In this document: piece after piece, positions 1 to 64,000 of the stretch
How the letters are laid out: every line of letters begins with the position of its first letter
How positions within the stretch are numbered: position 1 is the stretch's first letter
Source of the DNA: Alicyclobacillus hesperidum
GTDB taxonomy: Bacteria; Bacillota; Bacilli; Alicyclobacillales; Alicyclobacillaceae
DNA length: 64,000 nucleotides
Assembly (NCBI RefSeq): GCF_900107035.1
Contig: NZ_FNOJ01000004.1
Coordinates: forward strand, 62,001-126,000
Direction: 5' to 3'
The notes under the pieces: generated by a model
The model's input: only the letters and a program-made list of their open reading frames with translations
What the model was told of the DNA's origin: nothing
The model's database searches: none
Position numbers and translations under genes: made by a program

Positions 1-246
1 GGGGCGAGTCACGCGCATTTGCGTGCGAAGTATGCCGGAGGTTCGCAGATGTTTCAGGCGTTACAAATGGAAGCCTTGAGAATTGGAGAGCGCAATGTTC
101 GAGCAGTATCCATGCAGTTGGAGCGCCTGCGCATCCCTGTCCTCGGTGCTGATGTTGGGGGGAACGTCGGCCGTACCGTATGGTTTGAGTTGCCTTCCCG
201 GCACTACCTCATCCGCACCGCACGCGGTGATGAACGTCAAATGTAA
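1..246 (+). CDS. cheD: Chemoreceptor glutamine deamidase CheD, C-terminal part
   Basis: The frame is open from base 1, so only about the last 81 residues are present. The stretch Gly-Gly-Ser-Gln-Met-Phe, then Ile-Gly-Glu-Arg-Asn-Val, then Asp-Val-Gly-Gly-Asn-x-Gly-Arg-Thr-Val is the typical end of CheD. CheD deamidates glutamines on chemoreceptors and interacts with CheC in Bacillus-type chemotaxis. The catalytic Cys/His of the family lie upstream of this window. In B. subtilis cheD is followed by sigD, then swrB and rpsB; here sigD is absent from that position. Confidence 0.9.
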   Translation, partial: GASHAHLRAKYAGGSQMFQALQMEALRIGERNVRAVSMQLERLRIPVLGADVGGNVGRTVWFELPSRHYLIRTARGDERQM

Positions 247-282
247 CTGACGAGTAACTATCCATTGGAAGGAGGCGGCCAT

Positions 283-867
283 CTGATCGAGACGGTTATA
301 CTAGCCATTGTCTGCGTGATACTTGTACTCATTTTATATGTTGTGACGGGTGGTTGGCGTAAATATCGTGGGGTGCGCGGCTTTTTTCAGTGGATTCGCG
401 AAGGTATGACGACGACAAACGGCTTTGCGTCGGGAATGTCGCGGCAACAGACAGGTGAACATTCGTCGTCTGCAGATGCCGGCGTAGCTGAAGCTATTGC
501 GGTACTACGTGATATGTACACAGAATTCGACGAGAAGTATCACGACTTGGCCAAACGGATAGATCGGTTGGAGCAAATGTTAGGGACATGGATGCACGAC
601 CAGCCTTCCGTTGTACAAACTCAGGGTGAAGTATCCGTAGCCCATAGTACGGAAGTGATGGGTACTGAGCAGGAAACGATGGATGAAGGGAAAAGTCTTA
701 GGGTTACCTTTGACTCAGGTTCAGAAGCGGTGTATTTCTCCATTCTGGATATGTTAAATTCCGGTGCTACTTACGCACAGATTCGTGCGCAACTCGGTGT
801 TACCGACGAGCAGATTGAGGTGGTGAAATCCTTACTGGCCGGCGGTCCGTCACCACGCAAAGACTAG
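283..867 (+). CDS. Single-pass membrane protein of SwrB/YlxL position (DUF6115-like)
   Basis: About 194 residues. One N-terminal hydrophobic segment (about residues 3-20) is followed by an Arg/Lys-rich cytoplasmic stretch, an acidic coiled-coil-like segment and a C-terminal helix-turn-helix-like region around Gly-Ala-Thr-Tyr-Ala-Gln-Ile. This architecture and the place between cheD and rpsB match SwrB-type proteins, which in Bacillus help activate flagellar assembly. The function here is inferred from position. The strong GGAGG at 271-275 lies inside a longer TTG-initiated frame from 265, so I prefer the CTG at 283; the TTG at 265 is the alternative. Confidence 0.7.
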   Translation: MIETVILAIVCVILVLILYVVTGGWRKYRGVRGFFQWIREGMTTTNGFASGMSRQQTGEHSSSADAGVAEAIAVLRDMYTEFDEKYHDLAKRIDRLEQMLGTWMHDQPSVVQTQGEVSVAHSTEVMGTEQETMDEGKSLRVTFDSGSEAVYFSILDMLNSGATYAQIRAQLGVTDEQIEVVKSLLAGGPSPRKD

Positions 868-880
868 CGTTTGCAACTGG

Positions 881-910
881 TTGCCGAATTTTGCGGAACT
901 GTGCTATATT
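881..910 (+). promoter_or_regulatory. Sigma-A promoter of rpsB
   Basis: A TTGCCG hexamer at 881-886, an 18-base spacer and TATATT at 905-910. The -10 is extended by a TG at 902-903. This gives a leader of roughly 120 bases before rpsB. Confidence 0.65.
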
Positions 911-1038
911 ATTCAGCAGTGCAATGGCCCACTTACGTGGAGTACACACGAGCGACGACACATAGTCAGGTGCCCAGTGTTAAGGGTTGGCTGTGTGAAT
1001 GAGTTGTTCGGCGGCCAAACACAAAGGAGGAAGTTAGC

Positions 1039-1737
1039 TTGGCGATTATTTCAATGAAACAATTGCTGGAGGCCGGAGTTCATTTCGGTCACCAAACGCG
1101 TCGTTGGAATCCAAAAATGGCGCGGTACATTTTTACGGAACGAAATGGGATTTACATCATTGACCTGCAAAAGACGGTTCGGAAAGTCGAGGAAGCGTAC
1201 AACTTTGTTCGCGAACTTGCAGCTTCCGGTGAAACCATTCTTTTTGTGGGTACGAAGAAGCAAGCGCAAGAAGCTGTTAAAGAAGAAGCTGAGCGTTGCA
1301 ACATGTTTTATGTGAATCAACGCTGGCTCGGGGGAACGCTCACAAACTTTAATACCATTCAAAAGCGCATCCGCAGGTTGCAAGAGCTGGAGCGGATGGA
1401 GCAGGATGGAACGTTTGATGTGCTTCCCAAGAAGGAAGTTATTCTTTTGAGAAAAGAAGCGGAGCGCCTCGAGAAATTCCTCGGCGGCATTAAGGGCATG
1501 ACGAAGATGCCAGGGGCGATGTTCGTGATCGACCCGCGCAAGGAACGCATCGCGGTTGCTGAGGCTCATAAATTGGGGATTCCAATCGTGGCCATTGTCG
1601 ATACGAACTGCGATCCAGACGAAATCGACTACGTCATTCCTGGGAATGACGACGCGATTCGCGCTGTTCGCCTGTTGACCGGAAAAATGGCTGATGCGGT
1701 GCTGGAAGGTACGCAAGGAGAAGAAACCACCGCGTGA
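1039..1737 (+). CDS. rpsB: 30S ribosomal protein S2
   Basis: 232 residues, the usual bacterial S2 length. The N-terminus ([13 protein letters not shown]) and the later Phe-Val-Gly-Thr-Lys-Lys-Gln-Ala and [11 protein letters not shown] motifs are S2 signatures. S2 joins the small subunit late and supports S1-type mRNA contacts. Translation starts at TTG, placed 8 bases after AAGGAGG (1024-1030). A hairpin terminator follows the gene, so tsf partly depends on read-through or a second promoter. Confidence 0.98.
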
Positions 1738-1746
1738 TGCAACGCG

Positions 1747-1784
1747 AAAGGTGGCGGGTGCATGGCGCTCTCGTCACCTTTTTT
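1747..1784 (+). terminator. Rho-independent terminator between rpsB and tsf
   Basis: A 10-bp stem (1747-1756 with 1772-1781, one G-U pair) around a 15-base loop, ending in a run of six T. It probably attenuates rpsB transcription into tsf. Confidence 0.75.
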
Positions 1785-1872
1785 GTGTCGGCATTGGCTC
1801 TACGCATAGCCCGGCATCGCGTACAATTCGCTTGTCGGTAATCTCGATGAATCTCAGGAGGAAATTGCGGAT

Positions 1873-3894
<2,022 letters not shown>

Positions 3895-3924
3895 AGTCCG
3901 ACGTTGCTGAGGGGGATGCCAGAC

Positions 3925-4689
3925 TTGTTTAAAAGTTTTGGGCGCGGTGAAAGAACCAGTGCAACCACAGTCGAGCATCCGGCGCTCCAGGTCAAACCGA
4001 GGCACATTGGCATTATCATGGATGGTAATGGCCGTTGGGCCAAGAAGCGAGGATTGCCCCGTATGGCTGGACACCATGCGGGCATGCTGGCGATGCGTGA
4101 GGCCATACGAGCGTGTGACGATTTTGGAATTGAATGTGTTACGTTATATGCGTTCTCAACCGAAAATTGGAAGAGACCGGTTGCCGAAGTGGAGTATTTA
4201 ATGCGCCTGCCGGAACAGTTTTTCCGAAATGAGATCGATGAATTGATCAAACGAGGTGTCAAGATTCGGTTCCTAGGCGACACTTCGCGGCTACCCTCTT
4301 ATACGCAGGAAACGGTTCGCACCTCGATGCAGCGAACCGAGCACAACACCGGTATGACGGTGAACTTTGCGCTGAATTATGGCGGGCGAACGGAACTGAT
4401 GTCGGCCATTGAGCGGTACGCGAAGGAAGTTGCCGAGGGGCGTGCGACGGTAGGTGACCTGACGGAAGCGAAGTTTGATCGTTACCTCGACACGGCGGGT
4501 TTACCTCCTCTCGATCTAATTATACGAACAAGCGGTGAAATCCGTCTGAGCAACTTCTTGCTTTGGCAAGCGGCGTACGCGGAATTGTGGTTCACAGAGG
4601 TGCTGTGGCCAGATTTCACACGGGATGATCTGTTCCAGGCAATTTCCGATTATGGAAAGCGCAAACGCCGTTTTGGCGCCATCGAGTAG
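3925..4689 (+). CDS. uppS: Undecaprenyl diphosphate synthase
   Basis: About 254 residues of the cis-prenyltransferase family. It condenses isopentenyl diphosphate with farnesyl diphosphate to make the C55 lipid carrier for cell-wall synthesis. Motif I (Ile-Ile-Met-Asp-Gly-Asn-Gly-Arg-Trp-Ala) with catalytic Asp is present, as are Tyr-Ala-Phe-Ser-Thr-Glu-Asn-Trp and the C-terminal Arg-Thr-Ser-Gly-Glu-x-Arg-Leu-Ser-Asn-Phe-Leu. The purine-rich GAGGGGG at 3909-3915 touches the ATG at 3916 but is nine bases from the TTG at 3925, so I prefer 3925. It is followed closely by cdsA. Confidence 0.95.
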   Translation: MFKSFGRGERTSATTVEHPALQVKPRHIGIIMDGNGRWAKKRGLPRMAGHHAGMLAMREAIRACDDFGIECVTLYAFSTENWKRPVAEVEYLMRLPEQFFRNEIDELIKRGVKIRFLGDTSRLPSYTQETVRTSMQRTEHNTGMTVNFALNYGGRTELMSAIERYAKEVAEGRATVGDLTEAKFDRYLDTAGLPPLDLIIRTSGEIRLSNFLLWQAAYAELWFTEVLWPDFTRDDLFQAISDYGKRKRRFGAIE

Positions 4690-4699
4690 GTGTCCGCTT

Positions 4700-5497
4700 A
4701 TGTTGAAGCAGCGGGTTATCACAGCTGTGATCGCAGGTTTAGTTGTGTTGTTCGTGTTGCTCTTTGGCGGTACAATCGGCTGGCGCTGGCTGGTGTGGAT
4801 GTGCACTGTGGCCGGCGTCGTCGAGTTTTCTGTGATGTTTGGACGTCGTTGGTATGGTCCTCCCACTGTGTTTGGAGCTCTGCTCGTCACCTTGATCGAG
4901 TGGTTTCCACACGCACTGTACCACCCGTTTCTACTGTACCTAATTGTTGCAATTGTTTTTGCCGTCCCGGTCTTCACGAGAAGCCCTGCTGATTTGAAGC
5001 CGTTTTCGATGCTCGTATTTGGGGCTTTGTACATCGGAGCGGGCGGCTTTGCACTCATCGGGATTCGAGAGCTTCCGGTGGGTTGGTTCTGGCTGTGGCT
5101 TTTCTTGATTTCAATATGGATGTCGGATACGGCCGCGTATTTTGTTGGTAGGTTTTTAGGCGGGCCAAAATTACTGCCTGCCATCAGTCCAGGAAAGACC
5201 ATCAGCGGGATGGTCGGCGGAATCGTTGGAGCGGCGGTTGGGGCATGTGTGTTTGGCTGGATTGCCCATCCGATGCATGTCGGCATGTATGCGTTACTCG
5301 GTGCGCTCATATCCGTAACAGGACAGTTGGGCGATTTAATAGAAAGTGCCTACAAGCGATCCGCTGGTGTGAAGGATTCTGGCAAGTTGCTCCCGGGGCA
5401 CGGGGGGCTATTGGATCGGATCGACAGCTTACTGTTTGCAGCGCCGTTCGCACTGTGGATGGTCGAGATTGGTTTGCATGGATGGTTCGGCGTTTGA
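4700..5497 (+). CDS. cdsA: Phosphatidate cytidylyltransferase
   Basis: 265 residues with about seven to eight hydrophobic segments. It makes CDP-diacylglycerol from phosphatidate and CTP at the membrane, feeding PgsA (also in this window). The C-terminal CDS signature Ser-x-Tyr-Lys-Arg-x-x-Gly-Val-Lys-Asp-Ser-Gly-x-x-Leu-Pro-Gly-His-Gly-Gly-x-Leu-Asp-Arg-x-Asp-Ser is complete. The ATG at 4700 lies ten bases after the uppS stop with a weak TAGGTG upstream. Confidence 0.96.
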   Translation: MLKQRVITAVIAGLVVLFVLLFGGTIGWRWLVWMCTVAGVVEFSVMFGRRWYGPPTVFGALLVTLIEWFPHALYHPFLLYLIVAIVFAVPVFTRSPADLKPFSMLVFGALYIGAGGFALIGIRELPVGWFWLWLFLISIWMSDTAAYFVGRFLGGPKLLPAISPGKTISGMVGGIVGAAVGACVFGWIAHPMHVGMYALLGALISVTGQLGDLIESAYKRSAGVKDSGKLLPGHGGLLDRIDSLLFAAPFALWMVEIGLHGWFGV

Positions 5498-5526
5498 CCG
5501 GTTCGACAGGCGGAGGTTGATTGGGT

Positions 5527-6681
5527 ATGACATATGTAACGATTTTGGGGAGTACTGGGGCAATCGGAACTCGCACCCTTGCAGTGCTTTCCGCATTGGG
5601 GGATACATATCAGGTGGCCGGACTTGCCGCGGGCCACAACGTCGAATTGTTGGCAGAGCAAATCCGTCGTTTTCATCCACAGCTTGTCGCAGTTGCGGAC
5701 GACGATGCAAGGAAGCGACTCCTTTCACTTTTGGGCACAGCGGATGCGCCTGAGGTACTTGTGGGTGACGAGGGGTTGCTTGCTTGCGCAAGTATGCCTG
5801 CACAGGTGGTCGTCAATGCCGTGATGGGCGCCCGAGGCATTCTGCCGGCCATGGCCGTCGTGCGCCGGGGTGCGCGCCTGGCGCTTGCGAACAAAGAATG
5901 TCTAGTCGCCGCAGGAACTTTCATCATGCGCGAAGCGATCGCGGCAAAAGCTGAGATCGTGCCTGTTGACAGTGAGCACTGTGCCTTGCACCAATGTATG
6001 CAGAGTGGCCGGCCTTCGGAGGTCCGACGCTGGATTTTAACAGCTTCGGGTGGACCATTCCGGACATGGCCCCGCGAGCGTTTGGCATCCGTGACGGTCG
6101 CCGATGCGCTGAAACATCCCAACTGGAACATGGGTAAGAAGATCACGGTCGATAGTGCGACGATGATGAATAAAGGGCTGGAAGTCATTGAAGCGCATCA
6201 TTTGTTTGCCGCGCCATATGATAAGATAGCTGTGCTTGTACACCCTGAGAGCATCGTGCACTCACTTGTCGAGTATGAAGATGGTTCACTCATGGCGCAG
6301 TTGGCGACGCACGACATGCGATTGCCCATCCAATATGCCGTGACATATCCGGAGCGTGTTGATCTGTCTTGGCCAAGGCTCGATCTTGCCGAAGTTGGTC
6401 GGCTGACCTTTGAGGATCCGGATTTCGAGAAGTTTCCCGCGCTTCGGTTGGCGATGGATGCGGGACGTGCCGGCGGTTATGCGCCTTGTGTCTTGAACGC
6501 CGCGAACGAGGTGGCTGTAGACGCGTTTTTGCGGAACCAGATTTCATATTCGCGGATCGCGTCACTTGTTGCGGATGTACTCGACGATTTGCATTCAGGA
6601 TCACCGTCGTCCATTGATGACGTTTTGCACATGGATGGACTGGCACGGGAACGAGCGCGACTCTTATTGACGAAGGGTTGA
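5527..6681 (+). CDS. dxr: 1-deoxy-D-xylulose 5-phosphate reductoisomerase
   Basis: About 384 residues. It converts DXP to methylerythritol 4-phosphate with NADPH in the non-mevalonate isoprenoid pathway, upstream of UppS. The NADPH-binding Gly-Ser-Thr-Gly-Ala-Ile-Gly lies at the N-terminus. The catalytic region has Pro-Val-Asp-Ser-Glu-His (metal site) and Leu-Thr-Ala-Ser-Gly-Gly-Pro-Phe, then Met-Asn-Lys-Gly-Leu-Glu-x-Ile-Glu-Ala. GGAGG at 5512-5516 is 10 bases from the ATG at 5527 and only 4 from an in-frame TTG at 5521, so I choose the ATG. Confidence 0.97.
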   Translation: MTYVTILGSTGAIGTRTLAVLSALGDTYQVAGLAAGHNVELLAEQIRRFHPQLVAVADDDARKRLLSLLGTADAPEVLVGDEGLLACASMPAQVVVNAVMGARGILPAMAVVRRGARLALANKECLVAAGTFIMREAIAAKAEIVPVDSEHCALHQCMQSGRPSEVRRWILTASGGPFRTWPRERLASVTVADALKHPNWNMGKKITVDSATMMNKGLEVIEAHHLFAAPYDKIAVLVHPESIVHSLVEYEDGSLMAQLATHDMRLPIQYAVTYPERVDLSWPRLDLAEVGRLTFEDPDFEKFPALRLAMDAGRAGGYAPCVLNAANEVAVDAFLRNQISYSRIASLVADVLDDLHSGSPSSIDDVLHMDGLARERARLLLTKG

Positions 6682-6688
6682 TGACGGA

Positions 6689-7957
6689 TTGCCAATCGTA
6701 GCGCACCTCGAATTCTATCTGGAGGCGGCTGTCGCCATCGTTTTGGTTTTTGCCGTCTGTATCACGCTGCACGAGTTTGGGCATTTTTATGTGGCGAAGA
6801 AATGCGGTGTGGCGGTTCCGGTATTTGCTATTGGCTTTGGCCCGAAGTTGTGTCGGTTCAAGCGCGGTGGCACTGAGTACTCGGTGCGCCTGTTTCCGCT
6901 TGGTGGTTTTGTGCAAATGGCCGGCGAGGCGCCTCAGGAAGCTTGGTTTCCCGTAGGGCAACCTGTTGCCTTTCGTGTCAATGAGTTTGGCGAAATTGTT
7001 GCGCTTGGTGATGTCAAGGATTTGCCTGACGCCGAGGTGGGGACGGTACGCAAAGCCGATTTGACAGATGCTCTTGAAATGACCATTCAGACAGCGCAAG
7101 GGGTGCGCACGTATCCTGTTCGCCCGTACGCGCGCGTAATGCTCAATGCACGTTCGTCCGTGCCGATTGTCGAAAAACATGAACAAGTTGTGGGAAAACC
7201 ATTGTGGCAACGGGCCGCTATCATTCTGGCGGGCCCTGTAATGAATTTGCTTTTGGCTGGTTTCCTGTTTTCTGCCGTCAACACATACACGGGTGTACCG
7301 ACGACGACAATCGGGACGGTCGAATCAAATATGCCCGCACAGACAGCTGGGTTACGCGTCGGGGATCGGATTGCTCAGGTTGATAATCAGCCCATCCACT
7401 CATGGGGCGATCTGGTGAACGTGGTGGGGCGCAACGGCTATCGCAACGGACAGCCACAGCCACTTCACGTCGTTGCCGTGCGTAATGGAATGGCGCAAGA
7501 TGTAACGATTACGCCCAAGATGGTTAACGGGACTCCTATTATTGGGATTGACGCGCAAGTATCACATAATCCCTTGCACACGGTGCCTGCTGGTTTCTCG
7601 GCCTTGGGTCGCGATATTGCACTTACCATACACGGCTATGTCGGTCTCTTTGTGCACCATCAATTCCAAACATTGTCCGGGCCAGTTGGTATTGCACATG
7701 TGATTACACAGCAATTGCGATTTGGTTTTTGGAATGTCGTTGCCGTGGCAGGTGCGTTAAGTCTTGGTTTAGGGTTGTTTAATCTGCTGCCCATTCCTGC
7801 TCTAGATGGTGGACGATTGCTTTTTATGGTTATTGAGTTGATTCGGGGAAGGCGTGTCGACCCTGAAAAAGAAGGCTTTGTTCATTTCGTCGGTTTCGCA
7901 TTAGTGATGCTCTTCGCTGTCGTGATCACATACCGCGATGTGACGCATCTTTTTTAA
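6689..7957 (+). CDS. rseP: RIP metalloprotease RseP/RasP (site-2 protease)
   Basis: 422 residues. This intramembrane zinc protease cleaves anti-sigma factors and signal-peptide remnants. The zinc motif His28-Glu29-x-x-His32 sits in the first membrane helix, a PDZ domain lies around residues 210-280, and the third zinc ligand is in Leu-Asp-Gly-Gly near residue 372. The start is TTG at 6689, seven bases after the dxr stop. In B. subtilis proS follows rasP; here a terminator and then polC follow directly. Confidence 0.96.
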   Translation: MPIVAHLEFYLEAAVAIVLVFAVCITLHEFGHFYVAKKCGVAVPVFAIGFGPKLCRFKRGGTEYSVRLFPLGGFVQMAGEAPQEAWFPVGQPVAFRVNEFGEIVALGDVKDLPDAEVGTVRKADLTDALEMTIQTAQGVRTYPVRPYARVMLNARSSVPIVEKHEQVVGKPLWQRAAIILAGPVMNLLLAGFLFSAVNTYTGVPTTTIGTVESNMPAQTAGLRVGDRIAQVDNQPIHSWGDLVNVVGRNGYRNGQPQPLHVVAVRNGMAQDVTITPKMVNGTPIIGIDAQVSHNPLHTVPAGFSALGRDIALTIHGYVGLFVHHQFQTLSGPVGIAHVITQQLRFGFWNVVAVAGALSLGLGLFNLLPIPALDGGRLLFMVIELIRGRRVDPEKEGFVHFVGFALVMLFAVVITYRDVTHLF

Positions 7958-7978
7958 GGGATCCTTTTCTTTAGCCAC

Positions 7979-8012
7979 AAAAACAGGGACGAGCGTTTCG
8001 CCCCTGTTTTGC
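7979..8012 (+). terminator. Terminator after rseP
   Basis: The stem pairs the A-rich CAGGG arm (7979-7988) with CCCTGTTTT (8002-8010), with T-rich sequence after it. It separates the dxr-rseP transcript from polC. Confidence 0.6.
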
Positions 8013-8052
8013 GTTTCTTTGAATTACTAAGGTGCACTGGAGGGTCTGTTAG

Positions 8053-11000
8053 ATGTCTGCTGTCTTAGATCATTCGCCGTCAGATCGTGCACTTGAACGG
8101 GTAAAGCGCGTGCGTGTCGACGTGGCAGGGCGACGTGTGCGGATCGAAGTCGCGAATCCTCTATGCTCAAACGCACTGAATGAAGTCGATGGCAGGCGTT
8201 TTGCATCGGAACTCTCACAGTATTACCTTGATCTTTGCCAACTGCGCGAGATTTGTCGTGAACATTTTCGAGAGGCTTGTACTTGTGAGTGGAATGTGGG
8301 CGTCGTGGATCATCTACTCTCTTCCGATGAACTGCAAATGATAACGAAGCTTTTATGCGATGGTTATAGTCGCAAGGAACCCGTTGCAGGAAAGCTGTTG
8401 TGTCAGGCGCAGGTGGTTCCCCGGACCGAGGAGCGAAACGGGCAGGTCGAATTGCGCTTTGCAGCGCAGGCCGTGGTGGACAAGCTGGCGCAGAAGGACG
8501 TGATCGGCTGGTTAACGCGTGAATCCCAAGAGATGTTTGGGCTTTCTCTTTCTTTTACGTTGCATGTGAGCCGTGAAAGTGAAGAGGAGCTCGCAGAATT
8601 GCGATCGCGCTTGCAGGCAGAAGAGGAAGAACGAGTTCAGCAGTTACTTGCGGAAGAGGAAACGCGAATCCGAGCGCGGGAAGCGGAGGACCGTTCCGGC
8701 AATAAACCAGGACGCGATGCCGGTGCAGAAAGTGCCGAGCCATTCGTCGTTGGACAAATGTACCCGGATCCGGAACCTATTCCTATCCGTGAGATTGTGG
8801 ACGAAATGCGCAGAGCCTCCATTGTTGGGCGCGTGTTTCGTCATGAACGTCGCACCTTGGCGAGTGGAAGAACGCTTATTCAGTTTAACATTACCGATTT
8901 CACCGATTCCATTTCGGCGAAAATGTTTGTTCAACACGAGAGAGACTTGGCTGCACTTGAGACGTTCGGGGACGGCGTGTGGGTAAAGTTGCAAGGACAG
9001 GTTCAGTTTGATACGTATGCGAAAGAGATCGTCTTCATGGCGCAGGCTATGCGCCCCGAACCGGCTCCTGTGCGGCGGGACGAGGCGGAGGACAAGCGGA
9101 TCGAATTGCATGCACATACGGTCATGTCTGCGCAAGATGGGGTTGTCAGCGCGGCGGATCTCGTGCGACGCGCGGCGGCGTGGGGGCATCCGGCGATTGC
9201 GATTACCGATCACGGCGGCGTGCAATCCTTTCCAGAGGCTTATGGAGCGGCTAAAAAACATGGAATCCGGCTTTTGCTTGGGGTTGAGGCGTACGTTGTT
9301 GACGACGGCGGTTTAGTGGTGTATCGCGAACGTGAGCAGCCATTCACGGATGAGACGACCTTCGTTGTGTTTGATACCGAGACGACGGGGTTGAATGCAC
9401 GTGAGGACACCCTGATTGAAATTGCGGCAGTGAAAGTACGCGGCGGGGAGATCGTCGATACATACGCGTCGTTGATCGATCCGGAACGTCCGCTCTCACC
9501 GAAGATCACAGAGTTGACCGGCATATCCAATGATATGGTCAAGGGTCAGCCCAAACTTGCGGACGTTCTAGCGAAATTTCGCGACTTTGTGCAAGGGGCG
9601 ATTTTAGTAGCCCATAACGCTGAATTCGATGTTGGCTTCTTGAACCAGTGTGCGGAACGGCTCGGCATGCCTGCCTGGGAAGAGCCCGTCATCGATACAC
9701 TTGCTTTGGCTCGAGCCCTATATCCGGGTGAGAAGAACTATAAGCTCAAGACGTTGACCCAGAAGTTTTCTGTAGAATTGGTCAATCACCACCGTGCATT
9801 GGCGGATTCGGAAGCGACGGCGAAAGTTTTCTTGCATATGTTGAAGGATTGCAAGGAGCGCGGACTTGTCGATCTCTCACATCTGAATCAATTGCGGGGT
9901 CAGGTCGATATCGCGCGTGTGCGGCCATTTCACGCAACCATTTTGGTGCGCAATCGCGATGGCTTGCGCAACCTTTACCGGCTTGTATCGATGGCGAATA
10001 CCGAATATCTGCATCGCATTCCTCGTTTGCCCAAAAGTGTACTGGCGCAATTTCGCGAGGGGTTGCTCATCGGTACGGCCTGTCGGCAAGGGGAGCTTAT
10101 TGAGTCGTTTATTCGTGGTAAATCCATCGATGAAATTGAGGCATTGTGCGAGTTTTACGATTACCTAGAAATTCAACCGCCCAGTCACTACGAGCCGCTG
10201 ATCCGCGATGAGGTGCTGCCGTCGTTTGAACATGTTCGCGAGTTGCTGCGGCAAATTGTGGATATGGGAAAGCGCCTAAACAAGCCTGTTGTGGCAACTG
10301 GTGACGTGCATTTTCTGGACGAGCATGATCATGTTTATCGGGAGATCTTTTTGCAGTCTCAGAAACTGGATACCAAGCAACCGCCGCTGTATTTTCGGAC
10401 AACCGATGAAATGTTGGCGGAGTTCTCGTTCCTCGGTGAAGAGGACGCTCGCTCCGTTGTGATCGATCAACCGCAAGCCGTGGCGCAACTTTGTGAGGAC
10501 GTTAAACCGATTCCCGACGAACTTCACACACCCGTCATCGAAGGTGCGGAAGAGGAGATTCGAACGCTATCGTACCGCAAAGCTACGGCGATTTATGGAA
10601 GTCCGCTTCCGGAAATTGTTGAAAAGCGACTCGAGAAGGAACTTCATTCGATCATTTCGAACGGCTTTTCGGTCATTTATCTCATTGCGCACAAGCTCGT
10701 GACCAAGTCGCTGACGGACGGATATTTGGTAGGCAGCCGTGGATCGGTCGGTTCCTCGTTGGTTGCCACAATGACAGATATTACGGAGGTTAATCCGTTG
10801 CCTCCGCATTACGTCTGTCCCAACTGCCAGTACAGCGAATTTTTCCTGCAAGGCGAATATGGGTCCGGCTTCGATTTACCCGAAAAAGCCTGTCCGCACT
10901 GTGGTACATCGTTGCGCAAGGATGGGCAGGATATCCCCTTCGAGACGTTTTTGGGTTTCGATGGCGATAAAGTTCCGGATATCGATCTCAACTTCTCTGG

Positions 11001-12405
11001 AGAATATCAACCGCGTGCTCACCGCTATACGGAGGAGTTATTTGGCAAGGATCACGTGTTTCGCGCTGGCACCATTTCCGTGGTTGCGGAAAAAACGGCC
11101 TATGGGTATGTTCGGAAGTACGCAGAGGAAAAGGGACTCGTTCTGCGCAATGCAGAGATCGAGCGTCTGGTTCAGGGGTGTACGGGGGTCAAGCGCACGA
11201 CGGGTCAACACCCCGGCGGCCAGGTGGTCGTCCCAAATTACGTCGAGATCTACGACTTCACGCCAATTCAGTATCCGGCCGATGACCGGAATGCAGAGAC
11301 GTTCACAACGCACTTTGATTACCACTCAGGGCTTGAGAACTGTCTGCTAAAGTTGGATATTCTTGGTCATGACGATCCGACTGTGATCCGTATGTTGCAG
11401 GACTTAACTGGTGTTGACCCGAAGACTATCCCACTCGATGATCCAGACGTGCTCGCACTGTTCCGCGGTACGGAACCGCTGGGCGTGACGCCGGAAGAGA
11501 TCAGATCTGTTACGGGAACCTATGCAATTCCGGAATTTGGGACGCGTTTTGTGCGTCAAATGCTTGAGGACACGAGGCCGACGACGTTTTCAGAACTGGT
11601 TCGTATCTCCGGTCTTTCCCACGGTACAGATGTGTGGTTGAACAATGCCCAGGCGTTAATTCGAGAAGGCATCGCAACGCTTTCAGAAGTCATCTGTGCC
11701 CGCGACGACATCATGATTTATCTTATTCAGAAAGGTCTCGATCCCGCACGGGCATTTAAGATCATGGAGGGTATCCGCAAAGGTAAAGGTGTCAAGCCGG
11801 AAGACGAGGCATACATGCGTGAGCACAACGTGCCAGATTGGTACATCGAGTCTGGAAAGAAAATTAAGTACATGTTTCCAAAGGCGCACGCAGCGGCGTA
11901 TGTGTTGATGGCTGTGCGGATCGCATGGTTCAAAGTGCATCACCCGCTGGCATTCTACGCAACGTACTTCACCGTCCGCGCGGATGACTTCGACATTGCC
12001 CTCATGACGAAGGGACGAGACGCCATTTTGGCGAAGATCGACGAGATCGAGAGCAAGGGGAATGCGGCCTTACCGAAGGAGAAGAGCTTCGTTACGGTAT
12101 TGGAAGTGGCTTTGGAGATGGTTGCGCGCGGTTACAGATTTCTTCCAGTCAATCTGTACAAATCGGATGCAACTCGCTTTTTGATCGACGAGCGCGAGCA
12201 AGCGCTCATACCGCCGTTTGTTGCGATATCTGGAGTGGGCGAGACGGCTGCACGGAATTTGTACGAAGCGGCGCAGCAAGGCGAGTTTCTCTCACTCGAA
12301 GATTTGCAGACTCGTGGTCGCGTCTCCAAGACTGTCATCGATCTACTTACCGAGCTTGGGTGTCTTGAAGGTTTGCCTGAGACCAATCAACTTTCGCTGT
12401 TTTAG
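8053..12405 (+). CDS. polC: DNA polymerase III alpha subunit, PolC type
   Basis: 1450 residues, the Gram-positive replicative polymerase with its own proofreading exonuclease. In order I see an N-terminal region, an OB-fold (about 240-330), the first PHP part (about 345-410), the DEDDh exonuclease (about 435-605; Asp-Thr-Glu-Thr-Thr-Gly near 441, His-Asn-Ala-Glu-Phe-Asp, His-x5-Asp), the second PHP part and the palm domain. The palm has a four-cysteine zinc site near residues 920-950 and Pro-Asp-Ile-Asp-Leu-Asn-Phe-Ser-Gly near 976. The protein ends with Gln-Leu-Ser-Leu-Phe, consistent with a beta-clamp-binding tail. ATG start after GGAGGG at 8039-8044. Confidence 0.99.
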   Translation: MSAVLDHSPSDRALERVKRVRVDVAGRRVRIEVANPLCSNALNEVDGRRFASELSQYYLDLCQLREICREHFREACTCEWNVGVVDHLLSSDELQMITKLLCDGYSRKEPVAGKLLCQAQVVPRTEERNGQVELRFAAQAVVDKLAQKDVIGWLTRESQEMFGLSLSFTLHVSRESEEELAELRSRLQAEEEERVQQLLAEEETRIRAREAEDRSGNKPGRDAGAESAEPFVVGQMYPDPEPIPIREIVDEMRRASIVGRVFRHERRTLASGRTLIQFNITDFTDSISAKMFVQHERDLAALETFGDGVWVKLQGQVQFDTYAKEIVFMAQAMRPEPAPVRRDEAEDKRIELHAHTVMSAQDGVVSAADLVRRAAAWGHPAIAITDHGGVQSFPEAYGAAKKHGIRLLLGVEAYVVDDGGLVVYREREQPFTDETTFVVFDTETTGLNAREDTLIEIAAVKVRGGEIVDTYASLIDPERPLSPKITELTGISNDMVKGQPKLADVLAKFRDFVQGAILVAHNAEFDVGFLNQCAERLGMPAWEEPVIDTLALARALYPGEKNYKLKTLTQKFSVELVNHHRALADSEATAKVFLHMLKDCKERGLVDLSHLNQLRGQVDIARVRPFHATILVRNRDGLRNLYRLVSMANTEYLHRIPRLPKSVLAQFREGLLIGTACRQGELIESFIRGKSIDEIEALCEFYDYLEIQPPSHYEPLIRDEVLPSFEHVRELLRQIVDMGKRLNKPVVATGDVHFLDEHDHVYREIFLQSQKLDTKQPPLYFRTTDEMLAEFSFLGEEDARSVVIDQPQAVAQLCEDVKPIPDELHTPVIEGAEEEIRTLSYRKATAIYGSPLPEIVEKRLEKELHSIISNGFSVIYLIAHKLVTKSLTDGYLVGSRGSVGSSLVATMTDITEVNPLPPHYVCPNCQYSEFFLQGEYGSGFDLPEKACPHCGTSLRKDGQDIPFETFLGFDGDKVPDIDLNFSGEYQPRAHRYTEELFGKDHVFRAGTISVVAEKTAYGYVRKYAEEKGLVLRNAEIERLVQGCTGVKRTTGQHPGGQVVVPNYVEIYDFTPIQYPADDRNAETFTTHFDYHSGLENCLLKLDILGHDDPTVIRMLQDLTGVDPKTIPLDDPDVLALFRGTEPLGVTPEEIRSVTGTYAIPEFGTRFVRQMLEDTRPTTFSELVRISGLSHGTDVWLNNAQALIREGIATLSEVICARDDIMIYLIQKGLDPARAFKIMEGIRKGKGVKPEDEAYMREHNVPDWYIESGKKIKYMFPKAHAAAYVLMAVRIAWFKVHHPLAFYATYFTVRADDFDIALMTKGRDAILAKIDEIESKGNAALPKEKSFVTVLEVALEMVARGYRFLPVNLYKSDATRFLIDEREQALIPPFVAISGVGETAARNLYEAAQQGEFLSLEDLQTRGRVSKTVIDLLTELGCLEGLPETNQLSLF

Positions 12406-12416
12406 GAGGTCTACGC

Positions 12417-12809
12417 ATGGCGATTCGAAAACTGGAACACACAGGTGTTATGGTCAACAATTTAGAGGAATCCATTGATTTCTATACGCGTATTCTCGGC
12501 ATGGAACTCAAAGGGATTCTCCAACACAATCAGCCTGGGATGCGCCTTGCATTTCTATCCTTCCCTGGTCAGACGGTCGAATTGGAATTGATTGAAGGCT
12601 ATCCAGTCGCCGTAGCGCCTGAAGGTCAGGTGCATCACTTGGCGTTTACAGTGGACGATATCGAGGTGGAGGCTGAGCGCTTGCGAGCGCTTGGAGTGTC
12701 GTTCATCGAACCGGAAATTACCACGTTGCGCAATCAGGCACGCTATATTTTCTTTGCCGGTCCAAATGGCGAACAACTGGAGCTCTTTCAGCCCGGCACT
12801 GAGGCTTAA
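12417..12809 (+). CDS. VOC-family (glyoxalase/epimerase-like) protein
   Basis: 130 residues, one vicinal-oxygen-chelate unit pair. Likely metal ligands are His8 (Leu-Glu-His-Thr-Gly-Val), the Glu in Val-Glu-Leu-Glu-Leu, the second His in Val-His-His-Leu-Ala-Phe and the Glu near the end (Glu-Gln-Leu-Glu-Leu-Phe). Such enzymes include glyoxalase I and methylmalonyl-CoA epimerase; the substrate cannot be assigned from sequence. Its Shine-Dalgarno AGGAGG overlaps the polC stop codon, so it belongs to the polC transcript, with pheA next. Confidence 0.85.
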   Translation: MAIRKLEHTGVMVNNLEESIDFYTRILGMELKGILQHNQPGMRLAFLSFPGQTVELELIEGYPVAVAPEGQVHHLAFTVDDIEVEAERLRALGVSFIEPEITTLRNQARYIFFAGPNGEQLELFQPGTEA

Positions 12810-12841
12810 TCGATCGTGTATCGGCGGACGGGAGGTTCAAG

Positions 12842-13753
12842 ATGCGACTTTATTACCTTGGCCCCGAAGGAACGCACAGCCATGAAGCATCCGCACTTGC
12901 GGCCCAACAATTGATCCTGGCGTCTGCGGAATTGTGCCCGCTGCCTACGTTTTCGGATGTACTAGCCGCTTGTTTTGCATCGCCACCGGGAGAAGCATTT
13001 GCGTGTGTCCCAATTGAAAACAGCATTCAGGGATCCGTGTGGCAGGTCTGGGATGAGGTCATGCGGGCATGTAGTATAGCGCCTTCGCAAGCGTCGCCCG
13101 CGTGGGGGATTTTGGCCGCTGTCACGCAACCTATACATCAGTTTGCTATTTATCAGGAAGGGACCGATCCGCTTCAGGTCACCACTGTTCTCTCGCATCC
13201 GCAGGCGTTGGCTCAGTGCGCACAAACGCTGAAAGTGCGGTATCCAAACGCCGTACCGTCAACCGTATCGAGTACAGCGGAAGCAGTGAGGCAGGTGGCC
13301 ATGCAGTCTGACAAGTCAGCGGTTGCCATCGGCAGCCGTCGTGCGGCCGCAGTTTATGGCCTCGCGTACGATGAAGCTCCGCTTGAGGATCATCAAGGAA
13401 ATGTCACGCGTTTTGCAGTGATTGGTCCGCGGGAAGTGAGCCTGCCCAAGCCGACCGCGCTCGAATGGACAGACGAGACCGCATCTTTGTGTCTGCGCGG
13501 AGTGCCGCATCGCCCAGGAGGATTGGTGGGTGCTCTGCAGGCGTTTGCGGCTGCGAATTTAAACCTCACACGTCTCGAGTCGCGACCAGTGGGCGACCAG
13601 CTTGGCCACTACGTCTATTATTTGGATGTGTCTGTGGCAGGACTGTGCGACGAGGGTCAATTGTCTTTGCAGCATGTGGTCGAGGAGCTTGCGACGCATG
13701 GTACAGAGGTGATTTCCTTAGGTGTGTATCCGGTATATCGCAATCCCGGATAA
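12842..13753 (+). CDS. pheA: Prephenate dehydratase
   Basis: 303 residues. It converts prephenate to phenylpyruvate in phenylalanine synthesis. The periplasmic-binding-like catalytic domain includes Val-Pro-Ile-Glu-Asn-Ser-Ile-Gln-Gly and the Asn-Val-Thr-Arg-Phe motif that holds the catalytic Thr. A C-terminal ACT domain (about 205-295) contains Leu-Thr-Arg-Leu-Glu-Ser-Arg-Pro, the usual phenylalanine feedback site. ATG start, about 30 bases after the VOC gene. A terminator follows. Confidence 0.96.
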   Translation: MRLYYLGPEGTHSHEASALAAQQLILASAELCPLPTFSDVLAACFASPPGEAFACVPIENSIQGSVWQVWDEVMRACSIAPSQASPAWGILAAVTQPIHQFAIYQEGTDPLQVTTVLSHPQALAQCAQTLKVRYPNAVPSTVSSTAEAVRQVAMQSDKSAVAIGSRRAAAVYGLAYDEAPLEDHQGNVTRFAVIGPREVSLPKPTALEWTDETASLCLRGVPHRPGGLVGALQAFAAANLNLTRLESRPVGDQLGHYVYYLDVSVAGLCDEGQLSLQHVVEELATHGTEVISLGVYPVYRNPG

Positions 13754-13767
13754 CGGGGGCTATCAAC

Positions 13768-13798
13768 AACAGGGCGTCCATTGGGCGCCCTGTTTTGT
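13768..13798 (+). terminator. Terminator between pheA and the convergent MFS gene
   Basis: Nine-base arms AACAGGGCG (13768-13776) and CGCCCTGTT (13786-13794) with a nine-base loop, followed by TTGTT on the plus strand. It sits between convergent genes and may serve both. Confidence 0.75.
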
Positions 13799-15024
13799 TA
13801 ACGCAGCAAAATGCTTGGCATGCGGACGGCACGCAGATTCCAGGCCACCGTGGCGAGGGGAGCCAAACACAGCACCGAAATGCACACGAAGTAGGGCAGA
13901 CTGCCCGCGGAGAACCCGAAGATAGAAACATATAAAAACAATCCAATACGGGCCGCCGAATAGAGCGCTTCGCGGACGATGAATCCGATTGCGACATTAT
14001 CAAATAGCTGACCGACTGCATCAAACTGTTGGGCGTTGACCTGGCTGAAAAAGAGCGGGTTCGCCAGGCTGACGACGACGTTAAAGGCGATGAGTAAGTG
14101 TGATCCATGCATGAACAACAAGGCGCTACCCATCGTTGCTGCGGCGCCACCCATCCACGCAAAATTCTGGCGGACTGCGTCCGATTTTGCGCGAATTCCG
14201 TAACCAATGACCAGATTGACGACAAGTGAAAGTAAGGCATACAAGGTATTCAGCCAACCGGCTCCCAAAATCCCGCTGCCATACGAGTAGGTCAGTACGC
14301 CGGCCGCGAAGTTGACGAAGTACGTGTAGAGGCTACACGTGAGCACGGCGACGGCAAAAGTACCGAGCCCAAAGCCCAGCAGTCGACGGCGAGGTGGAGT
14401 TGGCACAGCGGGAACATCCGCCGTACGCGTGAACGCCAAGCGTGGGAACGGCCGCGCCAATGCAAAAATGGCCGTAAACATGGCGATCACGACGGTGAAC
14501 ATCGCCGTGTAGCCAAAGGCATGAATGACGGTCGCGGAAAGTGTCGGCATGGCTGCGGCGATACAACTGGTTGCCAAGTTGAAGCGAGCAATGGTTTGAC
14601 CGCGTTCACCAGCATTCGAGAACTGGAACAAAACCAAATTATATCCCATATAGTAGAATCCCGAGGCAATACCCATCATCGCAGCGACAACGAGATCCAG
14701 CACTAGAACGCCGTGCGGAATGATCATGAGTAGGGCGATGGCGCCAATGCCCCAGAGTGACCCAAACATGATGTTGCGCTTTGTCGAAGATTTGCTGATC
14801 GCGCCCCCAACAATAAACGCGCCGATCCAAAATACATACATGACCACGTTATATAACGCCGTCGCGCGTAGAGAAGAAAACCCCTGATAGATGTAAATGT
14901 TGATAAACAGGTTCGAAAATTGCGAGCAAAGATAGAACAACATGTTGCAAATGGATAGGCGAATGATGGGCTTCAAGGACGTCGACGCTCCCATCGAAAA
15001 ATGGACGGCGGGAAAAACCGACAT
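13798..15024 (-). CDS. MFS-type transporter
   Basis: 408 residues with about eleven to twelve hydrophobic segments and short charged loops, as in the major facilitator superfamily. The Gly-x-x-Ser-Lys-Ser-Ser-Thr-Lys-Arg loop after the second or third helix resembles the superfamily loop motif. I cannot name a substrate. A purine-rich GAGGAAGG precedes the ATG at 15024. It begins 22 bases after the typA stop, so both are probably cotranscribed on the minus strand. Confidence 0.8.
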   Translation of the reverse strand: MSVFPAVHFSMGASTSLKPIIRLSICNMLFYLCSQFSNLFINIYIYQGFSSLRATALYNVVMYVFWIGAFIVGGAISKSSTKRNIMFGSLWGIGAIALLMIIPHGVLVLDLVVAAMMGIASGFYYMGYNLVLFQFSNAGERGQTIARFNLATSCIAAAMPTLSATVIHAFGYTAMFTVVIAMFTAIFALARPFPRLAFTRTADVPAVPTPPRRRLLGFGLGTFAVAVLTCSLYTYFVNFAAGVLTYSYGSGILGAGWLNTLYALLSLVVNLVIGYGIRAKSDAVRQNFAWMGGAAATMGSALLFMHGSHLLIAFNVVVSLANPLFFSQVNAQQFDAVGQLFDNVAIGFIVREALYSAARIGLFLYVSIFGFSAGSLPYFVCISVLCLAPLATVAWNLRAVRMPSILLR

Positions 15025-15045
15025 CCCGCCACCTTCCTCGTTTTA

Positions 15046-16881
15046 TCATGCCTCTTGGCGTGTGCGCCGCTGCGCCTTTTCACGCTCACTCTTGTTCAAG
15101 ATCCGCTTGCGCAGGCGAACAGCTTGTGGTGTGACCTCGCACAGTTCGTCGTCTTCGATGTATGTGATGGATTCTTCCAACGACAGAGTACGGGCGGCCT
15201 TTAGGCGGACGGTTTCGTCTTTCGTGGCCGAGCGGATATTGGTCTGGTGTTTAGCCTTGGTCACATTGACCGTCAGATCGTTTTCGCGCGTGTGTTCGCC
15301 GACAATCATGCCTTCGTATACTGGCGTTCCGGGCGTGATGAACATGACGCCGCGGTCCTCGAGATTACCCAGCGCGTACGCTGTGGCTTCACCTGTGTCC
15401 ATCGAGACCAAGACACCCTGTCTGCGCGTCGTGATTGAACCGCGCCACGGGCCATATTCATGGAAGCGGTGGTGCATGGTTCCGTAACCCTTCGTCATCG
15501 TGAGGAATTCCGTGCGGAAGCCAATCAGTCCGCGCGTCGGAACATGGAACACCAGGCGCGTCATATCTCCTTGACCGGTCGGTTCCAAGCTTACCATTTC
15601 GCCTTTGCGCGAACCGAGCGATTCAATCACCGATCCGACGGCATCCGATGGCACGTCCGCAACAAATTCTTCGATAGGCTCCATCTTCTGGCCATCGATC
15701 TCCTTGACGATGACATGGGGCTTCGAGACTGCTAATTCATAGCCTTCTCGACGCATGGTTTCGATCAAGATAGATAGGTGAAGTTCGCCCCGGCTCGCTA
15801 CGAGAAACACGTCGGCGTCTTCTGTCTCTTGTACGCGCAGACTGACATCGGACTCTAGCTCTTGGAACAGTCGCTCACGCAACTTGCGTGACGTCACGTG
15901 CGTGCCTTCTCGCCCGGCGAACGGGCTGTCGTTGACGCGAAACGTCATTTCCAAAGTCGGTTCGTCAATCCTTAGCAACGGCAATGGATCTGCATTCGCG
16001 GGATCGGCAACGGTTTCCCCCACCATAATTTCAGGAATCCCGGCAACCGCCACGATATCCCCTGCAAATGCTTCGTTCACTTCGATCCGCCGTAACCCCT
16101 GATGGGCAAACAGCTTCTGGATGCGTTTTTGGACGACGGTGCCGTCGCGTTGGATGAGGGCGACGGTTTCACCTTGCCGCAGGACGCCGCGTGCAATGCG
16201 GCCAATGCCGATGCGTCCCAAATATTCATTGTAATCGAGCATCGTGACTTGCCATTGTAAGGGTCCTGAAACGTCGACGTCAGGTGCTGGAATGTGTTCA
16301 ATAATAGCTTGGAACAAGGGTTCCATATTCGTCCCTGGCACACTCGGGTCGTCCGTCGCAGTACCGAGTATTGCCGATGTGTAGACGACGGGAAATTCGA
16401 GTTGATCTTCATTGGCGCCGAGATCGATAAACAAGTCCAGCACTTCATCGATGACTTCGGCTGGGCGGGCGTTGGGTCGATCCATCTTATTGACCACGAC
16501 CACGGGTACAAGTCCGGCAGAGAGGGCCTTTTCAAGTACAAAACGCGTTTGTGGCATGACGCCTTCAAACGCATCGACGACGAGCAATACGCCGTCGACC
16601 ATCTTGACGATGCGCTCGACTTCGCCGCTGAAGTCTGCGTGGCCAGGTGTATCGACGAGGTTGATGCGGTAATCTTTATAAGGTATGGATGTGGTTTTGG
16701 CGAGAATCGTGATGCCGCGTTCGCGCTCGAGGTCGTTGGAGTCGAGCGCCCGCTCGTGAATCTGCTCATTGTCGCGGAAGAGTCCCGACTGTTTAAGCAG
16801 TTGGTCAACCAGGCTTGTCTTGCCGTGGTCGACGTGCGCGACAATCGCCACGTTCCGCATCCGAGTTACATCGGTTTGCAT
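15046..16881 (-). CDS. typA: Ribosome-associated GTPase TypA/BipA
   Basis: 611 residues, full length. A translational GTPase related to EF-G that helps 50S assembly under stress and cold. The P-loop is Ala-His-Val-Asp-His-Gly-Lys-Thr, G3 is Asp-Thr-Pro-Gly-His-Ala-Asp-Phe and G4 is Asn-Lys-Met-Asp; the C-terminal domain specific to BipA follows. The start at 16881 has AAGGAGGA four to five bases upstream; an upstream in-frame extension has no such site. It is transcribed divergently from rimP. Confidence 0.97.
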   Translation of the reverse strand: MQTDVTRMRNVAIVAHVDHGKTSLVDQLLKQSGLFRDNEQIHERALDSNDLERERGITILAKTTSIPYKDYRINLVDTPGHADFSGEVERIVKMVDGVLLVVDAFEGVMPQTRFVLEKALSAGLVPVVVVNKMDRPNARPAEVIDEVLDLFIDLGANEDQLEFPVVYTSAILGTATDDPSVPGTNMEPLFQAIIEHIPAPDVDVSGPLQWQVTMLDYNEYLGRIGIGRIARGVLRQGETVALIQRDGTVVQKRIQKLFAHQGLRRIEVNEAFAGDIVAVAGIPEIMVGETVADPANADPLPLLRIDEPTLEMTFRVNDSPFAGREGTHVTSRKLRERLFQELESDVSLRVQETEDADVFLVASRGELHLSILIETMRREGYELAVSKPHVIVKEIDGQKMEPIEEFVADVPSDAVGSVIESLGSRKGEMVSLEPTGQGDMTRLVFHVPTRGLIGFRTEFLTMTKGYGTMHHRFHEYGPWRGSITTRRQGVLVSMDTGEATAYALGNLEDRGVMFITPGTPVYEGMIVGEHTRENDLTVNVTKAKHQTNIRSATKDETVRLKAARTLSLEESITYIEDDELCEVTPQAVRLRKRILNKSEREKAQRRTRQEA

Positions 16882-16913
16882 GGTGTCCTCCTTGCACTGA
16901 CTTTGCGCTAAAC

Positions 16914-16942
16914 ACGATAGCACGAAGGCTTCACGATTACAA
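16914..16942 (-). promoter_or_regulatory. Sigma-A promoter of typA
   Basis: On the minus strand TTGTAA (16942-16937), a 17-base spacer and TATCGT (16919-16914), with a TG extension upstream of the -10. It lies about 30 bases from the typA start. Confidence 0.6.
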
Positions 16943-16964
16943 CGCAGTTGGCGATTGGCCGCGT

Positions 16965-16993
16965 TTGCAGGGAGCTTCCATAGGTGGTATAAT
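16965..16993 (+). promoter_or_regulatory. Sigma-A promoter of the rimP-nusA-infB operon
   Basis: TTGCAG at 16965-16970, exactly 17 bases, then a consensus TATAAT at 16988-16993. It is back-to-back with the typA promoter, whose -35 is only 22 bases away. Confidence 0.8.
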
Positions 16994-17026
16994 GCATGTG
17001 TTAGGCTTCGTATACCGTGTACGGAC

Positions 17027-17057
17027 AAGAGTGGGGCTATTTCCCACTCTTTGATTT
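17027..17057 (+). terminator. Leader hairpin with short T-rich tail (possible attenuator) before rimP
   Basis: Perfect nine-base arms AAGAGTGGG (17027-17035) and CCCACTCTT (17043-17051) followed by TGATTT. It lies about 25 bases after the expected transcription start of the nusA operon and upstream of the first gene, so it would act as an attenuator or 5' stabiliser. Confidence 0.5.
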
Positions 17058-17128
17058 ATGCTAGGCACTTTTTGGCGTACGCGTGGCGATGGCAAGATGA
17101 CCGAGCCCGAGCTTGGGGAGGATGGCAC

Positions 17129-17602
17129 GTGGCGAAAGAACGTGTGACGGACATAGTCGAGCGTTTGGTGTTGCCGATTGTGGAGAAAGAGCAAGTTGAA
17201 TTGGTCGACGTGGAATTTCAAAAAGCAGGCGCCAATTGGTATCTGCGAGTGTTCATTGACAAGCCCGGCGGTGTGGACATTGATGACTGCAGCCGCGTGA
17301 GTGAGCAACTGTCAGAGCAGTTGGACATCGTCGATCCGATTCCCGAATCCTATTTTCTCGAGGTCTCGTCGCCTGGTGCAGAGCGCCCTTTGAAGAAACC
17401 GGCAGACTTTGAGCGAGCAATCGGTGAACATGTCTATGTTTCGCTGTACGAGCCCATCGACGGATCCAAGTCGTTCGAAGGCACACTTCTTTCATACGAC
17501 GGCGAGCAGTTGGAACTCGACGTACGTGTGAAAACGAGAAGTCGTAAAGTCACCGTTCCGCTCGCCAAGGTGGCACTGGCGCGTCTGGCCGTCGAATTAT
17601 GA
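17129..17602 (+). CDS. rimP: Ribosome maturation factor RimP
   Basis: 157 residues. RimP assists 30S subunit assembly. The N-terminal domain (Glu-Leu-Val-Asp-Val-Glu-Phe, Leu-Arg-Val-Phe-Ile-Asp-Lys-Pro-Gly-Gly-Val, Asp-Asp-Cys-Ser-Arg-Val-Ser) and the Glu-Val-Ser-Ser-Pro-Gly-Ala-Glu-Arg-Pro-Leu motif are typical, followed by a small SH3-like C-terminal domain. GTG start, seven bases after GGGGAGG (17115-17121). It is the first gene of the nusA operon. Confidence 0.95.
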   Translation: MAKERVTDIVERLVLPIVEKEQVELVDVEFQKAGANWYLRVFIDKPGGVDIDDCSRVSEQLSEQLDIVDPIPESYFLEVSSPGAERPLKKPADFERAIGEHVYVSLYEPIDGSKSFEGTLLSYDGEQLELDVRVKTRSRKVTVPLAKVALARLAVEL

Positions 17603-17672
17603 GCGCTATCGCCGGGATGGGGCAGCCACGGCCGGCGTGCGTGAGATTAATGCAAGGGGGAGGTTCCCTTCT

Positions 17673-18797
17673 ATGAACGTTGATTTTCTGGACGCGCTGG
17701 AGCAACTCGCCCGCGAGAAGGGCATTGATAAAGAAGTTCTGTTGGAGGCCATTGAAGCAGCACTTATTTCTGGTTATAAGCGCAACTTTAACTCTGCAGG
17801 CAACGTCCGGGTAGATATTCATCGTGATACTGGCGAAGTTCGCGTGTTCGCACGAAAAACGGTGGTCGAGGAACCGGAAGACACACGCACGGAGATCTCG
17901 CTCGATGCGGCTAGAGATATCAACCCGAGTTACCAATTGGGCGATGTCGTTGAAATTGAGGTGACCCCGCGCGACTTTGGGCGGATCGCTGCACAGACGG
18001 CCAAGCAAGTGGTGACGCAACGGATCCGCGAAGCGGAACGTTCGGTCATCTATGGAAAGTTCGCTGATCGCGAGGAAGAGGTCGTGAGTGGCATCGTCAG
18101 TCGCATCGAGCCGCGTGTCGCGTATGTTGACCTCGGAGATACGGAGGCTGTCATGCCTCAATCGGAGCAGATGCCGACTGATAAATTGCACTTGGGAGAC
18201 CGTGTCAAAGTGTTCATCGCGCGGGTCGAACGAACGACGAAGGGACCACAAATCGTTGTATCAAGAAGTCACCCGGGGCTGTTAAAGCGGCTTTTCGAAT
18301 TGGAAGTGCCTGAGATTTATGACGGCGTCGTCGAAATCAAAGCCGTGTCGCGCGAGGCCGGATATCGCTCGAAGATCGCAGTCCATTCGCGCAATCCTGA
18401 GGTCGATCCGATTGGCGCGTGCGTAGGCACGCGTGGCGGCCGCGTACAGTCTGTCGTGAATGAACTCAATGGCGAAAAGATCGATATCGTTGAGTGGAGC
18501 GAGGATCCAGCGACTTTTGTCGCCAATGCGCTGTCTCCTGCCAAAGTTGTCGATGTACAGATCTTTGAGACTGAAAAAGTTGCGAGGACCATCGTTCCCG
18601 ATTACCAACTGTCGCTTGCGATCGGCAAAGAGGGGCAGAACGCGCGCTTGGCCGCTCGCTTAACCGGTTGGAAGATCGACATTAAGAGCGAGTCACAGGT
18701 GTCGGGTGAGGACTTGTTTACAAACCTCGACGAGGACCCGGAAAGTGATGACAATGCAGTCGGTACGCTTGCTGACGATTGGCTGAACGAACCTTAA
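17673..18797 (+). CDS. nusA: Transcription termination/antitermination factor NusA
   Basis: 374 residues. NusA binds RNA polymerase and modulates pausing, termination and antitermination. I see the N-terminal polymerase-binding domain (Met-Asn-Val-Asp-Phe-Leu-Asp-Ala-Leu), an S1 domain (about 135-200) and two KH domains (Cys-Val-Gly-x-Arg-Gly-x-Arg-Val; Ile-Gly-Lys-x-Gly-Gln-Asn-Ala-Arg-Leu-Ala), ending in an acidic tail. There is no acidic-repeat domain, as usual in Bacillota. ATG start after GGGGGAGG. Confidence 0.98.
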
Positions 18798-18823
18798 GCG
18801 GTGCGGGGCAGGGGGAGGATGGC

Positions 18824-19105
18824 ATGAACAAGGTGCGGAAAGTGCCTCTGCGCAAATGTGTCGGTTGCCAGGAGATGAAACCGAAGCGTGAACTTGTGCG
18901 GGTGGTGCATACGCCTGAAGGTGAAGTGCGCGTCGACCCGACCGGCAAGCAGAATGGGCGCGGTGCCTATCTCTGCCCGCAGCCAAGCTGCTTACAAACG
19001 GCTCAGAAAAGGCGTTCATTGGAGCGCATGTTGAAGACGAGTATTCCTGACCAGGTGTATCAAGCTTTGGCGGAAAAGATGCGGGAGGTCGCGGGCGGTG
19101 CCTGA
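18824..19105 (+). CDS. ylxR: YlxR-family RNA-binding protein (RnpM)
   Basis: 93 residues. The YlxR fold is marked by Arg-Lys-Cys-Val-Gly-Cys, then Asp-Pro-Thr-Gly-Lys-x-Asn-Gly-Arg-Gly-Ala-Tyr-Leu-Cys and a last Cys. In B. subtilis YlxR has been described as an RNase P modulator (RnpM); that role is transferred by family. ATG at 18824 after GGGGGAGG, and an 8-base overlap with the next gene. Confidence 0.93.
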   Translation: MNKVRKVPLRKCVGCQEMKPKRELVRVVHTPEGEVRVDPTGKQNGRGAYLCPQPSCLQTAQKRRSLERMLKTSIPDQVYQALAEKMREVAGGA

Positions 19106-19445
19106 TGCGGCAGCGGTGTTGTCTCTACTCGGCATGGCGCGGCGGGCGCGAGCCGCGATCGACGGCCAGGATCGGATTCTTGCGGCGATTTCGAGTGGGC
19201 AGGCGAAGCTGGTGATTGTGGCGTTCGATTCCGGCTTGAACGGGCGTAAAAAAATGTTTGACAAGACGTCGTATTATCACGTGCCCATTGTGGAATTTGG
19301 CGACAAGGCGGAGTTGGGCAAGGCGATTGGGCGTAAAGAAGCTGCAGCTATTGCGATTGTCGAGGATGGCTTTGCGAATAAGTTGCGGTCGCGGATTGGG
19401 GAAACCCTCGGAGGTGGAGCGTTTGACGAAAATTCGAGTGTATGA
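19098..19445 (+). CDS. ylxQ: L7Ae-family RNA-binding protein YlxQ
   Basis: 115 residues, ribosomal L7Ae/L30e/YbxF family, which binds kink-turn RNA. The N-terminal Leu-Gly-Met-Ala-Arg-Arg-Ala-Arg and Ala-Lys-Leu-Val-Ile-Val-Ala-Phe-Asp are typical. It starts at GTG inside the end of ylxR and overlaps infB by 23 bases, so the three genes look translationally coupled. The exact cellular target in Bacilli is not settled. Confidence 0.9.
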
Positions 19446-22104
19446 GTACGCAAAGAAAATGAACATGTCAAGCAAAGAGATATTGACCATTTTGGGACGG
19501 CTTGATGTGCCGGTGGCCAATCATATGAGCGTCATGGATGACGACATGATCCGCAAGGTTGAAAGCTTTTTTGCCGATGTGAAAAAGCGCGCGGCAGAGC
19601 GTCGGGCACAGGAAGCTGAAAAGGAGATGCGTGAGCGGCAACACAAGCGCCGCGAAGAGCAACCAGAAGCGGAGGTCGCAAAGGCGGAAGTGCGGCCGGA
19701 GCGCACCGCTGACGCAAATCGTACGCCTGGCAGCCGCCGGGATGGCGATGGAGCGGGTCGCGAGGATGCGAGAAACCGAGGGCGGCGCGACGACCGCCGC
19801 GAGGACAGCCGAGCCGAGCAGCGCAGTGACAATCGAAACGGGCAGCGGGACGAGCGCGCTGGGTTTCGCAACGACAATCGCGACAATCGAAATCGGCAGC
19901 AGGGCGGCAACTTTGGTCATCGCGGTCCTCGCCAAGCCGATGGGACAAGTGGGAATCGGCCGGGTATGAACGGTCAAAACAGTCGCGATGGCCGTAACTA
20001 CGGGAGTCGCGATGGCAATCGCGACGGCGGGCGTTTTGGTCAGAGCCAGGGTCAAGGTGGATTCGGCAATCGTGGTGGTCGCGATAACGGACGCTTCGGC
20101 GGCGGACAAGGGCGCCCGGCGGGCGGTCAGGGCGGACGTTTCGGTGGTCAAGGCGGCGGACGACCTGGAGGAGGACGCCCAGCGGCAGCTGCGATTGCTC
20201 CCGCGCAAACGAAGCCGACCGCGCCCGGTAGTTTGCGTAAGGACAAGGATAAGAAGGATCGCCAGGGATTCGCGCGGCACGAGGAATTTAATGAGACAAA
20301 ACTGCAACGCTCCAAGCGCCGTGCTAACGGCAAGGGGCAGGCCAAGCCATTGCCAACAGAAGTGACCGTCGAAGGAGCGATGAGCGTCGGCGACTTTGCG
20401 AAGCTGTTGCAGCGCGAGCCGGCTGAACTCATTAAAAGGCTACTTCTCCTCGGTGTCATGGCAACCATCAACCAGGAAATCGATACGGACACTATGGAGC
20501 TCATTGCCTCCGACTTTGGTGTTACGCTCCACGTTGTCGAACCCGTCGACGAAGAGGCATTGGACATGCTGGTGGAAGAGGATGATCCGGCGTCGCTCGT
20601 GCCTCGGCCACCCGTGGTGACCATCATGGGGCACGTCGATCACGGCAAAACGACCTTGCTGGACGCAATTCGTGAAAGCAAGGTCACAGCCACGGAGTCC
20701 GGCGGCATCACGCAGCATATTGGGGCTTATCAGGTCGAGATTGCAGACCGTCAAATCACGTTCTTAGATACGCCAGGGCACGAGGCATTCACAACGATGC
20801 GCGCGCGGGGGGCACAGGTGACCGATATCACCATTCTCGTCGTGGCTGCAGACGATGGTGTCATGCCGCAGACTGTCGAGGCCATCAACCACGCAAAGGC
20901 GGCCAACGTGCCGATTGTGGTTGCGGTGAACAAGATCGATAAGCCGGATGCAAATCCGGATCGCGTGAAACAGGAGTTGACGCAGTACGGCCTGGTACCG
21001 GAAGAATGGGGCGGAGATACCATCTTTGCACCTATCTCCGCGCTGAAGCGACAAGGTTTAGAAGAACTTCTTGAGATGGTTCTGCTCGTCGCGGACGTAC
21101 AAGAGCTTAAGGCGAATCCGGAAGGGCGGCCGCGAGGCACGGTTATCGAAGCAAAGCTCGATCGCGGTCGCGGCCCGGTGGCAACAGTGCTCGTACAAAA
21201 CGGAACGCTCAAGGTCGGAGACATTGTCGTGGCTGGTACGACGTACGGGCGCGTGCGTGCCATGGTCAACGATACCGGTCGGCGCCTGAAGACGGCTGGA
21301 CCGTCGACGCCTGTTGAGATTCAGGGGCTCAATGGCGTTCCGTCAGCCGGGGATCAGTTTGTCGTGTACGACGACGAGCGGGGTGCACGTAACCTCGTGG
21401 AAAAACGCATGAGCCGCGAAAAGCAAGAGCAAATGCAAAACACGGCTCGCGTGACGCTGGACGATTTGTATCGCCAGATTCAAGAGGGCAATGTCGCCGA
21501 ATTGAACGTGATCGTCAAGGCCGATGTTCAGGGTTCGGTCGAAGCCTTGGTTCAGTCCATTGAAAAAATTGACGTTTCCGGCGTGCGTGTGCGTGTGATT
21601 CACAAGGGCGCAGGTGGCATTACGGAGTCCGACGTCGCTCTGGCGTCCGCGTCAAACGCCATTATTATCGGTTTCCACGTGCGGCCGGACGCGAATACCA
21701 AGCGAATCGCAGAGCAGGAAAAAGTTGATATTCGACTCTATCGCGTGATTTACGATGTCATGTCCGAATTGGAGTCGGCCATGAAGGGCATGTTGGCGCC
21801 TGAGTACAGGGAAGTCGTGCTTGGTCACGCGGAGGTTCGCGAGACGTTTAATATCTCTAAGGTCGGCACGGTTGCCGGTTGCTATGTGACCGATGGTAAA
21901 ATGACGCGCGATGCAGAGGCGCGTTTGGTACGCGACGGAATTGTCGTGTATGAGGGCAAACTGGATTCGTTGAAACGATTCAAAGACGATGTGCGCGAGG
22001 TCGCCACAGGCTTCGAATGCGGCATTACGTTGGAGAAGTTCAACGATATCAAGGTTGGCGACGTGATCGAGGCATTTACGATGGAGGCTGTCAAGCGTGC
22101 CTGA
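19423..22104 (+). CDS. infB: Translation initiation factor IF-2 with long disordered N-terminal region
   Basis: 893 residues, versus about 716 in B. subtilis. IF-2 brings initiator tRNA to the 30S subunit and hydrolyses GTP on subunit joining. The N-terminal IF2-N domain is followed by a roughly 220-residue low-complexity stretch rich in Arg, Asp, Asn, Gln and Gly (about 19600-20220), a second IF2-N domain, and the G domain (Gly-His-Val-Asp-His-Gly-Lys-Thr, Asp-Thr-Pro-Gly-His-Glu, Asn-Lys-Ile-Asp), then domains II to IV. The TTG at 19423 has GGAGGTGG six bases upstream. Confidence 0.98.
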
Positions 22105-22150
22105 CCATTGACCCTCGGGCGCGAGCGCTGCCGGTGGAGGTGTATCCCGC

Positions 22151-22519
22151 GTGTCTCGAATTCGGGTACAAAAAGTCGCGGAACAGATGAAAAAGGAATT
22201 GGCCGAAATCGTGCGAACGAGCGTCAAGGATCCGCGTGTCGGGTTTGCGACCATTACGCACGTCGAGGTGTCCGGCGATTTGCAACACGCAAAGGTGCTT
22301 GTCAGCGTTCTTGGTTCTCAGGAAGAAAAGGATGGCACGCTCGCTGCCCTTACGAAGGCCGCCGGCTTTATTCGCGGCGAGATCGCGCGGAGGCTCCATA
22401 TGCGTGTTGCACCAGAGCTTCTGTTCCGACTGGATGAGTCTGGGGAATATAGTGATCGGATTGAACGGGTTCTGAAGACGATTCATGACGGCGAGGATGG
22501 CGGATCGGCAGGCGAGTAA
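22151..22519 (+). CDS. rbfA: Ribosome-binding factor A
   Basis: 122 residues, single KH-like fold. RbfA helps 16S 5'-end maturation and cold growth. Typical elements are Arg-Val-Gly-Phe-Ala-Thr-Ile-Thr-His-Val-Glu-Val-Ser-Gly-Asp-Leu and Arg-Arg-Leu-His-Met-Arg-x-x-Pro-Glu-Leu-x-Phe-x-x-Asp-Glu-Ser. GTG start about eleven bases after GGAGG. The ylxP gene found before rbfA in Bacillus is missing. Confidence 0.96.
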   Translation: MSRIRVQKVAEQMKKELAEIVRTSVKDPRVGFATITHVEVSGDLQHAKVLVSVLGSQEEKDGTLAALTKAAGFIRGEIARRLHMRVAPELLFRLDESGEYSDRIERVLKTIHDGEDGGSAGE

Positions 22520-22544
22520 CGATTGCATGTGGGGAGGACGAGGC

Positions 22545-23546
22545 ATGGAGCAGTGGCAACCTGTACCTCGACAGAAGGTGGCCGTGTTGGAGGTCGCCAA
22601 GGCTATAGCCGCGGACGATGACTGGCTCATTGTCACGCACGAACGGCCAGATGGCGATGCGCTGGGAAGCGCCTTAGCCATGGCGCACATTCTACAGGCC
22701 TTGGGTAAGCGTTGGACGTTTGTCGTGGGAGAGGTTGTCCCTGCGCGTTTTCGTTTTCTGCCGATGTTTGATCAGATTCGTCAGCTTGCCGAACCACCTG
22801 TTCGACCATTCCGTCGCGTGATCGCCGTCGACTGTGCGGACGAATTGCGCTTTGCTTCCGTTGCATCCGCGATCGCGCCGGACGCGTGTATTCTGAACAT
22901 CGACCACCACCAGACCAATCCTCATTACGGTGCGGTCGCGTGTGTCGACGCGGAGGCCGCTGCCACTTGCGAAGTGATTTTTCACATTGCGCACGCGCTC
23001 GGCGTACCGCTTGTGATCGATCTCGCCAAGTGTCTGTACACGGGGATTCTCACGGACACAGGTGGTTTTAGTTACCCGAACACAACGCAAGAAGTCCACG
23101 AAATTGCCGCTGAGTTGCTGGCCAGTGGAGTCCGTCCCTACGATATTGCGGAACCTGCGTTGGAGGCGCGAACGTTGGAGCAAATGCGGTTGTTGCAGAC
23201 CGCTTTGCGCGACATGGTCATCGCGGATGATGGCCGCTACGCCTTTATCATGGTAAGTCAGCAGATGCTCGCCGAGGCGCGCGCCAATGAAGACGATGTC
23301 GAAGGGTTGGTCGGATTTGCGCGATCGGTCGAGACGGTCGAGGTTGGCGTGTTGTTACGCGAGCGGCCCGACGGCATGATCAAGGCCAGCCTGCGTTCCA
23401 AGCGCCTTGTCGACGTTGCGCAAATTGCGCAGCAGTTTGGCGGCGGCGGCCACGCCCGGGCGGCTGGATGCAATCTACCAGGGCCACTGGCCGAGGCGAA
23501 AGCGAATGTCGAGCGGGCCGTGCAGTTGGCGTTGAAGGAAGTGTGA
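22545..23546 (+). CDS. nrnA: DHH-family bifunctional nanoRNase/pAp phosphatase NrnA
   Basis: 333 residues. Family members degrade 2-5-mer RNA and dephosphorylate 3'-phosphoadenosine 5'-phosphate. The DHH metal motifs are visible (His-Glu-Arg-Pro-Asp-Gly-Asp-Ala; Asp-Cys-Ala-Asp; Ile-Asp-His-His; Thr-Asp-Thr-Gly-Gly-Phe) with a C-terminal DHHA1 Gly-Gly-Gly-Gly-His-Ala-Arg-Ala-Ala-Gly. ATG at 22545 after GGGGAGG (22531-22537). The place between rbfA and truB is common in many Bacillota. Confidence 0.93.
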   Translation: MEQWQPVPRQKVAVLEVAKAIAADDDWLIVTHERPDGDALGSALAMAHILQALGKRWTFVVGEVVPARFRFLPMFDQIRQLAEPPVRPFRRVIAVDCADELRFASVASAIAPDACILNIDHHQTNPHYGAVACVDAEAAATCEVIFHIAHALGVPLVIDLAKCLYTGILTDTGGFSYPNTTQEVHEIAAELLASGVRPYDIAEPALEARTLEQMRLLQTALRDMVIADDGRYAFIMVSQQMLAEARANEDDVEGLVGFARSVETVEVGVLLRERPDGMIKASLRSKRLVDVAQIAQQFGGGGHARAAGCNLPGPLAEAKANVERAVQLALKEV

Positions 23547-23548
23547 GT

Positions 23549-24463
23549 ATGAGCGATACAGCAAATGGCGTGTTGCTCGTCGACAAACCTGTCGGGCCGA
23601 CTTCACACGACGTGGTCGCCAAGGTGCGGCGCAAGCTCGGCACACGCAAGGTCGGTCATGCCGGCACGCTCGATCCCGGTGCAAGTGGGTTGCTTATGAT
23701 CTGTGTAGGCAATGCCACAAGACTCTTGGAGTATTTCACAAGCGCCGATAAGTCGTACACGGGGACGGTTGTATTTGGCATTGGTACGGACACGGACGAT
23801 GCCGCAGGAAGTGTGACACGGCAAGCTTCCGCGGCCCATTTGACGTTTGCCGATCTCCGCAAGGCGGCAGAGGCGTTCCTCGGCGTAACCATGCAGACCG
23901 TACCGGCGTATTCTGCTGTTCACATCGACGGTGTGCGTGCTTACGAACTGGCACGGAAAGGTGAGACGGTGGCGTTGCCGGAGCGCAAAATTCACGTTTC
24001 GCATTTCGAACTGGCCGACTTTCGCGCCGAAGGTGAATGTTGTTCGGCTTCTTTTTCCGTCACGTGTTCCAAAGGCACCTATGTGCGAGCACTTTGCCGC
24101 GATCTCGGTGAGCGGTTGGGCGTTCCTGCGCACATGGCTACTTTGCGGCGCACGGCGGTCGGGTCGGCACGTCTTGCTGACGCGGTTGCACTTGAGGCGT
24201 GGCTCGCATGTGAAAATCCCGAGGCATTTTTGCGTGATCCGTTGCTTTATCTCGACGGGTACCCGATTTGGCACCCATCAGCGGGCGTTTTATCGCGATT
24301 GGCCAATGGGCAGACCGTGCGCTGTATGGACGAGCTGTCCGGGGCTGAGGCGGGTCAGATTGTGCTGATTGTGCATGCGGGTGCCATTGCCGCCGTAGGC
24401 GAGGTGCAGTCTTTAGAGCCGACGCTGATTCGCCCGAAGAAGGTGTTTTGGAAGAAGGGATAA
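23549..24463 (+). CDS. truB: tRNA pseudouridine(55) synthase
   Basis: 304 residues. It forms pseudouridine 55 in the T loop of tRNAs. Catalytic Asp42 is in Gly-His-Ala-Gly-Thr-Leu-Asp-Pro-Gly-Ala-Ser-Gly; Gln-Thr-Val-Pro-Ala-Tyr-Ser-Ala and Cys-Ser-Lys-Gly-Thr-Tyr-Val-Arg follow, then a short PUA-like C-terminus. The ATG at 23549 lies two bases after the nrnA stop; AAGGAAGTG upstream acts as ribosome-binding site. The neighbour ribF starts after a single base. Confidence 0.96.
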   Translation: MSDTANGVLLVDKPVGPTSHDVVAKVRRKLGTRKVGHAGTLDPGASGLLMICVGNATRLLEYFTSADKSYTGTVVFGIGTDTDDAAGSVTRQASAAHLTFADLRKAAEAFLGVTMQTVPAYSAVHIDGVRAYELARKGETVALPERKIHVSHFELADFRAEGECCSASFSVTCSKGTYVRALCRDLGERLGVPAHMATLRRTAVGSARLADAVALEAWLACENPEAFLRDPLLYLDGYPIWHPSAGVLSRLANGQTVRCMDELSGAEAGQIVLIVHAGAIAAVGEVQSLEPTLIRPKKVFWKKG

Positions 24464-24464
24464 C

Positions 24465-25427
24465 ATGCTGTTTCACGAGATCCACGGGATGCCCCCTGCC
24501 AGTGAGGTCCCACAGGTACTTGCCATCGGCAAATTTGATGGTGTACATATTGGGCATCAGGCTATCCTCGACGCTGCGCGTAGAGCGGCGGGGATGGGCG
24601 AAAGGCTTGCTGTGCTCAGTTTTGAGCCACATCCAACCTACGCGCTGACACGAAATCCGGAGTATCTGCGAACACTCACGCCGCGTGCAGAAAAAGTGCG
24701 CTTGCTTGCGGAGTTGGGCGTGGGCGCTTATTACGTGGCGCAGTTTAATCGAGCATTTCAATCTTTGACGCCCGACGCATTTGTCCATACGTATTTACCG
24801 GCTCTTGGGGTTCGACATGTCGTGGTGGGTGACGATTTTCGCTTTGGGCAGGGGGGGAGTGGCAAGACCGATGTGTTGCGAAAACTCGCCCAGTCCTTGG
24901 ATATCGGCGTCACTGTTGTCCCCCCTGTCGTCGAGAGCGGGCACAAGGTCGGTAGTTCACAGATACGCTCGCATTTGGCTGCCGGTCGCGTTGAGGCAGC
25001 GGAGGCATTGCTTGGCCGGCCATATGCTTTGACCGGAACTGTAGTGCATGGGGACAAGCGAGGACGGCTTATTGGCTTTCCTACTGCAAATCTTGGCGGA
25101 ATAGACGAGTACGTGATGCCTGCATCAGGAGTGTACGCTGTGTCTGTGGCGTTGCTTGATGAGGGTGCGTCGTCGGAGTCGATGTGGTTCGGCGTCCTGA
25201 ATGCGGGGATGCGTCCCACAGTTGAGGGGACGACCTTTCGGCTGGAAGTTCATCTGTTAGGGTTTAGCGGCGATTTATACGGGAGACAATGTCGAGTATC
25301 GTTCTTGCGCCGAATCCGCGATGAACGGAAATTTGCTGGGTTGGACGAGTTGAAGGCACAAATTGCACGCGACTGCGATGTGACGCGCCAGTTGTTAGGG
25401 TTGTCTCAGACACATGTAGGCGAGTAG
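24465..25427 (+). CDS. ribF: Bifunctional riboflavin kinase/FMN adenylyltransferase
   Basis: 320 residues. It turns riboflavin into FMN and FAD. The N-terminal adenylyltransferase has Gly-Lys-Phe-Asp-Gly-Val-His-x-Gly-His and Gly-Asp-Asp-Phe-Arg-Phe-Gly. The C-terminal kinase domain has Gly-Asp-Lys-Arg-Gly-Arg-x-Ile-Gly-Phe-Pro-Thr-Ala-Asn and Gly-Met-Arg-Pro-Thr. No FMN riboswitch precedes it. It is the last gene of the nusA-infB operon before rpsO has its own promoter. Confidence 0.96.
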   Translation: MLFHEIHGMPPASEVPQVLAIGKFDGVHIGHQAILDAARRAAGMGERLAVLSFEPHPTYALTRNPEYLRTLTPRAEKVRLLAELGVGAYYVAQFNRAFQSLTPDAFVHTYLPALGVRHVVVGDDFRFGQGGSGKTDVLRKLAQSLDIGVTVVPPVVESGHKVGSSQIRSHLAAGRVEAAEALLGRPYALTGTVVHGDKRGRLIGFPTANLGGIDEYVMPASGVYAVSVALLDEGASSESMWFGVLNAGMRPTVEGTTFRLEVHLLGFSGDLYGRQCRVSFLRRIRDERKFAGLDELKAQIARDCDVTRQLLGLSQTHVGE

Positions 25428-25488
25428 CGGGAGAGAGATGAAGCTTTTGTCCGGGCTCAACTGTAGTCGATAGTTTGATTTTGTGCTA

Positions 25489-25497
25489 TGCTATGAT
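25489..25497 (+). promoter_or_regulatory. Extended -10 promoter candidate for rpsO
   Basis: TG at 25489-25490 then TATGAT at 25492-25497. No good -35 is visible at the right distance, so it is supported by the extended -10 alone. Confidence 0.45.
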
Positions 25498-25592
25498 TTG
25501 TGTGTCATACACGATGAACTGCATCGCGGATCAGGAGGATACCTCCGACCTGTTCTTCGTTGCAGGGATGAAAGGAATAGGAGGACAACATC
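25498..25592 (+). promoter_or_regulatory. rpsO leader RNA, probable S15 autoregulatory structure
   Basis: The leader pairs CTGCA (25519-25523) with TGCAG (25561-25565) and encloses a GGAGG/CCTCC hairpin (25534-25538 with 25542-25546). This gives a small branched structure ending near the rpsO ribosome-binding site. S15-binding rpsO leaders are known in Bacillota; that this one works so is inferred. Confidence 0.45.
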
Positions 25593-25859
25593 ATGTTGGA
25601 CGCAGAAGCAAAAAAGCAGATTGTTGAAAAGTACAAGGTTCATGAAACGGATACCGGATCTCCGGAAGTCCAGATTGCGATTCTCACAGAACGCATCAAT
25701 TATCTTACGGAGCATTTCCGCACACACAAGAAGGATCATCATTCGCGCCGTGGGCTTTACAAGATGATTGGTCGGCGTCGCAACCTGTTGAATTATCTTC
25801 GTAAAAAGGACATCAACCGGTATCGCGAACTGATTCAGTCGCTTGGACTGCGCAGGTAA
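25593..25859 (+). CDS. rpsO: 30S ribosomal protein S15
   Basis: 88 residues, exact family length. S15 binds 16S rRNA early in assembly. The [10 protein letters not shown] and His-x-x-Asp-His-His-Ser-Arg-Arg-Gly-Leu motifs, both rRNA contacts, are intact. ATG start with AGGAGG about eight bases upstream. It is bounded by its own leader and a terminator, the usual rpsO-pnp arrangement. Confidence 0.98.
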
Positions 25860-25865
25860 GGGAGA

Positions 25866-25889
25866 GGCGGGCTTAGGCCCGCTTCTTTT
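25866..25889 (+). terminator. Terminator after rpsO
   Basis: GCGGGC (25867-25872), a four-base loop and GCCCGC (25877-25882), followed by TTCTTTT. A second weaker hairpin (25893-25898 with 25907-25912) lies in the pnp leader. Confidence 0.75.
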
Positions 25890-25972
25890 GCATGGGAACT
25901 GAAGTTTTCCCACGAAAGGTGCTCATACATAACAGATTGAATAACCTCGGCGGTATAGGAGGTAGGTGAACC

Positions 25973-28087
25973 ATGGTGGTTCGTCATGAATTTGAAGTGG
26001 GTGGCCGCCGCTTTATCTTGGAAACCGGTAAGCTGGCCAAGCAGGCGACGGCTGCCGTGAATGTGCAATACGGCGAGACGGTGGTTCTGGCGACGGTGAC
26101 GGCATCGAAAGAGCCCAAAGACCTCGACTTTTTCCCACTCACAGTCAATTACGAAGAACGGCTTTATGCAGTTGGCAAAATTCCCGGCGGGTTTATCAAA
26201 CGTGAGGGGCGTCCGAGTGAAAAAGCCATTTTGGCCTCGCGCTTGATCGACCGTCCCATTCGTCCATTATTTCCCGATGGTTTTCGCAACGATGTTCAAG
26301 TTGTCGATATCGTGATGTCGGTCGATCAGGATTGTGCACCGGAAATTGCGGCGATGATTGGTACGTCCGCCTCATTGACCATTTCTGACATTCCGTTTAA
26401 CGGCCCGATTGGCGGCGTGATCGTCGGATTGGTGGATGGCGAGTTCGTCATCAATCCGACTGTAGCGCAGGCGGAAAAGAGTGATTTACACCTTGTGCTC
26501 GCTGGTACAAAGGATGCCATTGTCATGGTGGAAGCCGGGGCGAACGAGGTGCCTGAGGACACGGTACTCGAGGCTGTCTTATTTGGTCACAAGGTCATTG
26601 GCCAGATTTGCGATGAAATCCTCGCGTTTGCTGAGAAGGTGGGAGTCGTTAAGCGCGAGGTGCAACTCCATCAGGTGGATCCGGACCTGAACCAGGCTGT
26701 GCGTCAATATGCGACTGAACGTGTCAACATCGCAGTGCGTAATCCGGACAAGCTCGCGCGTGAAGAAGCGCTGTCGAACTTGAACGAGGAGGTGCAAGCG
26801 CACTTTGCCGAAGCGTTTCCGGAGCGAGAGGCCGAGATCGCCGAGATTATGCACGATATTCTCAAAGAGGAAGTGCGGCGGGCGATTTTACAGGAAGGTA
26901 TTCGGCCTGACGGGCGCAAGTTAGATGAAATTCGGCCGATTAGTTGCGAAGTCGGACTGTTGCCGCGTACGCACGGATCAGCCCTGTTCACTCGTGGGCA
27001 GACACAGGCGTTGTCGGTCTGTACGCTCGGCGCTATGGGTGACGAGCAGATGCTCGACGGCCTTGAGGTGGAGAAGTCGAATCGCTATATGCACCATTAC
27101 AACTTTCCGCCGTTCAGTGTCGGTGAGGCCAAACCGCTGCGTGCACCAAGCCGTCGCGACATCGGTCACGGCGCACTTGGAGAAAGGGCGCTTGATCCGG
27201 TCATTCCTTCGCCAGAAGAGTTTCCGTATGCGATCCGCGTGGTCTCGGAAATTCTGGAGTCGAATGGCTCGACCTCTCAAGCCAGCATCTGCGGCAGCAC
27301 CATGGCCTTAATGGACGCCGGGGTCCCCATCAAGGCGCCCGTCGCCGGCATCGCCATGGGTCTTGTCAAAGAGGGCGACCAAGTGGCGATTTTAACCGAT
27401 ATTCAGGGAATTGAAGACCATTTGGGCGACATGGACTTTAAGGTGGCGGGAACGGCCAAGGGTGTGACAGCTCTGCAGATGGACATCAAGATCAGTGGCA
27501 TTGACCGCCATATTCTTGAGCGTGCGCTACAGCAAGCTCATGATGGGCGTATGTTCATCCTGGGCAAGATGATGCAGGCGATCGCGCAGCCGCGTTCCGA
27601 TCTTTCCAAGTTTGCACCGCGCGTCATTACGGTTCGTATCAATCCAGACAAGATACGTGACGTCATTGGCCCAGGCGGACGCGTGATCAACAAGATTATC
27701 GAGGAGACCGGCGTCAAAATTGACATCGAGCAGGACGGGCGCGTATTCATCCACAGCATGGATGGCGGGCAGGCTGACAAGGCGCGCGATATGATTCAAA
27801 ACATTGTGCGTGAGGTCGAAGTCGGCGCGACGTATGTCGGCAAAGTGACGCGCGTTGAAAAATACGGTGCATTCGTCGAGATACTTCCTGGCAAAGAGGG
27901 ACTTGTTCATATCTCGCAACTCGACATCAATCGTGTGGCGAAAGTCGAAGACGTTTGCCAGGTGGGCGATCCGATCACGGTGAAGGTCACCGAGATCGAC
28001 AATCAGGGACGTATCAATCTTTCGCGCAAAGAGGTCTTGAAAGCTCAACAAGGTGGCCTGGTGGCAAGTCCGTCAGAGCGAACTTGA
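25973..28087 (+). CDS. pnp: Polyribonucleotide nucleotidyltransferase (PNPase)
   Basis: 704 residues. A phosphorolytic 3'-5' exoribonuclease. Two RNase PH domains are separated by a helical segment; the second has the Thr-Arg-Gly-Gln-Thr-Gln-Ala-Leu motif and Lys-x-x-Gly-Thr-x-x-Gly-Val-Thr-Ala-Leu-Gln-Met-Asp-Ile-Lys. A KH domain (Ile-Arg-Asp-Val-Ile-Gly-Pro-Gly-Gly, about 560) and an S1 domain (about 620-695) follow. ATG start after a clear AGGAGG. Confidence 0.98.
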
Positions 28088-28155
28088 TGCGCTTTGTGAT
28101 TCTTTCCGCGCAATTTGAGGCACCCTATCCCTGTTATGACAGTGGAGGGGTGTAT

Positions 28156-29145
28156 ATGAAGCGAGTTTTGATTTGGGCGGCGAGTGCCTGTGCCGTGTTG
28201 TTTGGAACCGCTGAGTTCGTCCATGCGACCCATCGGCATGCCGGTGGTCAGGCGGGCCAGACACATGCACAGCGGCAAACGTTGCCAACCAAATCCTTGA
28301 CTGAACAACTGCAGGATGATCATCGTGACATGGGCGTGCCGCCGGTCGATGCCCGCACTGACCGGGTTTGGCACGCCATTCCTGGTTTGTGCGGATGGCG
28401 ACTGGATGTGGCAGAAAGCGAGCGCGCGACGCGCATGGCGACGGATGGTAAACGGCATCTCGTGTGGCGGCTCGTGCCCCCGCGTGTACGGCTTTCCATG
28501 TTGCCGGCGGATCCCATCTATCGTGGTCCGGACACGGAAAAGTCGGTCGCACTCATGGTCAATGTATCTTGGGGCGAGGAATATATACCCGCCATGTTGT
28601 CTGCGTTTAAACGCGCAAACGTCAAGGCGACATTTTTTATTGACGGAAAGTGGGCATCGGCACATCCCGACTTGTTGCGCAAGATAGCGGCAGACGGCCA
28701 TGCCATTGGCTCACATGGCAGCGGCCATCCTGATTTTCGCAAGCTGTCTGCAGCCGCGCTAGCGCGTCAGGTCGACGGAACGAACGATGTGATCGCGCGA
28801 ATGATTGGCAGACGGCCAAGGTTGATCGCGCCGCCGGCGGGATCGTACGATGACCGGCTGGTCAATATGGCTCACGAACGAGGTATGTACACAATTCTCT
28901 GGACCGTAGACACGGTCGATTGGCGGCGTCCACCGGCTCAGATGATCGTCGATCGCGTGAAACGCGGAATGGCTCCGGGCGCTCTCATCCTCATGCATCC
29001 TACGCAGAGCACGGTGGAAGCGCTCCCGCAGATTTTGCACATGCTGTCCGTCGCTGGTTTTCATACAAAGACGGTCGAAGACGTCGTCGACGAGCGCCCG
29101 GCGATGATGCCGCCTTCCATCTTGAGCCCTGTCCCAACGGTTTGA
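28156..29145 (+). CDS. ylxY: Polysaccharide-deacetylase-like sporulation protein, YlxY type
   Basis: 329 residues. A signal-peptide-like N-terminus (about 1-24) is followed by a NodB-homology domain from about residue 130. The zinc motif His-Gly-Ser-Gly-His is present. The usual Thr-Phe-Asp-Asp motif is replaced by a segment reading Val-Asn-Val-Ser-Trp-Gly-Glu-Glu, so the catalytic Asp pair is missing, which is also a feature of YlxY proteins as I recall them. It sits between pnp and the M16 peptidase, exactly as ylxY in B. subtilis. Activity is uncertain. ATG chosen for the GGAGGGG upstream. Confidence 0.85.
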   Translation: MKRVLIWAASACAVLFGTAEFVHATHRHAGGQAGQTHAQRQTLPTKSLTEQLQDDHRDMGVPPVDARTDRVWHAIPGLCGWRLDVAESERATRMATDGKRHLVWRLVPPRVRLSMLPADPIYRGPDTEKSVALMVNVSWGEEYIPAMLSAFKRANVKATFFIDGKWASAHPDLLRKIAADGHAIGSHGSGHPDFRKLSAAALARQVDGTNDVIARMIGRRPRLIAPPAGSYDDRLVNMAHERGMYTILWTVDTVDWRRPPAQMIVDRVKRGMAPGALILMHPTQSTVEALPQILHMLSVAGFHTKTVEDVVDERPAMMPPSILSPVPTV

Positions 29146-29151
29146 TATAGT
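29122..29151 (+). promoter_or_regulatory. Sigma-A promoter for mlpA-dut
   Basis: TTGAGC at 29122-29127, 18 bases, TATAGT at 29146-29151, with TG at 29143-29144 extending the -10. It overlaps the end of ylxY. Confidence 0.5.
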
Positions 29152-29198
29152 GGGGCTACTGTGCATGTAGGTTCGGGTAGGATGAGGAGGCTTTTTCT

Positions 29199-30464
29199 TT
29201 GACATATCGAGTACAACTCGACAACGGTTTGCGCATTGTCGGTGAAGAAATCGAATCTATTCGCTCGGTCAGTTTAGGCATTTGGGTGCGGACTGGCTCG
29301 CGGTATGAGGCGCCATCCGAGAATGGGATCAGCCATTTTCTTGAGCATATGTTCTTCAAAGGTACCCATCGTTATAGCGCGAAGGATCTGGCGCATCTGT
29401 TTGACGATCTCGGTGGCCAGATCAATGCGTTTACCGCGAAAGAATATACTTGCTTTTACGCGCGTGTTCTCGATGAGCACTTCGCGATTGCCCTCGACAC
29501 CTTGGCAGATATGTTGCTGGGATCGACGTTTGCACCCATTGAAATTGAAAAAGAAAAGCGCGTCGTTATTGAAGAGATTCACATGTACGAGGACACCCCG
29601 GACGAACTGGTCATGGATCTGATTGCAGACGGCGTCTATGGGAATCACCCTCTTGGCTACACCATCCTCGGACGCGAGGAGAATTTACAGCGGTTTACGC
29701 GTGAAGATTTACTGAGTTACGTGGGCCGCCATTATCAGCCATCCAACATGGTCATCGCAGTTGCCGGACACGTCGATCAAGCGATGGTCGTGCGTGAAGT
29801 TGAACGCTTGTTTGGCGACATGGAAAGGGTTGGAGAAGAACCGTGCAAATTGTCGGTACCTCCCTTTTACCGCGGTGTCACAGTACGCGAAAAGGACATC
29901 GAACAGGTTCACATCTGCTTGGCCTCGCCGGGTTATCCCGCGGGACGAGATGAGCTGTATCCACTCCTTTTGCTCAACAATATGCTGGGTGGCACGCAGT
30001 CTTCCAGGCTGTTTCAAGAAATTCGGGAAGAGCGTGGCATGGCGTATTCTGTATACTCGTTTCACACGGGGTATCAGGATGCCGGGATGTTTGGGGTTTA
30101 TGTTGGCACCTCGCCAGAGACGGCGGAACAGGTCTTGGAACTCGTGCAGTCAGTGTGTGACGGCATGTGGCAGTCGAAGCTGACAAACGAAGAACTTGAG
30201 AAGGCGAAGCGGCAGGTAAAAGGTGCTCTAATGCTCGGGTTGGAAAGTTCGGGTAGCCGTATGAGTCGAATCGCCAAAAACGAATTGCTCTTGGGTCGCG
30301 ATGTGCCTATCGAGGAGACGATCGCCGGTATCGAAGCCGTGACGCCGGAAGCCGTTCAAGCGGTGGCCAAGCAGGTGCTGAGTTCAGGTTTTGCTGTCGC
30401 TGCGGTCGGACCGCTGGCCGGCATCGATCTCGAGGGATCCGTGAAGGTGTGTGCGTCGTCGTGA
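29199..30464 (+). CDS. mlpA: M16 family zinc peptidase (MlpA/processing-protease-like)
   Basis: 421 residues. The inverted zinc motif His46-Phe-Leu-Glu49-His50 is near the N-terminus and the distal Glu lies in Lys-Arg-Val-Val-Ile-Glu-Glu-Ile-His-Met-Tyr-Glu-Asp. The C-terminal half is the inactive M16 repeat with Leu-Asn-Asn-Met-Leu-Gly-Gly-x-x-Ser-Ser-Arg-Leu-Phe-Gln-Glu-Ile-Arg-Glu. MlpA-like enzymes degrade peptides in the cytoplasm. TTG start, eight bases after GAGGAGG (29184-29190). The position after ylxY matches B. subtilis. Confidence 0.93.
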   Translation: MTYRVQLDNGLRIVGEEIESIRSVSLGIWVRTGSRYEAPSENGISHFLEHMFFKGTHRYSAKDLAHLFDDLGGQINAFTAKEYTCFYARVLDEHFAIALDTLADMLLGSTFAPIEIEKEKRVVIEEIHMYEDTPDELVMDLIADGVYGNHPLGYTILGREENLQRFTREDLLSYVGRHYQPSNMVIAVAGHVDQAMVVREVERLFGDMERVGEEPCKLSVPPFYRGVTVREKDIEQVHICLASPGYPAGRDELYPLLLLNNMLGGTQSSRLFQEIREERGMAYSVYSFHTGYQDAGMFGVYVGTSPETAEQVLELVQSVCDGMWQSKLTNEELEKAKRQVKGALMLGLESSGSRMSRIAKNELLLGRDVPIEETIAGIEAVTPEAVQAVAKQVLSSGFAVAAVGPLAGIDLEGSVKVCASS

Positions 30465-30922
30465 CTCATGGGTTGGATGTGAATATTCAAGTTGTATCGC
30501 CTCTCTTTCGCGACGAGTACATGCCGCAGTATGCGTCTGCGGGAGCGGCCGGCATGGATCTGCGGGCGTGCTTGGATGGACCCGTCGAATTTCGACCTGG
30601 TACACATCTGCGCGTTCCCACGGGTATCGCCATTGGTCTGCCCCGGCAGGACGTTGTAGCGCTCGTTTACGCGCGCAGCGGTTGGGCGGCCAAACACGGC
30701 ATCGCCCTAACAAACGGCGTTGGCGTGATCGACAGTGATTATACAGGCGAGATTCAGGTCTTATTGAGTCACCACGGCGATAGCACGGTCGTGATCGAGC
30801 CCGGAGATCGCATTGCCCAGTTGGTCGTGGCGCCGATTTACGTTGTCCACTGGCGACGGGTCGAATCGTTGGCGGCGACAGAGCGTGGGGAAGGTGGCTT
30901 TGGCTCAACTGGAACACGTTAG
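30461..30922 (+). CDS. dut: dUTP diphosphatase
   Basis: About 153 residues, trimeric dUTPase family. It hydrolyses dUTP to dUMP and keeps uracil out of DNA. All five motifs are seen: Ala-Gly-Met-Asp-Leu-Arg-Ala; Ala-Arg-Ser-Gly; Gly-Val-Ile-Asp-Ser-Asp-Tyr-Thr-Gly; Gly-Asp-Arg-Ile-Ala-Gln-Leu; and C-terminal Gly-Glu-Gly-Gly-Phe-Gly-Ser-Thr-Gly. I choose the GTG overlapping the mlpA stop as GTGA; GTG codons at 30449 and 30479 are alternatives. It occupies the place of ymxH in B. subtilis. Confidence 0.93.
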   Translation: MTHGLDVNIQVVSPLFRDEYMPQYASAGAAGMDLRACLDGPVEFRPGTHLRVPTGIAIGLPRQDVVALVYARSGWAAKHGIALTNGVGVIDSDYTGEIQVLLSHHGDSTVVIEPGDRIAQLVVAPIYVVHWRRVESLAATERGEGGFGSTGTR

Positions 30923-30951
30923 ATAAACCAAACAACAGCGGCTTCATGGGA

Positions 30952-30988
30952 CGCCGCCTGCTGGGAATTACCCGGCGGGCGGCGTTTT
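30952..30988 (+). terminator. Strong terminator between dut and dpaA
   Basis: A 13-bp stem (30952-30964 with 30970-30982, two G-U pairs) with a five-base loop, followed by GTTTTT. It isolates the dipicolinate genes from upstream vegetative transcription. Confidence 0.85.
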
Positions 30989-31004
30989 TCGTCAGCCGCC
31001 GTTT

Positions 31005-31033
31005 CACCCTCTTGGGCGATGGCACATAAGCTA
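31005..31033 (+). promoter_or_regulatory. Sigma-K-type (mother-cell) promoter of dpaA
   Basis: ACC at 31005-31007, a 17-base spacer and CATAAGCTA at 31025-31033. The -10 matches the sigma-K consensus CATA-N3-TA exactly and the AC fits the -35. Dipicolinate synthase is sigma-K-controlled in B. subtilis, which supports the reading. Confidence 0.7.
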
Positions 31034-31062
31034 TGGCACGTGTATGGAGGGGTGAAGGCCAG

Positions 31063-31974
31063 ATGCTCACAGGAAAGCATCTCGTGTTTGTCGGCGGCGA
31101 CGCTCGGCAACTTGAGGTGATTGCACAAGTGACTGACAACGATGCGAGCGCCACGCTCATCGGATTTCCAGATCTGCAACGGACGTTCGCGGACACGACG
31201 GTTAGCGAGTTGTCGGAGAACATATTTGCCAATGCCGACGCGCTCGTGCTGCCGGTGGCCGGGATGGAGAACGATGGGCGGGTCGATACGAAATTTGCCC
31301 CAGAACCCGTCATGTTGACCGAGGCGCACTTTCAGGCGATGCGCCCCGGCACATATGTATTTACGGGCATTGCACGGCGCGTGCTTGGCGAGTGGTGTGA
31401 ACGCTATTCTTTGCAATTGGTCAAGTTGATGGAGCTCGACGAGGTCGCGATTCTCAATTCCATACCGACGGCAGAAGGCGCCATTGCCATTGCCATGCAG
31501 GAGACAGATATCACGCTGCATGGCGCGAAAACGGTCGTGCTTGGCTTCGGCCGCTGTGGTCAGACACTGGCACATAAGCTGCATGCAATGGGCGCGATCG
31601 TCCACGTTTGTGCACAGCACCAACACGAGCTCGCGCGCATTCACGAACGTTCGCTGATTCCCGTCCCCATTAAGCATATCGATCACGCCGTGCACGACGC
31701 GGACATCGTGTTTAACACCATTCCCGCGATGGTACTACCTGCCGCAGTGCTGAAATATATGCGGCGCGACGCGGTGATTATCGATATCGCTTCCAAGCCG
31801 GGCGGCACTGATTTTCGCTATGCGGAGCGCCGCGGTATTAAGGCGCTGTTGGCACCGAGTCTGCCCGGGCTGGTCGCACCGAAGACTGCGGGTCGCATCA
31901 TTGCGGCGTCGATCTCGCGAATTCTCGCTGACAGTGACGACTTGGATTACGAGGAGGAAGAACTGTGGACCTAA
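31063..31974 (+). CDS. dpaA: Dipicolinate synthase subunit A
   Basis: 303 residues (SpoVFA). With subunit B it makes dipicolinic acid from the dihydrodipicolinate-pathway intermediate in the mother cell, for spore core dehydration. The N-terminal domain is family specific; the C-terminal half is a Rossmann fold with Val-Leu-Gly-Phe-Gly-Arg-Cys-Gly-Gln-Thr-Leu and an Ile-Asp-Ile-Ala-Ser-Lys-Pro-Gly-Gly-Thr-Asp stretch. ATG at 31063 after GGAGGGG (31046-31052). It overlaps dpaB by ten bases. Confidence 0.95.
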   Translation: MLTGKHLVFVGGDARQLEVIAQVTDNDASATLIGFPDLQRTFADTTVSELSENIFANADALVLPVAGMENDGRVDTKFAPEPVMLTEAHFQAMRPGTYVFTGIARRVLGEWCERYSLQLVKLMELDEVAILNSIPTAEGAIAIAMQETDITLHGAKTVVLGFGRCGQTLAHKLHAMGAIVHVCAQHQHELARIHERSLIPVPIKHIDHAVHDADIVFNTIPAMVLPAAVLKYMRRDAVIIDIASKPGGTDFRYAERRGIKALLAPSLPGLVAPKTAGRIIAASISRILADSDDLDYEEEELWT

Positions 31975-32570
31975 AGGGCAAGACCATTGGATTTGGGGTT
32001 ACCGGCAGCCACTGTACCTATGAAGAGATTTTCCCGGAAGTTAAGCGACTCGTCGACTTGGGCGCAAACGTCATCCCGGTATTTTCGCACAATGTGCTAG
32101 AAACAAGCACGCGCTTCGGTGAAGCAGGCGAATGGGCAAAGAAAATTGAGGAGGCGGCGGGCAATGAGGCAATTGTCAGCATCCCACAGGCCGAGCCGCT
32201 TGGCCCTGCAAAGACTCTGGACGCGATGCTCATTGCTCCGTGTACGGCGAGCACGCTAAGCCGCATGGCGCAGGCGAATACCGACTCGCCGGTGTTGATG
32301 GCAGCCAAGGCAACCCTGCGCAACGGCAGACCCGTCGTGATCGCGATTTCAACGAATGACGGACTGGGTTTAAGCATGTACAATATAGCTCGGTTGATGA
32401 ATGCGAAAAACATCTATTTTGTTCCGTTTGGTCAGGATGCACCGCATGTTAAAATGAATTCACTTGTGTCGTTAATGACGTTGATTCCGGATGCCATCGC
32501 GGCCGCACTCGACGGCCGGCAATTGCAACCCGTACTGATTGAGCGGTGGCGCGAAGCTCGTCCGTCGTAA
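31965..32570 (+). CDS. dpaB: Dipicolinate synthase subunit B
   Basis: 201 residues (SpoVFB), a flavoprotein of the HFCD/phosphopantothenoylcysteine-decarboxylase-like family. Gly-Val-Thr-Gly-Ser-His-Cys at the N-terminus and Ile-Ala-Pro-Cys-Thr-Ala-Ser-Thr-Leu-Ser-Arg are the flavin-binding motifs. GTG start within the end of dpaA, with GAGGAGG upstream. It is followed by asd, which supplies the pathway. Confidence 0.95.
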   Translation: MDLKGKTIGFGVTGSHCTYEEIFPEVKRLVDLGANVIPVFSHNVLETSTRFGEAGEWAKKIEEAAGNEAIVSIPQAEPLGPAKTLDAMLIAPCTASTLSRMAQANTDSPVLMAAKATLRNGRPVVIAISTNDGLGLSMYNIARLMNAKNIYFVPFGQDAPHVKMNSLVSLMTLIPDAIAAALDGRQLQPVLIERWREARPS

Positions 32571-32578
32571 TGGAGAGC

Positions 32579-32646
32579 GCCCCTTTTCGCTCATTCAAGT
32601 GGCCTTGAGTTGAACCGCTCCGGAAAGCTATCACCAGAAAAGGGGC
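32579..32646 (+). repeat. Ten-base inverted repeat enclosing the asd promoter region
   Basis: GCCCCTTTTC at 32579-32588 and its perfect complement GAAAAGGGGC at 32637-32646, 48 bases apart. The 3' arm contains AGGGG (32641-32645), the ribosome-binding site of asd. Confidence 0.7.
32605..32634 (+). promoter_or_regulatory. Weak sigma-A promoter candidate for asd
   Basis: TTGAGT at 32605-32610, 18 bases, TATCAC at 32629-32634. A start from here would begin near 32641, after the upstream arm of the inverted repeat. Confidence 0.35.
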
Positions 32647-32652
32647 TGTGTC

Positions 32653-33690
32653 ATGAAGAAGAAGGAACGATATCGCTTTGCGGTCCTCGGGGCAACCGGC
32701 GCTGTGGGACGTCGCATGTTGTCGACATTAGAGCGGCGCAATGTCCCTGTGGAGGATATCAAGTTGCTCGCTTCGCCGCGTTCGGCTGGCCAGCGCTTGA
32801 CTTTTCGCGGACAGGAAATCGAAGTCGAAGCGGTGGCGCCTGATTCGTTTGCGGATGTCGATATTGCGCTGTTTAGCGCGGGAGCAGCGGCTAGTGAGCA
32901 ATATGCGCCCGAAGCTGTCAAGCGTGGAGCCATCGTGATCGATAACAGTTCAGCCTATCGCATGCATGCTGAGGTTCCGCTGGTTGTGCCAGAGGTCAAT
33001 GCCCACGCGCTGGATGCGCACAAAGGTATCATCGCCAATCCGAACTGCTCGACCATTCAGTTAATGGTTGCGCTTCATAGCTTGCGCGAATTCGGGTTGG
33101 AACACGTTGTGATTTCCACGTATCAGGCCGTTAGCGGGATGGGGCAAACCGCCGTCGACGCCCTGCTCGACGAGGTGGACGCGTTTCGTGCGGGAGAAGC
33201 GAGCAAACAAACTGTTTTTCCTGTGGTGAAGCAGGATACGCATTATCCGATGGCGTTTAACGTACTTCCGCAATGTGATATCTTTCTCGACAACGGATAT
33301 ACCAAAGAGGAAATGAAATTGGTCAACGAGTCGCGCAAGATTCTCGAGTTGCCGGATCTGCGCGTAAGTCCGACGGCAGTGCGCGTTCCCGTGTTATACG
33401 GCCATGCCGAGTCTGTCGCGGTTCGCTTTACGCAGCCGGTGACGCCTGAGGCGGCCCGGGAGAGAATGCGCAAAGCAGAAAATCTGATTGTGGTTGATGA
33501 TCCGGCTACGTATGCGTATCCGCATCCGCGCATGGCTGAGGATACAGGTGAGACCTATGTCGGTCGCATCCGTCAGGACCTAGGTGATCCACATACGCTA
33601 CTGTTCTTTGTCGTCGCTGATAATTTGCTCAAAGGTGCGGCCTGGAACGCCGTGCAGATTGCGGAAGCGTTGATTGCTCGGGCAAACTGA
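32653..33690 (+). CDS. asd: Aspartate-semialdehyde dehydrogenase
   Basis: 345 residues. It reduces aspartyl phosphate to aspartate semialdehyde, the common precursor of lysine, diaminopimelate, dipicolinate, threonine and methionine. The NADP motif Gly-Ala-Thr-Gly-Ala-Val-Gly and the nucleophile in Asn-Pro-Asn-Cys-Ser-Thr-Ile-Gln are seen, with the later Val-Ser-Gly-Met-Gly-Gln and Pro-Val-Leu-Tyr-Gly-His-Ala-Glu motif. ATG at 32653 with AGGGG seven bases upstream. First gene of asd-dapG-dapA. Confidence 0.97.
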   Translation: MKKKERYRFAVLGATGAVGRRMLSTLERRNVPVEDIKLLASPRSAGQRLTFRGQEIEVEAVAPDSFADVDIALFSAGAAASEQYAPEAVKRGAIVIDNSSAYRMHAEVPLVVPEVNAHALDAHKGIIANPNCSTIQLMVALHSLREFGLEHVVISTYQAVSGMGQTAVDALLDEVDAFRAGEASKQTVFPVVKQDTHYPMAFNVLPQCDIFLDNGYTKEEMKLVNESRKILELPDLRVSPTAVRVPVLYGHAESVAVRFTQPVTPEAARERMRKAENLIVVDDPATYAYPHPRMAEDTGETYVGRIRQDLGDPHTLLFFVVADNLLKGAAWNAVQIAEALIARAN

Positions 33691-33721
33691 GTTTGGGCCC
33701 GAATGGGGGAGTCGAAACGCT

Positions 33722-34939
33722 GTGAAGATTGTGGTACAGAAGTTCGGCGGTACGTCGGTCGCGACGCCTGAGTCGCGGCGCGCCGCATATCGCCACATTG
33801 AGCAGGCGAAGGAGGACGGATATGCCGTCGTCGTGGTCGTCTCCGCTATGGGAAGGCGTGGAGATCCTTACGCGACCGATTCGTTGCTGAGCCTGTTGGA
33901 GAGTTCAGAAGCGAGCGCCGCCCCTGTCAATTTGCGCGAGCGCGACATGTTGATGGCGTGTGGTGAGATCATCTCAGCGGTCGTTTTTGCCCAGGAACTT
34001 CGTGCACGCGGCCACAAGGTACGCGCAATGACCGGTGCGCAAGCGGGAATTCTCACTTCTTCCGATTTTGGCAACGCACGCATTCTTGATGTGCGCACCG
34101 ATGCCTTGCACAAGGCGTTGGCGGACGGGGAAATCGCAATTGTGGCAGGATTTCAGGGCGCGGATGAAGATGGCGACGTGACGACGCTCGGGCGGGGCGG
34201 CAGCGATACGACGGCAACCGCTCTCGGCGTCGCTTTGCACGCGGAAGTGGTGGACATTTTCACCGACGTGTCCGGCATCATGACGGCTGATCCGCGGATT
34301 GTCGATGATGCTCGCCAGTTGGCGCAAGTAACGTATACCGAAATCTGCAACATGGCCTATCAAGGCGCAAAGGTGATTCATCCGCGCGCTGTAGAATTGG
34401 CAATGCAAGGGAATGTGCCAATTCGCGTGCGCAGTACCATGTCGGACGATCCGGGCACCTTGGTGACGCAGGCGGCCCGCCGCTTGGAACACTCCAGTGT
34501 GTTCGATCAGTCGGTGACAGGGATTGCGCACACGCCAAACGTTGCACAAATCGTTGTTCGCGGCGAGGGAATTGGGAGTTCGTCCATCTTTCAATTGATG
34601 GCCGAGCATCAGATTTCGCTCGACTTTATCTCGGTGACGCCGACCGAGGTGGCGTTCACCGTTCCGGATGGGCTAGCGGATACGGCTGTCCACCACTTAT
34701 CGCAACTAGGTTATCGATCCCAGGTGCGTCGCGGTTGCGCGAAGGTGTCTGCAGTAGGTGCAGGCATGATGGGAGTACCTGGCGTGATGGCGCGGATTGT
34801 CGACGCCTTGGCGAGCTCGGGAATCGACATTTTACAGTCGGCAGACTCACATACGACCATTTGGGTACTTGTGGACGGTTCGCAAATGGCTGATGCGGTG
34901 CGTGCCTTGCATCGGGCTTTTCAACTGGCGGAGGTATAA
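33722..34939 (+). CDS. dapG: Aspartokinase (DapG type)
   Basis: 405 residues. It phosphorylates aspartate as the first step of the aspartate family. The N-terminal kinase has Val-Gln-Lys-Phe-Gly-Gly-Thr-Ser-Val and Leu-Gly-Arg-Gly-Gly-Ser-Asp-Thr-Thr-Ala; two ACT units follow at the C-terminus. By position it is the DapG (diaminopimelate-inhibited) isozyme of Bacillus; the effector is inferred. GTG at 33722 after GGGGGAG. No lysine riboswitch is present upstream. Confidence 0.94.
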   Translation: MKIVVQKFGGTSVATPESRRAAYRHIEQAKEDGYAVVVVVSAMGRRGDPYATDSLLSLLESSEASAAPVNLRERDMLMACGEIISAVVFAQELRARGHKVRAMTGAQAGILTSSDFGNARILDVRTDALHKALADGEIAIVAGFQGADEDGDVTTLGRGGSDTTATALGVALHAEVVDIFTDVSGIMTADPRIVDDARQLAQVTYTEICNMAYQGAKVIHPRAVELAMQGNVPIRVRSTMSDDPGTLVTQAARRLEHSSVFDQSVTGIAHTPNVAQIVVRGEGIGSSSIFQLMAEHQISLDFISVTPTEVAFTVPDGLADTAVHHLSQLGYRSQVRRGCAKVSAVGAGMMGVPGVMARIVDALASSGIDILQSADSHTTIWVLVDGSQMADAVRALHRAFQLAEV

Positions 34940-34958
34940 CCGAACAGGAGAGAGCGAT

Positions 34959-35837
34959 ATGGATTTTGGTAGCTTAATCACGGCGATGGTGACGCCGTTT
35001 GATACATCAGGGGCCTTGAACGAAGGAGCGCTCAAACCGTTGGTCGATCACCTGATCGAAACGGGGACGACGGCCATCGTAGCCGTAGGGACAACAGGCG
35101 AATCGCCAACCTTGTCCCATGCCGAAAAGTTAAGAGTATTTGATGCCACGTTGCGCGCGGTCGATGGTCGCATCCCAGTCATCGCGGGCACGGGTACAAA
35201 TTCGACGAAGGATTCCGTCGAATTGACACTCGAGGCGGCGCGTTTAGGCGTGCAAGGTATACTGCTGGTAGCGCCGTATTACAATCGACCTTCACAAGAC
35301 GGGCTCTATGCGCACTTTGCCACGATTGCCGAGTCGACGACTTTGCCTGTCATGATTTACAATGTCCCGGGCCGCACTGGGGTCAATATCCAAGCGGAGA
35401 CGGCCCTGCAGCTGGCAGAAATCCCGAACATTGTCGCCTTGAAAGAGGCAAGTGGCGATTTCACGCAAATTCTGCATATCGCTGCGGAGAAGCCGGACGA
35501 TTTTCTGCTCTATAGCGGTGATGATAAGTTTACGTTGCCGATGTTAAGTATCGGGGCCGCAGGCGTTGTCAGCGTTGCAAGCCACGTAGTTGGCAAGCAG
35601 ATTCGCACGATGATGGATTTGTTTTGGCAGGGGCAGACAGATGAAGCTGCATACTGGAGCGGACGCTTGTTGCCCATCTTTGAGGCGATGTTTGCCACCG
35701 CGAGTCCGGCGCCGGTCAAAGAGGCTTTGTCTGTTGTCGGTATGGACGTCGGCTCTGTTCGGGCTCCACTACTACCGGCCTCTGCGGCTCTGCGCGAACA
35801 TCTGGTCACACTCCTTAATGGTCTTGGTGTCATCTAA
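34959..35837 (+). CDS. dapA: 4-hydroxy-tetrahydrodipicolinate synthase
   Basis: 292 residues, class I aldolase fold. It condenses pyruvate and aspartate semialdehyde. The Gly-Thr-Thr-Gly-Glu-Ser-Pro-Thr-Leu motif, catalytic Tyr in Tyr-Asn-Val-Pro-Gly-Arg-Thr and the Schiff-base Lys in Ala-Leu-Lys-Glu-Ala-Ser-Gly-Asp are present. Its product feeds both peptidoglycan/lysine and the DpaAB dipicolinate pathway encoded just upstream. ATG at 34959 after AGGAGAGA. Confidence 0.97.
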   Translation: MDFGSLITAMVTPFDTSGALNEGALKPLVDHLIETGTTAIVAVGTTGESPTLSHAEKLRVFDATLRAVDGRIPVIAGTGTNSTKDSVELTLEAARLGVQGILLVAPYYNRPSQDGLYAHFATIAESTTLPVMIYNVPGRTGVNIQAETALQLAEIPNIVALKEASGDFTQILHIAAEKPDDFLLYSGDDKFTLPMLSIGAAGVVSVASHVVGKQIRTMMDLFWQGQTDEAAYWSGRLLPIFEAMFATASPAPVKEALSVVGMDVGSVRAPLLPASAALREHLVTLLNGLGVI

Positions 35838-35856
35838 ATAGTATGGCCTTCGCATC

Positions 35857-35894
35857 CAACAGGCGGCTCTGGGAATATCCCGGGCCGCCTGTTG
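35857..35894 (+). terminator. Hairpin after dapA
   Basis: Eleven-base arms (35857-35867 with 35884-35894) with extra pairing in the loop. No T run follows, so it may be a 3'-end stabiliser and not a full terminator. Confidence 0.5.
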
Positions 35895-35923
35895 CCATCT
35901 TAGCGGGCAAAGGGACGTGTGGG

Positions 35924-35952
35924 TTGTTCGGCTTGCGTTCCCCAGGTATAAT
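35924..35952 (+). promoter_or_regulatory. Sigma-A promoter of the RNase J gene
   Basis: TTGTTC at 35924-35929, 17 bases and consensus TATAAT at 35947-35952. It gives a leader of about 285 bases before the RNase J start codon. Confidence 0.75.
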
Positions 35953-35959
35953 GAATGCG

Positions 35960-36246
35960 ATAGTGACATGTGCGGCCTTCTCGACTTGGTGTTCGTTTGT
36001 CATTCGCGGTACATCGGTGCGGACGAACACAAGATGAACGAAGCGAAACGAATTGCGCGACGGCTGAGGGAACGGAACGGTTCAGTCTGTCCGCTTTCGA
36101 CTAGGCACAATATGGCACGGCGTGTGGACGAAGCGCTTTCGCGAAGTATTCTGCCTACACAGCAGGGACGAGCTGTTAAGCGGTTTGCTTTGTTCGCGGT
36201 GTGTGCTTGTCGCTTGAATTGGAAAGTTTTGTGATGGAGGTGCCGA
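35960..36246 (+). promoter_or_regulatory. Long 5' leader of the RNase J gene (no gene seen)
   Basis: The space between dapA and RNase J is about 409 bases. It holds the dapA hairpin, the promoter and this roughly 285-base leader. Open frames inside lack a ribosome-binding site and protein-like composition. I see no known riboswitch. Feedback control through its own nuclease is a reasonable guess only. Confidence 0.4.
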
Positions 36247-37905
36247 ATGGCTAAAAACAGATCGAGACTCTCGATTATCCCCCTGGGTGGAGTTGGGGAA
36301 ATCGGGAAGAATATGACTCTCTATTGGTACGGCAATGACATGATCATTGTCGATGCAGGATTGAAGTTTCCAGACGAGGATATGCTCGGAATCGATATTG
36401 TGATTCCAGACATTACGTTCTTGGTGGAAAATCGCGATAAAATCCGAGGTATTTTCCTGACACACGGACATGAAGATCATATCGGAGGCCTTCCCTATGT
36501 GTTGCGGGAAATCAATGTTCCTGTTTACAGCACGCGACTCACGCTCGGGCTCGTCGAGCACAAGTTGCGCGAGCATGGGTTGAATGACTCCGCGAAGTTA
36601 ATCGCCATCGACGGCAATTCGAATATTCAAATCGGCGATTTTACGATCTCGGCCTTTTACGTGAACCACAGCATTCCGGATACGGTCGGTTTCGCCATCG
36701 AAACCCCGGAAGGCGTCGTGATTCATACAGGCGATTTCAAATTTGATCAAACGCCAGTCGACGGTCGTCAGGCGGACGTGCACAAACTAGCGGCGTGGGG
36801 GGCCAAAGGCGTACTTGCGCTGGTTGGTGATAGCACCAATGCGGAGCGACCCGGGTATACGCCGTCTGAACTCAGTGTCGGCGCGAAAATCGACGAGATT
36901 ATTGCCCAGGCGCCAGGGCGCGTGATTATGTCGACGTTTGCCTCCAATATCCACCGTCTGCAACTCATGATTCGGGCTGCTGAAAAGTACGGTCGACGTG
37001 TAGCGGTGGTTGGTCGTAGCATGGTCAACAACATCCAGACTTCGCTACAACTCGGATATTTGGAGGCGATGCCGGAGACGTTGATCGATGCGGACGATGT
37101 CAACAAACTGGATCCGTCCAAGCTTGTGATCCTCTCGACGGGCAGCCAAGGCGAGCCCATGTCGGCTTTGACTCGAATGGCTCGCGCTGCACATCGTAAA
37201 ATCGAGATCGTACCGGGCGATACCGTCGTTTTGGCAAGCTCACCAATACCCGGAAATGAAAAGTATGTGGCACGCACGATTGATCAACTGTTCCGCGCTG
37301 GGGCTAATGTCATTTACCGCGGCGTGCACGCGTCGGGTCACGGTAGCCAGGAAGAGTTGAAATGGATGTTGCAACTTGTGCGGCCTAAATATTTCTTGCC
37401 GGTACACGGTGAGTTCCGTATGCAGCGCACACATGCCGATCTCGCCATTCAACTCGGGGTCGACCCGGATCATATCTTCATAACAGAATTAGGCGATGTC
37501 GTGGAGTTTGAGGATGGACGCGCTCGTCTCGGCGGCAAGGTACCCGCTGGCACTGTGATGATCGACGGGCTTGGTGTCGGAGATGTGGGGAATATTGTCC
37601 TGCGTGATCGCAAACTGCTGTCTCAGGATGGGATTCTGGTTGTCGTAGTGACGTTGTCCAAGGCGACTGGACACATTTTGTCAGGGCCTGATATCATTTC
37701 ACGCGGATTTGTGTATGTTCGCGAGTCAGAGGCATTGCTCGATGAGGCGAACAAGTTGGTTGAAACGACGCTGGCCAAACTGGTCTCCGACAATGTGAGC
37801 GAGTGGTCTTCGTTGAAAACGGCGGTTCGTGATACGTTGGGTCGATACCTGTTCGAACAAACGCGGCGCCGTCCGATGATCCTGCCTATCATTATGGAAG
37901 CTTAA
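36247..37905 (+). CDS. rnjB: Ribonuclease J
   Basis: 552 residues. A metallo-beta-lactamase/beta-CASP nuclease with 5'-3' exo- and endoribonuclease activity, central to mRNA turnover in Bacillota. The zinc motif Thr-His-Gly-His-Glu-Asp-His is complete, so it should be active. Further motifs are His-Ser-Ile-Pro-Asp, Thr-Gly-Asp-Phe-Lys-Phe-Asp and Val-His-Ala-Ser-Gly-His-Gly, and a C-terminal dimer domain follows. The symbol follows its position after dapA; whether it is J1- or J2-like by sequence I cannot tell. ATG after TGGAGG. Confidence 0.94.
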   Translation: MAKNRSRLSIIPLGGVGEIGKNMTLYWYGNDMIIVDAGLKFPDEDMLGIDIVIPDITFLVENRDKIRGIFLTHGHEDHIGGLPYVLREINVPVYSTRLTLGLVEHKLREHGLNDSAKLIAIDGNSNIQIGDFTISAFYVNHSIPDTVGFAIETPEGVVIHTGDFKFDQTPVDGRQADVHKLAAWGAKGVLALVGDSTNAERPGYTPSELSVGAKIDEIIAQAPGRVIMSTFASNIHRLQLMIRAAEKYGRRVAVVGRSMVNNIQTSLQLGYLEAMPETLIDADDVNKLDPSKLVILSTGSQGEPMSALTRMARAAHRKIEIVPGDTVVLASSPIPGNEKYVARTIDQLFRAGANVIYRGVHASGHGSQEELKWMLQLVRPKYFLPVHGEFRMQRTHADLAIQLGVDPDHIFITELGDVVEFEDGRARLGGKVPAGTVMIDGLGVGDVGNIVLRDRKLLSQDGILVVVVTLSKATGHILSGPDIISRGFVYVRESEALLDEANKLVETTLAKLVSDNVSEWSSLKTAVRDTLGRYLFEQTRRRPMILPIIMEA

Positions 37906-37929
37906 TGTTTAACCGCCACAAGTGCATGA

Positions 37930-37967
37930 GCGGCTACCCATCAGATGCATGGGTAGCCGTTTTCGTG
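37930..37967 (+). terminator. Terminator after RNase J
   Basis: Perfect arms CGGCTACCCAT (37931-37941) and ATGGGTAGCCG (37949-37959), then TTTTCGTGTTT. Confidence 0.8.
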
Positions 37968-38034
37968 TTTGGACGGCGCGTATCGGTTTTTGCGTCAGGG
38001 TCGATACTACATCGGCAGAGAGGAGTAGGGTACG

Positions 38035-38823
38035 ATGAATAGGCAAGGAAAAGCTGCTTACGATGCAATCATGAGCACAGGCGGACGCCCTTTTGCACGA
38101 ACCGAGCCGCTTTTGCAGGAGGCGGAGGAAGAAGCGCAAAGTTCGCAAAGCGAGAATATTTCCGCGCTGGGTGTGACGAGTCCAGCAACGGCGCCGGACA
38201 GCGACATTTTCTGCCTGACTATCATCGGCCAGATCGAGGGCCACATGGTGTTACCTCCCCAAAACAAGACGACGAAGTACGAGCACGTGATTCCACAGCT
38301 TGTGGCGGTGGAAGAAAGTGATAAGATTGACGGCTTGCTTCTCATCCTGAATACGGTGGGCGGAGATGTCGAAGCGGGTCTTGCAATCGCCGAGTTGGTG
38401 GCGTCGCTGAGCAAACCGTCGGTGTCCATCGTGCTTGGAGGTGGGCACTCGATCGGCGTTCCGATCGCGGTCAGTGCAAACTACACGTTCATCGCCGAAT
38501 CCGCAAGTATGACCATCCATCCTGTTCGTTTGAACGGATTGGTGATCGGCGTACAGCAGTCCTTTGAGTACCTTGAAAAAATGCAGGATCGCGTGACCCG
38601 CTTCGTCGTCGAACACTCGCGAATCACGGAAGACGTATTTCGGTCGCTCATGTTAAACACTGGTGAAATGGCGAAGGACATCGGAACCACGGTGATTGGC
38701 CGCGACGCGGTCAAGTATGGACTCTGTGATGAAGTTGGCGGGCTGGGGCAAGCGATGCACAAGTTGCGCGAACTCATCCAGGAACGCAAAGCATCTCAAG
38801 TCGTGACGGGGGTGGTTCAATAA
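38035..38823 (+). CDS. tepA: ClpP-class serine protease TepA
   Basis: 262 residues, ClpP/crotonase fold. TepA was named in B. subtilis as a translocation-enhancing peptidase and may degrade signal peptides. The oxyanion and nucleophile region reads Gly-Gly-Gly-His-Ser-Ile-Gly-Val-Pro, and the His of the dyad is likely in Met-Thr-Ile-His-Pro. The N-terminal 50 residues are polar and low-complexity. ATG start; the stop overlaps the ylzJ ATG (TAATG). Confidence 0.9.
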
Positions 38824-39032
38824 TGCATTGGACAACGCTGTCCGACGCTGAAATCTTTGCGGGCTGGAACGAACCACCAAAGGTGTCATATGAAGAGGCC
38901 GTCGTAGGACAAGCGCGTCTGATCATAGCGCGCCAGTCCAATGGGAAAGCCGTGATCGAGCGCTTGATCAGTCCTTATGCGAGCGATTATTTGCGACCGG
39001 ACTGGCAGCCAGGTATGCCCTTTTACGGTTGA
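38823..39032 (+). CDS. ylzJ: YlzJ-like small protein
   Basis: 69 residues, no membrane segment. The place between tepA and ftsK/spoIIIE, the length and the C-terminal Ile-Ser-Pro-x-Ala-Ser-Asp-Tyr-Leu-x-Pro-x-Trp-x-Pro-Gly match the YlzJ family. The function is unknown. The ATG shares its A with the tepA stop codon, indicating translational coupling. Confidence 0.85.
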   Translation: MHWTTLSDAEIFAGWNEPPKVSYEEAVVGQARLIIARQSNGKAVIERLISPYASDYLRPDWQPGMPFYG

Positions 39033-39086
39033 ACAGGCAGGAAAATGCCGACGTAGCCACGAATCTTCAGTCTGAGGAAAGGGCTG

Positions 39087-41564
39087 GTGGGGTTCGTGGC
39101 ACGCAAACAACAACAGAAAAATGTCCTCAAGTACGAGGTCACCGGTCTCGCTATGTTGACGGGATGCGCCTTGGCGCTTGGACGCCTCGGTTATGTCGGG
39201 CAATTTTTGGCTGCCGTGAGCATTTATTTAGCTGGCAGTTGGTACTTTTTAATTCCCATCCTCGTTGGTTACGCAGCCATCTACATGATGGTTCGTCGTT
39301 CGCGTTTTGTATGGGATAGTCGGCATCTTGGCTTGCTTATTTTATTGTTATGTATTCTTGCGCTCATCGAAATGAATTTTTATTCCAATCTTGCTGATCA
39401 AGGATTGCAGAATCACTTTCTTGCAAGCGAATGGACGGCCTTGCAAGAACTGCGCGGCTACATCTTCGCACCGACGACTGGTACTCCGCCAAGTGCTGGC
39501 GGAGGCTTGGTGGGGTTTTTCATATTTTATCTTCTTCACATGTTGTTTAACTCGCCGCAAACATATGAGATCGGTCCGCGGCTCGTGATTGTCGCAGGGG
39601 GATTGATTGGCATCGCACTCGTTTTGCAGATCTCCCTCGTGAGCGCGATTGGCAAGGGGTCTCGCTTTACGGAGCGCGCACTTGACGGCCTGTGGAAGAC
39701 CGTCAAGCGGCAAACCGGGGCTGTCTTTCAGGCGGAGAAAGACGAGCAACCGGAAATTGAAGAAGAGGCTCCGCGTCGCCGGCGGCGGCCCACCATCGTG
39801 ATCGATGGTGAGGTCTATGAAACCCATGCAGGGGCAACAGAGCCTGTTTCGGCGACTGCCGACGCGGGTGAAAGGGACGTCCCCCCGCCCGTCATCCACG
39901 ACTTTGCCGCGCGCGCGCGACAACATGCGATGGATATGATGACCGCGCCACACCAGGAAGCATTCGACGACGGTCAGGATGCTCTGGTGGAAACGGCGGA
40001 CAAGGGTTTGGTCGTGCGCTTTCCTGACGCGGTAACTGCACCAAAAAAGCCGATTTCGCCGCCGACTCGGGAACACTCGGCGATGCCAGAGTACGAAGTG
40101 GGGCCAATGGTCCATGACGACAACTACCAACTGCCGCCACTCACTTTGTTCGACATGCCGACAGCCCCGCCATCGGGTTTTTCGTCGGCCAGTGCGCACG
40201 AAAATGCGCAAAAGCTACAGGCGACCTTACAGTCGTTTGGAGTGCAGGCGACAGTTGTGGAGATCAATCGCGGACCTACGGTAACGCGGTATGAATTGCA
40301 ACCGGCCGCGGGCGTCAAGGTCTCGCGCATCGTTGGTCTGACCGATGATATCGCGCTTGCGCTGGCAGCTCGCGACATTCGAATGGAAGCGCCGGTTCCG
40401 GGCAAGTCCGTGATCGGTATCGAAGTGCCCAACGATGAGGTCGCAATCGTCTCTTTGCGCGAGGTTTTACAGTCGCCCGAATTTCAAAAGTCGTCCGCCA
40501 AACTTGCGCTTGCACTCGGCAGGGATATTACGGGTGCACCGATTGTAGGCGACCTGCAAAAGATGCCGCACCTCTTGGTCGCAGGGGCTACAGGATCTGG
40601 TAAGAGTGTTTGTATTAACGGTATGATTGCCTCGATACTGATGCGGGCAAAACCGCATGAAGTCAAACTGTTGATGATTGACCCCAAAATGGTGGAACTC
40701 AGCGGCTACAACGGCATTCCACATCTTCTGGCACCTGTTGTGATCGACCCGCGCAAAGCTGCTTTTGCTCTAAAAAAAGTCGTGCAAGAAATGGAGAATC
40801 GCTATCAGTTGATGGCGGAGCGGGGGGCACGCGATATTGAACGCTACAATCATTTGTTGCGCGAAGAAGGGCTCGATCCTTTGCCGTACATTGTCGTGAT
40901 TGTGGACGAACTCGCGGATCTTATGATGGTGGCTCCGGGTGATGTCGAAGACGCCATCTGTCGGATTGCACAGATGGCTCGTGCGGCAGGAATTCACTTG
41001 ATTGTAGCGACACAGCGGCCGTCGGTCGACGTCATTACAGGTCTCATCAAAGCGAACATCCCGAGCCGTATCGCGTTTGCCGTGTCATCGATGGCCGACT
41101 CGCGGACAATTCTTGACGGGGGTGGCGCCGAAAAGTTGCTTGGGCGAGGCGACATGCTCTACCTGCCAGTCGGTGCAGCGAAAGCGACACGCGTTCAAGG
41201 TGCGTTCGTTTCGGAATTGGAAATCGAACGTCTGGTCGAATACGTAAAGAACCAGCAACAGGCTGTTTACACGGTGGATTTGAACACCGGGGCCGAAGAG
41301 TCGGAACCTAGTGAAGATGGACCGGAACTGGACAGCTTGTTCATGGATGCTGTAGATCTCGTGGTCGATTTGGGACAGGCTTCTGTGTCGATGTTGCAAC
41401 GCCGATTCCGCATTGGATATTCACGGGCGGCAAGAATTGTCGATCAAATGGAGCAAAGTGGTATTGTAGGCCCGTTTGAGGGGAGCAAGCCGCGTGAAGT
41501 TTTGATCTCTAAAGAACAGTGGTTGCAGGCCAAAGCGTCTTTCACACGTCCACAGGAAGGCTGA
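39087..41564 (+). CDS. spoIIIE: DNA translocase FtsK/SpoIIIE
   Basis: 825 residues. Four hydrophobic segments lie in the first 180 residues, then an acidic/proline-rich linker (to about 340), then the alpha/beta motor with Walker A Gly-Ala-Thr-Gly-Ser-Gly-Lys-Ser and Walker B Val-Ile-Val-Asp-Glu-Leu-Ala-Asp. The gamma winged-helix domain ([10 protein letters not shown]) closes it. It pumps DNA through the septum in division and into the forespore. GTG at 39087 follows GAGGAAA by about nine bases; GTG 39096 is possible. SpoIIIE is favoured by synteny. Confidence 0.95.
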
Positions 41565-41643
41565 GCCCGGTCAGCATACTTGTCCTTTCCCGTCCATATA
41601 TGTAGTTGTAGCAGTTTTGATGGGGCGAGGAGAGGACGTCAAA

Positions 41644-42213
41644 ATGTCGGGTAAAAGTGTGTGGTGGGGCGCGACGGCGCTTGCGGTCGCGCTTCTGGCA
41701 GGCTACGCGCTGACGCAGAATCGGTTGTTGCCAAGAACGAACGGAGCGTCGTCTGTCCCTGTGGCGGCGGGGAGAACGACAGCGGATACGGCGCCGACAG
41801 ATGCGATGGTGAATACGGTGACGTCGGCTCTGGCAAACGTCAGTGGTCTCTATGATATGGCGATTCTTCCTGATGGGCTCGGCGACAATCGTTTTGTCGT
41901 GTCGGCGATGGTTGATGTGAGTGGGCAAAACGGAGCGATTCCTCCGTCTGGCACAGCGGATACGGCGATGCGGTCGCTGGTTAATGCGTTCTTTCGCGAT
42001 GTGTATTCTCTCTCGGAGCCAATTAGTGAAGCAGAAATCACATTTACAGAGGACGGAACTCTCGTTGGCACTGCAGGATTGGGGAAAGACGCGTATGACT
42101 CTCTGGCCACATCGACGATGAACGGCGATCTCGCCTCCGCACTCGCGTCCTCTCCCCAGCGCGATGCGAGTTCGGCGAATGAGGAGTGGCTCGAGTTGAA
42201 GCCGGAAAACTAG
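41644..42213 (+). CDS. Hypothetical membrane-anchored or exported protein
   Basis: 189 residues that I do not recognise. A hydrophobic N-terminal segment (about 6-22) acts as signal anchor. A Ser/Thr/Ala-rich linker is followed by a compact domain containing Leu-Tyr-Asp-Met-Ala-Ile-Leu-Pro-Asp-Gly-Leu. The region 41580-41643 has no clear promoter. ATG at 41644 with GAGGAGAGGA upstream. It lies where B. subtilis carries the ymf genes. Confidence 0.75.
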   Translation: MSGKSVWWGATALAVALLAGYALTQNRLLPRTNGASSVPVAAGRTTADTAPTDAMVNTVTSALANVSGLYDMAILPDGLGDNRFVVSAMVDVSGQNGAIPPSGTADTAMRSLVNAFFRDVYSLSEPISEAEITFTEDGTLVGTAGLGKDAYDSLATSTMNGDLASALASSPQRDASSANEEWLELKPEN

Positions 42214-42225
42214 ACAAGTGTGGCA

Positions 42226-42254
42226 AAGGCGGCGCCTGTTACGGGCGCCGCCTT
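42226..42254. terminator. Bidirectional hairpin between convergent orphan genes
   Basis: Eleven-base perfect arms AAGGCGGCGCC (42226-42236) and GGCGCCGCCTT (42244-42254) with a seven-base loop. The stop codon of the minus-strand gene lies in the loop and 3' arm. The T tracts on both sides are short. Confidence 0.6.
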
Positions 42255-42586
42255 GGTGTTGCACCATACATGAATCGTTGCGTGATAGAAATTCGCTCGC
42301 GTCGAAAAGCACGCATCAGAGCTCGAACCAACGGCTCATGGCCCGTGCGCAAAAGCGTCTCGACGATGGTCTGTAACGTAAACGACTCATCGAGACAGTC
42401 TTGCACTTGTGGGTTGTCATCTAAGTAATATAACCACCGTTCGTCGTAGAAGCTCCCACGCTGTTCTCGATACGCTTCTGAATAGAGATGATAGATATCG
42501 AACGTCGTGTTGAGTTGATCTAGATAAAACTCAAGCTGGTACAATGCCTTCGCGACTGAGAGATGTTCACCATGCATATAGGCCAA
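42239..42586 (-). CDS. Hypothetical protein (orphan, minus strand)
   Basis: 115 residues, soluble, helical in look, rich in Tyr, Leu and Arg (for example Leu-Tyr-Gln-Leu-Glu-Phe-Tyr-Leu-Asp-Gln-Leu). I do not recognise the family. The TTG start at 42586 has AAAGGAT eight bases upstream on the minus strand, which supports a real gene. It is the only minus-strand gene in this part of the window and is convergent with the exported orphan protein. Confidence 0.65.
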   Translation of the reverse strand: MAYMHGEHLSVAKALYQLEFYLDQLNTTFDIYHLYSEAYREQRGSFYDERWLYYLDDNPQVQDCLDESFTLQTIVETLLRTGHEPLVRALMRAFRRERISITQRFMYGATPRRRP

Positions 42587-42723
42587 TGGGATTCATCCTT
42601 TCATACACATTATGTAAGACGGAAAACGTAAAGGCAAGCATGGATTGAAACAGGTACAATGGTGTCTATGAGTGTGAGCATATGTCGAGCTCACCGGGAT
42701 TTGCATAGGAGTTGACAACGGGT

Positions 42724-43746
42724 TTGAAACGGCTGTATCTGGGTTCCTTACTCTGTTTCAGTTTTGCCCTCGTGGGCTGCGGTGCACCGGATTTGAGTGC
42801 TATGCAACCGCAAGTTCAGAAGTCGGCCGCAATCGTCGTCGATGTAGACAACCCACCGTTTGCCGCCAATGCTACCGCGGTGGCAGAGGGTGGGGGGGTG
42901 TCAACGGAAGTCGTGCACGCAACTGCCGGAGATATGTTGACACAGGTAGACCAAATCCTCGCCAATCAGGGCGTCAATGGCGTTGTCATTGTAGTTCACT
43001 CTGCAAACCCGATACTTCAATCTGTTGCGCAACTTGCACGCCAACATCCAAAGGTTCGATTTGTCGTTGTCAGTGATTGGCCGGCTACCTTGCCACAGTT
43101 GGCCAACCTAAGTGCGCTCGCCATGGATCCCGATACCATTGCCTATGCCATCGGCTATTTAGTAGGGGTCAACATGAACGAACTCGTCGCGAAATCAACA
43201 TCGACGTACGGATATGCTGGACAACCCAAAATTGGATATTTGCCTTCGTCCGCGCCGAGTGATGAACAAAAGGCATTTTTCGCGGGTCTTTACCAAAGTG
43301 ATCCCGCGGCAAACGTGATTCCGCTGGTTTCTCTCAACGGACCCGGTTTTCCTATTCTTTATCCAACTGTGTCCGTCGCAGTCGTTGGCAACCAGCCAAG
43401 TGCGGCTCAACTCGCTGCGATATCGGCACAAACGGCGACTGTCTATTCCTTTGCCCAGTCTCTTACAGGAACAACCCCTGCCATTGAACCTGGGCATCTG
43501 GCATCCTCGCGCGTTCGGGATGCACTGTCCCAATTGCAGGCAAAGTCGTGGAGCTCCGGCCAGCAATCCGTGGTGGATCTGAGTTCCGTCTCGCTCAATA
43601 CAGCCGTAGTGCCCGCCTCGGTTGTCCTAGCCTGGGCGAAATTTGAGGTGGATGCGGAGCAGACGGCAAGCTCGTGGCAAGCCCAATTTGCCGCGCTTTC
43701 TCCAACCACGCGCGCGCAGTTGGCGAACGAGTTCGGATTATCGTAA
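42724..43746 (+). CDS. Lipoprotein of the Med/BMP (PBP1-like) type
   Basis: About 340 residues. The start Met-Lys-Arg, a hydrophobic stretch and the lipobox Leu-Val-Gly-Cys make it a lipoprotein. The body resembles basic-membrane-protein/Med substrate-binding folds (Gly-Val-Val-Ile-Val-Val-His-Ser, Lys-Val-Arg-Phe-Val-Val-Val-Ser-Asp, Ala-Tyr-Ala-Ile-Gly-Tyr-Leu-Val-Gly). The ligand is unknown and no ABC transporter is adjacent. AGGAG at 42707-42711 abuts the TTG at 42712, so I prefer the TTG at 42724 although its spacing (12) is long. Confidence 0.75.
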   Translation: MKRLYLGSLLCFSFALVGCGAPDLSAMQPQVQKSAAIVVDVDNPPFAANATAVAEGGGVSTEVVHATAGDMLTQVDQILANQGVNGVVIVVHSANPILQSVAQLARQHPKVRFVVVSDWPATLPQLANLSALAMDPDTIAYAIGYLVGVNMNELVAKSTSTYGYAGQPKIGYLPSSAPSDEQKAFFAGLYQSDPAANVIPLVSLNGPGFPILYPTVSVAVVGNQPSAAQLAAISAQTATVYSFAQSLTGTTPAIEPGHLASSRVRDALSQLQAKSWSSGQQSVVDLSSVSLNTAVVPASVVLAWAKFEVDAEQTASSWQAQFAALSPTTRAQLANEFGLS

Positions 43747-43777
43747 GGTGCGGCAAAGCTGAAAGGAGCCGAAATCG

Positions 43778-44548
43778 GTGGCAGAGTATTATTTTCAGTA
43801 TCAAATCAAGCGGGATCGGCCAGGACTCCTTGGCGACATCTCGTCCCTGCTTGGCATGCTTGGCGTGAACATCGTACAATTATCGGGTGTTTCGGAGTTT
43901 GGCCGGGGGTTTTTAATTCGCGTCGATCGCCCGGATATTCTCGATGTCTTGACGACGATGCTTCATTCGATGGAAGACATCGAAGTGACCGCGCTACGCG
44001 AACCGACTTTGCGCGATAGGTTGGCCTTGCGCCATGGGCGGTTTATCGAACGAAGTGATACGGAAAAGCGAACGTATCGTTTTGTCCGCGATGAACTTGG
44101 TGTGCTAGTCGACTTTTTGGGCGAGTTGTTAAAGCGTCCTGGCAAACAGGTCATTGGCGTGCGGGGGCAGCCACGCGTCGGAAAGACGGAAGCTGTCGTC
44201 GCGGCAAGTGTTTATGCGAATAAACGGTGGTTGTTCGTTTCTTCCACACTTCTTAAGCAGACCATCATGCGCGAGCTCCCGTCGAACGAGTTTTTATCGG
44301 ATCAATTCGTGTATATTATTGATGGTGCTGTATCGGTTTTGCGCGGCGGGGAGGATCATCTGCAATGTGTGGACGAAATTCTTCGCATGAAAGCTCCCAT
44401 CGTGATCGAGCATCCTGACGTATTTGTAAAACGTTCGCGATATACTTGGGATCTATTCGACTTGATCATTGAACTGCGGCGCGAGCCTCAAGAGGAATTG
44501 CGATATGATATGGTGGAAGACGATCCGTCAACCTGGACAAATCAGTGA
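43778..44548 (+). CDS. ymfK: YmfK family protein (DUF3388)
   Basis: 256 residues. An N-terminal ACT-like unit (Arg-Pro-Gly-Leu-Leu-Gly-Asp-Ile-Ser-Ser-Leu-Leu-Gly-Met-Leu-Gly-Val) precedes an ATPase-like region with Gly-Gln-Pro-Arg-Val-Gly-Lys-Thr-Glu, a P-loop variant. This architecture and the position before rodZ match YmfK of Bacillus. The function is unknown. GTG start nine bases after AAAGGAG (43762-43768). Confidence 0.85.
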   Translation: MAEYYFQYQIKRDRPGLLGDISSLLGMLGVNIVQLSGVSEFGRGFLIRVDRPDILDVLTTMLHSMEDIEVTALREPTLRDRLALRHGRFIERSDTEKRTYRFVRDELGVLVDFLGELLKRPGKQVIGVRGQPRVGKTEAVVAASVYANKRWLFVSSTLLKQTIMRELPSNEFLSDQFVYIIDGAVSVLRGGEDHLQCVDEILRMKAPIVIEHPDVFVKRSRYTWDLFDLIIELRREPQEELRYDMVEDDPSTWTNQ

Positions 44549-44572
44549 CGAGTGGACAAGGGAGGACGACCC

Positions 44573-45535
44573 GTGCAGGAACTTGGCCAGATTCTGCGTT
44601 CAAAAAGAGAATCTCTTGGGTTGACGCTGGATGATATCGAAGAGCGGACGAAAATCCGAAAGCGATACGTCGAGGCGCTTGAAGACGGGGATTGGAGCGT
44701 CTTGCCTGGTCGGGTATACGCGCGCGGGTTCGTTCGCACGTATGCAGAAGTGTTAGGGCTCGATGGTGTCGAACTGTTGCAACGATACGTCGATGGTCGG
44801 GAAAGTGGATCGGCCCATGAAACCGTGCGCCCGCCTTCGCCAGATGCGCAGAAGCGCGAGACGGGCTCAGTGGAGATGGAGCGCAAACCGGCCGCGAAGA
44901 TGGTCGAACCGCGTTCACTCAACGAGTTTCAACGCAGCCGTCCGCGGGCTGACCGCACCAGCAGTCAGCCAAAGCGCGATCGCGTCCGGCGTTCCGGGGC
45001 TTGGATTGGACAAGGTGCACTGATCCTCGCGGCGTTTGTCGTCATTGGTGGGGCGTATGTTCTTATTCACGATCATCGCGGAGCCAAAGGTTCGACGAAA
45101 GAGCCTGTAAAGACGGCGAGCAAACCGCAGACGACCGTCCATCGTCAACAGTCCAACAGTGTCACTGGCAATACCGTTAACAGCACTGGCAACACGGCGG
45201 CGTCGAAGCCAGTAAAACCAGCACCTGCCGTGCAAATCGTCGCCGAGCCATACGCCAATGGAGCTTATACATATAAGGTTTTGCATGTCACGCACCTGCA
45301 GGTGGATGTTCAGGTCGTATCCGGGCAACTCTGGATGAGTGCAACCGCAGATGGAGCCAATGTCGATCCAAACGATCTGTTGAATGCTGGTCAATCCAAG
45401 ACGTTTTCGGCCAATCAGAACGTCACGATTCATCTAGGACACGTGCAAGGCGTGCAGTTGTCTGTAAATGGACATCCGGTTGCTTTGCCGAATATCAATT
45501 GGGCCCCTGTCATTGTGTTGCAACGACAAGGTTAA
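44573..45535 (+). CDS. rodZ: Cytoskeletal protein RodZ (YmfM)
   Basis: 320 residues. An N-terminal HTH_25 domain (about 1-70, with Arg-Lys-Arg-Tyr-Val-Glu-Ala-Leu-Glu and Val-Tyr-Ala-Arg-Gly-Phe-Val-Arg-Thr-Tyr) is followed by a charged linker, one membrane helix (about 148-166), a Thr/Asn-rich periplasm-side linker and a C-terminal DUF4115-like beta domain. RodZ links MreB to the elongation complex. GTG seven bases after GGGAGG. It neighbours pgsA as in B. subtilis. Confidence 0.9.
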   Translation: MQELGQILRSKRESLGLTLDDIEERTKIRKRYVEALEDGDWSVLPGRVYARGFVRTYAEVLGLDGVELLQRYVDGRESGSAHETVRPPSPDAQKRETGSVEMERKPAAKMVEPRSLNEFQRSRPRADRTSSQPKRDRVRRSGAWIGQGALILAAFVVIGGAYVLIHDHRGAKGSTKEPVKTASKPQTTVHRQQSNSVTGNTVNSTGNTAASKPVKPAPAVQIVAEPYANGAYTYKVLHVTHLQVDVQVVSGQLWMSATADGANVDPNDLLNAGQSKTFSANQNVTIHLGHVQGVQLSVNGHPVALPNINWAPVIVLQRQG

Positions 45536-45562
45536 TGTGAAATTTGATGAAGGAGCGGTACC

Positions 45563-46054
45563 ATGGCAAAAGAAGCGTCTTTCGACATCGTATCCAAGGT
45601 CGATCTGCAAGAGGTCACCAATGCCGTCGACCAAGCGCGCCGCGAAATCGAGACGCGGTTCGACTTTAAGGGAAGTAAGAGTGAGATTCATTTGGAAGAT
45701 GGGCAGTTGACGCTGCTTTCGGACGACGAGTACAAACTCTCGCAAGTATATGATGTGTTGCAGACCAAATTGGTGAAGCGAAATGTGTCCTTGAAGGCGT
45801 TGAAGCCGGGCAAGGTCGAACCGGCCGCTGGAGGAACTGTTCGACAGACGGTTACGCTTGCACAAGGCATCGACGCGGATGTAGCAAAGCGCATCACAAA
45901 GTTGATCAAGGATTCAAAAATCAAGGTACAGGCGCAGATTCAAGGAGACCAGGTGCGGGTGTCCGGCAAAAGTCGGGACGATCTGCAGGCGGTCATCCAA
46001 ATGCTTCGCGAAGCCGATTTGGATATTCCTCTGCAGTTTACGAATTACCGCTGA
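45563..46054 (+). CDS. yajQ: YajQ family nucleotide-binding protein
   Basis: 163 residues, the family norm. The start Ser-Phe-Asp-Ile-Val-Ser-Lys-Val-Asp and the ending [12 protein letters not shown] are signatures. YajQ proteins bind nucleotides; in Xanthomonas a member binds cyclic di-GMP. The role in Bacillota is not defined. ATG after AAGGAG. Confidence 0.92.
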
Positions 46055-46113
46055 CGCGCCGTGGACACGCCGCTGGTAAGCGGCATCGACGCGGAGCAGA
46101 GGAGCGTGGGCGT

Positions 46114-46698
46114 TTGAATCTGGCGAATCGAATTACCTTGGCCAGGATTTTTCTGGTCCCCGTCGTTTGCGTGATCTTGCTTTTGCACTACAATTTTGGG
46201 TCGTTCACGCTGAATGGACAGACGACCACGGGCGGAGAAGTTATCGCAGCGTTTATTTTCGTACTGGCTGCTGCGACGGACGGCTTGGACGGATACATCG
46301 CTCGCAAACAGAAAATGGTCACGAATTTTGGCAAGTTTCTCGATCCACTGGCTGATAAGTTGCTCGTCTCTGCCGTGCTCATCAGTTTGGTGCAGATGCA
46401 ACGCTTGCCTGCATGGGTCGCCATCGTCATCATTAGTCGCGAATTTGCCGTGACAGGTCTCCGGTTGATCGCGGCCGCTGAGGGTGTCGTGATCGCTGCG
46501 AGCAAGTTTGCCAAGTGGAAGACTGTTACGCAAATGGTCGGCATGGTCTTGCTTATGCTCAACAATTTTCCGTTTTCGGCCGTACATGTCCCGGCCGCAG
46601 ATATCATGCTTTATGTCATGGTGGCGATGACCGTGTTGTCGGGTCTCGATTACTTTTTGAAAAACAAGCAGATGATCCAGACGCCGCACGCATCGTGA
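46114..46698 (+). CDS. pgsA: CDP-diacylglycerol-glycerol-3-phosphate 3-phosphatidyltransferase
   Basis: 194 residues with about four to five membrane helices. It makes phosphatidylglycerol phosphate from CDP-diacylglycerol, the CdsA product. The CDP-alcohol phosphatidyltransferase motif is seen from Thr-Asp-Gly-Leu-Asp-Gly-Tyr-Ile-Ala-Arg through Gly-Lys-Phe-Leu-Asp-Pro-Leu-Ala-Asp-Lys. TTG start nine bases after AGGAG. Confidence 0.96.
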   Translation: MNLANRITLARIFLVPVVCVILLLHYNFGSFTLNGQTTTGGEVIAAFIFVLAAATDGLDGYIARKQKMVTNFGKFLDPLADKLLVSAVLISLVQMQRLPAWVAIVIISREFAVTGLRLIAAAEGVVIAASKFAKWKTVTQMVGMVLLMLNNFPFSAVHVPAADIMLYVMVAMTVLSGLDYFLKNKQMIQTPHAS

Positions 46699-46742
46699 TC
46701 GGGTGAACCAACTGTTTGCGCAGACCGTCATTAAGGATGGGG

Positions 46743-48005
46743 ATGGTGGACATGTCGAATGACTGCCGCGCCGAACTGCTGGCGGTAGGTACGGAAATTC
46801 TCCTTGGTCAAATTCACAACGCACATGCACAGTTCATTTCGCAGGAGCTTGCCAAACACGGACTGTACGTGTACCATCACGGTGCAGTAGGAGACAATGA
46901 AGCGCGCATTGTCAATGCTTTTGCGACGGCGGCCCAGCGTTCTAACGTCGTCATTGCCACGGGCGGGCTTGGACCGACAGGCGATGATTTGACCAAAGAG
47001 GCGCTCGCTCGTTTTCTCGAGCGCAAGTTGGTGATGTCGGAGGAGGCTCTGGCTGACATCGTGCAGTATTTTGCGCGCAGACAGCGGCCGATGCCGGAAC
47101 AGAATCGTAAACAGGCGCTGTGTATCGAGGGTGGGCAGTGGCTCCCGAATCCAAATGGGACGGCGCCAGGTCAGTATATTTTCGATCGCGGTGTTCACTT
47201 TTTCCTCCTGCCGGGCCCTCCTCTTGAGATGCGCCCCATGCTGCGGGATCATGTAATTCCACGACTCGTCGAACGATTCGGCGGCGAGCGCAAGTTGGTT
47301 TCCCGAATGTTACACTTCTGTGGTATCGGCGAGTCGGATGTCGACGCTCAGATTGCCGATCTCACCTCTGGAGATAACCCGACGGTTGCTCCGTATGCCG
47401 GAGAAGGCGAGATGCTTTTGCGGATCACCGCGACGGCCGACACGGAGGAGGCCGCGCGCAAGCTGATCGAACCGGTCGAAGCGGAGATTCGTAGCCGCTT
47501 CCAACCGTTTATTTATGGGGAGGATGATGATTCGTTGCCGTCCGTCGTGATCGGGCGACTGCGCAAGCAAGGGCGAACGCTCGCGGTGGCGGAAAGTTGT
47601 ACGGGCGGTATGTTGGCTGAACTGCTAACGGACATTCCGGGTAGTTCAGAGGCCTTTGTCGGGGGCGTCGTCGCGTACGCCAATCAGGTCAAAGAGCGCC
47701 TCCTCGGCGTAGACGCCAACACGCTGGCGCAAGACGGAGCGGTGTCCGAAGCGACGGCCAAGGAGATGGCGGAAGGTGTTCGCCGTGCCTTGGGGGCCGA
47801 CTTTGGCGTTGGTATCACAGGCATCGCTGGGCCCGGCGGTGGTACAGAAGCGAAACCGGTCGGACTGGTGTATGTTGCGGTTGCAGACAATCGCGAGACG
47901 CGCGTCTATCGTTTACAGTTGCGCGGTTCACGAGCACAAATTCGGTTGCGCAGCTGCAAGCAGGCATGTTGGCGCCTCCTGCAGTTGATAGATGACCATA
48001 TGTAA
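46743..48005 (+). CDS. cinA: CinA family protein (competence/damage-inducible, NMN deamidase domain)
   Basis: About 420 residues. The N-terminal molybdopterin-binding-like (COG1058) domain has Gly-Thr-Glu-Ile-Leu-Leu-Gly and Thr-Gly-Gly-Leu-Gly-Pro-Thr-Gly-Asp-Asp. The C-terminal PncC-like domain has Ala-Glu-Ser-Cys-Thr-Gly-Gly and Gly-Ile-Thr-Gly-Ile-Ala-Gly-Pro-Gly-Gly. CinA proteins hydrolyse NMN/ADP-ribose and are co-regulated with competence in several Gram-positives. The ATG at 46743 has AAGGA five bases upstream; ATG 46752 is an alternative. Confidence 0.94.
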   Translation: MVDMSNDCRAELLAVGTEILLGQIHNAHAQFISQELAKHGLYVYHHGAVGDNEARIVNAFATAAQRSNVVIATGGLGPTGDDLTKEALARFLERKLVMSEEALADIVQYFARRQRPMPEQNRKQALCIEGGQWLPNPNGTAPGQYIFDRGVHFFLLPGPPLEMRPMLRDHVIPRLVERFGGERKLVSRMLHFCGIGESDVDAQIADLTSGDNPTVAPYAGEGEMLLRITATADTEEAARKLIEPVEAEIRSRFQPFIYGEDDDSLPSVVIGRLRKQGRTLAVAESCTGGMLAELLTDIPGSSEAFVGGVVAYANQVKERLLGVDANTLAQDGAVSEATAKEMAEGVRRALGADFGVGITGIAGPGGGTEAKPVGLVYVAVADNRETRVYRLQLRGSRAQIRLRSCKQACWRLLQLIDDHM

Positions 48006-48028
48006 TTTGTCGAAGAAAGGTTGAGAGC

Positions 48029-49609
48029 ATGTCTTTGTTTGAAGAGTTCGGTTTACATCGCCGCGTGTTGCAGGCGATTCACGATATGGGGTTCGAAGCG
48101 CCGTCGCCGATTCAGGCGGCGTGCATCCCCATTGTCATGGAAGGTGTCGACGTGATCGGACAGGCCCAGACCGGTACCGGTAAGACCGCCGCGTTTGGTA
48201 TTCCGCTCGTCGAAATGATGACTCCCGATCCGCACGTGCAAGCCATTGTGCTCACTCCGACGCGCGAGCTTGCCATTCAAGTGGCTGGCGAGATCCGAAA
48301 GATTGCGAAGTACAAGCGTGTGCGCTCGGTTCCGATTTACGGTGGGCAATCGATTGGTCACCAGATTCGGGCCCTTAAACAGGGTGTTCACATCGTGATT
48401 GGCACACCAGGCCGCGTATTGGATCACATTCGCCGCGGCACGTTGCAGCTTGGTCAAGTGCGCATGGTCGTGCTCGACGAAGCGGATGAGATGTTAGATA
48501 TGGGCTTTATTGACGATATTGAAGCGATTTTGCGAGAGACTCCAGAGGAACGGCAAACCTTGCTGTTCTCCGCGACATTTCCGAGCGAAGTCAAGCGGCT
48601 CTCCGGACGATATATGCGCGACCCGCGTCACGTGACGGTCAACCGTGGCGAAGTGACGGTTCCGCGTATCGATCAGATTTGTTACAAAGTGCTGGATCGC
48701 AATAAGCTGGAAAGCCTGTGCAGAATTGTCGACAGCGAAGAAATCCAGCTTGGCATCATTTTCTGTCGCACAAAGCGGGGCGTCGACGATCTGGTCGAGG
48801 CGTTGCTGGCACGCGGCTACATGGCGGACGGTTTACACGGCGATTTAAGCCAGGCTCAGCGCGATCGCGTCATGCGCAGATTCCGGCGCAATGAAATCGA
48901 GCTGCTCGTGGCGACCGACGTAGCGGCGCGCGGTCTTGACGTCGACGATGTCACACACGTCGTCAACTACGATATTCCACAGGATCCGGAATCGTATGTG
49001 CACCGCATTGGTCGTACAGGACGTGCCGGCAAGCACGGTTTGGCGATCACCTTGGTCACACCGCGCGAGTATAAGCTTTTGAAACAGATCGAGCGCGAAA
49101 CGAAGGTGACCATGGATGTGCGTGACGTCCCGTCACTGGAAGACGTCGCGGAACGCCAGGCGGAGATGTGGCGCAACCGCGTGCTAGACGTTCTGCGCGA
49201 AGGCGGCCTCGGTCAGTACCGGGCGATCCTCGGCGGTTTGGTGGACGAGCACGATCCCATCGACATCGCATCGGCCCTGTTAAAGTTATTGACTTCGGGC
49301 GATGGAACACGCGCAGAAGGAGATGACTACGATTTTGGCGATACGGGCGCACGGCCGGGCATGGTTCGCTTCTTTGTCAACATTGGGCGCACCGCGCGCA
49401 TGAGTCCGGCGGATTTTGTCCGTGCGATTTCGGAAGAGGCTGGCGTTCCCGGTGAAGCCGTGGGGCGGATCGATATGTTTGAGAAGTTTACGTTTATCGA
49501 AGTAGAGCAAGATAGTGCTCCTTTTGTTTACGAGGCATTGCGTCAAAGTCGGATCAATGGTACGCGTGTCAATTTGGAGCCGGCAAAGCCGCGTTCAAGT
49601 CGGCGTTGA
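48029..49609 (+). CDS. DEAD-box ATP-dependent RNA helicase with DbpA-type RNA-binding domain
   Basis: 526 residues. All helicase motifs are intact: Gly-Phe-x-x-Pro-Ser-Pro-Ile-Gln, Ala-Gln-Thr-Gly-Thr-Gly-Lys-Thr, Pro-Thr-Arg-Glu-Leu, Asp-Glu-Ala-Asp, Ser-Ala-Thr and His-Arg-Ile-Gly-Arg-Thr-Gly-Arg. The last about 75 residues form a DbpA-like RNA-binding domain (Val-Asn-Ile-Gly-Arg-x-x-x-Met-Ser-Pro-Ala-Asp). Likely roles are ribosome assembly or the RNA degradosome, as for CshA/DeaD. ATG 24 bases after cinA. In B. subtilis cinA and recA are neighbours with no helicase between. Confidence 0.95.
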   Translation: MSLFEEFGLHRRVLQAIHDMGFEAPSPIQAACIPIVMEGVDVIGQAQTGTGKTAAFGIPLVEMMTPDPHVQAIVLTPTRELAIQVAGEIRKIAKYKRVRSVPIYGGQSIGHQIRALKQGVHIVIGTPGRVLDHIRRGTLQLGQVRMVVLDEADEMLDMGFIDDIEAILRETPEERQTLLFSATFPSEVKRLSGRYMRDPRHVTVNRGEVTVPRIDQICYKVLDRNKLESLCRIVDSEEIQLGIIFCRTKRGVDDLVEALLARGYMADGLHGDLSQAQRDRVMRRFRRNEIELLVATDVAARGLDVDDVTHVVNYDIPQDPESYVHRIGRTGRAGKHGLAITLVTPREYKLLKQIERETKVTMDVRDVPSLEDVAERQAEMWRNRVLDVLREGGLGQYRAILGGLVDEHDPIDIASALLKLLTSGDGTRAEGDDYDFGDTGARPGMVRFFVNIGRTARMSPADFVRAISEEAGVPGEAVGRIDMFEKFTFIEVEQDSAPFVYEALRQSRINGTRVNLEPAKPRSSRR

Positions 49610-49624
49610 CGGCGGTGCATGGCG

Positions 49625-49666
49625 GCCGTCGAGCAGCCCTTATATGGGGTGGCTCGACGGCTTTTT
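49625..49666 (+). terminator. Terminator after the helicase gene
   Basis: Perfect ten-base arms GCCGTCGAGC (49625-49634) and GCTCGACGGC (49652-49661) with TTTTT after. It isolates recA. Confidence 0.85.
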
Positions 49667-49712
49667 GATGAAGCTATCACTACGTGCGTGGAGAAAATAT
49701 TTTCATCAAGAG

Positions 49713-49726
49713 CGAACAGGTGTTTG
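49713..49726 (+). promoter_or_regulatory. LexA (DinR) operator of recA
   Basis: CGAAC-AGGT-GTTTG, matching the Gram-positive LexA box (CGAAC-N4-GTTCG) in nine of ten half-site bases. It overlaps the -35 of the recA promoter, a typical repressor position. Confidence 0.85.
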
Positions 49727-49751
49727 CATTTCTATCAGTCACTGATACAAT
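49724..49751 (+). promoter_or_regulatory. recA promoter
   Basis: TTGCAT at 49724-49729, 16 bases, TACAAT at 49746-49751, with TG at 49743-49744 extending the -10. The -35 lies within the LexA box. Confidence 0.75.
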
Positions 49752-49830
49752 AATGTCAAAGGAAAGGCGCGAGGGATCGCGAACTAGTTTGATATTCACC
49801 GCCGGTGACCGGCTTTGAGGATGGTGTGAG

Positions 49831-50895
49831 ATGGGAGATAAACGGGCGGCTTTAGAAATGGCCCTCAAGCAGATTGAAAAGCAATTCGGTAAAGGATCCA
49901 TCATGCGGCTGGGCGAGGCGTCTGCTTCGATGAATGTTGAGACGGTTCCAACAGGTTCCATCGCGCTCGATATCGCGCTTGGAGTCGGTGGTTTGCCACG
50001 TGGACGAATTATTGAAATTTATGGGCCAGAGTCGTCGGGTAAGACCACCGTAGCTTTGCATACGGTTGCCGAGGTTCAAAAACTCGGTGGACAAGCCGCG
50101 TTTATCGATGCCGAACACGCGCTTGATCCAGTCTACGCGCAGAAGCTCGGCGTGAATATCGATGAATTGCTCATCTCGCAACCAGATACGGGGGAGCAGG
50201 CGCTTGAAATTGCGGAAGCTCTCGTCCGCAGTGGTGCCGTTGATGTGATTGTCGTCGATTCTGTGGCAGCCTTGGTTCCAAAAAATGAATTAGAGGGCGA
50301 CATGGGGGACTCGCACGTCGGCCTACAGGCCCGTTTGATGTCCCAGGCTTTGCGCAAACTCGCGGGAGCCATCAGCAAGTCGAAGACCATCGCCATCTTC
50401 ATTAACCAAATTCGCGAAAAGGTTGGCGTCATGTTTGGCAATCCGGAGACAACGACGGGTGGTCGAGCGTTGAAGTTCTACGCATCGGTTCGTCTCGAAG
50501 TACGCCGTGCGGAAGCCATTAAGCAAGGGAACGACGTCGTTGGCTCCCGCACCCGCATCAAGGTCGTGAAAAACAAAGTGGCACCTCCGTTTCGGCAAGC
50601 TGATGTCGATATCATGTTCGGTGAGGGCATTTCCCGGGAAGGTAGTTTAATCGACATCGCGACAGAAATCGACATCATCCAAAAGAGTGGGGCCTGGTAT
50701 TCGTACAACGAAGAAAGGCTCGGACAGGGGCGCGAAAACGCGAAACTGTTCTTAAAGGAACATCCTGAGCTCGCTGCGCAGATCGAAACGGCCGTCCGTG
50801 AGTATTACCATGTAACGGGTGCTAAGCCTATCCAATCGCTCGAAGCAGATGCAGAGGATGTAGGCGAAGATGAATTTGAGTTCGATACACTCTAA
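49831..50895 (+). CDS. recA: Recombinase RecA
   Basis: 354 residues. RecA forms filaments on single-stranded DNA, drives strand exchange and triggers LexA cleavage. Walker A is Gly-Pro-Glu-Ser-Ser-Gly-Lys-Thr-Thr near residue 67; Asp-Ala-Glu-His-Ala-Leu-Asp-Pro and Ala-Leu-Lys-Phe-Tyr-Ala-Ser-Val-Arg are typical. The acidic C-terminal tail is present. Regulation by LexA is visible upstream. Its 3' end overlaps recX by 26 bases. Confidence 0.99.
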
Positions 50896-51559
50896 GGAAA
50901 ACACATTTGATAGCATTGTGGGTCGTGAACCAGCTGGCGGCAAATCTGCCAGTCTGGTTCGCGTGCATTTTCAACAGGCCGCCTCACTCGTCATCGCTGT
51001 CACTGATTGGGTCGATCTCGGTCTAAAATTAGGTATGAATGTCGACAGCGTTCTCTATGCGGAATTGGAAATGCGTGCAACAGATGCCGAGGTCGAACAA
51101 AAGGCTCTGTCGTACTTGACCGGGCGCGTCAAAACCGCTCAGCAAGTCTATCACTATCTCATGCGCAAAGGATGTCCGGAAGATGCAGTAGAGCGCGTGA
51201 TGAGAAGGCTTTACGATAGAGGGATTGTCGACGATGAAGCCTATGCTGCGATGTTCGTCGAGGCTGCAGCGGACAAACTGGGGCAACGGCAAATTTGGAT
51301 GCGCCTCAGGCAACGAGGAGTGTCTCCGGAGATTGCCCGTATGACAATTGTCAAGACCGTATCGGAAGAAGCACAACTGACAGCGGCCTTCCAATACGCG
51401 TTGAAATACTTGCGGCGTCGCGGTGCCATGAAAGAGCAGAAGGACAGGTTGCGCTTAATTTCGTATCTACAACAAAAGGGGTTCACCGCGGAAATCGCCC
51501 GCAAGGCCGCAAGCGCGATGGAACATACTGATGACGGTCCGTCAACGCCCTTTTCTTGA
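50870..51559 (+). CDS. recX: Regulatory protein RecX
   Basis: 229 residues, three-helix-repeat family. RecX caps or modulates RecA filaments. Typical parts are Ala-Leu-Ser-Tyr-Leu-Thr-x-Arg-x-Lys-Thr-x-x-Gln-Val, Leu-x-x-Arg-Gly-Ile-Val-Asp-Asp and Leu-x-x-Arg-Gly-Val. The first 25 residues extend before the core; a GTG about 17 codons downstream could be the real start. Overlap with recA implies cotranscription under SOS control. Confidence 0.9.
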
Positions 51560-51585
51560 CACCGTTCTGGCAGAACACGTACAAT
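51556..51585 (+). promoter_or_regulatory. Sigma-A promoter of rny
   Basis: Consensus TTGACA at 51556-51561, overlapping the recX stop, then 18 bases and TACAAT at 51580-51585. Confidence 0.75.
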
Positions 51586-51674
51586 GAAAGTGCGTATCAT
51601 GTACGGCCTCTAGCTCGAACACGTCATTGTTGACGCGAACGGTTGATCGTCGACCGGAGCAGGGAGGCATAGCC

Positions 51675-53222
51675 TTGGGCGTTCCCGTTTGGCTGTTTGT
51701 AGTTGTCATCGTTGTTTGTTTAGCGATTGGACTTGCGATTGGTTATTTCGTTCGGCGGATGATGGCCGAATCGAAAATCGGCACTGCTGAAGCGCGTGCA
51801 TTGCAGATTATAGAATCGGCTCAACGCGATGTGGAAGCTCGCCGAAAAGAAGCGGTTTTGGAAGCAAAAGAAGAGACGCACCGCATCCGCCTGGAGGCGG
51901 AGAAGGAGCTTCGCGAACGGCGCAATGAGATTCAACGGATGGAGCGGCGCATCCTCCAAAAGGAAGAGTCGCTGGATCGAAAGTTGGAGTTGCAAGAGCA
52001 GAAAGCTGAAGAATTGCGTCGTGAGGAACAGTCTGTACAAGCGTTGCGTGAGGAGATTGAAGCGTTACGTCAGGAACAGGTCCGTGAATTGGAACGCGTC
52101 TCTGGGCTGACCAGAGAAAGTGCGCGACAACTGATTCTCGACCAGGTTGAACGCGAGACGCGGCACGATGCCGCCATGCTAGTCAAACAGATTGAGCAGG
52201 AAGCGAAGCGAGAAGCGGACAGACGTGCTCGCGATATCGTCGCCAATGCAGTTCAAAGGTGTGCGGCGGACCACGCGTCTGAAATCACGGTATCTGTCGT
52301 GACGTTGCCCAATGACGAAATGAAGGGTCGCATCATCGGGCGGGAAGGTCGGAACATTCGTACACTTGAGACCTTAACGGGTATCGATTTAATTATCGAC
52401 GATACGCCGGAAGCGGTCATCCTTTCCGGTTTTGATCCGATTCGCCGTGAAATTGCTAAAGTGGCTTTGGAGCGATTGGTTGCCGATGGTCGCATTCATC
52501 CTGCTCGTATCGAGGAAATGGTCGAACGAGCTCGGCGCGATGTTGACGAGCTGATTCGTGAGCAGGGCGAGCAGGCGACGTTCGATACGAATGTTCATGG
52601 TTTGCATCCGGATCTAGTGAAACTTCTGGGTCGGCTTCGTTTCCGCACCAGCTACGGCCAGAATGTGCTCAAACATTCTGTTGAAGTAGCGCATCTGGCC
52701 GGCATGATGGCCGCCGAGCTTGGGTTGGACGTAGCACTGGCTAGGCGCGGCGGTTTGTTGCACGACATTGGCAAGGCTGTGACTCATGAAGTGGAAGGTT
52801 CTCATGTCGAAATCGGTGTCGATTTGGCGCGCCGATATAAGGAGCACCCAATTGTCATCAACTGTATTGCGGCGCACCACGGCGATGTGGAGTTCTCGTC
52901 GCCTATCTCGGTGATCGTCGCGGCTGCGGACGCGATCTCGGCAGCTCGTCCGGGAGCGCGCCGCGAAACGCTCGAGATTTACATGAAACGTCTGGAGAAA
53001 CTTGAGCATATTGCGGAGTCGTTTGCCGGGGTGGAGAAGAGCTATGCCATCCAGGCAGGACGTGAGATTCGTATCATCGTGAAACCAGAATTGGTCGACG
53101 ATGCTGAGTCCGCCCTTGTGGCCAAAGAAATTTCGAAGAAGATCGAGAATGAGCTCGATTATCCTGGTCAGATTAAGGTGACTGTTATTCGAGAAACTAG
53201 AGCCGTTGAATACGCAAAATAG
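51675..53222 (+). CDS. rny: Ribonuclease Y
   Basis: 515 residues. A membrane-bound endoribonuclease that starts mRNA decay. One N-terminal membrane helix (about 5-25), a long charged coiled coil (about 30-190), a KH domain ([12 protein letters not shown]) and an HD domain (Leu-Leu-His-Asp-Ile-Gly-Lys-Ala) are seen in order. TTG at 51675 is seven bases after AGGGAGG (51661-51667). Confidence 0.97.
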
Positions 53223-53249
53223 GGTAGCCGTCGGCTACTCTATTTTTTT
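53221..53249 (+). terminator. Terminator after rny
   Basis: A nine-base stem AGGGTAGCC (53221-53229) with GGCTACTCT (53233-53241), a three-base loop and a run of seven T. The run extends towards ymdB, so it probably sets partial read-through. Confidence 0.75.
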
Positions 53250-53286
53250 ACGGTACGAGAGTGGCAATCAGGGAAAGGAAAGTGCA

Positions 53287-54060
53287 ATGAACATTTTATT
53301 TCTAGGGGATATTGTTGGTGAACCCGGGCGGCGCTGTGCACGTGAGATTTTGGACGAACTTCTCGTGGAGTTACGGCCCGATCTTGTCATCGCCAATGCG
53401 GAAAACGCGACACGGGGAAAGGGATTATCCCGAAAATCCGCAGAAGAGTTGTACGACGCCGGTATTGAAATTTTGACAATGGGCAATCACACTTGGGATC
53501 AGCGACAAATTTTTGAGTTTATCGACGATGATAGGCGGATTGTGCGCCCGCTCAATTATCCCGAGCGGACACCGGGAAGGGGATTTACCATCTGTCGCGT
53601 TCAACAGGTTGACGTGCTGATTGTGAACGTCATGGGGCGCACATTTTTGAGCCAGTTAAATTGTCCGTTCGACGCATTGGATGAGGTTCTTGCCGCGCAT
53701 CCACAGATACGTCATGTCATTGTCGACGTGCACGCAGAGACGACATCTGAAAAGTTGGCTATTGGCTGGGCGTTTGCTGGGCGCGTGTCAGCCGTGATCG
53801 GAACACATACGCATGTGCCCACTGCTGACGCAAGGGTGCTGCCTGGCGGGACAGCGTATATCACGGACGTTGGGATGGTGGGCCCGCGCGATGGGATTCT
53901 CGGGATGCGAAGAGACCCCGTGATAGAGCGCATGCGTACGCATTTGCCCAGTCGTTTTGAAGTGGCAGACGGCCCGCGCCAATTTTGCGCCGTGTCCATT
54001 GAACTGGGCGACGATGGTCGAGCGAGATCGATCACGCCAATTTATCGCGAGTTGGCATAA
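53287..54060 (+). CDS. ymdB: YmdB family metallophosphoesterase
   Basis: 257 residues. In B. subtilis YmdB is a 2',3'-cyclic nucleotide phosphodiesterase affecting biofilm and motility decisions. Metal-binding motifs are Leu-Gly-Asp-Ile-Val-Gly, Asn-Ala-Glu-Asn, Thr-Met-Gly-Asn-His-Thr-Trp-Asp and Gly-Thr-His-Thr-His-Val-Pro-Thr-Ala-Asp. ATG at 53287 after AGGAAAG. The position between rny and spoVS is conserved in Bacillus. Confidence 0.95.
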   Translation: MNILFLGDIVGEPGRRCAREILDELLVELRPDLVIANAENATRGKGLSRKSAEELYDAGIEILTMGNHTWDQRQIFEFIDDDRRIVRPLNYPERTPGRGFTICRVQQVDVLIVNVMGRTFLSQLNCPFDALDEVLAAHPQIRHVIVDVHAETTSEKLAIGWAFAGRVSAVIGTHTHVPTADARVLPGGTAYITDVGMVGPRDGILGMRRDPVIERMRTHLPSRFEVADGPRQFCAVSIELGDDGRARSITPIYRELA

Positions 54061-54103
54061 GGTGACTTCTTCGTCATTCCGCATGTCGGTTTGCACTGTC
54101 CGT

Positions 54104-54128
54104 TGGCATAAAGCGGGGAGTGCCGAAT
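54104..54128 (+). promoter_or_regulatory. Sigma-H-like promoter candidate of spoVS
   Basis: TGGCATA at 54104-54110 (five of seven to AGGAWWW), 14 bases and GAAT at 54125-54128 in a good R-N-N-GAAT-W-W context. spoVS is sigma-H-dependent in B. subtilis. No sigma-A pair fits here. Confidence 0.4.
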
Positions 54129-54177
54129 ATCGTATAGTGTCCTACTGCCGACGGGGGATAGAGGAGGTCATTTCATC

Positions 54178-54438
54178 GTGGATGTATTAAAAGTCTCGGC
54201 AAAGTCCAATCCGAATTCCGTTGCGGGGGCTTTGGCAGGGGTGTTGCGCGAGCAAGGCGCGGCTGAAATCCAGGCTATCGGAGCGGGTGCATTGAATCAA
54301 GCGGTGAAAGCCGTCGCTATCGCACGCGGTTTTGTCGCGCCAAGCGGCGTCGATTTGATTTGTATACCGGCTTTTACAGACATCCAGATCGACGGTGAAG
54401 ATCGCACGGCCATCCGGCTGTTGGTCGAGCCGCGATAG
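54178..54438 (+). CDS. spoVS: Stage V sporulation protein S
   Basis: 86 residues, exact SpoVS length, Alba-like fold. Met-Asp-Val-Leu-Lys-Val-Ser-Ala-Lys-Ser-Asn-Pro-Asn-Ser-Val-Ala-Gly-Ala-Leu-Ala is nearly universal in the family. SpoVS affects coat assembly and late sporulation. GTG start after GAGGAGG. It stands just upstream of the dipeptidase and cotE region. Confidence 0.97.
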   Translation: MDVLKVSAKSNPNSVAGALAGVLREQGAAEIQAIGAGALNQAVKAVAIARGFVAPSGVDLICIPAFTDIQIDGEDRTAIRLLVEPR

Positions 54439-54471
54439 GAGAAGCCTGGCACCAGAGAGGGGACTTACGCG

Positions 54472-55416
54472 TTGAATCGAATACCTGTGGCCGACGCGCA
54501 CGTCGACGTCTTGATGAAATTGCTCAATCCCGACATTCGATTCCACAGCGATCATCCAGAGCTTGCAGCCAATTATGCGTCTCTTCAACAAGGCGGCGTC
54601 GCGACTCAGGTGTTCGCGCTGTTCGTCGAGCCCAAATGGGACCCGGCTACGCAGTTGTACGCGGTGCTGCGCGAGATCGATGCCTTCTACGAGCAAATTG
54701 CGTCATTGGCTAGCATCCGGGCCATACGAACGCGCGAGGACTTGCGCATGGCTCGTCAGCAACAGCAGCTGGCGGCATTACTGTCGCTCGAAGGGGCTGG
54801 GTGCCTGCGCGGCAGTGTCGAAGTGCTGCGCATTCTTCATCACCTGGGCGTGCGAGGCGTCGGCCTGACCTGGAACGACGCAAATGAATTGGCTGACGGT
54901 TGCGGCGAACTTCGCGGTGGCGGCCTGACGCGTGCCGGTCGCGATGTGCTACGAGAGATGCAGCATCTGTCGATGTGGATCGATCTCGCCCATCTGCACG
55001 ACGCCGGCGTGCGCGATGTCCTGCGCCTGACGGATGGACCGGTGATGGCCTCGCATGCAAACGCTCGCGCGGTGCATGCCCATCGTCGTAATTTAACGGA
55101 CGATACCATCCGGGAAATCATCCGCCGTCAAGGGTGGATTGGGCTGACCTTTGAGGCGCGTTTTGTCGCGGAAGGCCAGGTGCGAATCGACGATGTATTT
55201 CGCCACCTGGATCATATCCTGGAGTTGGGCGGTCAGCACCACGTTGGGTTTGGCTCCGACTTCGACGGCACGTCAAACGACATTGTGGGCTTGACGGCGA
55301 GTCGGGATTATGCGCCGTTTGCACAGCAAGTGCTCGACAGATATGGGCGCGAACTTGGTAGCGCCGTTCTGTTTGGCAACTTTGAGGCGTTTTTACAGCG
55401 ACAATTGCCGCCGTGA
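54472..55416 (+). CDS. Membrane dipeptidase (M19 family)
   Basis: 314 residues, renal-dipeptidase type amidohydrolase. The metal site is Asp-Ala-His-Val-Asp at the N-terminus, with Ser-Leu-Glu-Gly-Ala (bridging Glu), Ala-Ser-His-Ala-Asn-Ala-Arg and Gly-Phe-Gly-Ser-Asp-Phe-Asp-Gly. These enzymes cleave L-Xaa-D/L-Xaa dipeptides. No signal peptide is seen, so it is probably cytoplasmic. TTG start nine bases after GAGAGGGG. In B. subtilis tdh and kbl occupy this place. Confidence 0.93.
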   Translation: MNRIPVADAHVDVLMKLLNPDIRFHSDHPELAANYASLQQGGVATQVFALFVEPKWDPATQLYAVLREIDAFYEQIASLASIRAIRTREDLRMARQQQQLAALLSLEGAGCLRGSVEVLRILHHLGVRGVGLTWNDANELADGCGELRGGGLTRAGRDVLREMQHLSMWIDLAHLHDAGVRDVLRLTDGPVMASHANARAVHAHRRNLTDDTIREIIRRQGWIGLTFEARFVAEGQVRIDDVFRHLDHILELGGQHHVGFGSDFDGTSNDIVGLTASRDYAPFAQQVLDRYGRELGSAVLFGNFEAFLQRQLPP

Positions 55417-55452
55417 ACGTTTCATGAAATGACGAATATTGCAGGCAAAGAA

Positions 55453-55480
55453 GCTGTTCCATGGTTGGAACGGCTTTTTG
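55453..55480 (+). terminator. Terminator after the dipeptidase gene
   Basis: GCTGTTCC (55453-55460), six-base loop, GGAACGGC (55467-55474; one G-U pair), then TTTTTG. Confidence 0.75.
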
Positions 55481-55636
55481 TCGTTCCAGAAGGCGATATG
55501 GTTGGGCTTTTTAGGCGATTGCCCAATTTGCAATGCCAACGTCCTGGCCATGCGCACCTCTTTGGGCAAGCGCATACGATGTGCTGTGGTTGCGGATGGG
55601 CGAAAGCACCTTCCATCGGAGAACGGCACGGCGTTC

Positions 55637-55664
55637 ACCACAGCTTTCCGCCTCGCATACCGAT
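55637..55664 (+). promoter_or_regulatory. Weak sigma-K-like promoter candidate for cotE
   Basis: AC at 55637-55638, 17 bases, then CATACCGAT at 55656-55664. The first four -10 bases fit but the final TA is one base displaced. The 311 bases between the dipeptidase gene and cotE (55417-55727) hold only the terminator, this candidate and a leader; I see no gene there. Confidence 0.3.
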
Positions 55665-55727
55665 AGACCATCAGCTCCGGGCGCAAGCGACCGACGTCGC
55701 CCGGGGACGCACAGAGGAGGTTGCCGC

Positions 55728-56264
55728 ATGGTGCTCTCAAGTAAGGACCTCAGCTACCGTGAAATCATGGCGAACGCGGTCTGTGGCCGGGGCAATAAAT
55801 ATGCGCAGACGACGTACACTGTACGTCCGACGCACCGGCCCAGCACAATTGGCGGTTGCTGGGTGATGAACCATGTGTACGAAGCCGAGTTGGTTGGCGA
55901 TTATGTCGAAGTTCGTGGCCGCTTTGATATCAACGTATGGTACTCGTACAACAACAATTCAGACACCGCGATCGCGAAAGAGACCGTCACCTATGTCGAA
56001 CAAATTGCTTTGCGTGATGTAGACGACGAATGTGTACGTGACTCGCGGGAAGTTCGTGTACACGTCGTACAAAGCCCGAATTGCCTGGATGCGACCTTGA
56101 CCGGGAACGGGTCGGAAGTGTTGGTTCGCGTCGAAAAGGAGTTAGGCGTTGAAATTATCGGCCAAACGAAGTTGTGCGTCATCACAGCCGACTTGGCCGA
56201 GAAAAAAGACGTGGATTTCTTTGAGGAAGAAAGCGTGCTGGAAGAAGTCGAGATCGAAGACTGA
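55728..56264 (+). CDS. cotE: Outer spore coat morphogenetic protein CotE
   Basis: 178 residues, close to B. subtilis CotE (181). Recognisable parts are Tyr-Arg-Glu-Ile-Met-x-x-Ala-Val-x-x-x-Gly, Pro-Ser-x-Ile-Gly-Gly-Cys-Trp-Val-Met-Asn-His, Phe-Asp-Ile-Asn-Val-Trp-Tyr-Ser-Tyr and Gln-Ser-Pro-Asn-Cys-Leu, and an acidic C-terminus. CotE builds the outer coat around the forespore. ATG seven bases after AGAGGAGG (55713-55720). In Bacillus cotE lies after ymcA; here it comes before miaB and heads a ligase cluster. Confidence 0.93.
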   Translation: MVLSSKDLSYREIMANAVCGRGNKYAQTTYTVRPTHRPSTIGGCWVMNHVYEAELVGDYVEVRGRFDINVWYSYNNNSDTAIAKETVTYVEQIALRDVDDECVRDSREVRVHVVQSPNCLDATLTGNGSEVLVRVEKELGVEIIGQTKLCVITADLAEKKDVDFFEEESVLEEVEIED

Positions 56265-56282
56265 AGCCGTGCGTTTCGAAAA

Positions 56283-56312
56283 AATGGGGCGACGTGTCGC
56301 CCCATTCTTCTG
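56283..56312 (+). terminator. Hairpin after cotE
   Basis: Perfect ten-base arms (56284-56293 and 56296-56305) with a tight loop, then TCTTCTGT. It probably reduces read-through from cotE into the ligase genes. Confidence 0.65.
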
Positions 56313-56336
56313 TCTAGGGCACTGGGGGTGAAGCGG

Positions 56337-57482
56337 ATGGAGAGCAAGAAACGCATCGTCCTGGCATTATACGTGGATGGCCCCATTGCGAAAGATCGGT
56401 TGTTTGGCGAACAGACCAAAATGTTTGAGGAACTCACTACATATGGTGACGATTGCGGTGTCACGGTGATCGTCCTCACGCCGGGCGATTTCTCTTCACG
56501 CCGCGGTTTTCGCTTCCAATCCGGACGCTGGGTGCGTGTGTCAGGTGTCGACCCTGACATCGTACTGCGTAGATCGGGGGTATTTACGCACAAACCTGTT
56601 TCGGCTGCGCGCGAGTTAACGGAGTTGCGAAAGAGTGGGTTACTGCACACGCTACCGCGACAAAGTGGGAACAAGTGGAGTTTGTACAGTTGGCTGAGTC
56701 GCGATCCGCTTGTGCGCTGTCACCTGCCACGCACGACACTTTGCACGAGCGGCAAACAGCTGTACGCGGCACTGCAGTCGCGCATGGACGTCTACCTGAA
56801 ACCGCCAGGCGGCTCGCGAGGGGTCTCCATCTATCACCTTGAGCGTCGCGGGCGCGATGTGGTCGCTACATGGGAACGCCGCCTTGTTGACCGGACGCTG
56901 GATCAAGTCAGTTCGGAGTTTCGCCCAGAAACGGAGACCATCACGCGATCCTTGCGCAATGAGGCAGCCTGCCTGGCCTTTTGGCAGGAAACCGGATTGC
57001 GTCGCGCCATCGTCCAAGATGCGGTGCAACTGCCTCGCAAAGATGGTGCGCCGTATGACTTTCGCTGGTTGGTTTGTGACAGCGAAGATCCTGTGATTGT
57101 GGCACGCGTCGGCAGGATGGGTAGGCGTGGTGCGGTGACCACCAACATTCACACAGGTGGGCAGGCGGTTTGTGCCGAGGATCTGGTCGAACTTGCCGTG
57201 GGGACAAAGCAGAGCGATGCGGTTCTACGCACCATGGACGAGGTAGCCACTCGCATTGCGCAAAGGTTGGGCGCACGTCACGGCCCGTTCGCAGAGGTCG
57301 GGATCGATCTCGCTGTGACCGAACAGGCCGATGTTTTTGTGTTTGAAGTCAACCCTACACCCGGCAGGCGCATGTTGCGTGTACTTGATGCAGATTTGCA
57401 CCGTCTGTCACTCGAATCGCTCATTGAATATGTTATCAAAGCCGCACGGCGTCGCGGCCAAAGTGCGGGAAGGGAGTCGTGA
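56337..57482 (+). CDS. YheC/YheD family ATP-grasp ligase, copy 1
   Basis: 381 residues. ATP-grasp enzymes join a carboxylate to an amine or thiol through an acyl phosphate. The nucleotide-binding Lys lies in Val-Tyr-Leu-Lys-Pro-Pro-Gly-Gly-Ser-Arg-Gly (near 153), Asp-Phe-Arg-Trp-Leu-Val follows and the metal site is Phe-Glu-Val-Asn-Pro-Thr-Pro (near 337). YheC/YheD proteins of Bacillus are annotated as endospore coat-associated; the substrate is unknown. The ATG at 56337 is seven bases after GGGGGTG, better than a GTG at 56328. The next gene starts three bases after the stop. Confidence 0.85.
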   Translation: MESKKRIVLALYVDGPIAKDRLFGEQTKMFEELTTYGDDCGVTVIVLTPGDFSSRRGFRFQSGRWVRVSGVDPDIVLRRSGVFTHKPVSAARELTELRKSGLLHTLPRQSGNKWSLYSWLSRDPLVRCHLPRTTLCTSGKQLYAALQSRMDVYLKPPGGSRGVSIYHLERRGRDVVATWERRLVDRTLDQVSSEFRPETETITRSLRNEAACLAFWQETGLRRAIVQDAVQLPRKDGAPYDFRWLVCDSEDPVIVARVGRMGRRGAVTTNIHTGGQAVCAEDLVELAVGTKQSDAVLRTMDEVATRIAQRLGARHGPFAEVGIDLAVTEQADVFVFEVNPTPGRRMLRVLDADLHRLSLESLIEYVIKAARRRGQSAGRES

Positions 57483-57485
57483 GCG

Positions 57486-58853
57486 ATGAATGGCAAACGA
57501 GCGCAGGTGCAAATTCAAACGTTTGACAGTTCGGAGGCCGTGATTCGGACACATCCTTCGTTTGGATGCCAGAGCACACAAATGGAATGCGCCTACGGCG
57601 GGCGTAAACTGACGGTGCGCTTGGTGCCAGATGCTCGAATCCCCGTCGACACCCTCGCGGTTAGCAAAACAGCCGCCCGAAGGCTTCGCTTAGCGGCCGA
57701 CGGGTGGACGTTTTACGCCACCGTTTCGGATAGTCAAATTCGGCTTGGCCCGCTTATTGGGATTCTCGCCAATCCGCGCTGGGACAAGGCAAAACAGACG
57801 CTGCGGCCAAGCGGGCAACTCGAGGGGTTGCGTAGAATGGTCGAGATTGCCGAGGAGCAAGGGGCCCGCTGCTTCCTATTCCATCTCACTGACATAGACT
57901 TGTCAAAGGGAAATGTGACGGGTTATACGCTCGATGATGGCAAGTGGGTGCGTCGACCGTTCCCGCTGCCCGATGTCATTTACGATCAGCTGGTATCGCG
58001 AAAAATCGAACGCGATCCGAAGTTGCAAGAAAAGCGGGCCGCGCTTTCCAAAAAGTATGGCAACAAGTTTTTCAACGACGGCTTCTTCGATAAATGGGAG
58101 GTGTACGAGTGGTTGCAGGATTCCGACGTTTCCAGCCACGTTCCGGAGACGATTCGACACCGTACATGGCGTGAAGCCATCGCGTTTGTCAACCGCCACT
58201 CGATGACCTTTTTAAAACCGCTACATGGCAGTCTCGGTCTTGGCATCGCCCGCTTTGTCAGGGCTCGCGACGGCAGCGTAGCTTACGAGTTAAAGCAGAG
58301 TGCACGTTCGGTGGTGCGTGGCAAAGGAGCTTCCGCAGCGGAGGTCCTCGAGGCGTTTCGCACGCGTTTGCGTCGACGGCCGTATATTTGGCAACAGGGC
58401 CTTGCACTCGCTACTTATAAAGGCCGTCCTGTCGACATTCGCATTCTTATGCAGCGGGATGAGAGTGGCGAGTGGAAGCGCACCAAGATGTTTGCACGCG
58501 TGGCGAAGTCGGGCGATTTTACGTCGAACCTAACCACTGGCGGCGATGCGATGACGGTTGACGCGGCGTTTTCCGAATGCCTGCCGAGTGCGGCGGATCG
58601 TAGACGGGCAAAGGCGCAGATTCGACGTTTGGCAAAAGAGGTAGCCGCCGCAGTGGAGGCAGGCTCGGGTCGCACATTTGGCGAACTTGGCATCGACCTT
58701 GGCATTGATCAGCAGGGGAAGGCCTGGATCATCGAAGTTAATTCGAAACCTCGAAAGGCGCCTCGGTCGGAAAAGGGAAGGCAGGACTTGGTCGATCTAT
58801 CGTTTCGACGTCCCATTGGCTACGCGATCTATCTGGCGCAGCAATCGTCTTAA
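57486..58853 (+). CDS. YheC/YheD family ATP-grasp ligase, copy 2
   Basis: 455 residues. An N-terminal beta-rich domain (about 1-95) of the YheD type precedes the ATP-grasp core. The Lys motif is Thr-Phe-Leu-Lys-Pro-Leu-His-Gly-Ser-Leu-Gly-Leu-Gly (near 241). Val-Asp-Ile-Arg-Ile-Leu-Met-Gln follows, and the metal motif is Ile-Glu-Val-Asn-Ser-Lys-Pro (near 416). All key residues look intact, so it should be active. It is tightly linked to copy 1. The sequence is clearly diverged from copies 1 and 3, which points to a different substrate or step. Confidence 0.87.
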   Translation: MNGKRAQVQIQTFDSSEAVIRTHPSFGCQSTQMECAYGGRKLTVRLVPDARIPVDTLAVSKTAARRLRLAADGWTFYATVSDSQIRLGPLIGILANPRWDKAKQTLRPSGQLEGLRRMVEIAEEQGARCFLFHLTDIDLSKGNVTGYTLDDGKWVRRPFPLPDVIYDQLVSRKIERDPKLQEKRAALSKKYGNKFFNDGFFDKWEVYEWLQDSDVSSHVPETIRHRTWREAIAFVNRHSMTFLKPLHGSLGLGIARFVRARDGSVAYELKQSARSVVRGKGASAAEVLEAFRTRLRRRPYIWQQGLALATYKGRPVDIRILMQRDESGEWKRTKMFARVAKSGDFTSNLTTGGDAMTVDAAFSECLPSAADRRRAKAQIRRLAKEVAAAVEAGSGRTFGELGIDLGIDQQGKAWIIEVNSKPRKAPRSEKGRQDLVDLSFRRPIGYAIYLAQQSS

Positions 58854-58886
58854 GGCGGTCGTTCGCGCAAAAGGGGGGAGTAGACC

Positions 58887-60341
58887 ATGGCATACTACCT
58901 GCTCCACAACAACCAGCCCTCTGCCAAACGTTTGATTGCTCACGTGCCCGAGCTCACGCGCTACGTAGCGAGCAATCGCGTGACAGACCGGGATGTGCTC
59001 CTGCGCTGGGGAGCAGTCGACGAGAGCGATCCGGTGCAAGGCGCCGTGTTAAACAGCAAAGATGCCATTGCCCGAGTCGCGTCGCGAGCGCAGATGGCCA
59101 AGTTTTTGCGACGCGTTGGCGTGCGCGTTGCCGCCCGCACGAATCGCGAAGGGATGCCCGCATCGTTTGGCCGGCAGTATCGGATCCCATTGTTTGACTT
59201 CGAGCCGCTTGGCTGTTTCCGTTCAGACTCTGGCGTCAATTGGACGCAGACGCGCATTTCTCGCATTCATGCCTCTTTCGACGAAATTTCACTCGATGCG
59301 GACAACCAAACCAAGCGCGCGACATACTTAGCGACGCGCACGATGCATGCGCTTGGACTGGATTTCGGTCTTGTCAGTATCGGTGTTTCGGATAAAGGTT
59401 TGCTGCAAGTGCTGGACGTGAGTGCGACGCCTATCTTGGAAGGGCGTTTACTGGAGTTGTACCGCGATGCCATCACGCGGTTTGTCGAACGCGAAGAACA
59501 GGCGCGCCGCGGTGGGACGACAAACCTTGTGTTAGGTACAGACGTCGAAGTGATGTTACGCAATGCCCAAGGGAAAATGGTTCTGGCAAGCAACTATTTT
59601 CCGCGTCGCGGGCGGATTGGGTGTGACGACCGGAGCGTCAATTTCGATGGCAAGCGGTTGCCCTTGATGGAGTTGCGTCCTGCACCCGACTCGCATCCGA
59701 ACGGACTCATCTTGAATTTGCGAGCGACCATGCGCGAAGCGAGCGAGAAAATCAACCGTGCGAACGTGGAGTGGCGCGCTGGCAGCATGCCGTTTCGTCC
59801 GTATTGCACAGGCGGCCACATCCATTTTTCTGGCGTGCCACTCTCGAGCCGACTCGTGAAGGCGCTCGATCACTATGTTGGGCTGCCACTGATGGCAGTG
59901 GAAGATCGCACGCGGGCAGGATGGAGGCGTCCTAAATACGGATTTCTCGGCGACGTGCGGCGCAAGGATTACGGGGGATTTGAGTACAGAACACCGGCCA
60001 GTTTTGTGTGCAGTCAAACGGCCACGGTGGCGGCGTACCACCTGGCGCATATGGTTGCGTTACATTACCGCGATCTGCCACTGTTCGACCTTTATTCTAC
60101 GCAGACACAGGTGGCCTTCTACAATGGGCAATTGCAAACCTTGCGCCCGCTTATCCTGCGCAACATCGAGGCATTGCGGATGCACAGCGCCTACGCCCAG
60201 TACCGGGAATATGTAGAACCCCTGTTCGCCATGGTCGAAGCAGGGCAGACGTGGGATGAAACGCGAGATGTCCGGCGCGAGTGGGATGTACCTTTGGTGC
60301 GTACGACACCGGCAAAGCGCCGGCTGCGCAAGGTTCGTTGA
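58887..60341 (+). CDS. Putative amidoligase: degenerate ATP-grasp-like N-terminus and glutamine-synthetase-like COOH-NH2 ligase
   Basis: 484 residues. The C-terminal part (from about 215) matches the phiEco32-like COOH-NH2 ligase type 2 pattern: Gly-Thr-Asp-Val-Glu-Val (near 217), Gly-Arg-Ile-Gly-Cys-Asp-Asp, Glu-Leu-Arg-Pro-Ala-Pro (near 261), Gly-Gly-His-Ile-His-Phe (near 308) and Gly-Phe-Glu-Tyr-Arg-Thr-Pro (near 363). These are the metal and ATP residues of GS-like ligases. Residues 1-200 resemble the pre-ATP-grasp/ATP-grasp of RimK-like proteins, but have no Leu-Lys-Pro motif and Leu-Asp-Val-Ser replaces Glu-x-Asn, so that half is probably inactive. ATG after AAGGGGGGAG. Confidence 0.8.
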   Translation: MAYYLLHNNQPSAKRLIAHVPELTRYVASNRVTDRDVLLRWGAVDESDPVQGAVLNSKDAIARVASRAQMAKFLRRVGVRVAARTNREGMPASFGRQYRIPLFDFEPLGCFRSDSGVNWTQTRISRIHASFDEISLDADNQTKRATYLATRTMHALGLDFGLVSIGVSDKGLLQVLDVSATPILEGRLLELYRDAITRFVEREEQARRGGTTNLVLGTDVEVMLRNAQGKMVLASNYFPRRGRIGCDDRSVNFDGKRLPLMELRPAPDSHPNGLILNLRATMREASEKINRANVEWRAGSMPFRPYCTGGHIHFSGVPLSSRLVKALDHYVGLPLMAVEDRTRAGWRRPKYGFLGDVRRKDYGGFEYRTPASFVCSQTATVAAYHLAHMVALHYRDLPLFDLYSTQTQVAFYNGQLQTLRPLILRNIEALRMHSAYAQYREYVEPLFAMVEAGQTWDETRDVRREWDVPLVRTTPAKRRLRKVR

Positions 60342-60385
60342 GCAGGCTTAGGTAGACACCAGTGCAGGGAAATGAGGTTCAAGCC

Positions 60386-61666
60386 GTGAGTAAAGAGATG
60401 AATGCGGAACTGATTTGGTTTCGTCAACATGGCGCCGTTACGCCGGCTGTCTACGTGGGCAACAGGCGTCCGCCATTCAAAGGTGCGTGGCCGGCGTCTG
60501 CCAAGTTCGCGCATGTCGACGGCAGATGGCCCATCCTGCAATCACTGCCAGAAGGCATCGTCTATCGAGCGCCAACGAGGCTTGCGATGAGTGGCAAAGA
60601 CGTTCATATCGTCGGCGAGGTGTACGCGATTTTGGCCGGCGAGGGGAAAGACGGCTTTGCCGGGGCGCGCCTCAATTTTCGCGATGTGATTGAGGCAGGA
60701 TGCAAGGCGGGGGTCTTCGTATACGTCGTGCCGACCACAGGCGTCCGTTTGCATGCCCAGTGGCAAGGCTATGTCCGGTTGGGCTATCGAAGATGGATTG
60801 CCTTGCCTGTGCCGCGTCCACAGGCAGTGTACAATCGCATTCCCACCCGCGCGTTGGAGGGGCGAGCAAGTACTGTTCGGGCTCGGCAGACGCTCGCGGA
60901 ATTGGCAATTCCAATGTACAATCCGTCGTATTTTCACAAGTCGCACATCTATGACATGATCCGTCGTCATGGCTTGGATGGCAATCTTCCCGACACGCGG
61001 GGCCGGCTGACCCGAGACGCGCTTGTGGCGATGTGCAGGCGCCATCAGGCGGTATATCTAAAACCTGCCGGTGGCAGCGTGGGTCATGGGATGATGCGCA
61101 TTGATACAATGCCTCACGGATATACCGTTGCTGTGTTGAAAGATGGGCGGACAGCTCATTTTACCGCGGCGGGAGACGACGAACTCTGGCGGATCGTCCA
61201 ACGTGAGAAGGTACGAGGCCAATATGTTCTGCAGGAAGCCATCCGATTGCTCGAAGTCGACGAAAAACCCTGTGACTTTCGCGTACTACTCCAAAAAAGC
61301 GCAGACACTTGGCGCGTCGTTGGCTACGGCGTGCGCGTAAGTGGCAAAGGGCGGATCACGACACACGTGCCTAATGGAGGTTCGATTGCCAACGCCAAAA
61401 CTGTGCTCAGGCAGGCGTTTGGCGGCGATGCCTCGCAGGTCGAGGCAGAATTGGAAGTATTTGTACTGCGGGCCGCACAGGCAATCGACACCGAGTATGG
61501 TGGCCGGCTCGGCGAGATGTCGATGGATATAGGTATCGATCCAACAGGTAAGCCGTGGTTTTTTGAGGCGAATGCAAAACCCATGAAGTTTGACGAACCA
61601 CAGATTCGATCCGCTTCGTTGACAGGCGTGATCGACCGGTTGCGCTATCTGGCCGGCCACAATTGA
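60386..61666 (+). CDS. YheC/YheD family ATP-grasp ligase, copy 3
   Basis: 426 residues. The N-terminal domain (about 1-165) is unlike the others in detail. The ATP-grasp core has Val-Tyr-Leu-Lys-Pro-Ala-Gly-Gly-Ser-Val-Gly-His-Gly (near 223), Cys-Asp-Phe-Arg-Val-Leu-Leu-Gln and Phe-Glu-Ala-Asn-Ala-Lys-Pro (near 393). Catalytic residues appear intact. I prefer the GTG at 60386, eight bases after GAGG, over GTG 60362 and ATG 60398. It is the last gene of the ligase group. Confidence 0.85.
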   Translation: MSKEMNAELIWFRQHGAVTPAVYVGNRRPPFKGAWPASAKFAHVDGRWPILQSLPEGIVYRAPTRLAMSGKDVHIVGEVYAILAGEGKDGFAGARLNFRDVIEAGCKAGVFVYVVPTTGVRLHAQWQGYVRLGYRRWIALPVPRPQAVYNRIPTRALEGRASTVRARQTLAELAIPMYNPSYFHKSHIYDMIRRHGLDGNLPDTRGRLTRDALVAMCRRHQAVYLKPAGGSVGHGMMRIDTMPHGYTVAVLKDGRTAHFTAAGDDELWRIVQREKVRGQYVLQEAIRLLEVDEKPCDFRVLLQKSADTWRVVGYGVRVSGKGRITTHVPNGGSIANAKTVLRQAFGGDASQVEAELEVFVLRAAQAIDTEYGGRLGEMSMDIGIDPTGKPWFFEANAKPMKFDEPQIRSASLTGVIDRLRYLAGHN

Positions 61667-61678
61667 CACAACGTCTGG

Positions 61679-61927
61679 TCACACAAGCGGCCAGGGCAGC
61701 GCAAAGCGGCGCTTGCCTTTTGTGATGGAGCGCAGTTGGTGAAACGGTATGTAATGCCACTTGCTGTCATACACCAGGATGGCTTGATGAGCGCGGATGA
61801 TTTTGTCGATATCCGGGAAATCGCTCGCGTAGGATAACTTGTCTGGCGCGACGATGGCGCCGTCAAACCGCTCTTCCTGATACGACGTATACACTTCGAA
61901 CGTTGGGATATTCAGCTTGTCCGACAT
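61679..61927 (-). CDS. Hypothetical small protein (orphan, minus strand)
   Basis: 82 residues, no membrane segment. I do not recognise it. The sequence includes Thr-Phe-Glu-Val-Tyr-Thr-Ser-Tyr-Gln-Glu-Glu-Arg-Phe-Asp-Gly and Trp-His-Tyr-Ile-Pro-Phe. A strong GGAGG lies seven bases before the ATG on the minus strand and a promoter candidate is just upstream, so it is likely a real gene. It converges on the last ligase gene and is divergent from miaB. Confidence 0.7.
   Translation of the reverse strand: MSDKLNIPTFEVYTSYQEERFDGAIVAPDKLSYASDFPDIDKIIRAHQAILVYDSKWHYIPFHQLRSITKGKRRFALPWPLV
61695..61721 (+). terminator. Terminator candidate after the ligase cluster
   Basis: GGCAGCGC (61695-61702) pairs with GCGCTTGCC (61709-61717) with one bulged base, then TTTT. 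It lies inside the 3' end of the convergent small gene. Confidence 0.45.
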
Positions 61928-61966
61928 TGCAATTCCTCCAAATACCGTGTGAGACGCTTACTGCTT

Positions 61967-61994
61967 ATGGTATCATGTAGGGATAGATGTGCAA
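61967..61994 (-). promoter_or_regulatory. Promoter candidate of the small minus-strand gene
   Basis: On the minus strand TTGCAC (61994-61989), 16 bases and TACCAT (61972-61967), with TG extending the -10. Confidence 0.45.
61968..61976 (+). promoter_or_regulatory. Extended -10 promoter candidate of miaB
   Basis: TG at 61968-61969 and TATCAT at 61971-61976. It shares bases with the divergent minus-strand promoter, so both cannot be bound at once. No good -35 is seen. Confidence 0.4.
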
Positions 61995-62030
61995 TGACAA
62001 CCGAATATACTTCGGACGGAGTGTTGAACG

Positions 62031-63524
62031 GTGGAAAATTTGATTAAATTGGCACGCGAAGGGCGCCTAGAGCAGGGGCTGGGTCTCACATTTGGGCAGA
62101 CACACAGGCCAAATCAGGCGCAGCGCGTGTCGTATGACATAGAGGAGCTTACAAAGAATTATCGTGTGGGCAGCAAAGCCGACGGTTCGCCGTACCGCTT
62201 TCAGATCCTGACCTATGGCTGCCAGATGAACGAGCACGATACGGAGGTCATGGCCGGGCTTTTAACGGCTATGGGGTATGAGGCGGCGTCATCGGAGGCG
62301 GACGCCGACTTTATCCTGTTTAATACCTGTGCTGTGCGCGAAAACGCGGAGGACAAGGTGTTCGGCGAAATTGGCCGCCTCCGCCCCTTGAAAAACCGCA
62401 ACCCTGAGTTGCTGTTTGGCCTCTGTGGCTGTATGGCACAGGAGGCGGGCGTGCAAAAGATGGTCCGCGAAAAGTTCCCTTGGGTCGATCTCGTCTTTGG
62501 AACACATAACATCCATCGTTTGCCCGCTCTATTGCATGCTGCGAAGGCATCGACAGAGACAGTGATGGAGGTCTGGGACAAGGCGCCAGAAACCGTTGAA
62601 GACTGGCCGAAGTTGCGCAAGGATAGCATTCGCGCCTGGGTAAATATCCAATATGGTTGCAACAAGTTTTGCACGTATTGCATCGTTCCTTATACTCGCG
62701 GTGTTGAACGCAGCCGCTTGCCAGAGGACATCGTCGCAGAAGTTGAGCAATTGGTTGCTGAAGGATTTCGCGAAATCACGCTGCTTGGACAAAATGTCAA
62801 TGACTATGGCGTCGACCTTGGTACCGTCAACTTTGCGCAGCTGTTGCGCCGGGTCAACGAAATTCCGGGCATTGACCGCATACGGTTTACCACCTCGAAT
62901 CCATGGAATTTTACGGATGAATTGATTGAGGCGATTGCGGAATCGGAGCACGTTGCGGAGCACATCCATCTGCCTGTGCAGTCAGGGAATAACGAAATTC
63001 TCCGCCGCATGAATCGGTCACACACGCGCGAGTACTATCTGAAGCTCGTGGACAAAATTCGCGCCAAAATTCCGAACGTGTCGTTAACGACCGACATCAT
63101 CGTCGGCTTTCCTGGGGAAACCGAAGCGCATTTCCAAGACACATTGGCTTTAGTGCGCGAGGTCGAATTCGACAACGCGTTTACGTTCATCTATTCGCCG
63201 CGCGAGAATACACCGGCTGCCAACTTCCCGGACAGTGCCACGGAGGCTGAGAAGAAAGACCGGTTGCGGCGTCTAAACGAAGTGCAGTACGAAATTAGCT
63301 TGCGCCACAATCAGGCGCTGCAAGGCAAAATCGTCGAAGTGTTGGTCGAAGGCGAGAGCCGAACCAACCGCGATGTGTTGTCGGGGCGCACGCGAGGCAA
63401 CCGTTTGGTGCTGTTTCCTGGGGACTTGTCGTTGCGCGGTCAACATGTGCAGGTGGAGATCACGGAGCCACAGACGTTTTTGCTCAAGGGTAGGTTGGTG
63501 CAAGCCAACGAGGTGGTATCGTGA
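62031..63524 (+). CDS. miaB: tRNA-2-methylthio-N6-dimethylallyladenosine synthase MiaB
   Basis: 497 residues. A radical-SAM methylthiotransferase acting on A37 of tRNAs. The N-terminal UPF0004 domain carries three cluster cysteines (Tyr-Gly-Cys-Gln-Met-Asn; Asn-Thr-Cys-Ala-Val-Arg; Gly-Cys-Met-Ala-Gln). The radical-SAM motif Cys-Asn-Lys-Phe-Cys-Thr-Tyr-Cys follows, then a C-terminal TRAM domain. GTG start with a GGAG about ten bases upstream. It overlaps ricA by four bases. Confidence 0.97.
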   Translation: MENLIKLAREGRLEQGLGLTFGQTHRPNQAQRVSYDIEELTKNYRVGSKADGSPYRFQILTYGCQMNEHDTEVMAGLLTAMGYEAASSEADADFILFNTCAVRENAEDKVFGEIGRLRPLKNRNPELLFGLCGCMAQEAGVQKMVREKFPWVDLVFGTHNIHRLPALLHAAKASTETVMEVWDKAPETVEDWPKLRKDSIRAWVNIQYGCNKFCTYCIVPYTRGVERSRLPEDIVAEVEQLVAEGFREITLLGQNVNDYGVDLGTVNFAQLLRRVNEIPGIDRIRFTTSNPWNFTDELIEAIAESEHVAEHIHLPVQSGNNEILRRMNRSHTREYYLKLVDKIRAKIPNVSLTTDIIVGFPGETEAHFQDTLALVREVEFDNAFTFIYSPRENTPAANFPDSATEAEKKDRLRRLNEVQYEISLRHNQALQGKIVEVLVEGESRTNRDVLSGRTRGNRLVLFPGDLSLRGQHVQVEITEPQTFLLKGRLVQANEVVS

Positions 63525-63970
63525 GCGTGATAGAAAAGGACACGAACCGCGTGCTGCTGCTTGCTAAGGCGGATGCCATTGCAGCCGCCATTGCCGGTTC
63601 GGAGGAAGCCAAGTCGTTCTGGCAAGCCCGCGCAAAGATGGAGCGCCATGTCGAGGCGCAGAAGCTGTTCGACGAGTTGAAGCGCAAAACGAACGCCCTC
63701 TTGACCCTGAAGGACCGACTTGGCGAGAAACACGAGAAGTATCAGAGGATGAAGGCAGAGACGGACGCGTTGTGGGACAGGCTGGCAGACATTCCAGTCG
63801 CCCTTCAGTACAAGGCGGCGCAGGACGAGCTCAATGGCTTGCTTCAGGAGGTCACGCTCATCATGTTGGCGCGTTTGCGGGAGCAACTTCCGGTTGAGCG
63901 CGGGCCGCGCCAGTGTGGATCCGGAGGGTGTTCCAGCGGGGGCTGTGGCGGATCGTGTGGTGGGCATTGA
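63521..63970 (+). CDS. ricA: YlbF/YmcA family protein with cysteine-rich tail (RicA-like)
   Basis: 149 residues. Helical YlbF/YmcA domain, then a Gly/Cys-rich tail with four Cys spaced C-x4-C-x3-C-x3-C before a final Gly-Gly-His. In B. subtilis YmcA (RicA), YlbF (RicF) and YaaT (RicT) form an Fe-S-containing complex that affects RNase Y processing, biofilm, competence and sporulation. The position after miaB identifies it as RicA-like. GTG start overlapping the miaB stop. In Bacillus cotE would follow. Confidence 0.88.
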   Translation: MSVIEKDTNRVLLLAKADAIAAAIAGSEEAKSFWQARAKMERHVEAQKLFDELKRKTNALLTLKDRLGEKHEKYQRMKAETDALWDRLADIPVALQYKAAQDELNGLLQEVTLIMLARLREQLPVERGPRQCGSGGCSSGGCGGSCGGH

Positions 63971-64000
63971 TGTTGGCAGCGCTGAATTGTCCACGGGGGG

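Follow-up and report, generated by a model that had tools for sequence, protein, structure and literature searches.

What might four carboxylate-amine ligases be doing in a row behind cotE, the gene of an outer coat morphogenetic protein, in Alicyclobacillus hesperidum? The window analyzed here, a 64,000-nt stretch of this genome, carries on its forward strand cotE at 55728..56264 (178 aa, with an acidic C-terminal tail; PF10628, 1.9e-58, computed on a longer ORF starting at 55533), followed by the ATP-grasp ligases YheCD-A (56337..57482, 381 aa; PF14398, 4.3e-47) and YheCD-B (57486..58853, 455 aa; PF14398, 5.9e-75), the COOH-NH2 ligase ORF LIG (58887..60341; PF14395, 1.3e-100 over residues 216-467), and YheCD-C (60362..61666, up to 434 aa; PF14398, 8e-59). 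YheCD-A starts with ATG, an in-frame GTG also being present at 56328, and a later start is possible for YheCD-C near 60386. ORFs and profile searches agree with the original prediction of three intact YheC/YheD ligases and one glutamine-synthetase-like amidoligase in a row: YheCD-A, -B, and -C scored 160.9, 252.3, and 199.4 bits against a PF14398 cut-off of 26.8, and LIG scored 336.2 bits against a PF14395 cut-off of 25. Likewise, the low pairwise identities (A/B, 28%; A/C, 23%; B/C, 24%) confirm that the YheCDs are mutually diverged. The host genome has three more YheCD genes at other sites, strongly diverged, and no second PF14395 match was found in it.

Two promoter-like blocks precede cotE on the same strand. 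P1 (55555..55581; CAC ... GCATACGATG) is conserved, with GCATACGATG kept throughout an alignment of 7 close species; among 18 sequences scanned, 11 have it and 2 more carry GCATAGGATG instead. It appears to resemble a mother-cell sigma factor site of the sigma-E/K type. For P2 (55636..55665; CACC ... GCATACCGATAG), a GCATAC motif occurs 72-86 bases upstream of cotE in 12/18 sequences scanned; A. fructus, A. mali, and A. sendaiensis lack it at that position. The gap between cotE and the ligases holds a hairpin with a 10-pair stem and a T-rich end (56283..56306, forward strand), possibly a partial terminator, which came from a scan whose sites were overall no more numerous than in shuffles. Of 13 sequences read, the window being one of them, 12 have a comparable hairpin, three further loci not being located. 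As for the genes themselves, dN/dS ratios against A. sacchari of 0.097 (YheCD-A), 0.049 (YheCD-B), 0.029 (LIG), and 0.073 (YheCD-C), with 0 for CotE and with recA (0.008) and miaB (0.028) as a scale, indicate purifying selection on all four ligases; in comparisons with two species farther away, most genes had saturated or infinite dS.

The arrangement is not unique to this genome, and on this point the original prediction stands. In a gene-neighbourhood survey that included 60 added loci, chosen from the better-scoring matches listed and mostly one per genus, cotE lay upstream of LIG, with the gap empty or filled by YheCD only, at 124/129 distinct LIG loci, the exceptions being L047 (contig edge), L098, L102, L162, and L170. 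At 68 of the 129, LIG directly follows cotE with no YheCD alongside, so a row of four ligases is not required. At three loci (L043, L044, and L071), cotE and LIG are separated by roughly 1.8-5.2 kb of additional sequence. Individual cases vary further: the LIG of L162 is a second copy, fused to YheCD; the sole LIG of genome G371 is a fusion distant from cotE; that of G331 lies in pieces next to cotE; and a putative recombinase was named by eye at the Aneurinibacillus loci L103 and L114. Clustering of the ORFs neighboring LIG yielded housekeeping genes and shadow ORFs only, with no candidate substrate peptide.

Could this adjacency be inherited gene order only, with no function in common? The region is broadly syntenic, and in many genomes LIG has cotE on one side and a mutS-like gene on the other (mutS-like and mutL-like being our own reading of the ORF clusters). 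We give this explanation very little credence. The pair stands upstream of miaB in Alicyclobacillus and downstream of ymcA in other Bacilli, and thus stays together across gene orders; moreover, outside Bacilli, CotE, LIG, and YheCD were found together in 10/19 regions with other surroundings.

Co-occurrence strengthens the coat link that had been proposed for the cassette and so bears out the original interpretation in part; stepwise action of the four ligases, with a peptide tag as product, is its more speculative element. Among 398 Bacilli genomes, CotE and YheCD were present in 203/203 with LIG, that is, 0/203 lacked either; Fisher values, for which related genomes are not independent, were 3e-55 for LIG with CotE and 5e-17 for LIG with YheCD within CotE-bearing genomes. 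Outside Bacilli, YheCD was present in 33/33 LIG genomes, and the restriction of LIG to genomes with this coat morphogen was partial, CotE being present in 20/33 versus 13/255 others (5e-14). No CotE profile match was found in the other 13, where either LIG has another partner or CotE has diverged past recognition; these genomes speak against CotE as the sole substrate.

Are these proteins likely to be working enzymes? All four are carboxylate-amine ligases by family, as originally predicted, and LIG and YheCD-B are so by modelled fold as well. Each YheCD has the ATP-grasp set of lid Lys, D-x-R, Asp, and E-x-N, whose presumed roles follow the general ATP-grasp fold: K155, D241-x-R243, D324, and E337-x-N339 are invariant in 28/28 rows for YheCD-A; K244, D317-x-R319, D404, and E417-x-N419 in 42/42 rows for YheCD-B; and K234, D305-x-R307, D389, and E402-x-N404 in 28/28 rows for YheCD-C. 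A scenario in which the coat contains these proteins chiefly as structural elements, with weak or irrelevant ligase activity, is very unlikely in our view, because the invariance of all catalytic columns in the LIG and YheCD alignments is not expected from a purely structural role.

The folds closest to the YheCD-B model (pLDDT 94.2) are RimK and LysX/ArgX (Z 22.0-22.6; RimK, 22.6 over 276 residues), with further resemblance to glutathione synthetase (Z 21.6) and D-Ala-D-Ala ligases. RimK ligates glutamate to ribosomal protein S6, and both RimK and LysX/ArgX act on acidic protein ends. Unlike RimK, YheCD-A stays far below the cut-off of the RimK family TIGR00768 (20.5 versus 143.4 bits), and YheCD-B, YheCD-C, and LIG gave no TIGR00768 match at E 0.001. 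From the fold shared by the YheCD-B model, we propose that the YheCDs may work like RimK while standing outside TIGR00768.

LIG appears to combine two domains. Residues 1-215 have no Pfam match, and this part of the protein was not mentioned in the original prediction. The model of residues 1-205 (58887..59501, forward strand; pLDDT 93.4) aligned with RimK at Z 16.2-16.3 over 186-190 residues, with overall ranges of 15.2-16.3 for RimK, 15.4-15.9 for ArgX, and 14.5 for LysX, placing it with YheCD-B among proteins that share this fold. It differs from RimK in missing about one third of the RimK-type fold and in its metal site: in a register set by a motif and a short profile match (probability 47%), the metal-site columns are not conserved (164 is mostly S, 177 is D in 50/64, and 179 is a mixture of T, S, or N), and the metal-binding Asp/Glu/Asn of an active ATP-grasp enzyme was not seen. 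Judging from the model, this is an ATP-grasp domain in truncated form, with RimK and ArgX/LysX as its nearest folds and a metal site that has degenerated.

Residues 211-467 (59517..60287, forward strand; PF14395 and fold) apparently form an intact YbdK/PafA-like, glutamine-synthetase-like COOH-NH2 ligase domain, whose catalytic-type residues are invariant in 64/64 rows; E221, E262, and R368 are among the invariant positions. The model of this part shares its fold with YbdK (Z 16.0), plant glutamate-cysteine ligase (15.2), and PafA and Dop (14.8-15.1 over 242-248 residues; PafA, 14.8), the last two tying with non-Pup ligases; for pupylation, the ligase fold is thus present, and we claim no membership. 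Unlike YbdK, PafA, and Dop, LIG has an extra N-terminal ATP-grasp-like domain and accompanies YheCD and CotE. Overall, the nearest folds included PsnB beside RimK and ArgX/LysX, with YbdK, Dop, and PafA for the catalytic part, and D-Ala-D-Ala ligases were also among the structural matches. A sequence search of the PDB with LIG gave nothing convincing (2 matches, best E 0.15). Alongside the LIG searches, 13 remote relatives (23-35% identity) were noted on viral contigs. In addition, we found four natural LIG-YheCD fusion proteins, one of them confirmed by Pfam.

With PafA and Dop among its nearest folds and linkage to CotE, LIG could be a PafA-like or transglutaminase-like cross-linker that joins acidic side chains of CotE to lysines of neighboring coat proteins through isopeptide bonds, leaving the YheCDs a separate role. 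We regard this as unlikely: non-protein ligases such as YbdK and plant glutamate-cysteine ligase score equal or higher, and the presence of YheCD in 236/236 LIG genomes examined, together with the four fusions, argues that both act on one substrate. An equally improbable alternative is that the four ligases make a small glutathione-like or peptide metabolite stored or used in the spore. Against its structural appeal, namely the nearness of glutathione synthetase and D-Ala-D-Ala ligases to YheCD-B and of glutamate-cysteine ligases to LIG, stand the position that LIG keeps beside cotE, the finding of no further biosynthetic or transport gene conserved next to the cassette, and the nearest folds of YheCD-B and the LIG N-domain, which are, by small margins, protein-tail ligases.

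If a protein tail is modified, that of CotE is the likeliest, though tentative, candidate, and CotE tails were acidic in all groups read. However, the tail does not need LIG, since it was also acidic in 27/27 CotE proteins read from genomes without LIG (median acidic fraction, 0.50 versus 0.46). An end motif, picked after the tails had been viewed, occurred in 65/126 tails with LIG versus 0/27 without; the final 12 positions included basic residues in 14/126 versus 12/27. The comparison omitted L043, L044, L098, and L160 (split, frameshifted, or not adjacent), L212 and L216, and CotE fragments no longer than 140 aa (split cotE, Aneurinibacillus), and scored L228 (G142) as LIG-bearing despite its LIG not adjoining cotE. 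We rejected covariation of the tail with LIG as an argument, because a single branch separates genomes with LIG from those without, which leaves one independent pair and no evidence from the motif difference.

In the model that we favor, the cassette serves during sporulation as an amidoligase module for the covalent modification of coat proteins, with the acidic tail of CotE as likeliest substrate. LIG, as the core of the module, would work together with CotE: its dead RimK/LysX-type domain would bind an acidic protein tail, and its YbdK/PafA-like domain would use ATP to activate a carboxylate that is then joined to an amine, while the YheCDs, as full RimK-type ligases, would attach more residues or serve other coat proteins. 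What the data show is the gene order, the co-occurrence, the modelled folds, the invariant residues, the selection, and the fusions; mother-cell expression, substrate, product, and effect are what the model would add. We rate a coat-protein-modifying module, with no substrate named, as fairly probable; the model with CotE as its likeliest substrate stands at a little under even chances, and the CotE tail as the actual substrate is a tentative assignment.

Counting for the module are the cotE-LIG linkage, co-occurrence, the LIG-YheCD fusions, the nearest folds, and the acidic CotE tails; in addition, one study reports that the acidic tail of CotE controls mesh formation, its charge restraining the mesh (PMC11980541). 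Counting against it are the 13/33 LIG genomes without CotE, the acidic tail kept without LIG, the hairpin parting cotE from the cassette, and a fold that does not fix the substrate, D-Ala-D-Ala ligases matching too. A further contrary point comes from B. subtilis, whose yheC and yheD, according to two papers, are sporulation genes with products localized to the coat (PMC517825, PMC7911427); one of them describes these proteins as coat associated and of unknown function, and its two-hybrid data showed no detected interaction of YheD with CotE or other morphogens (PMC7911427). The B. subtilis proteins belong to the same Pfam family as the cassette YheCDs; however, no PF14395 match was found in the B. 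subtilis control genome, whereas the A. hesperidum YheCDs share one cassette with LIG behind cotE.

A coat role for these families is not a new idea: Iyer et al. reportedly found PF14395 and PF14398 families near CotE in 2009 and guessed at a role in the coat, and the Pfam text is said to place PF14395 near YheCD and CotE. Families, neighborhood, and coat guess would then be the same as here. What goes beyond them is the quantified linkage and co-occurrence, the two-domain folds of LIG with a degenerate RimK-like domain, the LIG-YheCD fusions, the nearness of YheCD-B to RimK and LysX/ArgX, and the CotE-tail hypothesis. A later paper from the Iyer group cites the 2009 study for ATP-grasp and COOH-NH2 ligases that are linked in operons (PMC4431377). 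Among the papers listed by our literature search, most subscription papers being out of reach, titles and the beginnings of abstracts pointed to none on LIG or CotE-tail ligation.

The core of this arrangement is kept in many spore-formers, and its central enzyme, LIG, is missing from the usual laboratory model, B. subtilis. In most Bacilli that have it, LIG has stayed next to cotE, and the B. subtilis control genome has no counterpart; this suggests a concrete role for YheC and YheD in modifying the coat covalently, with CotE itself as a possible target. One further, rather doubtful extension is a "tail code," in which the dead RimK-like domain of LIG would read the acidic tail of CotE and, with the YheCDs, write amino acids onto it, setting the timing and tightness of mesh closure in many spore-formers; the B. 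subtilis lineage would have lost the writer, so that the pathway was overlooked in the model organism. The reported control of the mesh by the CotE tail makes tail modification directly testable (PMC11980541). If true, this would be a bacterial counterpart of the tail modification of tubulin and ribosomal protein S6, serving to build the coat of a dormant cell.

The original prediction placed three YheC/YheD ATP-grasp ligases (PF14398; YheCD-A, -B and -C) and one COOH-NH2 ligase (PF14395; here LIG) in a row downstream of cotE, an arrangement that we recovered in full. In the window, which covers positions 62001-126000 of contig 8 in a 2.86-Mb genome, the genes run on the forward strand in the order recA, recX-like, rny, ymdB, spoVS, M19 dipeptidase, cotE (55728-56264), YheCD-A (56337-57482), YheCD-B (57486-58853), LIG (58887-60341), YheCD-C (60362-61666), miaB and ymcA-like, the names being assigned by reading of the sequence apart from Pfam matches. 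The four ligase genes are separated by 3, 33 and 20 bases. LIG itself shares 99% identity with its counterpart in Alicyclobacillus tengchongensis and 95% with the A. sacchari protein, which places the genome in Alicyclobacillus. Between YheCD-C and miaB lies an antisense open reading frame of 82 aa (61679-61927, reverse strand), a similar one being present in 11 loci; a Pfam scan of it gave no match.

The cotE-ligase order is by no means unique to this genome. We scanned one genome per species for LIG relatives, retaining the best 80 of 506 with flanks of up to 10 kb, and added 60 LIG regions chosen from the matches listed, mostly one per genus; together with the window this gave 141 loci, or 129 distinct ones after dropping duplicate LIG proteins. 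In 124 of the 129, cotE lies upstream of LIG on the same strand. Among these linked loci, cotE directly precedes LIG with nothing intervening in 68 (median gap, 111 bases), and in the other 56 YheCD genes alone separate the two, three of them with extra DNA. The window-like pattern, two YheCD genes between cotE and LIG and one or two more behind, occurs in 50 of the 129. Elsewhere in Bacilli the genes usually run miaB-ymcA-cotE-LIG, with mutS- and mutL-like genes behind. One genome carries a fragmented, apparently decaying LIG directly behind cotE (G331:C7:2245494-2245899; L236 and L240).

Of 398 Bacilli genomes, 203 carry LIG (in 88 of 145 genera), 269 carry CotE and 262 carry YheCD, and none of the 203 LIG genomes lacked either CotE or YheCD. 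Sixty-six genomes have CotE and no LIG, 42 with YheCD and 24 without. B. subtilis, one of 14 control genomes, has CotE and YheCD and gave no PF14395 match. In a quick tree of CotE with the tail removed, a single branch (SH-aLRT 98) splits 126 CotE proteins of LIG-bearing genomes from 27 of genomes without LIG, a division that fits either one loss or one gain. Since LIG also occurs in other classes, we favour loss in the line leading to B. subtilis.

The phylum survey of 299 genomes detected LIG in 37 and CotE in 41, 37 of the latter above the cut-off. Removal of 11 listed Bacilli, assuming none among the unlisted misses, left 288 genomes. Here LIG occurs in 33, all 33 with YheCD and 20 with CotE (E values 1e-24 to 1e-43), and CotE occurs without LIG in 13 (Fisher test for the CotE-LIG association, 5e-14, the genomes being related). 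The 13 LIG genomes without a CotE match, nine from family f74, two from f108, G559 (fragmented) and G623 (weak LIG match only), argue against CotE being the only substrate. A YheCD gene adjoins LIG in all 19 best-scoring loci (L241-L259). Of 20 regions read, one of them (L276) from Bacilli, CotE adjoins LIG in 10 of the 19 others and is absent there in nine, three of which are extra LIG copies. The CotE homologues adjoining LIG and YheCD in classes of the phylum other than Bacilli (L260, L264-L266, L273-L275 and L277-L279) contrast with a 2012 survey, in which CotE was not seen in clostridia (PMC3533761).

We modelled LIG from the window protein together with 63 relatives (pLDDT 93.4, pTM 0.93). 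Structural matches to residues 211-467 include the predicted glutathione synthase 1tt4 (Z 16.6), YbdK (16.0), a plant glutamate-cysteine ligase (15.2) and the Pup enzymes Dop (15.1) and PafA (14.8). In all such comparisons Z differences within one unit are ties, and a common fold demonstrates no function. Thirteen columns (G217, D219, E221, D247, E262, R264, H311, H313, R347, R348, D356, E366 and R368) are identical in all 64 rows. Residues 1-205 resemble RimK (Z 15.2-16.3, 186-191 residues aligned), ArgX (15.4-15.9), PsnB (15.1) and LysX (14.5), and span about two-thirds of such enzymes; the absent third we infer to be the ATP lid. Because the fold is truncated and the metal-ligand columns are degenerate, in a register taken from a motif and a short profile match (probability 47%), the best reading of this domain is a dead ATP-grasp retained for binding.

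YheCD-B in turn covers 276 of 292 RimK residues (Z 22.6), and D-Ala-D-Ala ligases are also among the structural neighbours; at the sequence level, a YheCD profile weakly matches glutathione synthetase and RimK, as well as tubulin tyrosine ligase and TTLL7 (E 1e-5 to 2e-3). In a quick tree of 135 YheCD proteins, labelled by best match to the window's three and with 40 of 132 inner branches unresolved, A, B and C fall mainly into separate old groups that hold their cassette positions across Alicyclobacillaceae and related families. The window genome's three other YheCD genes have very long branches and could not be placed. Four loci encode LIG and YheCD as a single protein of 872-924 aa (L234 in G371; L237 and L238, second copies in G087 and G149; L246 in G484), with PF14395 at 193-442 and PF14398 at 633-872 in the one scanned with Pfam. 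The existence of these fusions supports the idea that the two enzymes would act together.

Upstream of cotE, a block containing GCATACGATG is kept in all seven aligned close species and in 11 of 18 scanned sequences, and a second motif closer to the gene, GCATAC, in 12 of the 18; by consensus, we take both to resemble mother-cell promoters. A hairpin follows cotE in the window, with a similar one in 12 of 13 sequences read. As little promoter space is left between hairpin and YheCD-A, the ligase genes are probably transcribed by read-through from cotE, at a lower level.

Acidic protein tails are substrates of RimK, LysX/ArgX and tubulin ligases. The C-terminal end of B. cereus CotE is an unstructured, negatively charged tail, and tail-less CotE forms a mesh without calcium (PMC11980541). 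Acidic CotE tails occur in genomes with LIG, in genomes without it and outside Bacilli. At four loci beyond the Alicyclobacillus relatives (L117, L260, L264 and L274), tandem cotE genes precede YheCD and LIG, and only the second copy has a long acidic tail. In A. fastidiosus (L043:1400-7115) and A. suci (L044:3660-7120), an element of ∼5.0 and ∼2.9 kb, respectively, lies between CotE body and tail, the intact tail piece preceding YheCD-A. Both elements encode a large serine recombinase (PF00239, PF07508 and PF13408), the former also a histidine kinase, and resemble the skin or gin elements excised during sporulation; among the papers listed by a literature search, no title described a cotE with an intervening element. 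In Aneurinibacillus (L103, L114 and L138), the 3′ part of cotE alone stands before LIG with a recombinase-like ORF ahead, named by eye (513 aa in L114), and five f12 genomes (G051, G066, G094, G105 and G181) have two cotE half-matches. We consider these a second case of cotE interruption, at another position. The acidic tails, tandem genes and intact tail pieces fit, and do not prove, a mechanism in which LIG and YheCD would modify the CotE tail; the tail is the likeliest candidate substrate, albeit at a confidence well below even.

The Pfam text for PF14395, reportedly after Iyer et al. 2009, is said to place the family near YheCD and CotE and to suggest a coat role. PMC4431377 cites Iyer et al. 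2009 on the linkage of ATP-grasp with COOH-NH2 ligases in operons. Given this placement and citation, the PF14395-YheCD-CotE association is already known, and the window cassette adds a new member to it. What we add is the degenerate RimK-like domain of LIG, the LIG-YheCD fusions, the counts and the CotE-tail hypothesis. As a whole, the cassette may tentatively, at a confidence just under even, be explained as a coat-protein-modifying amidoligase module in which LIG would work with CotE.
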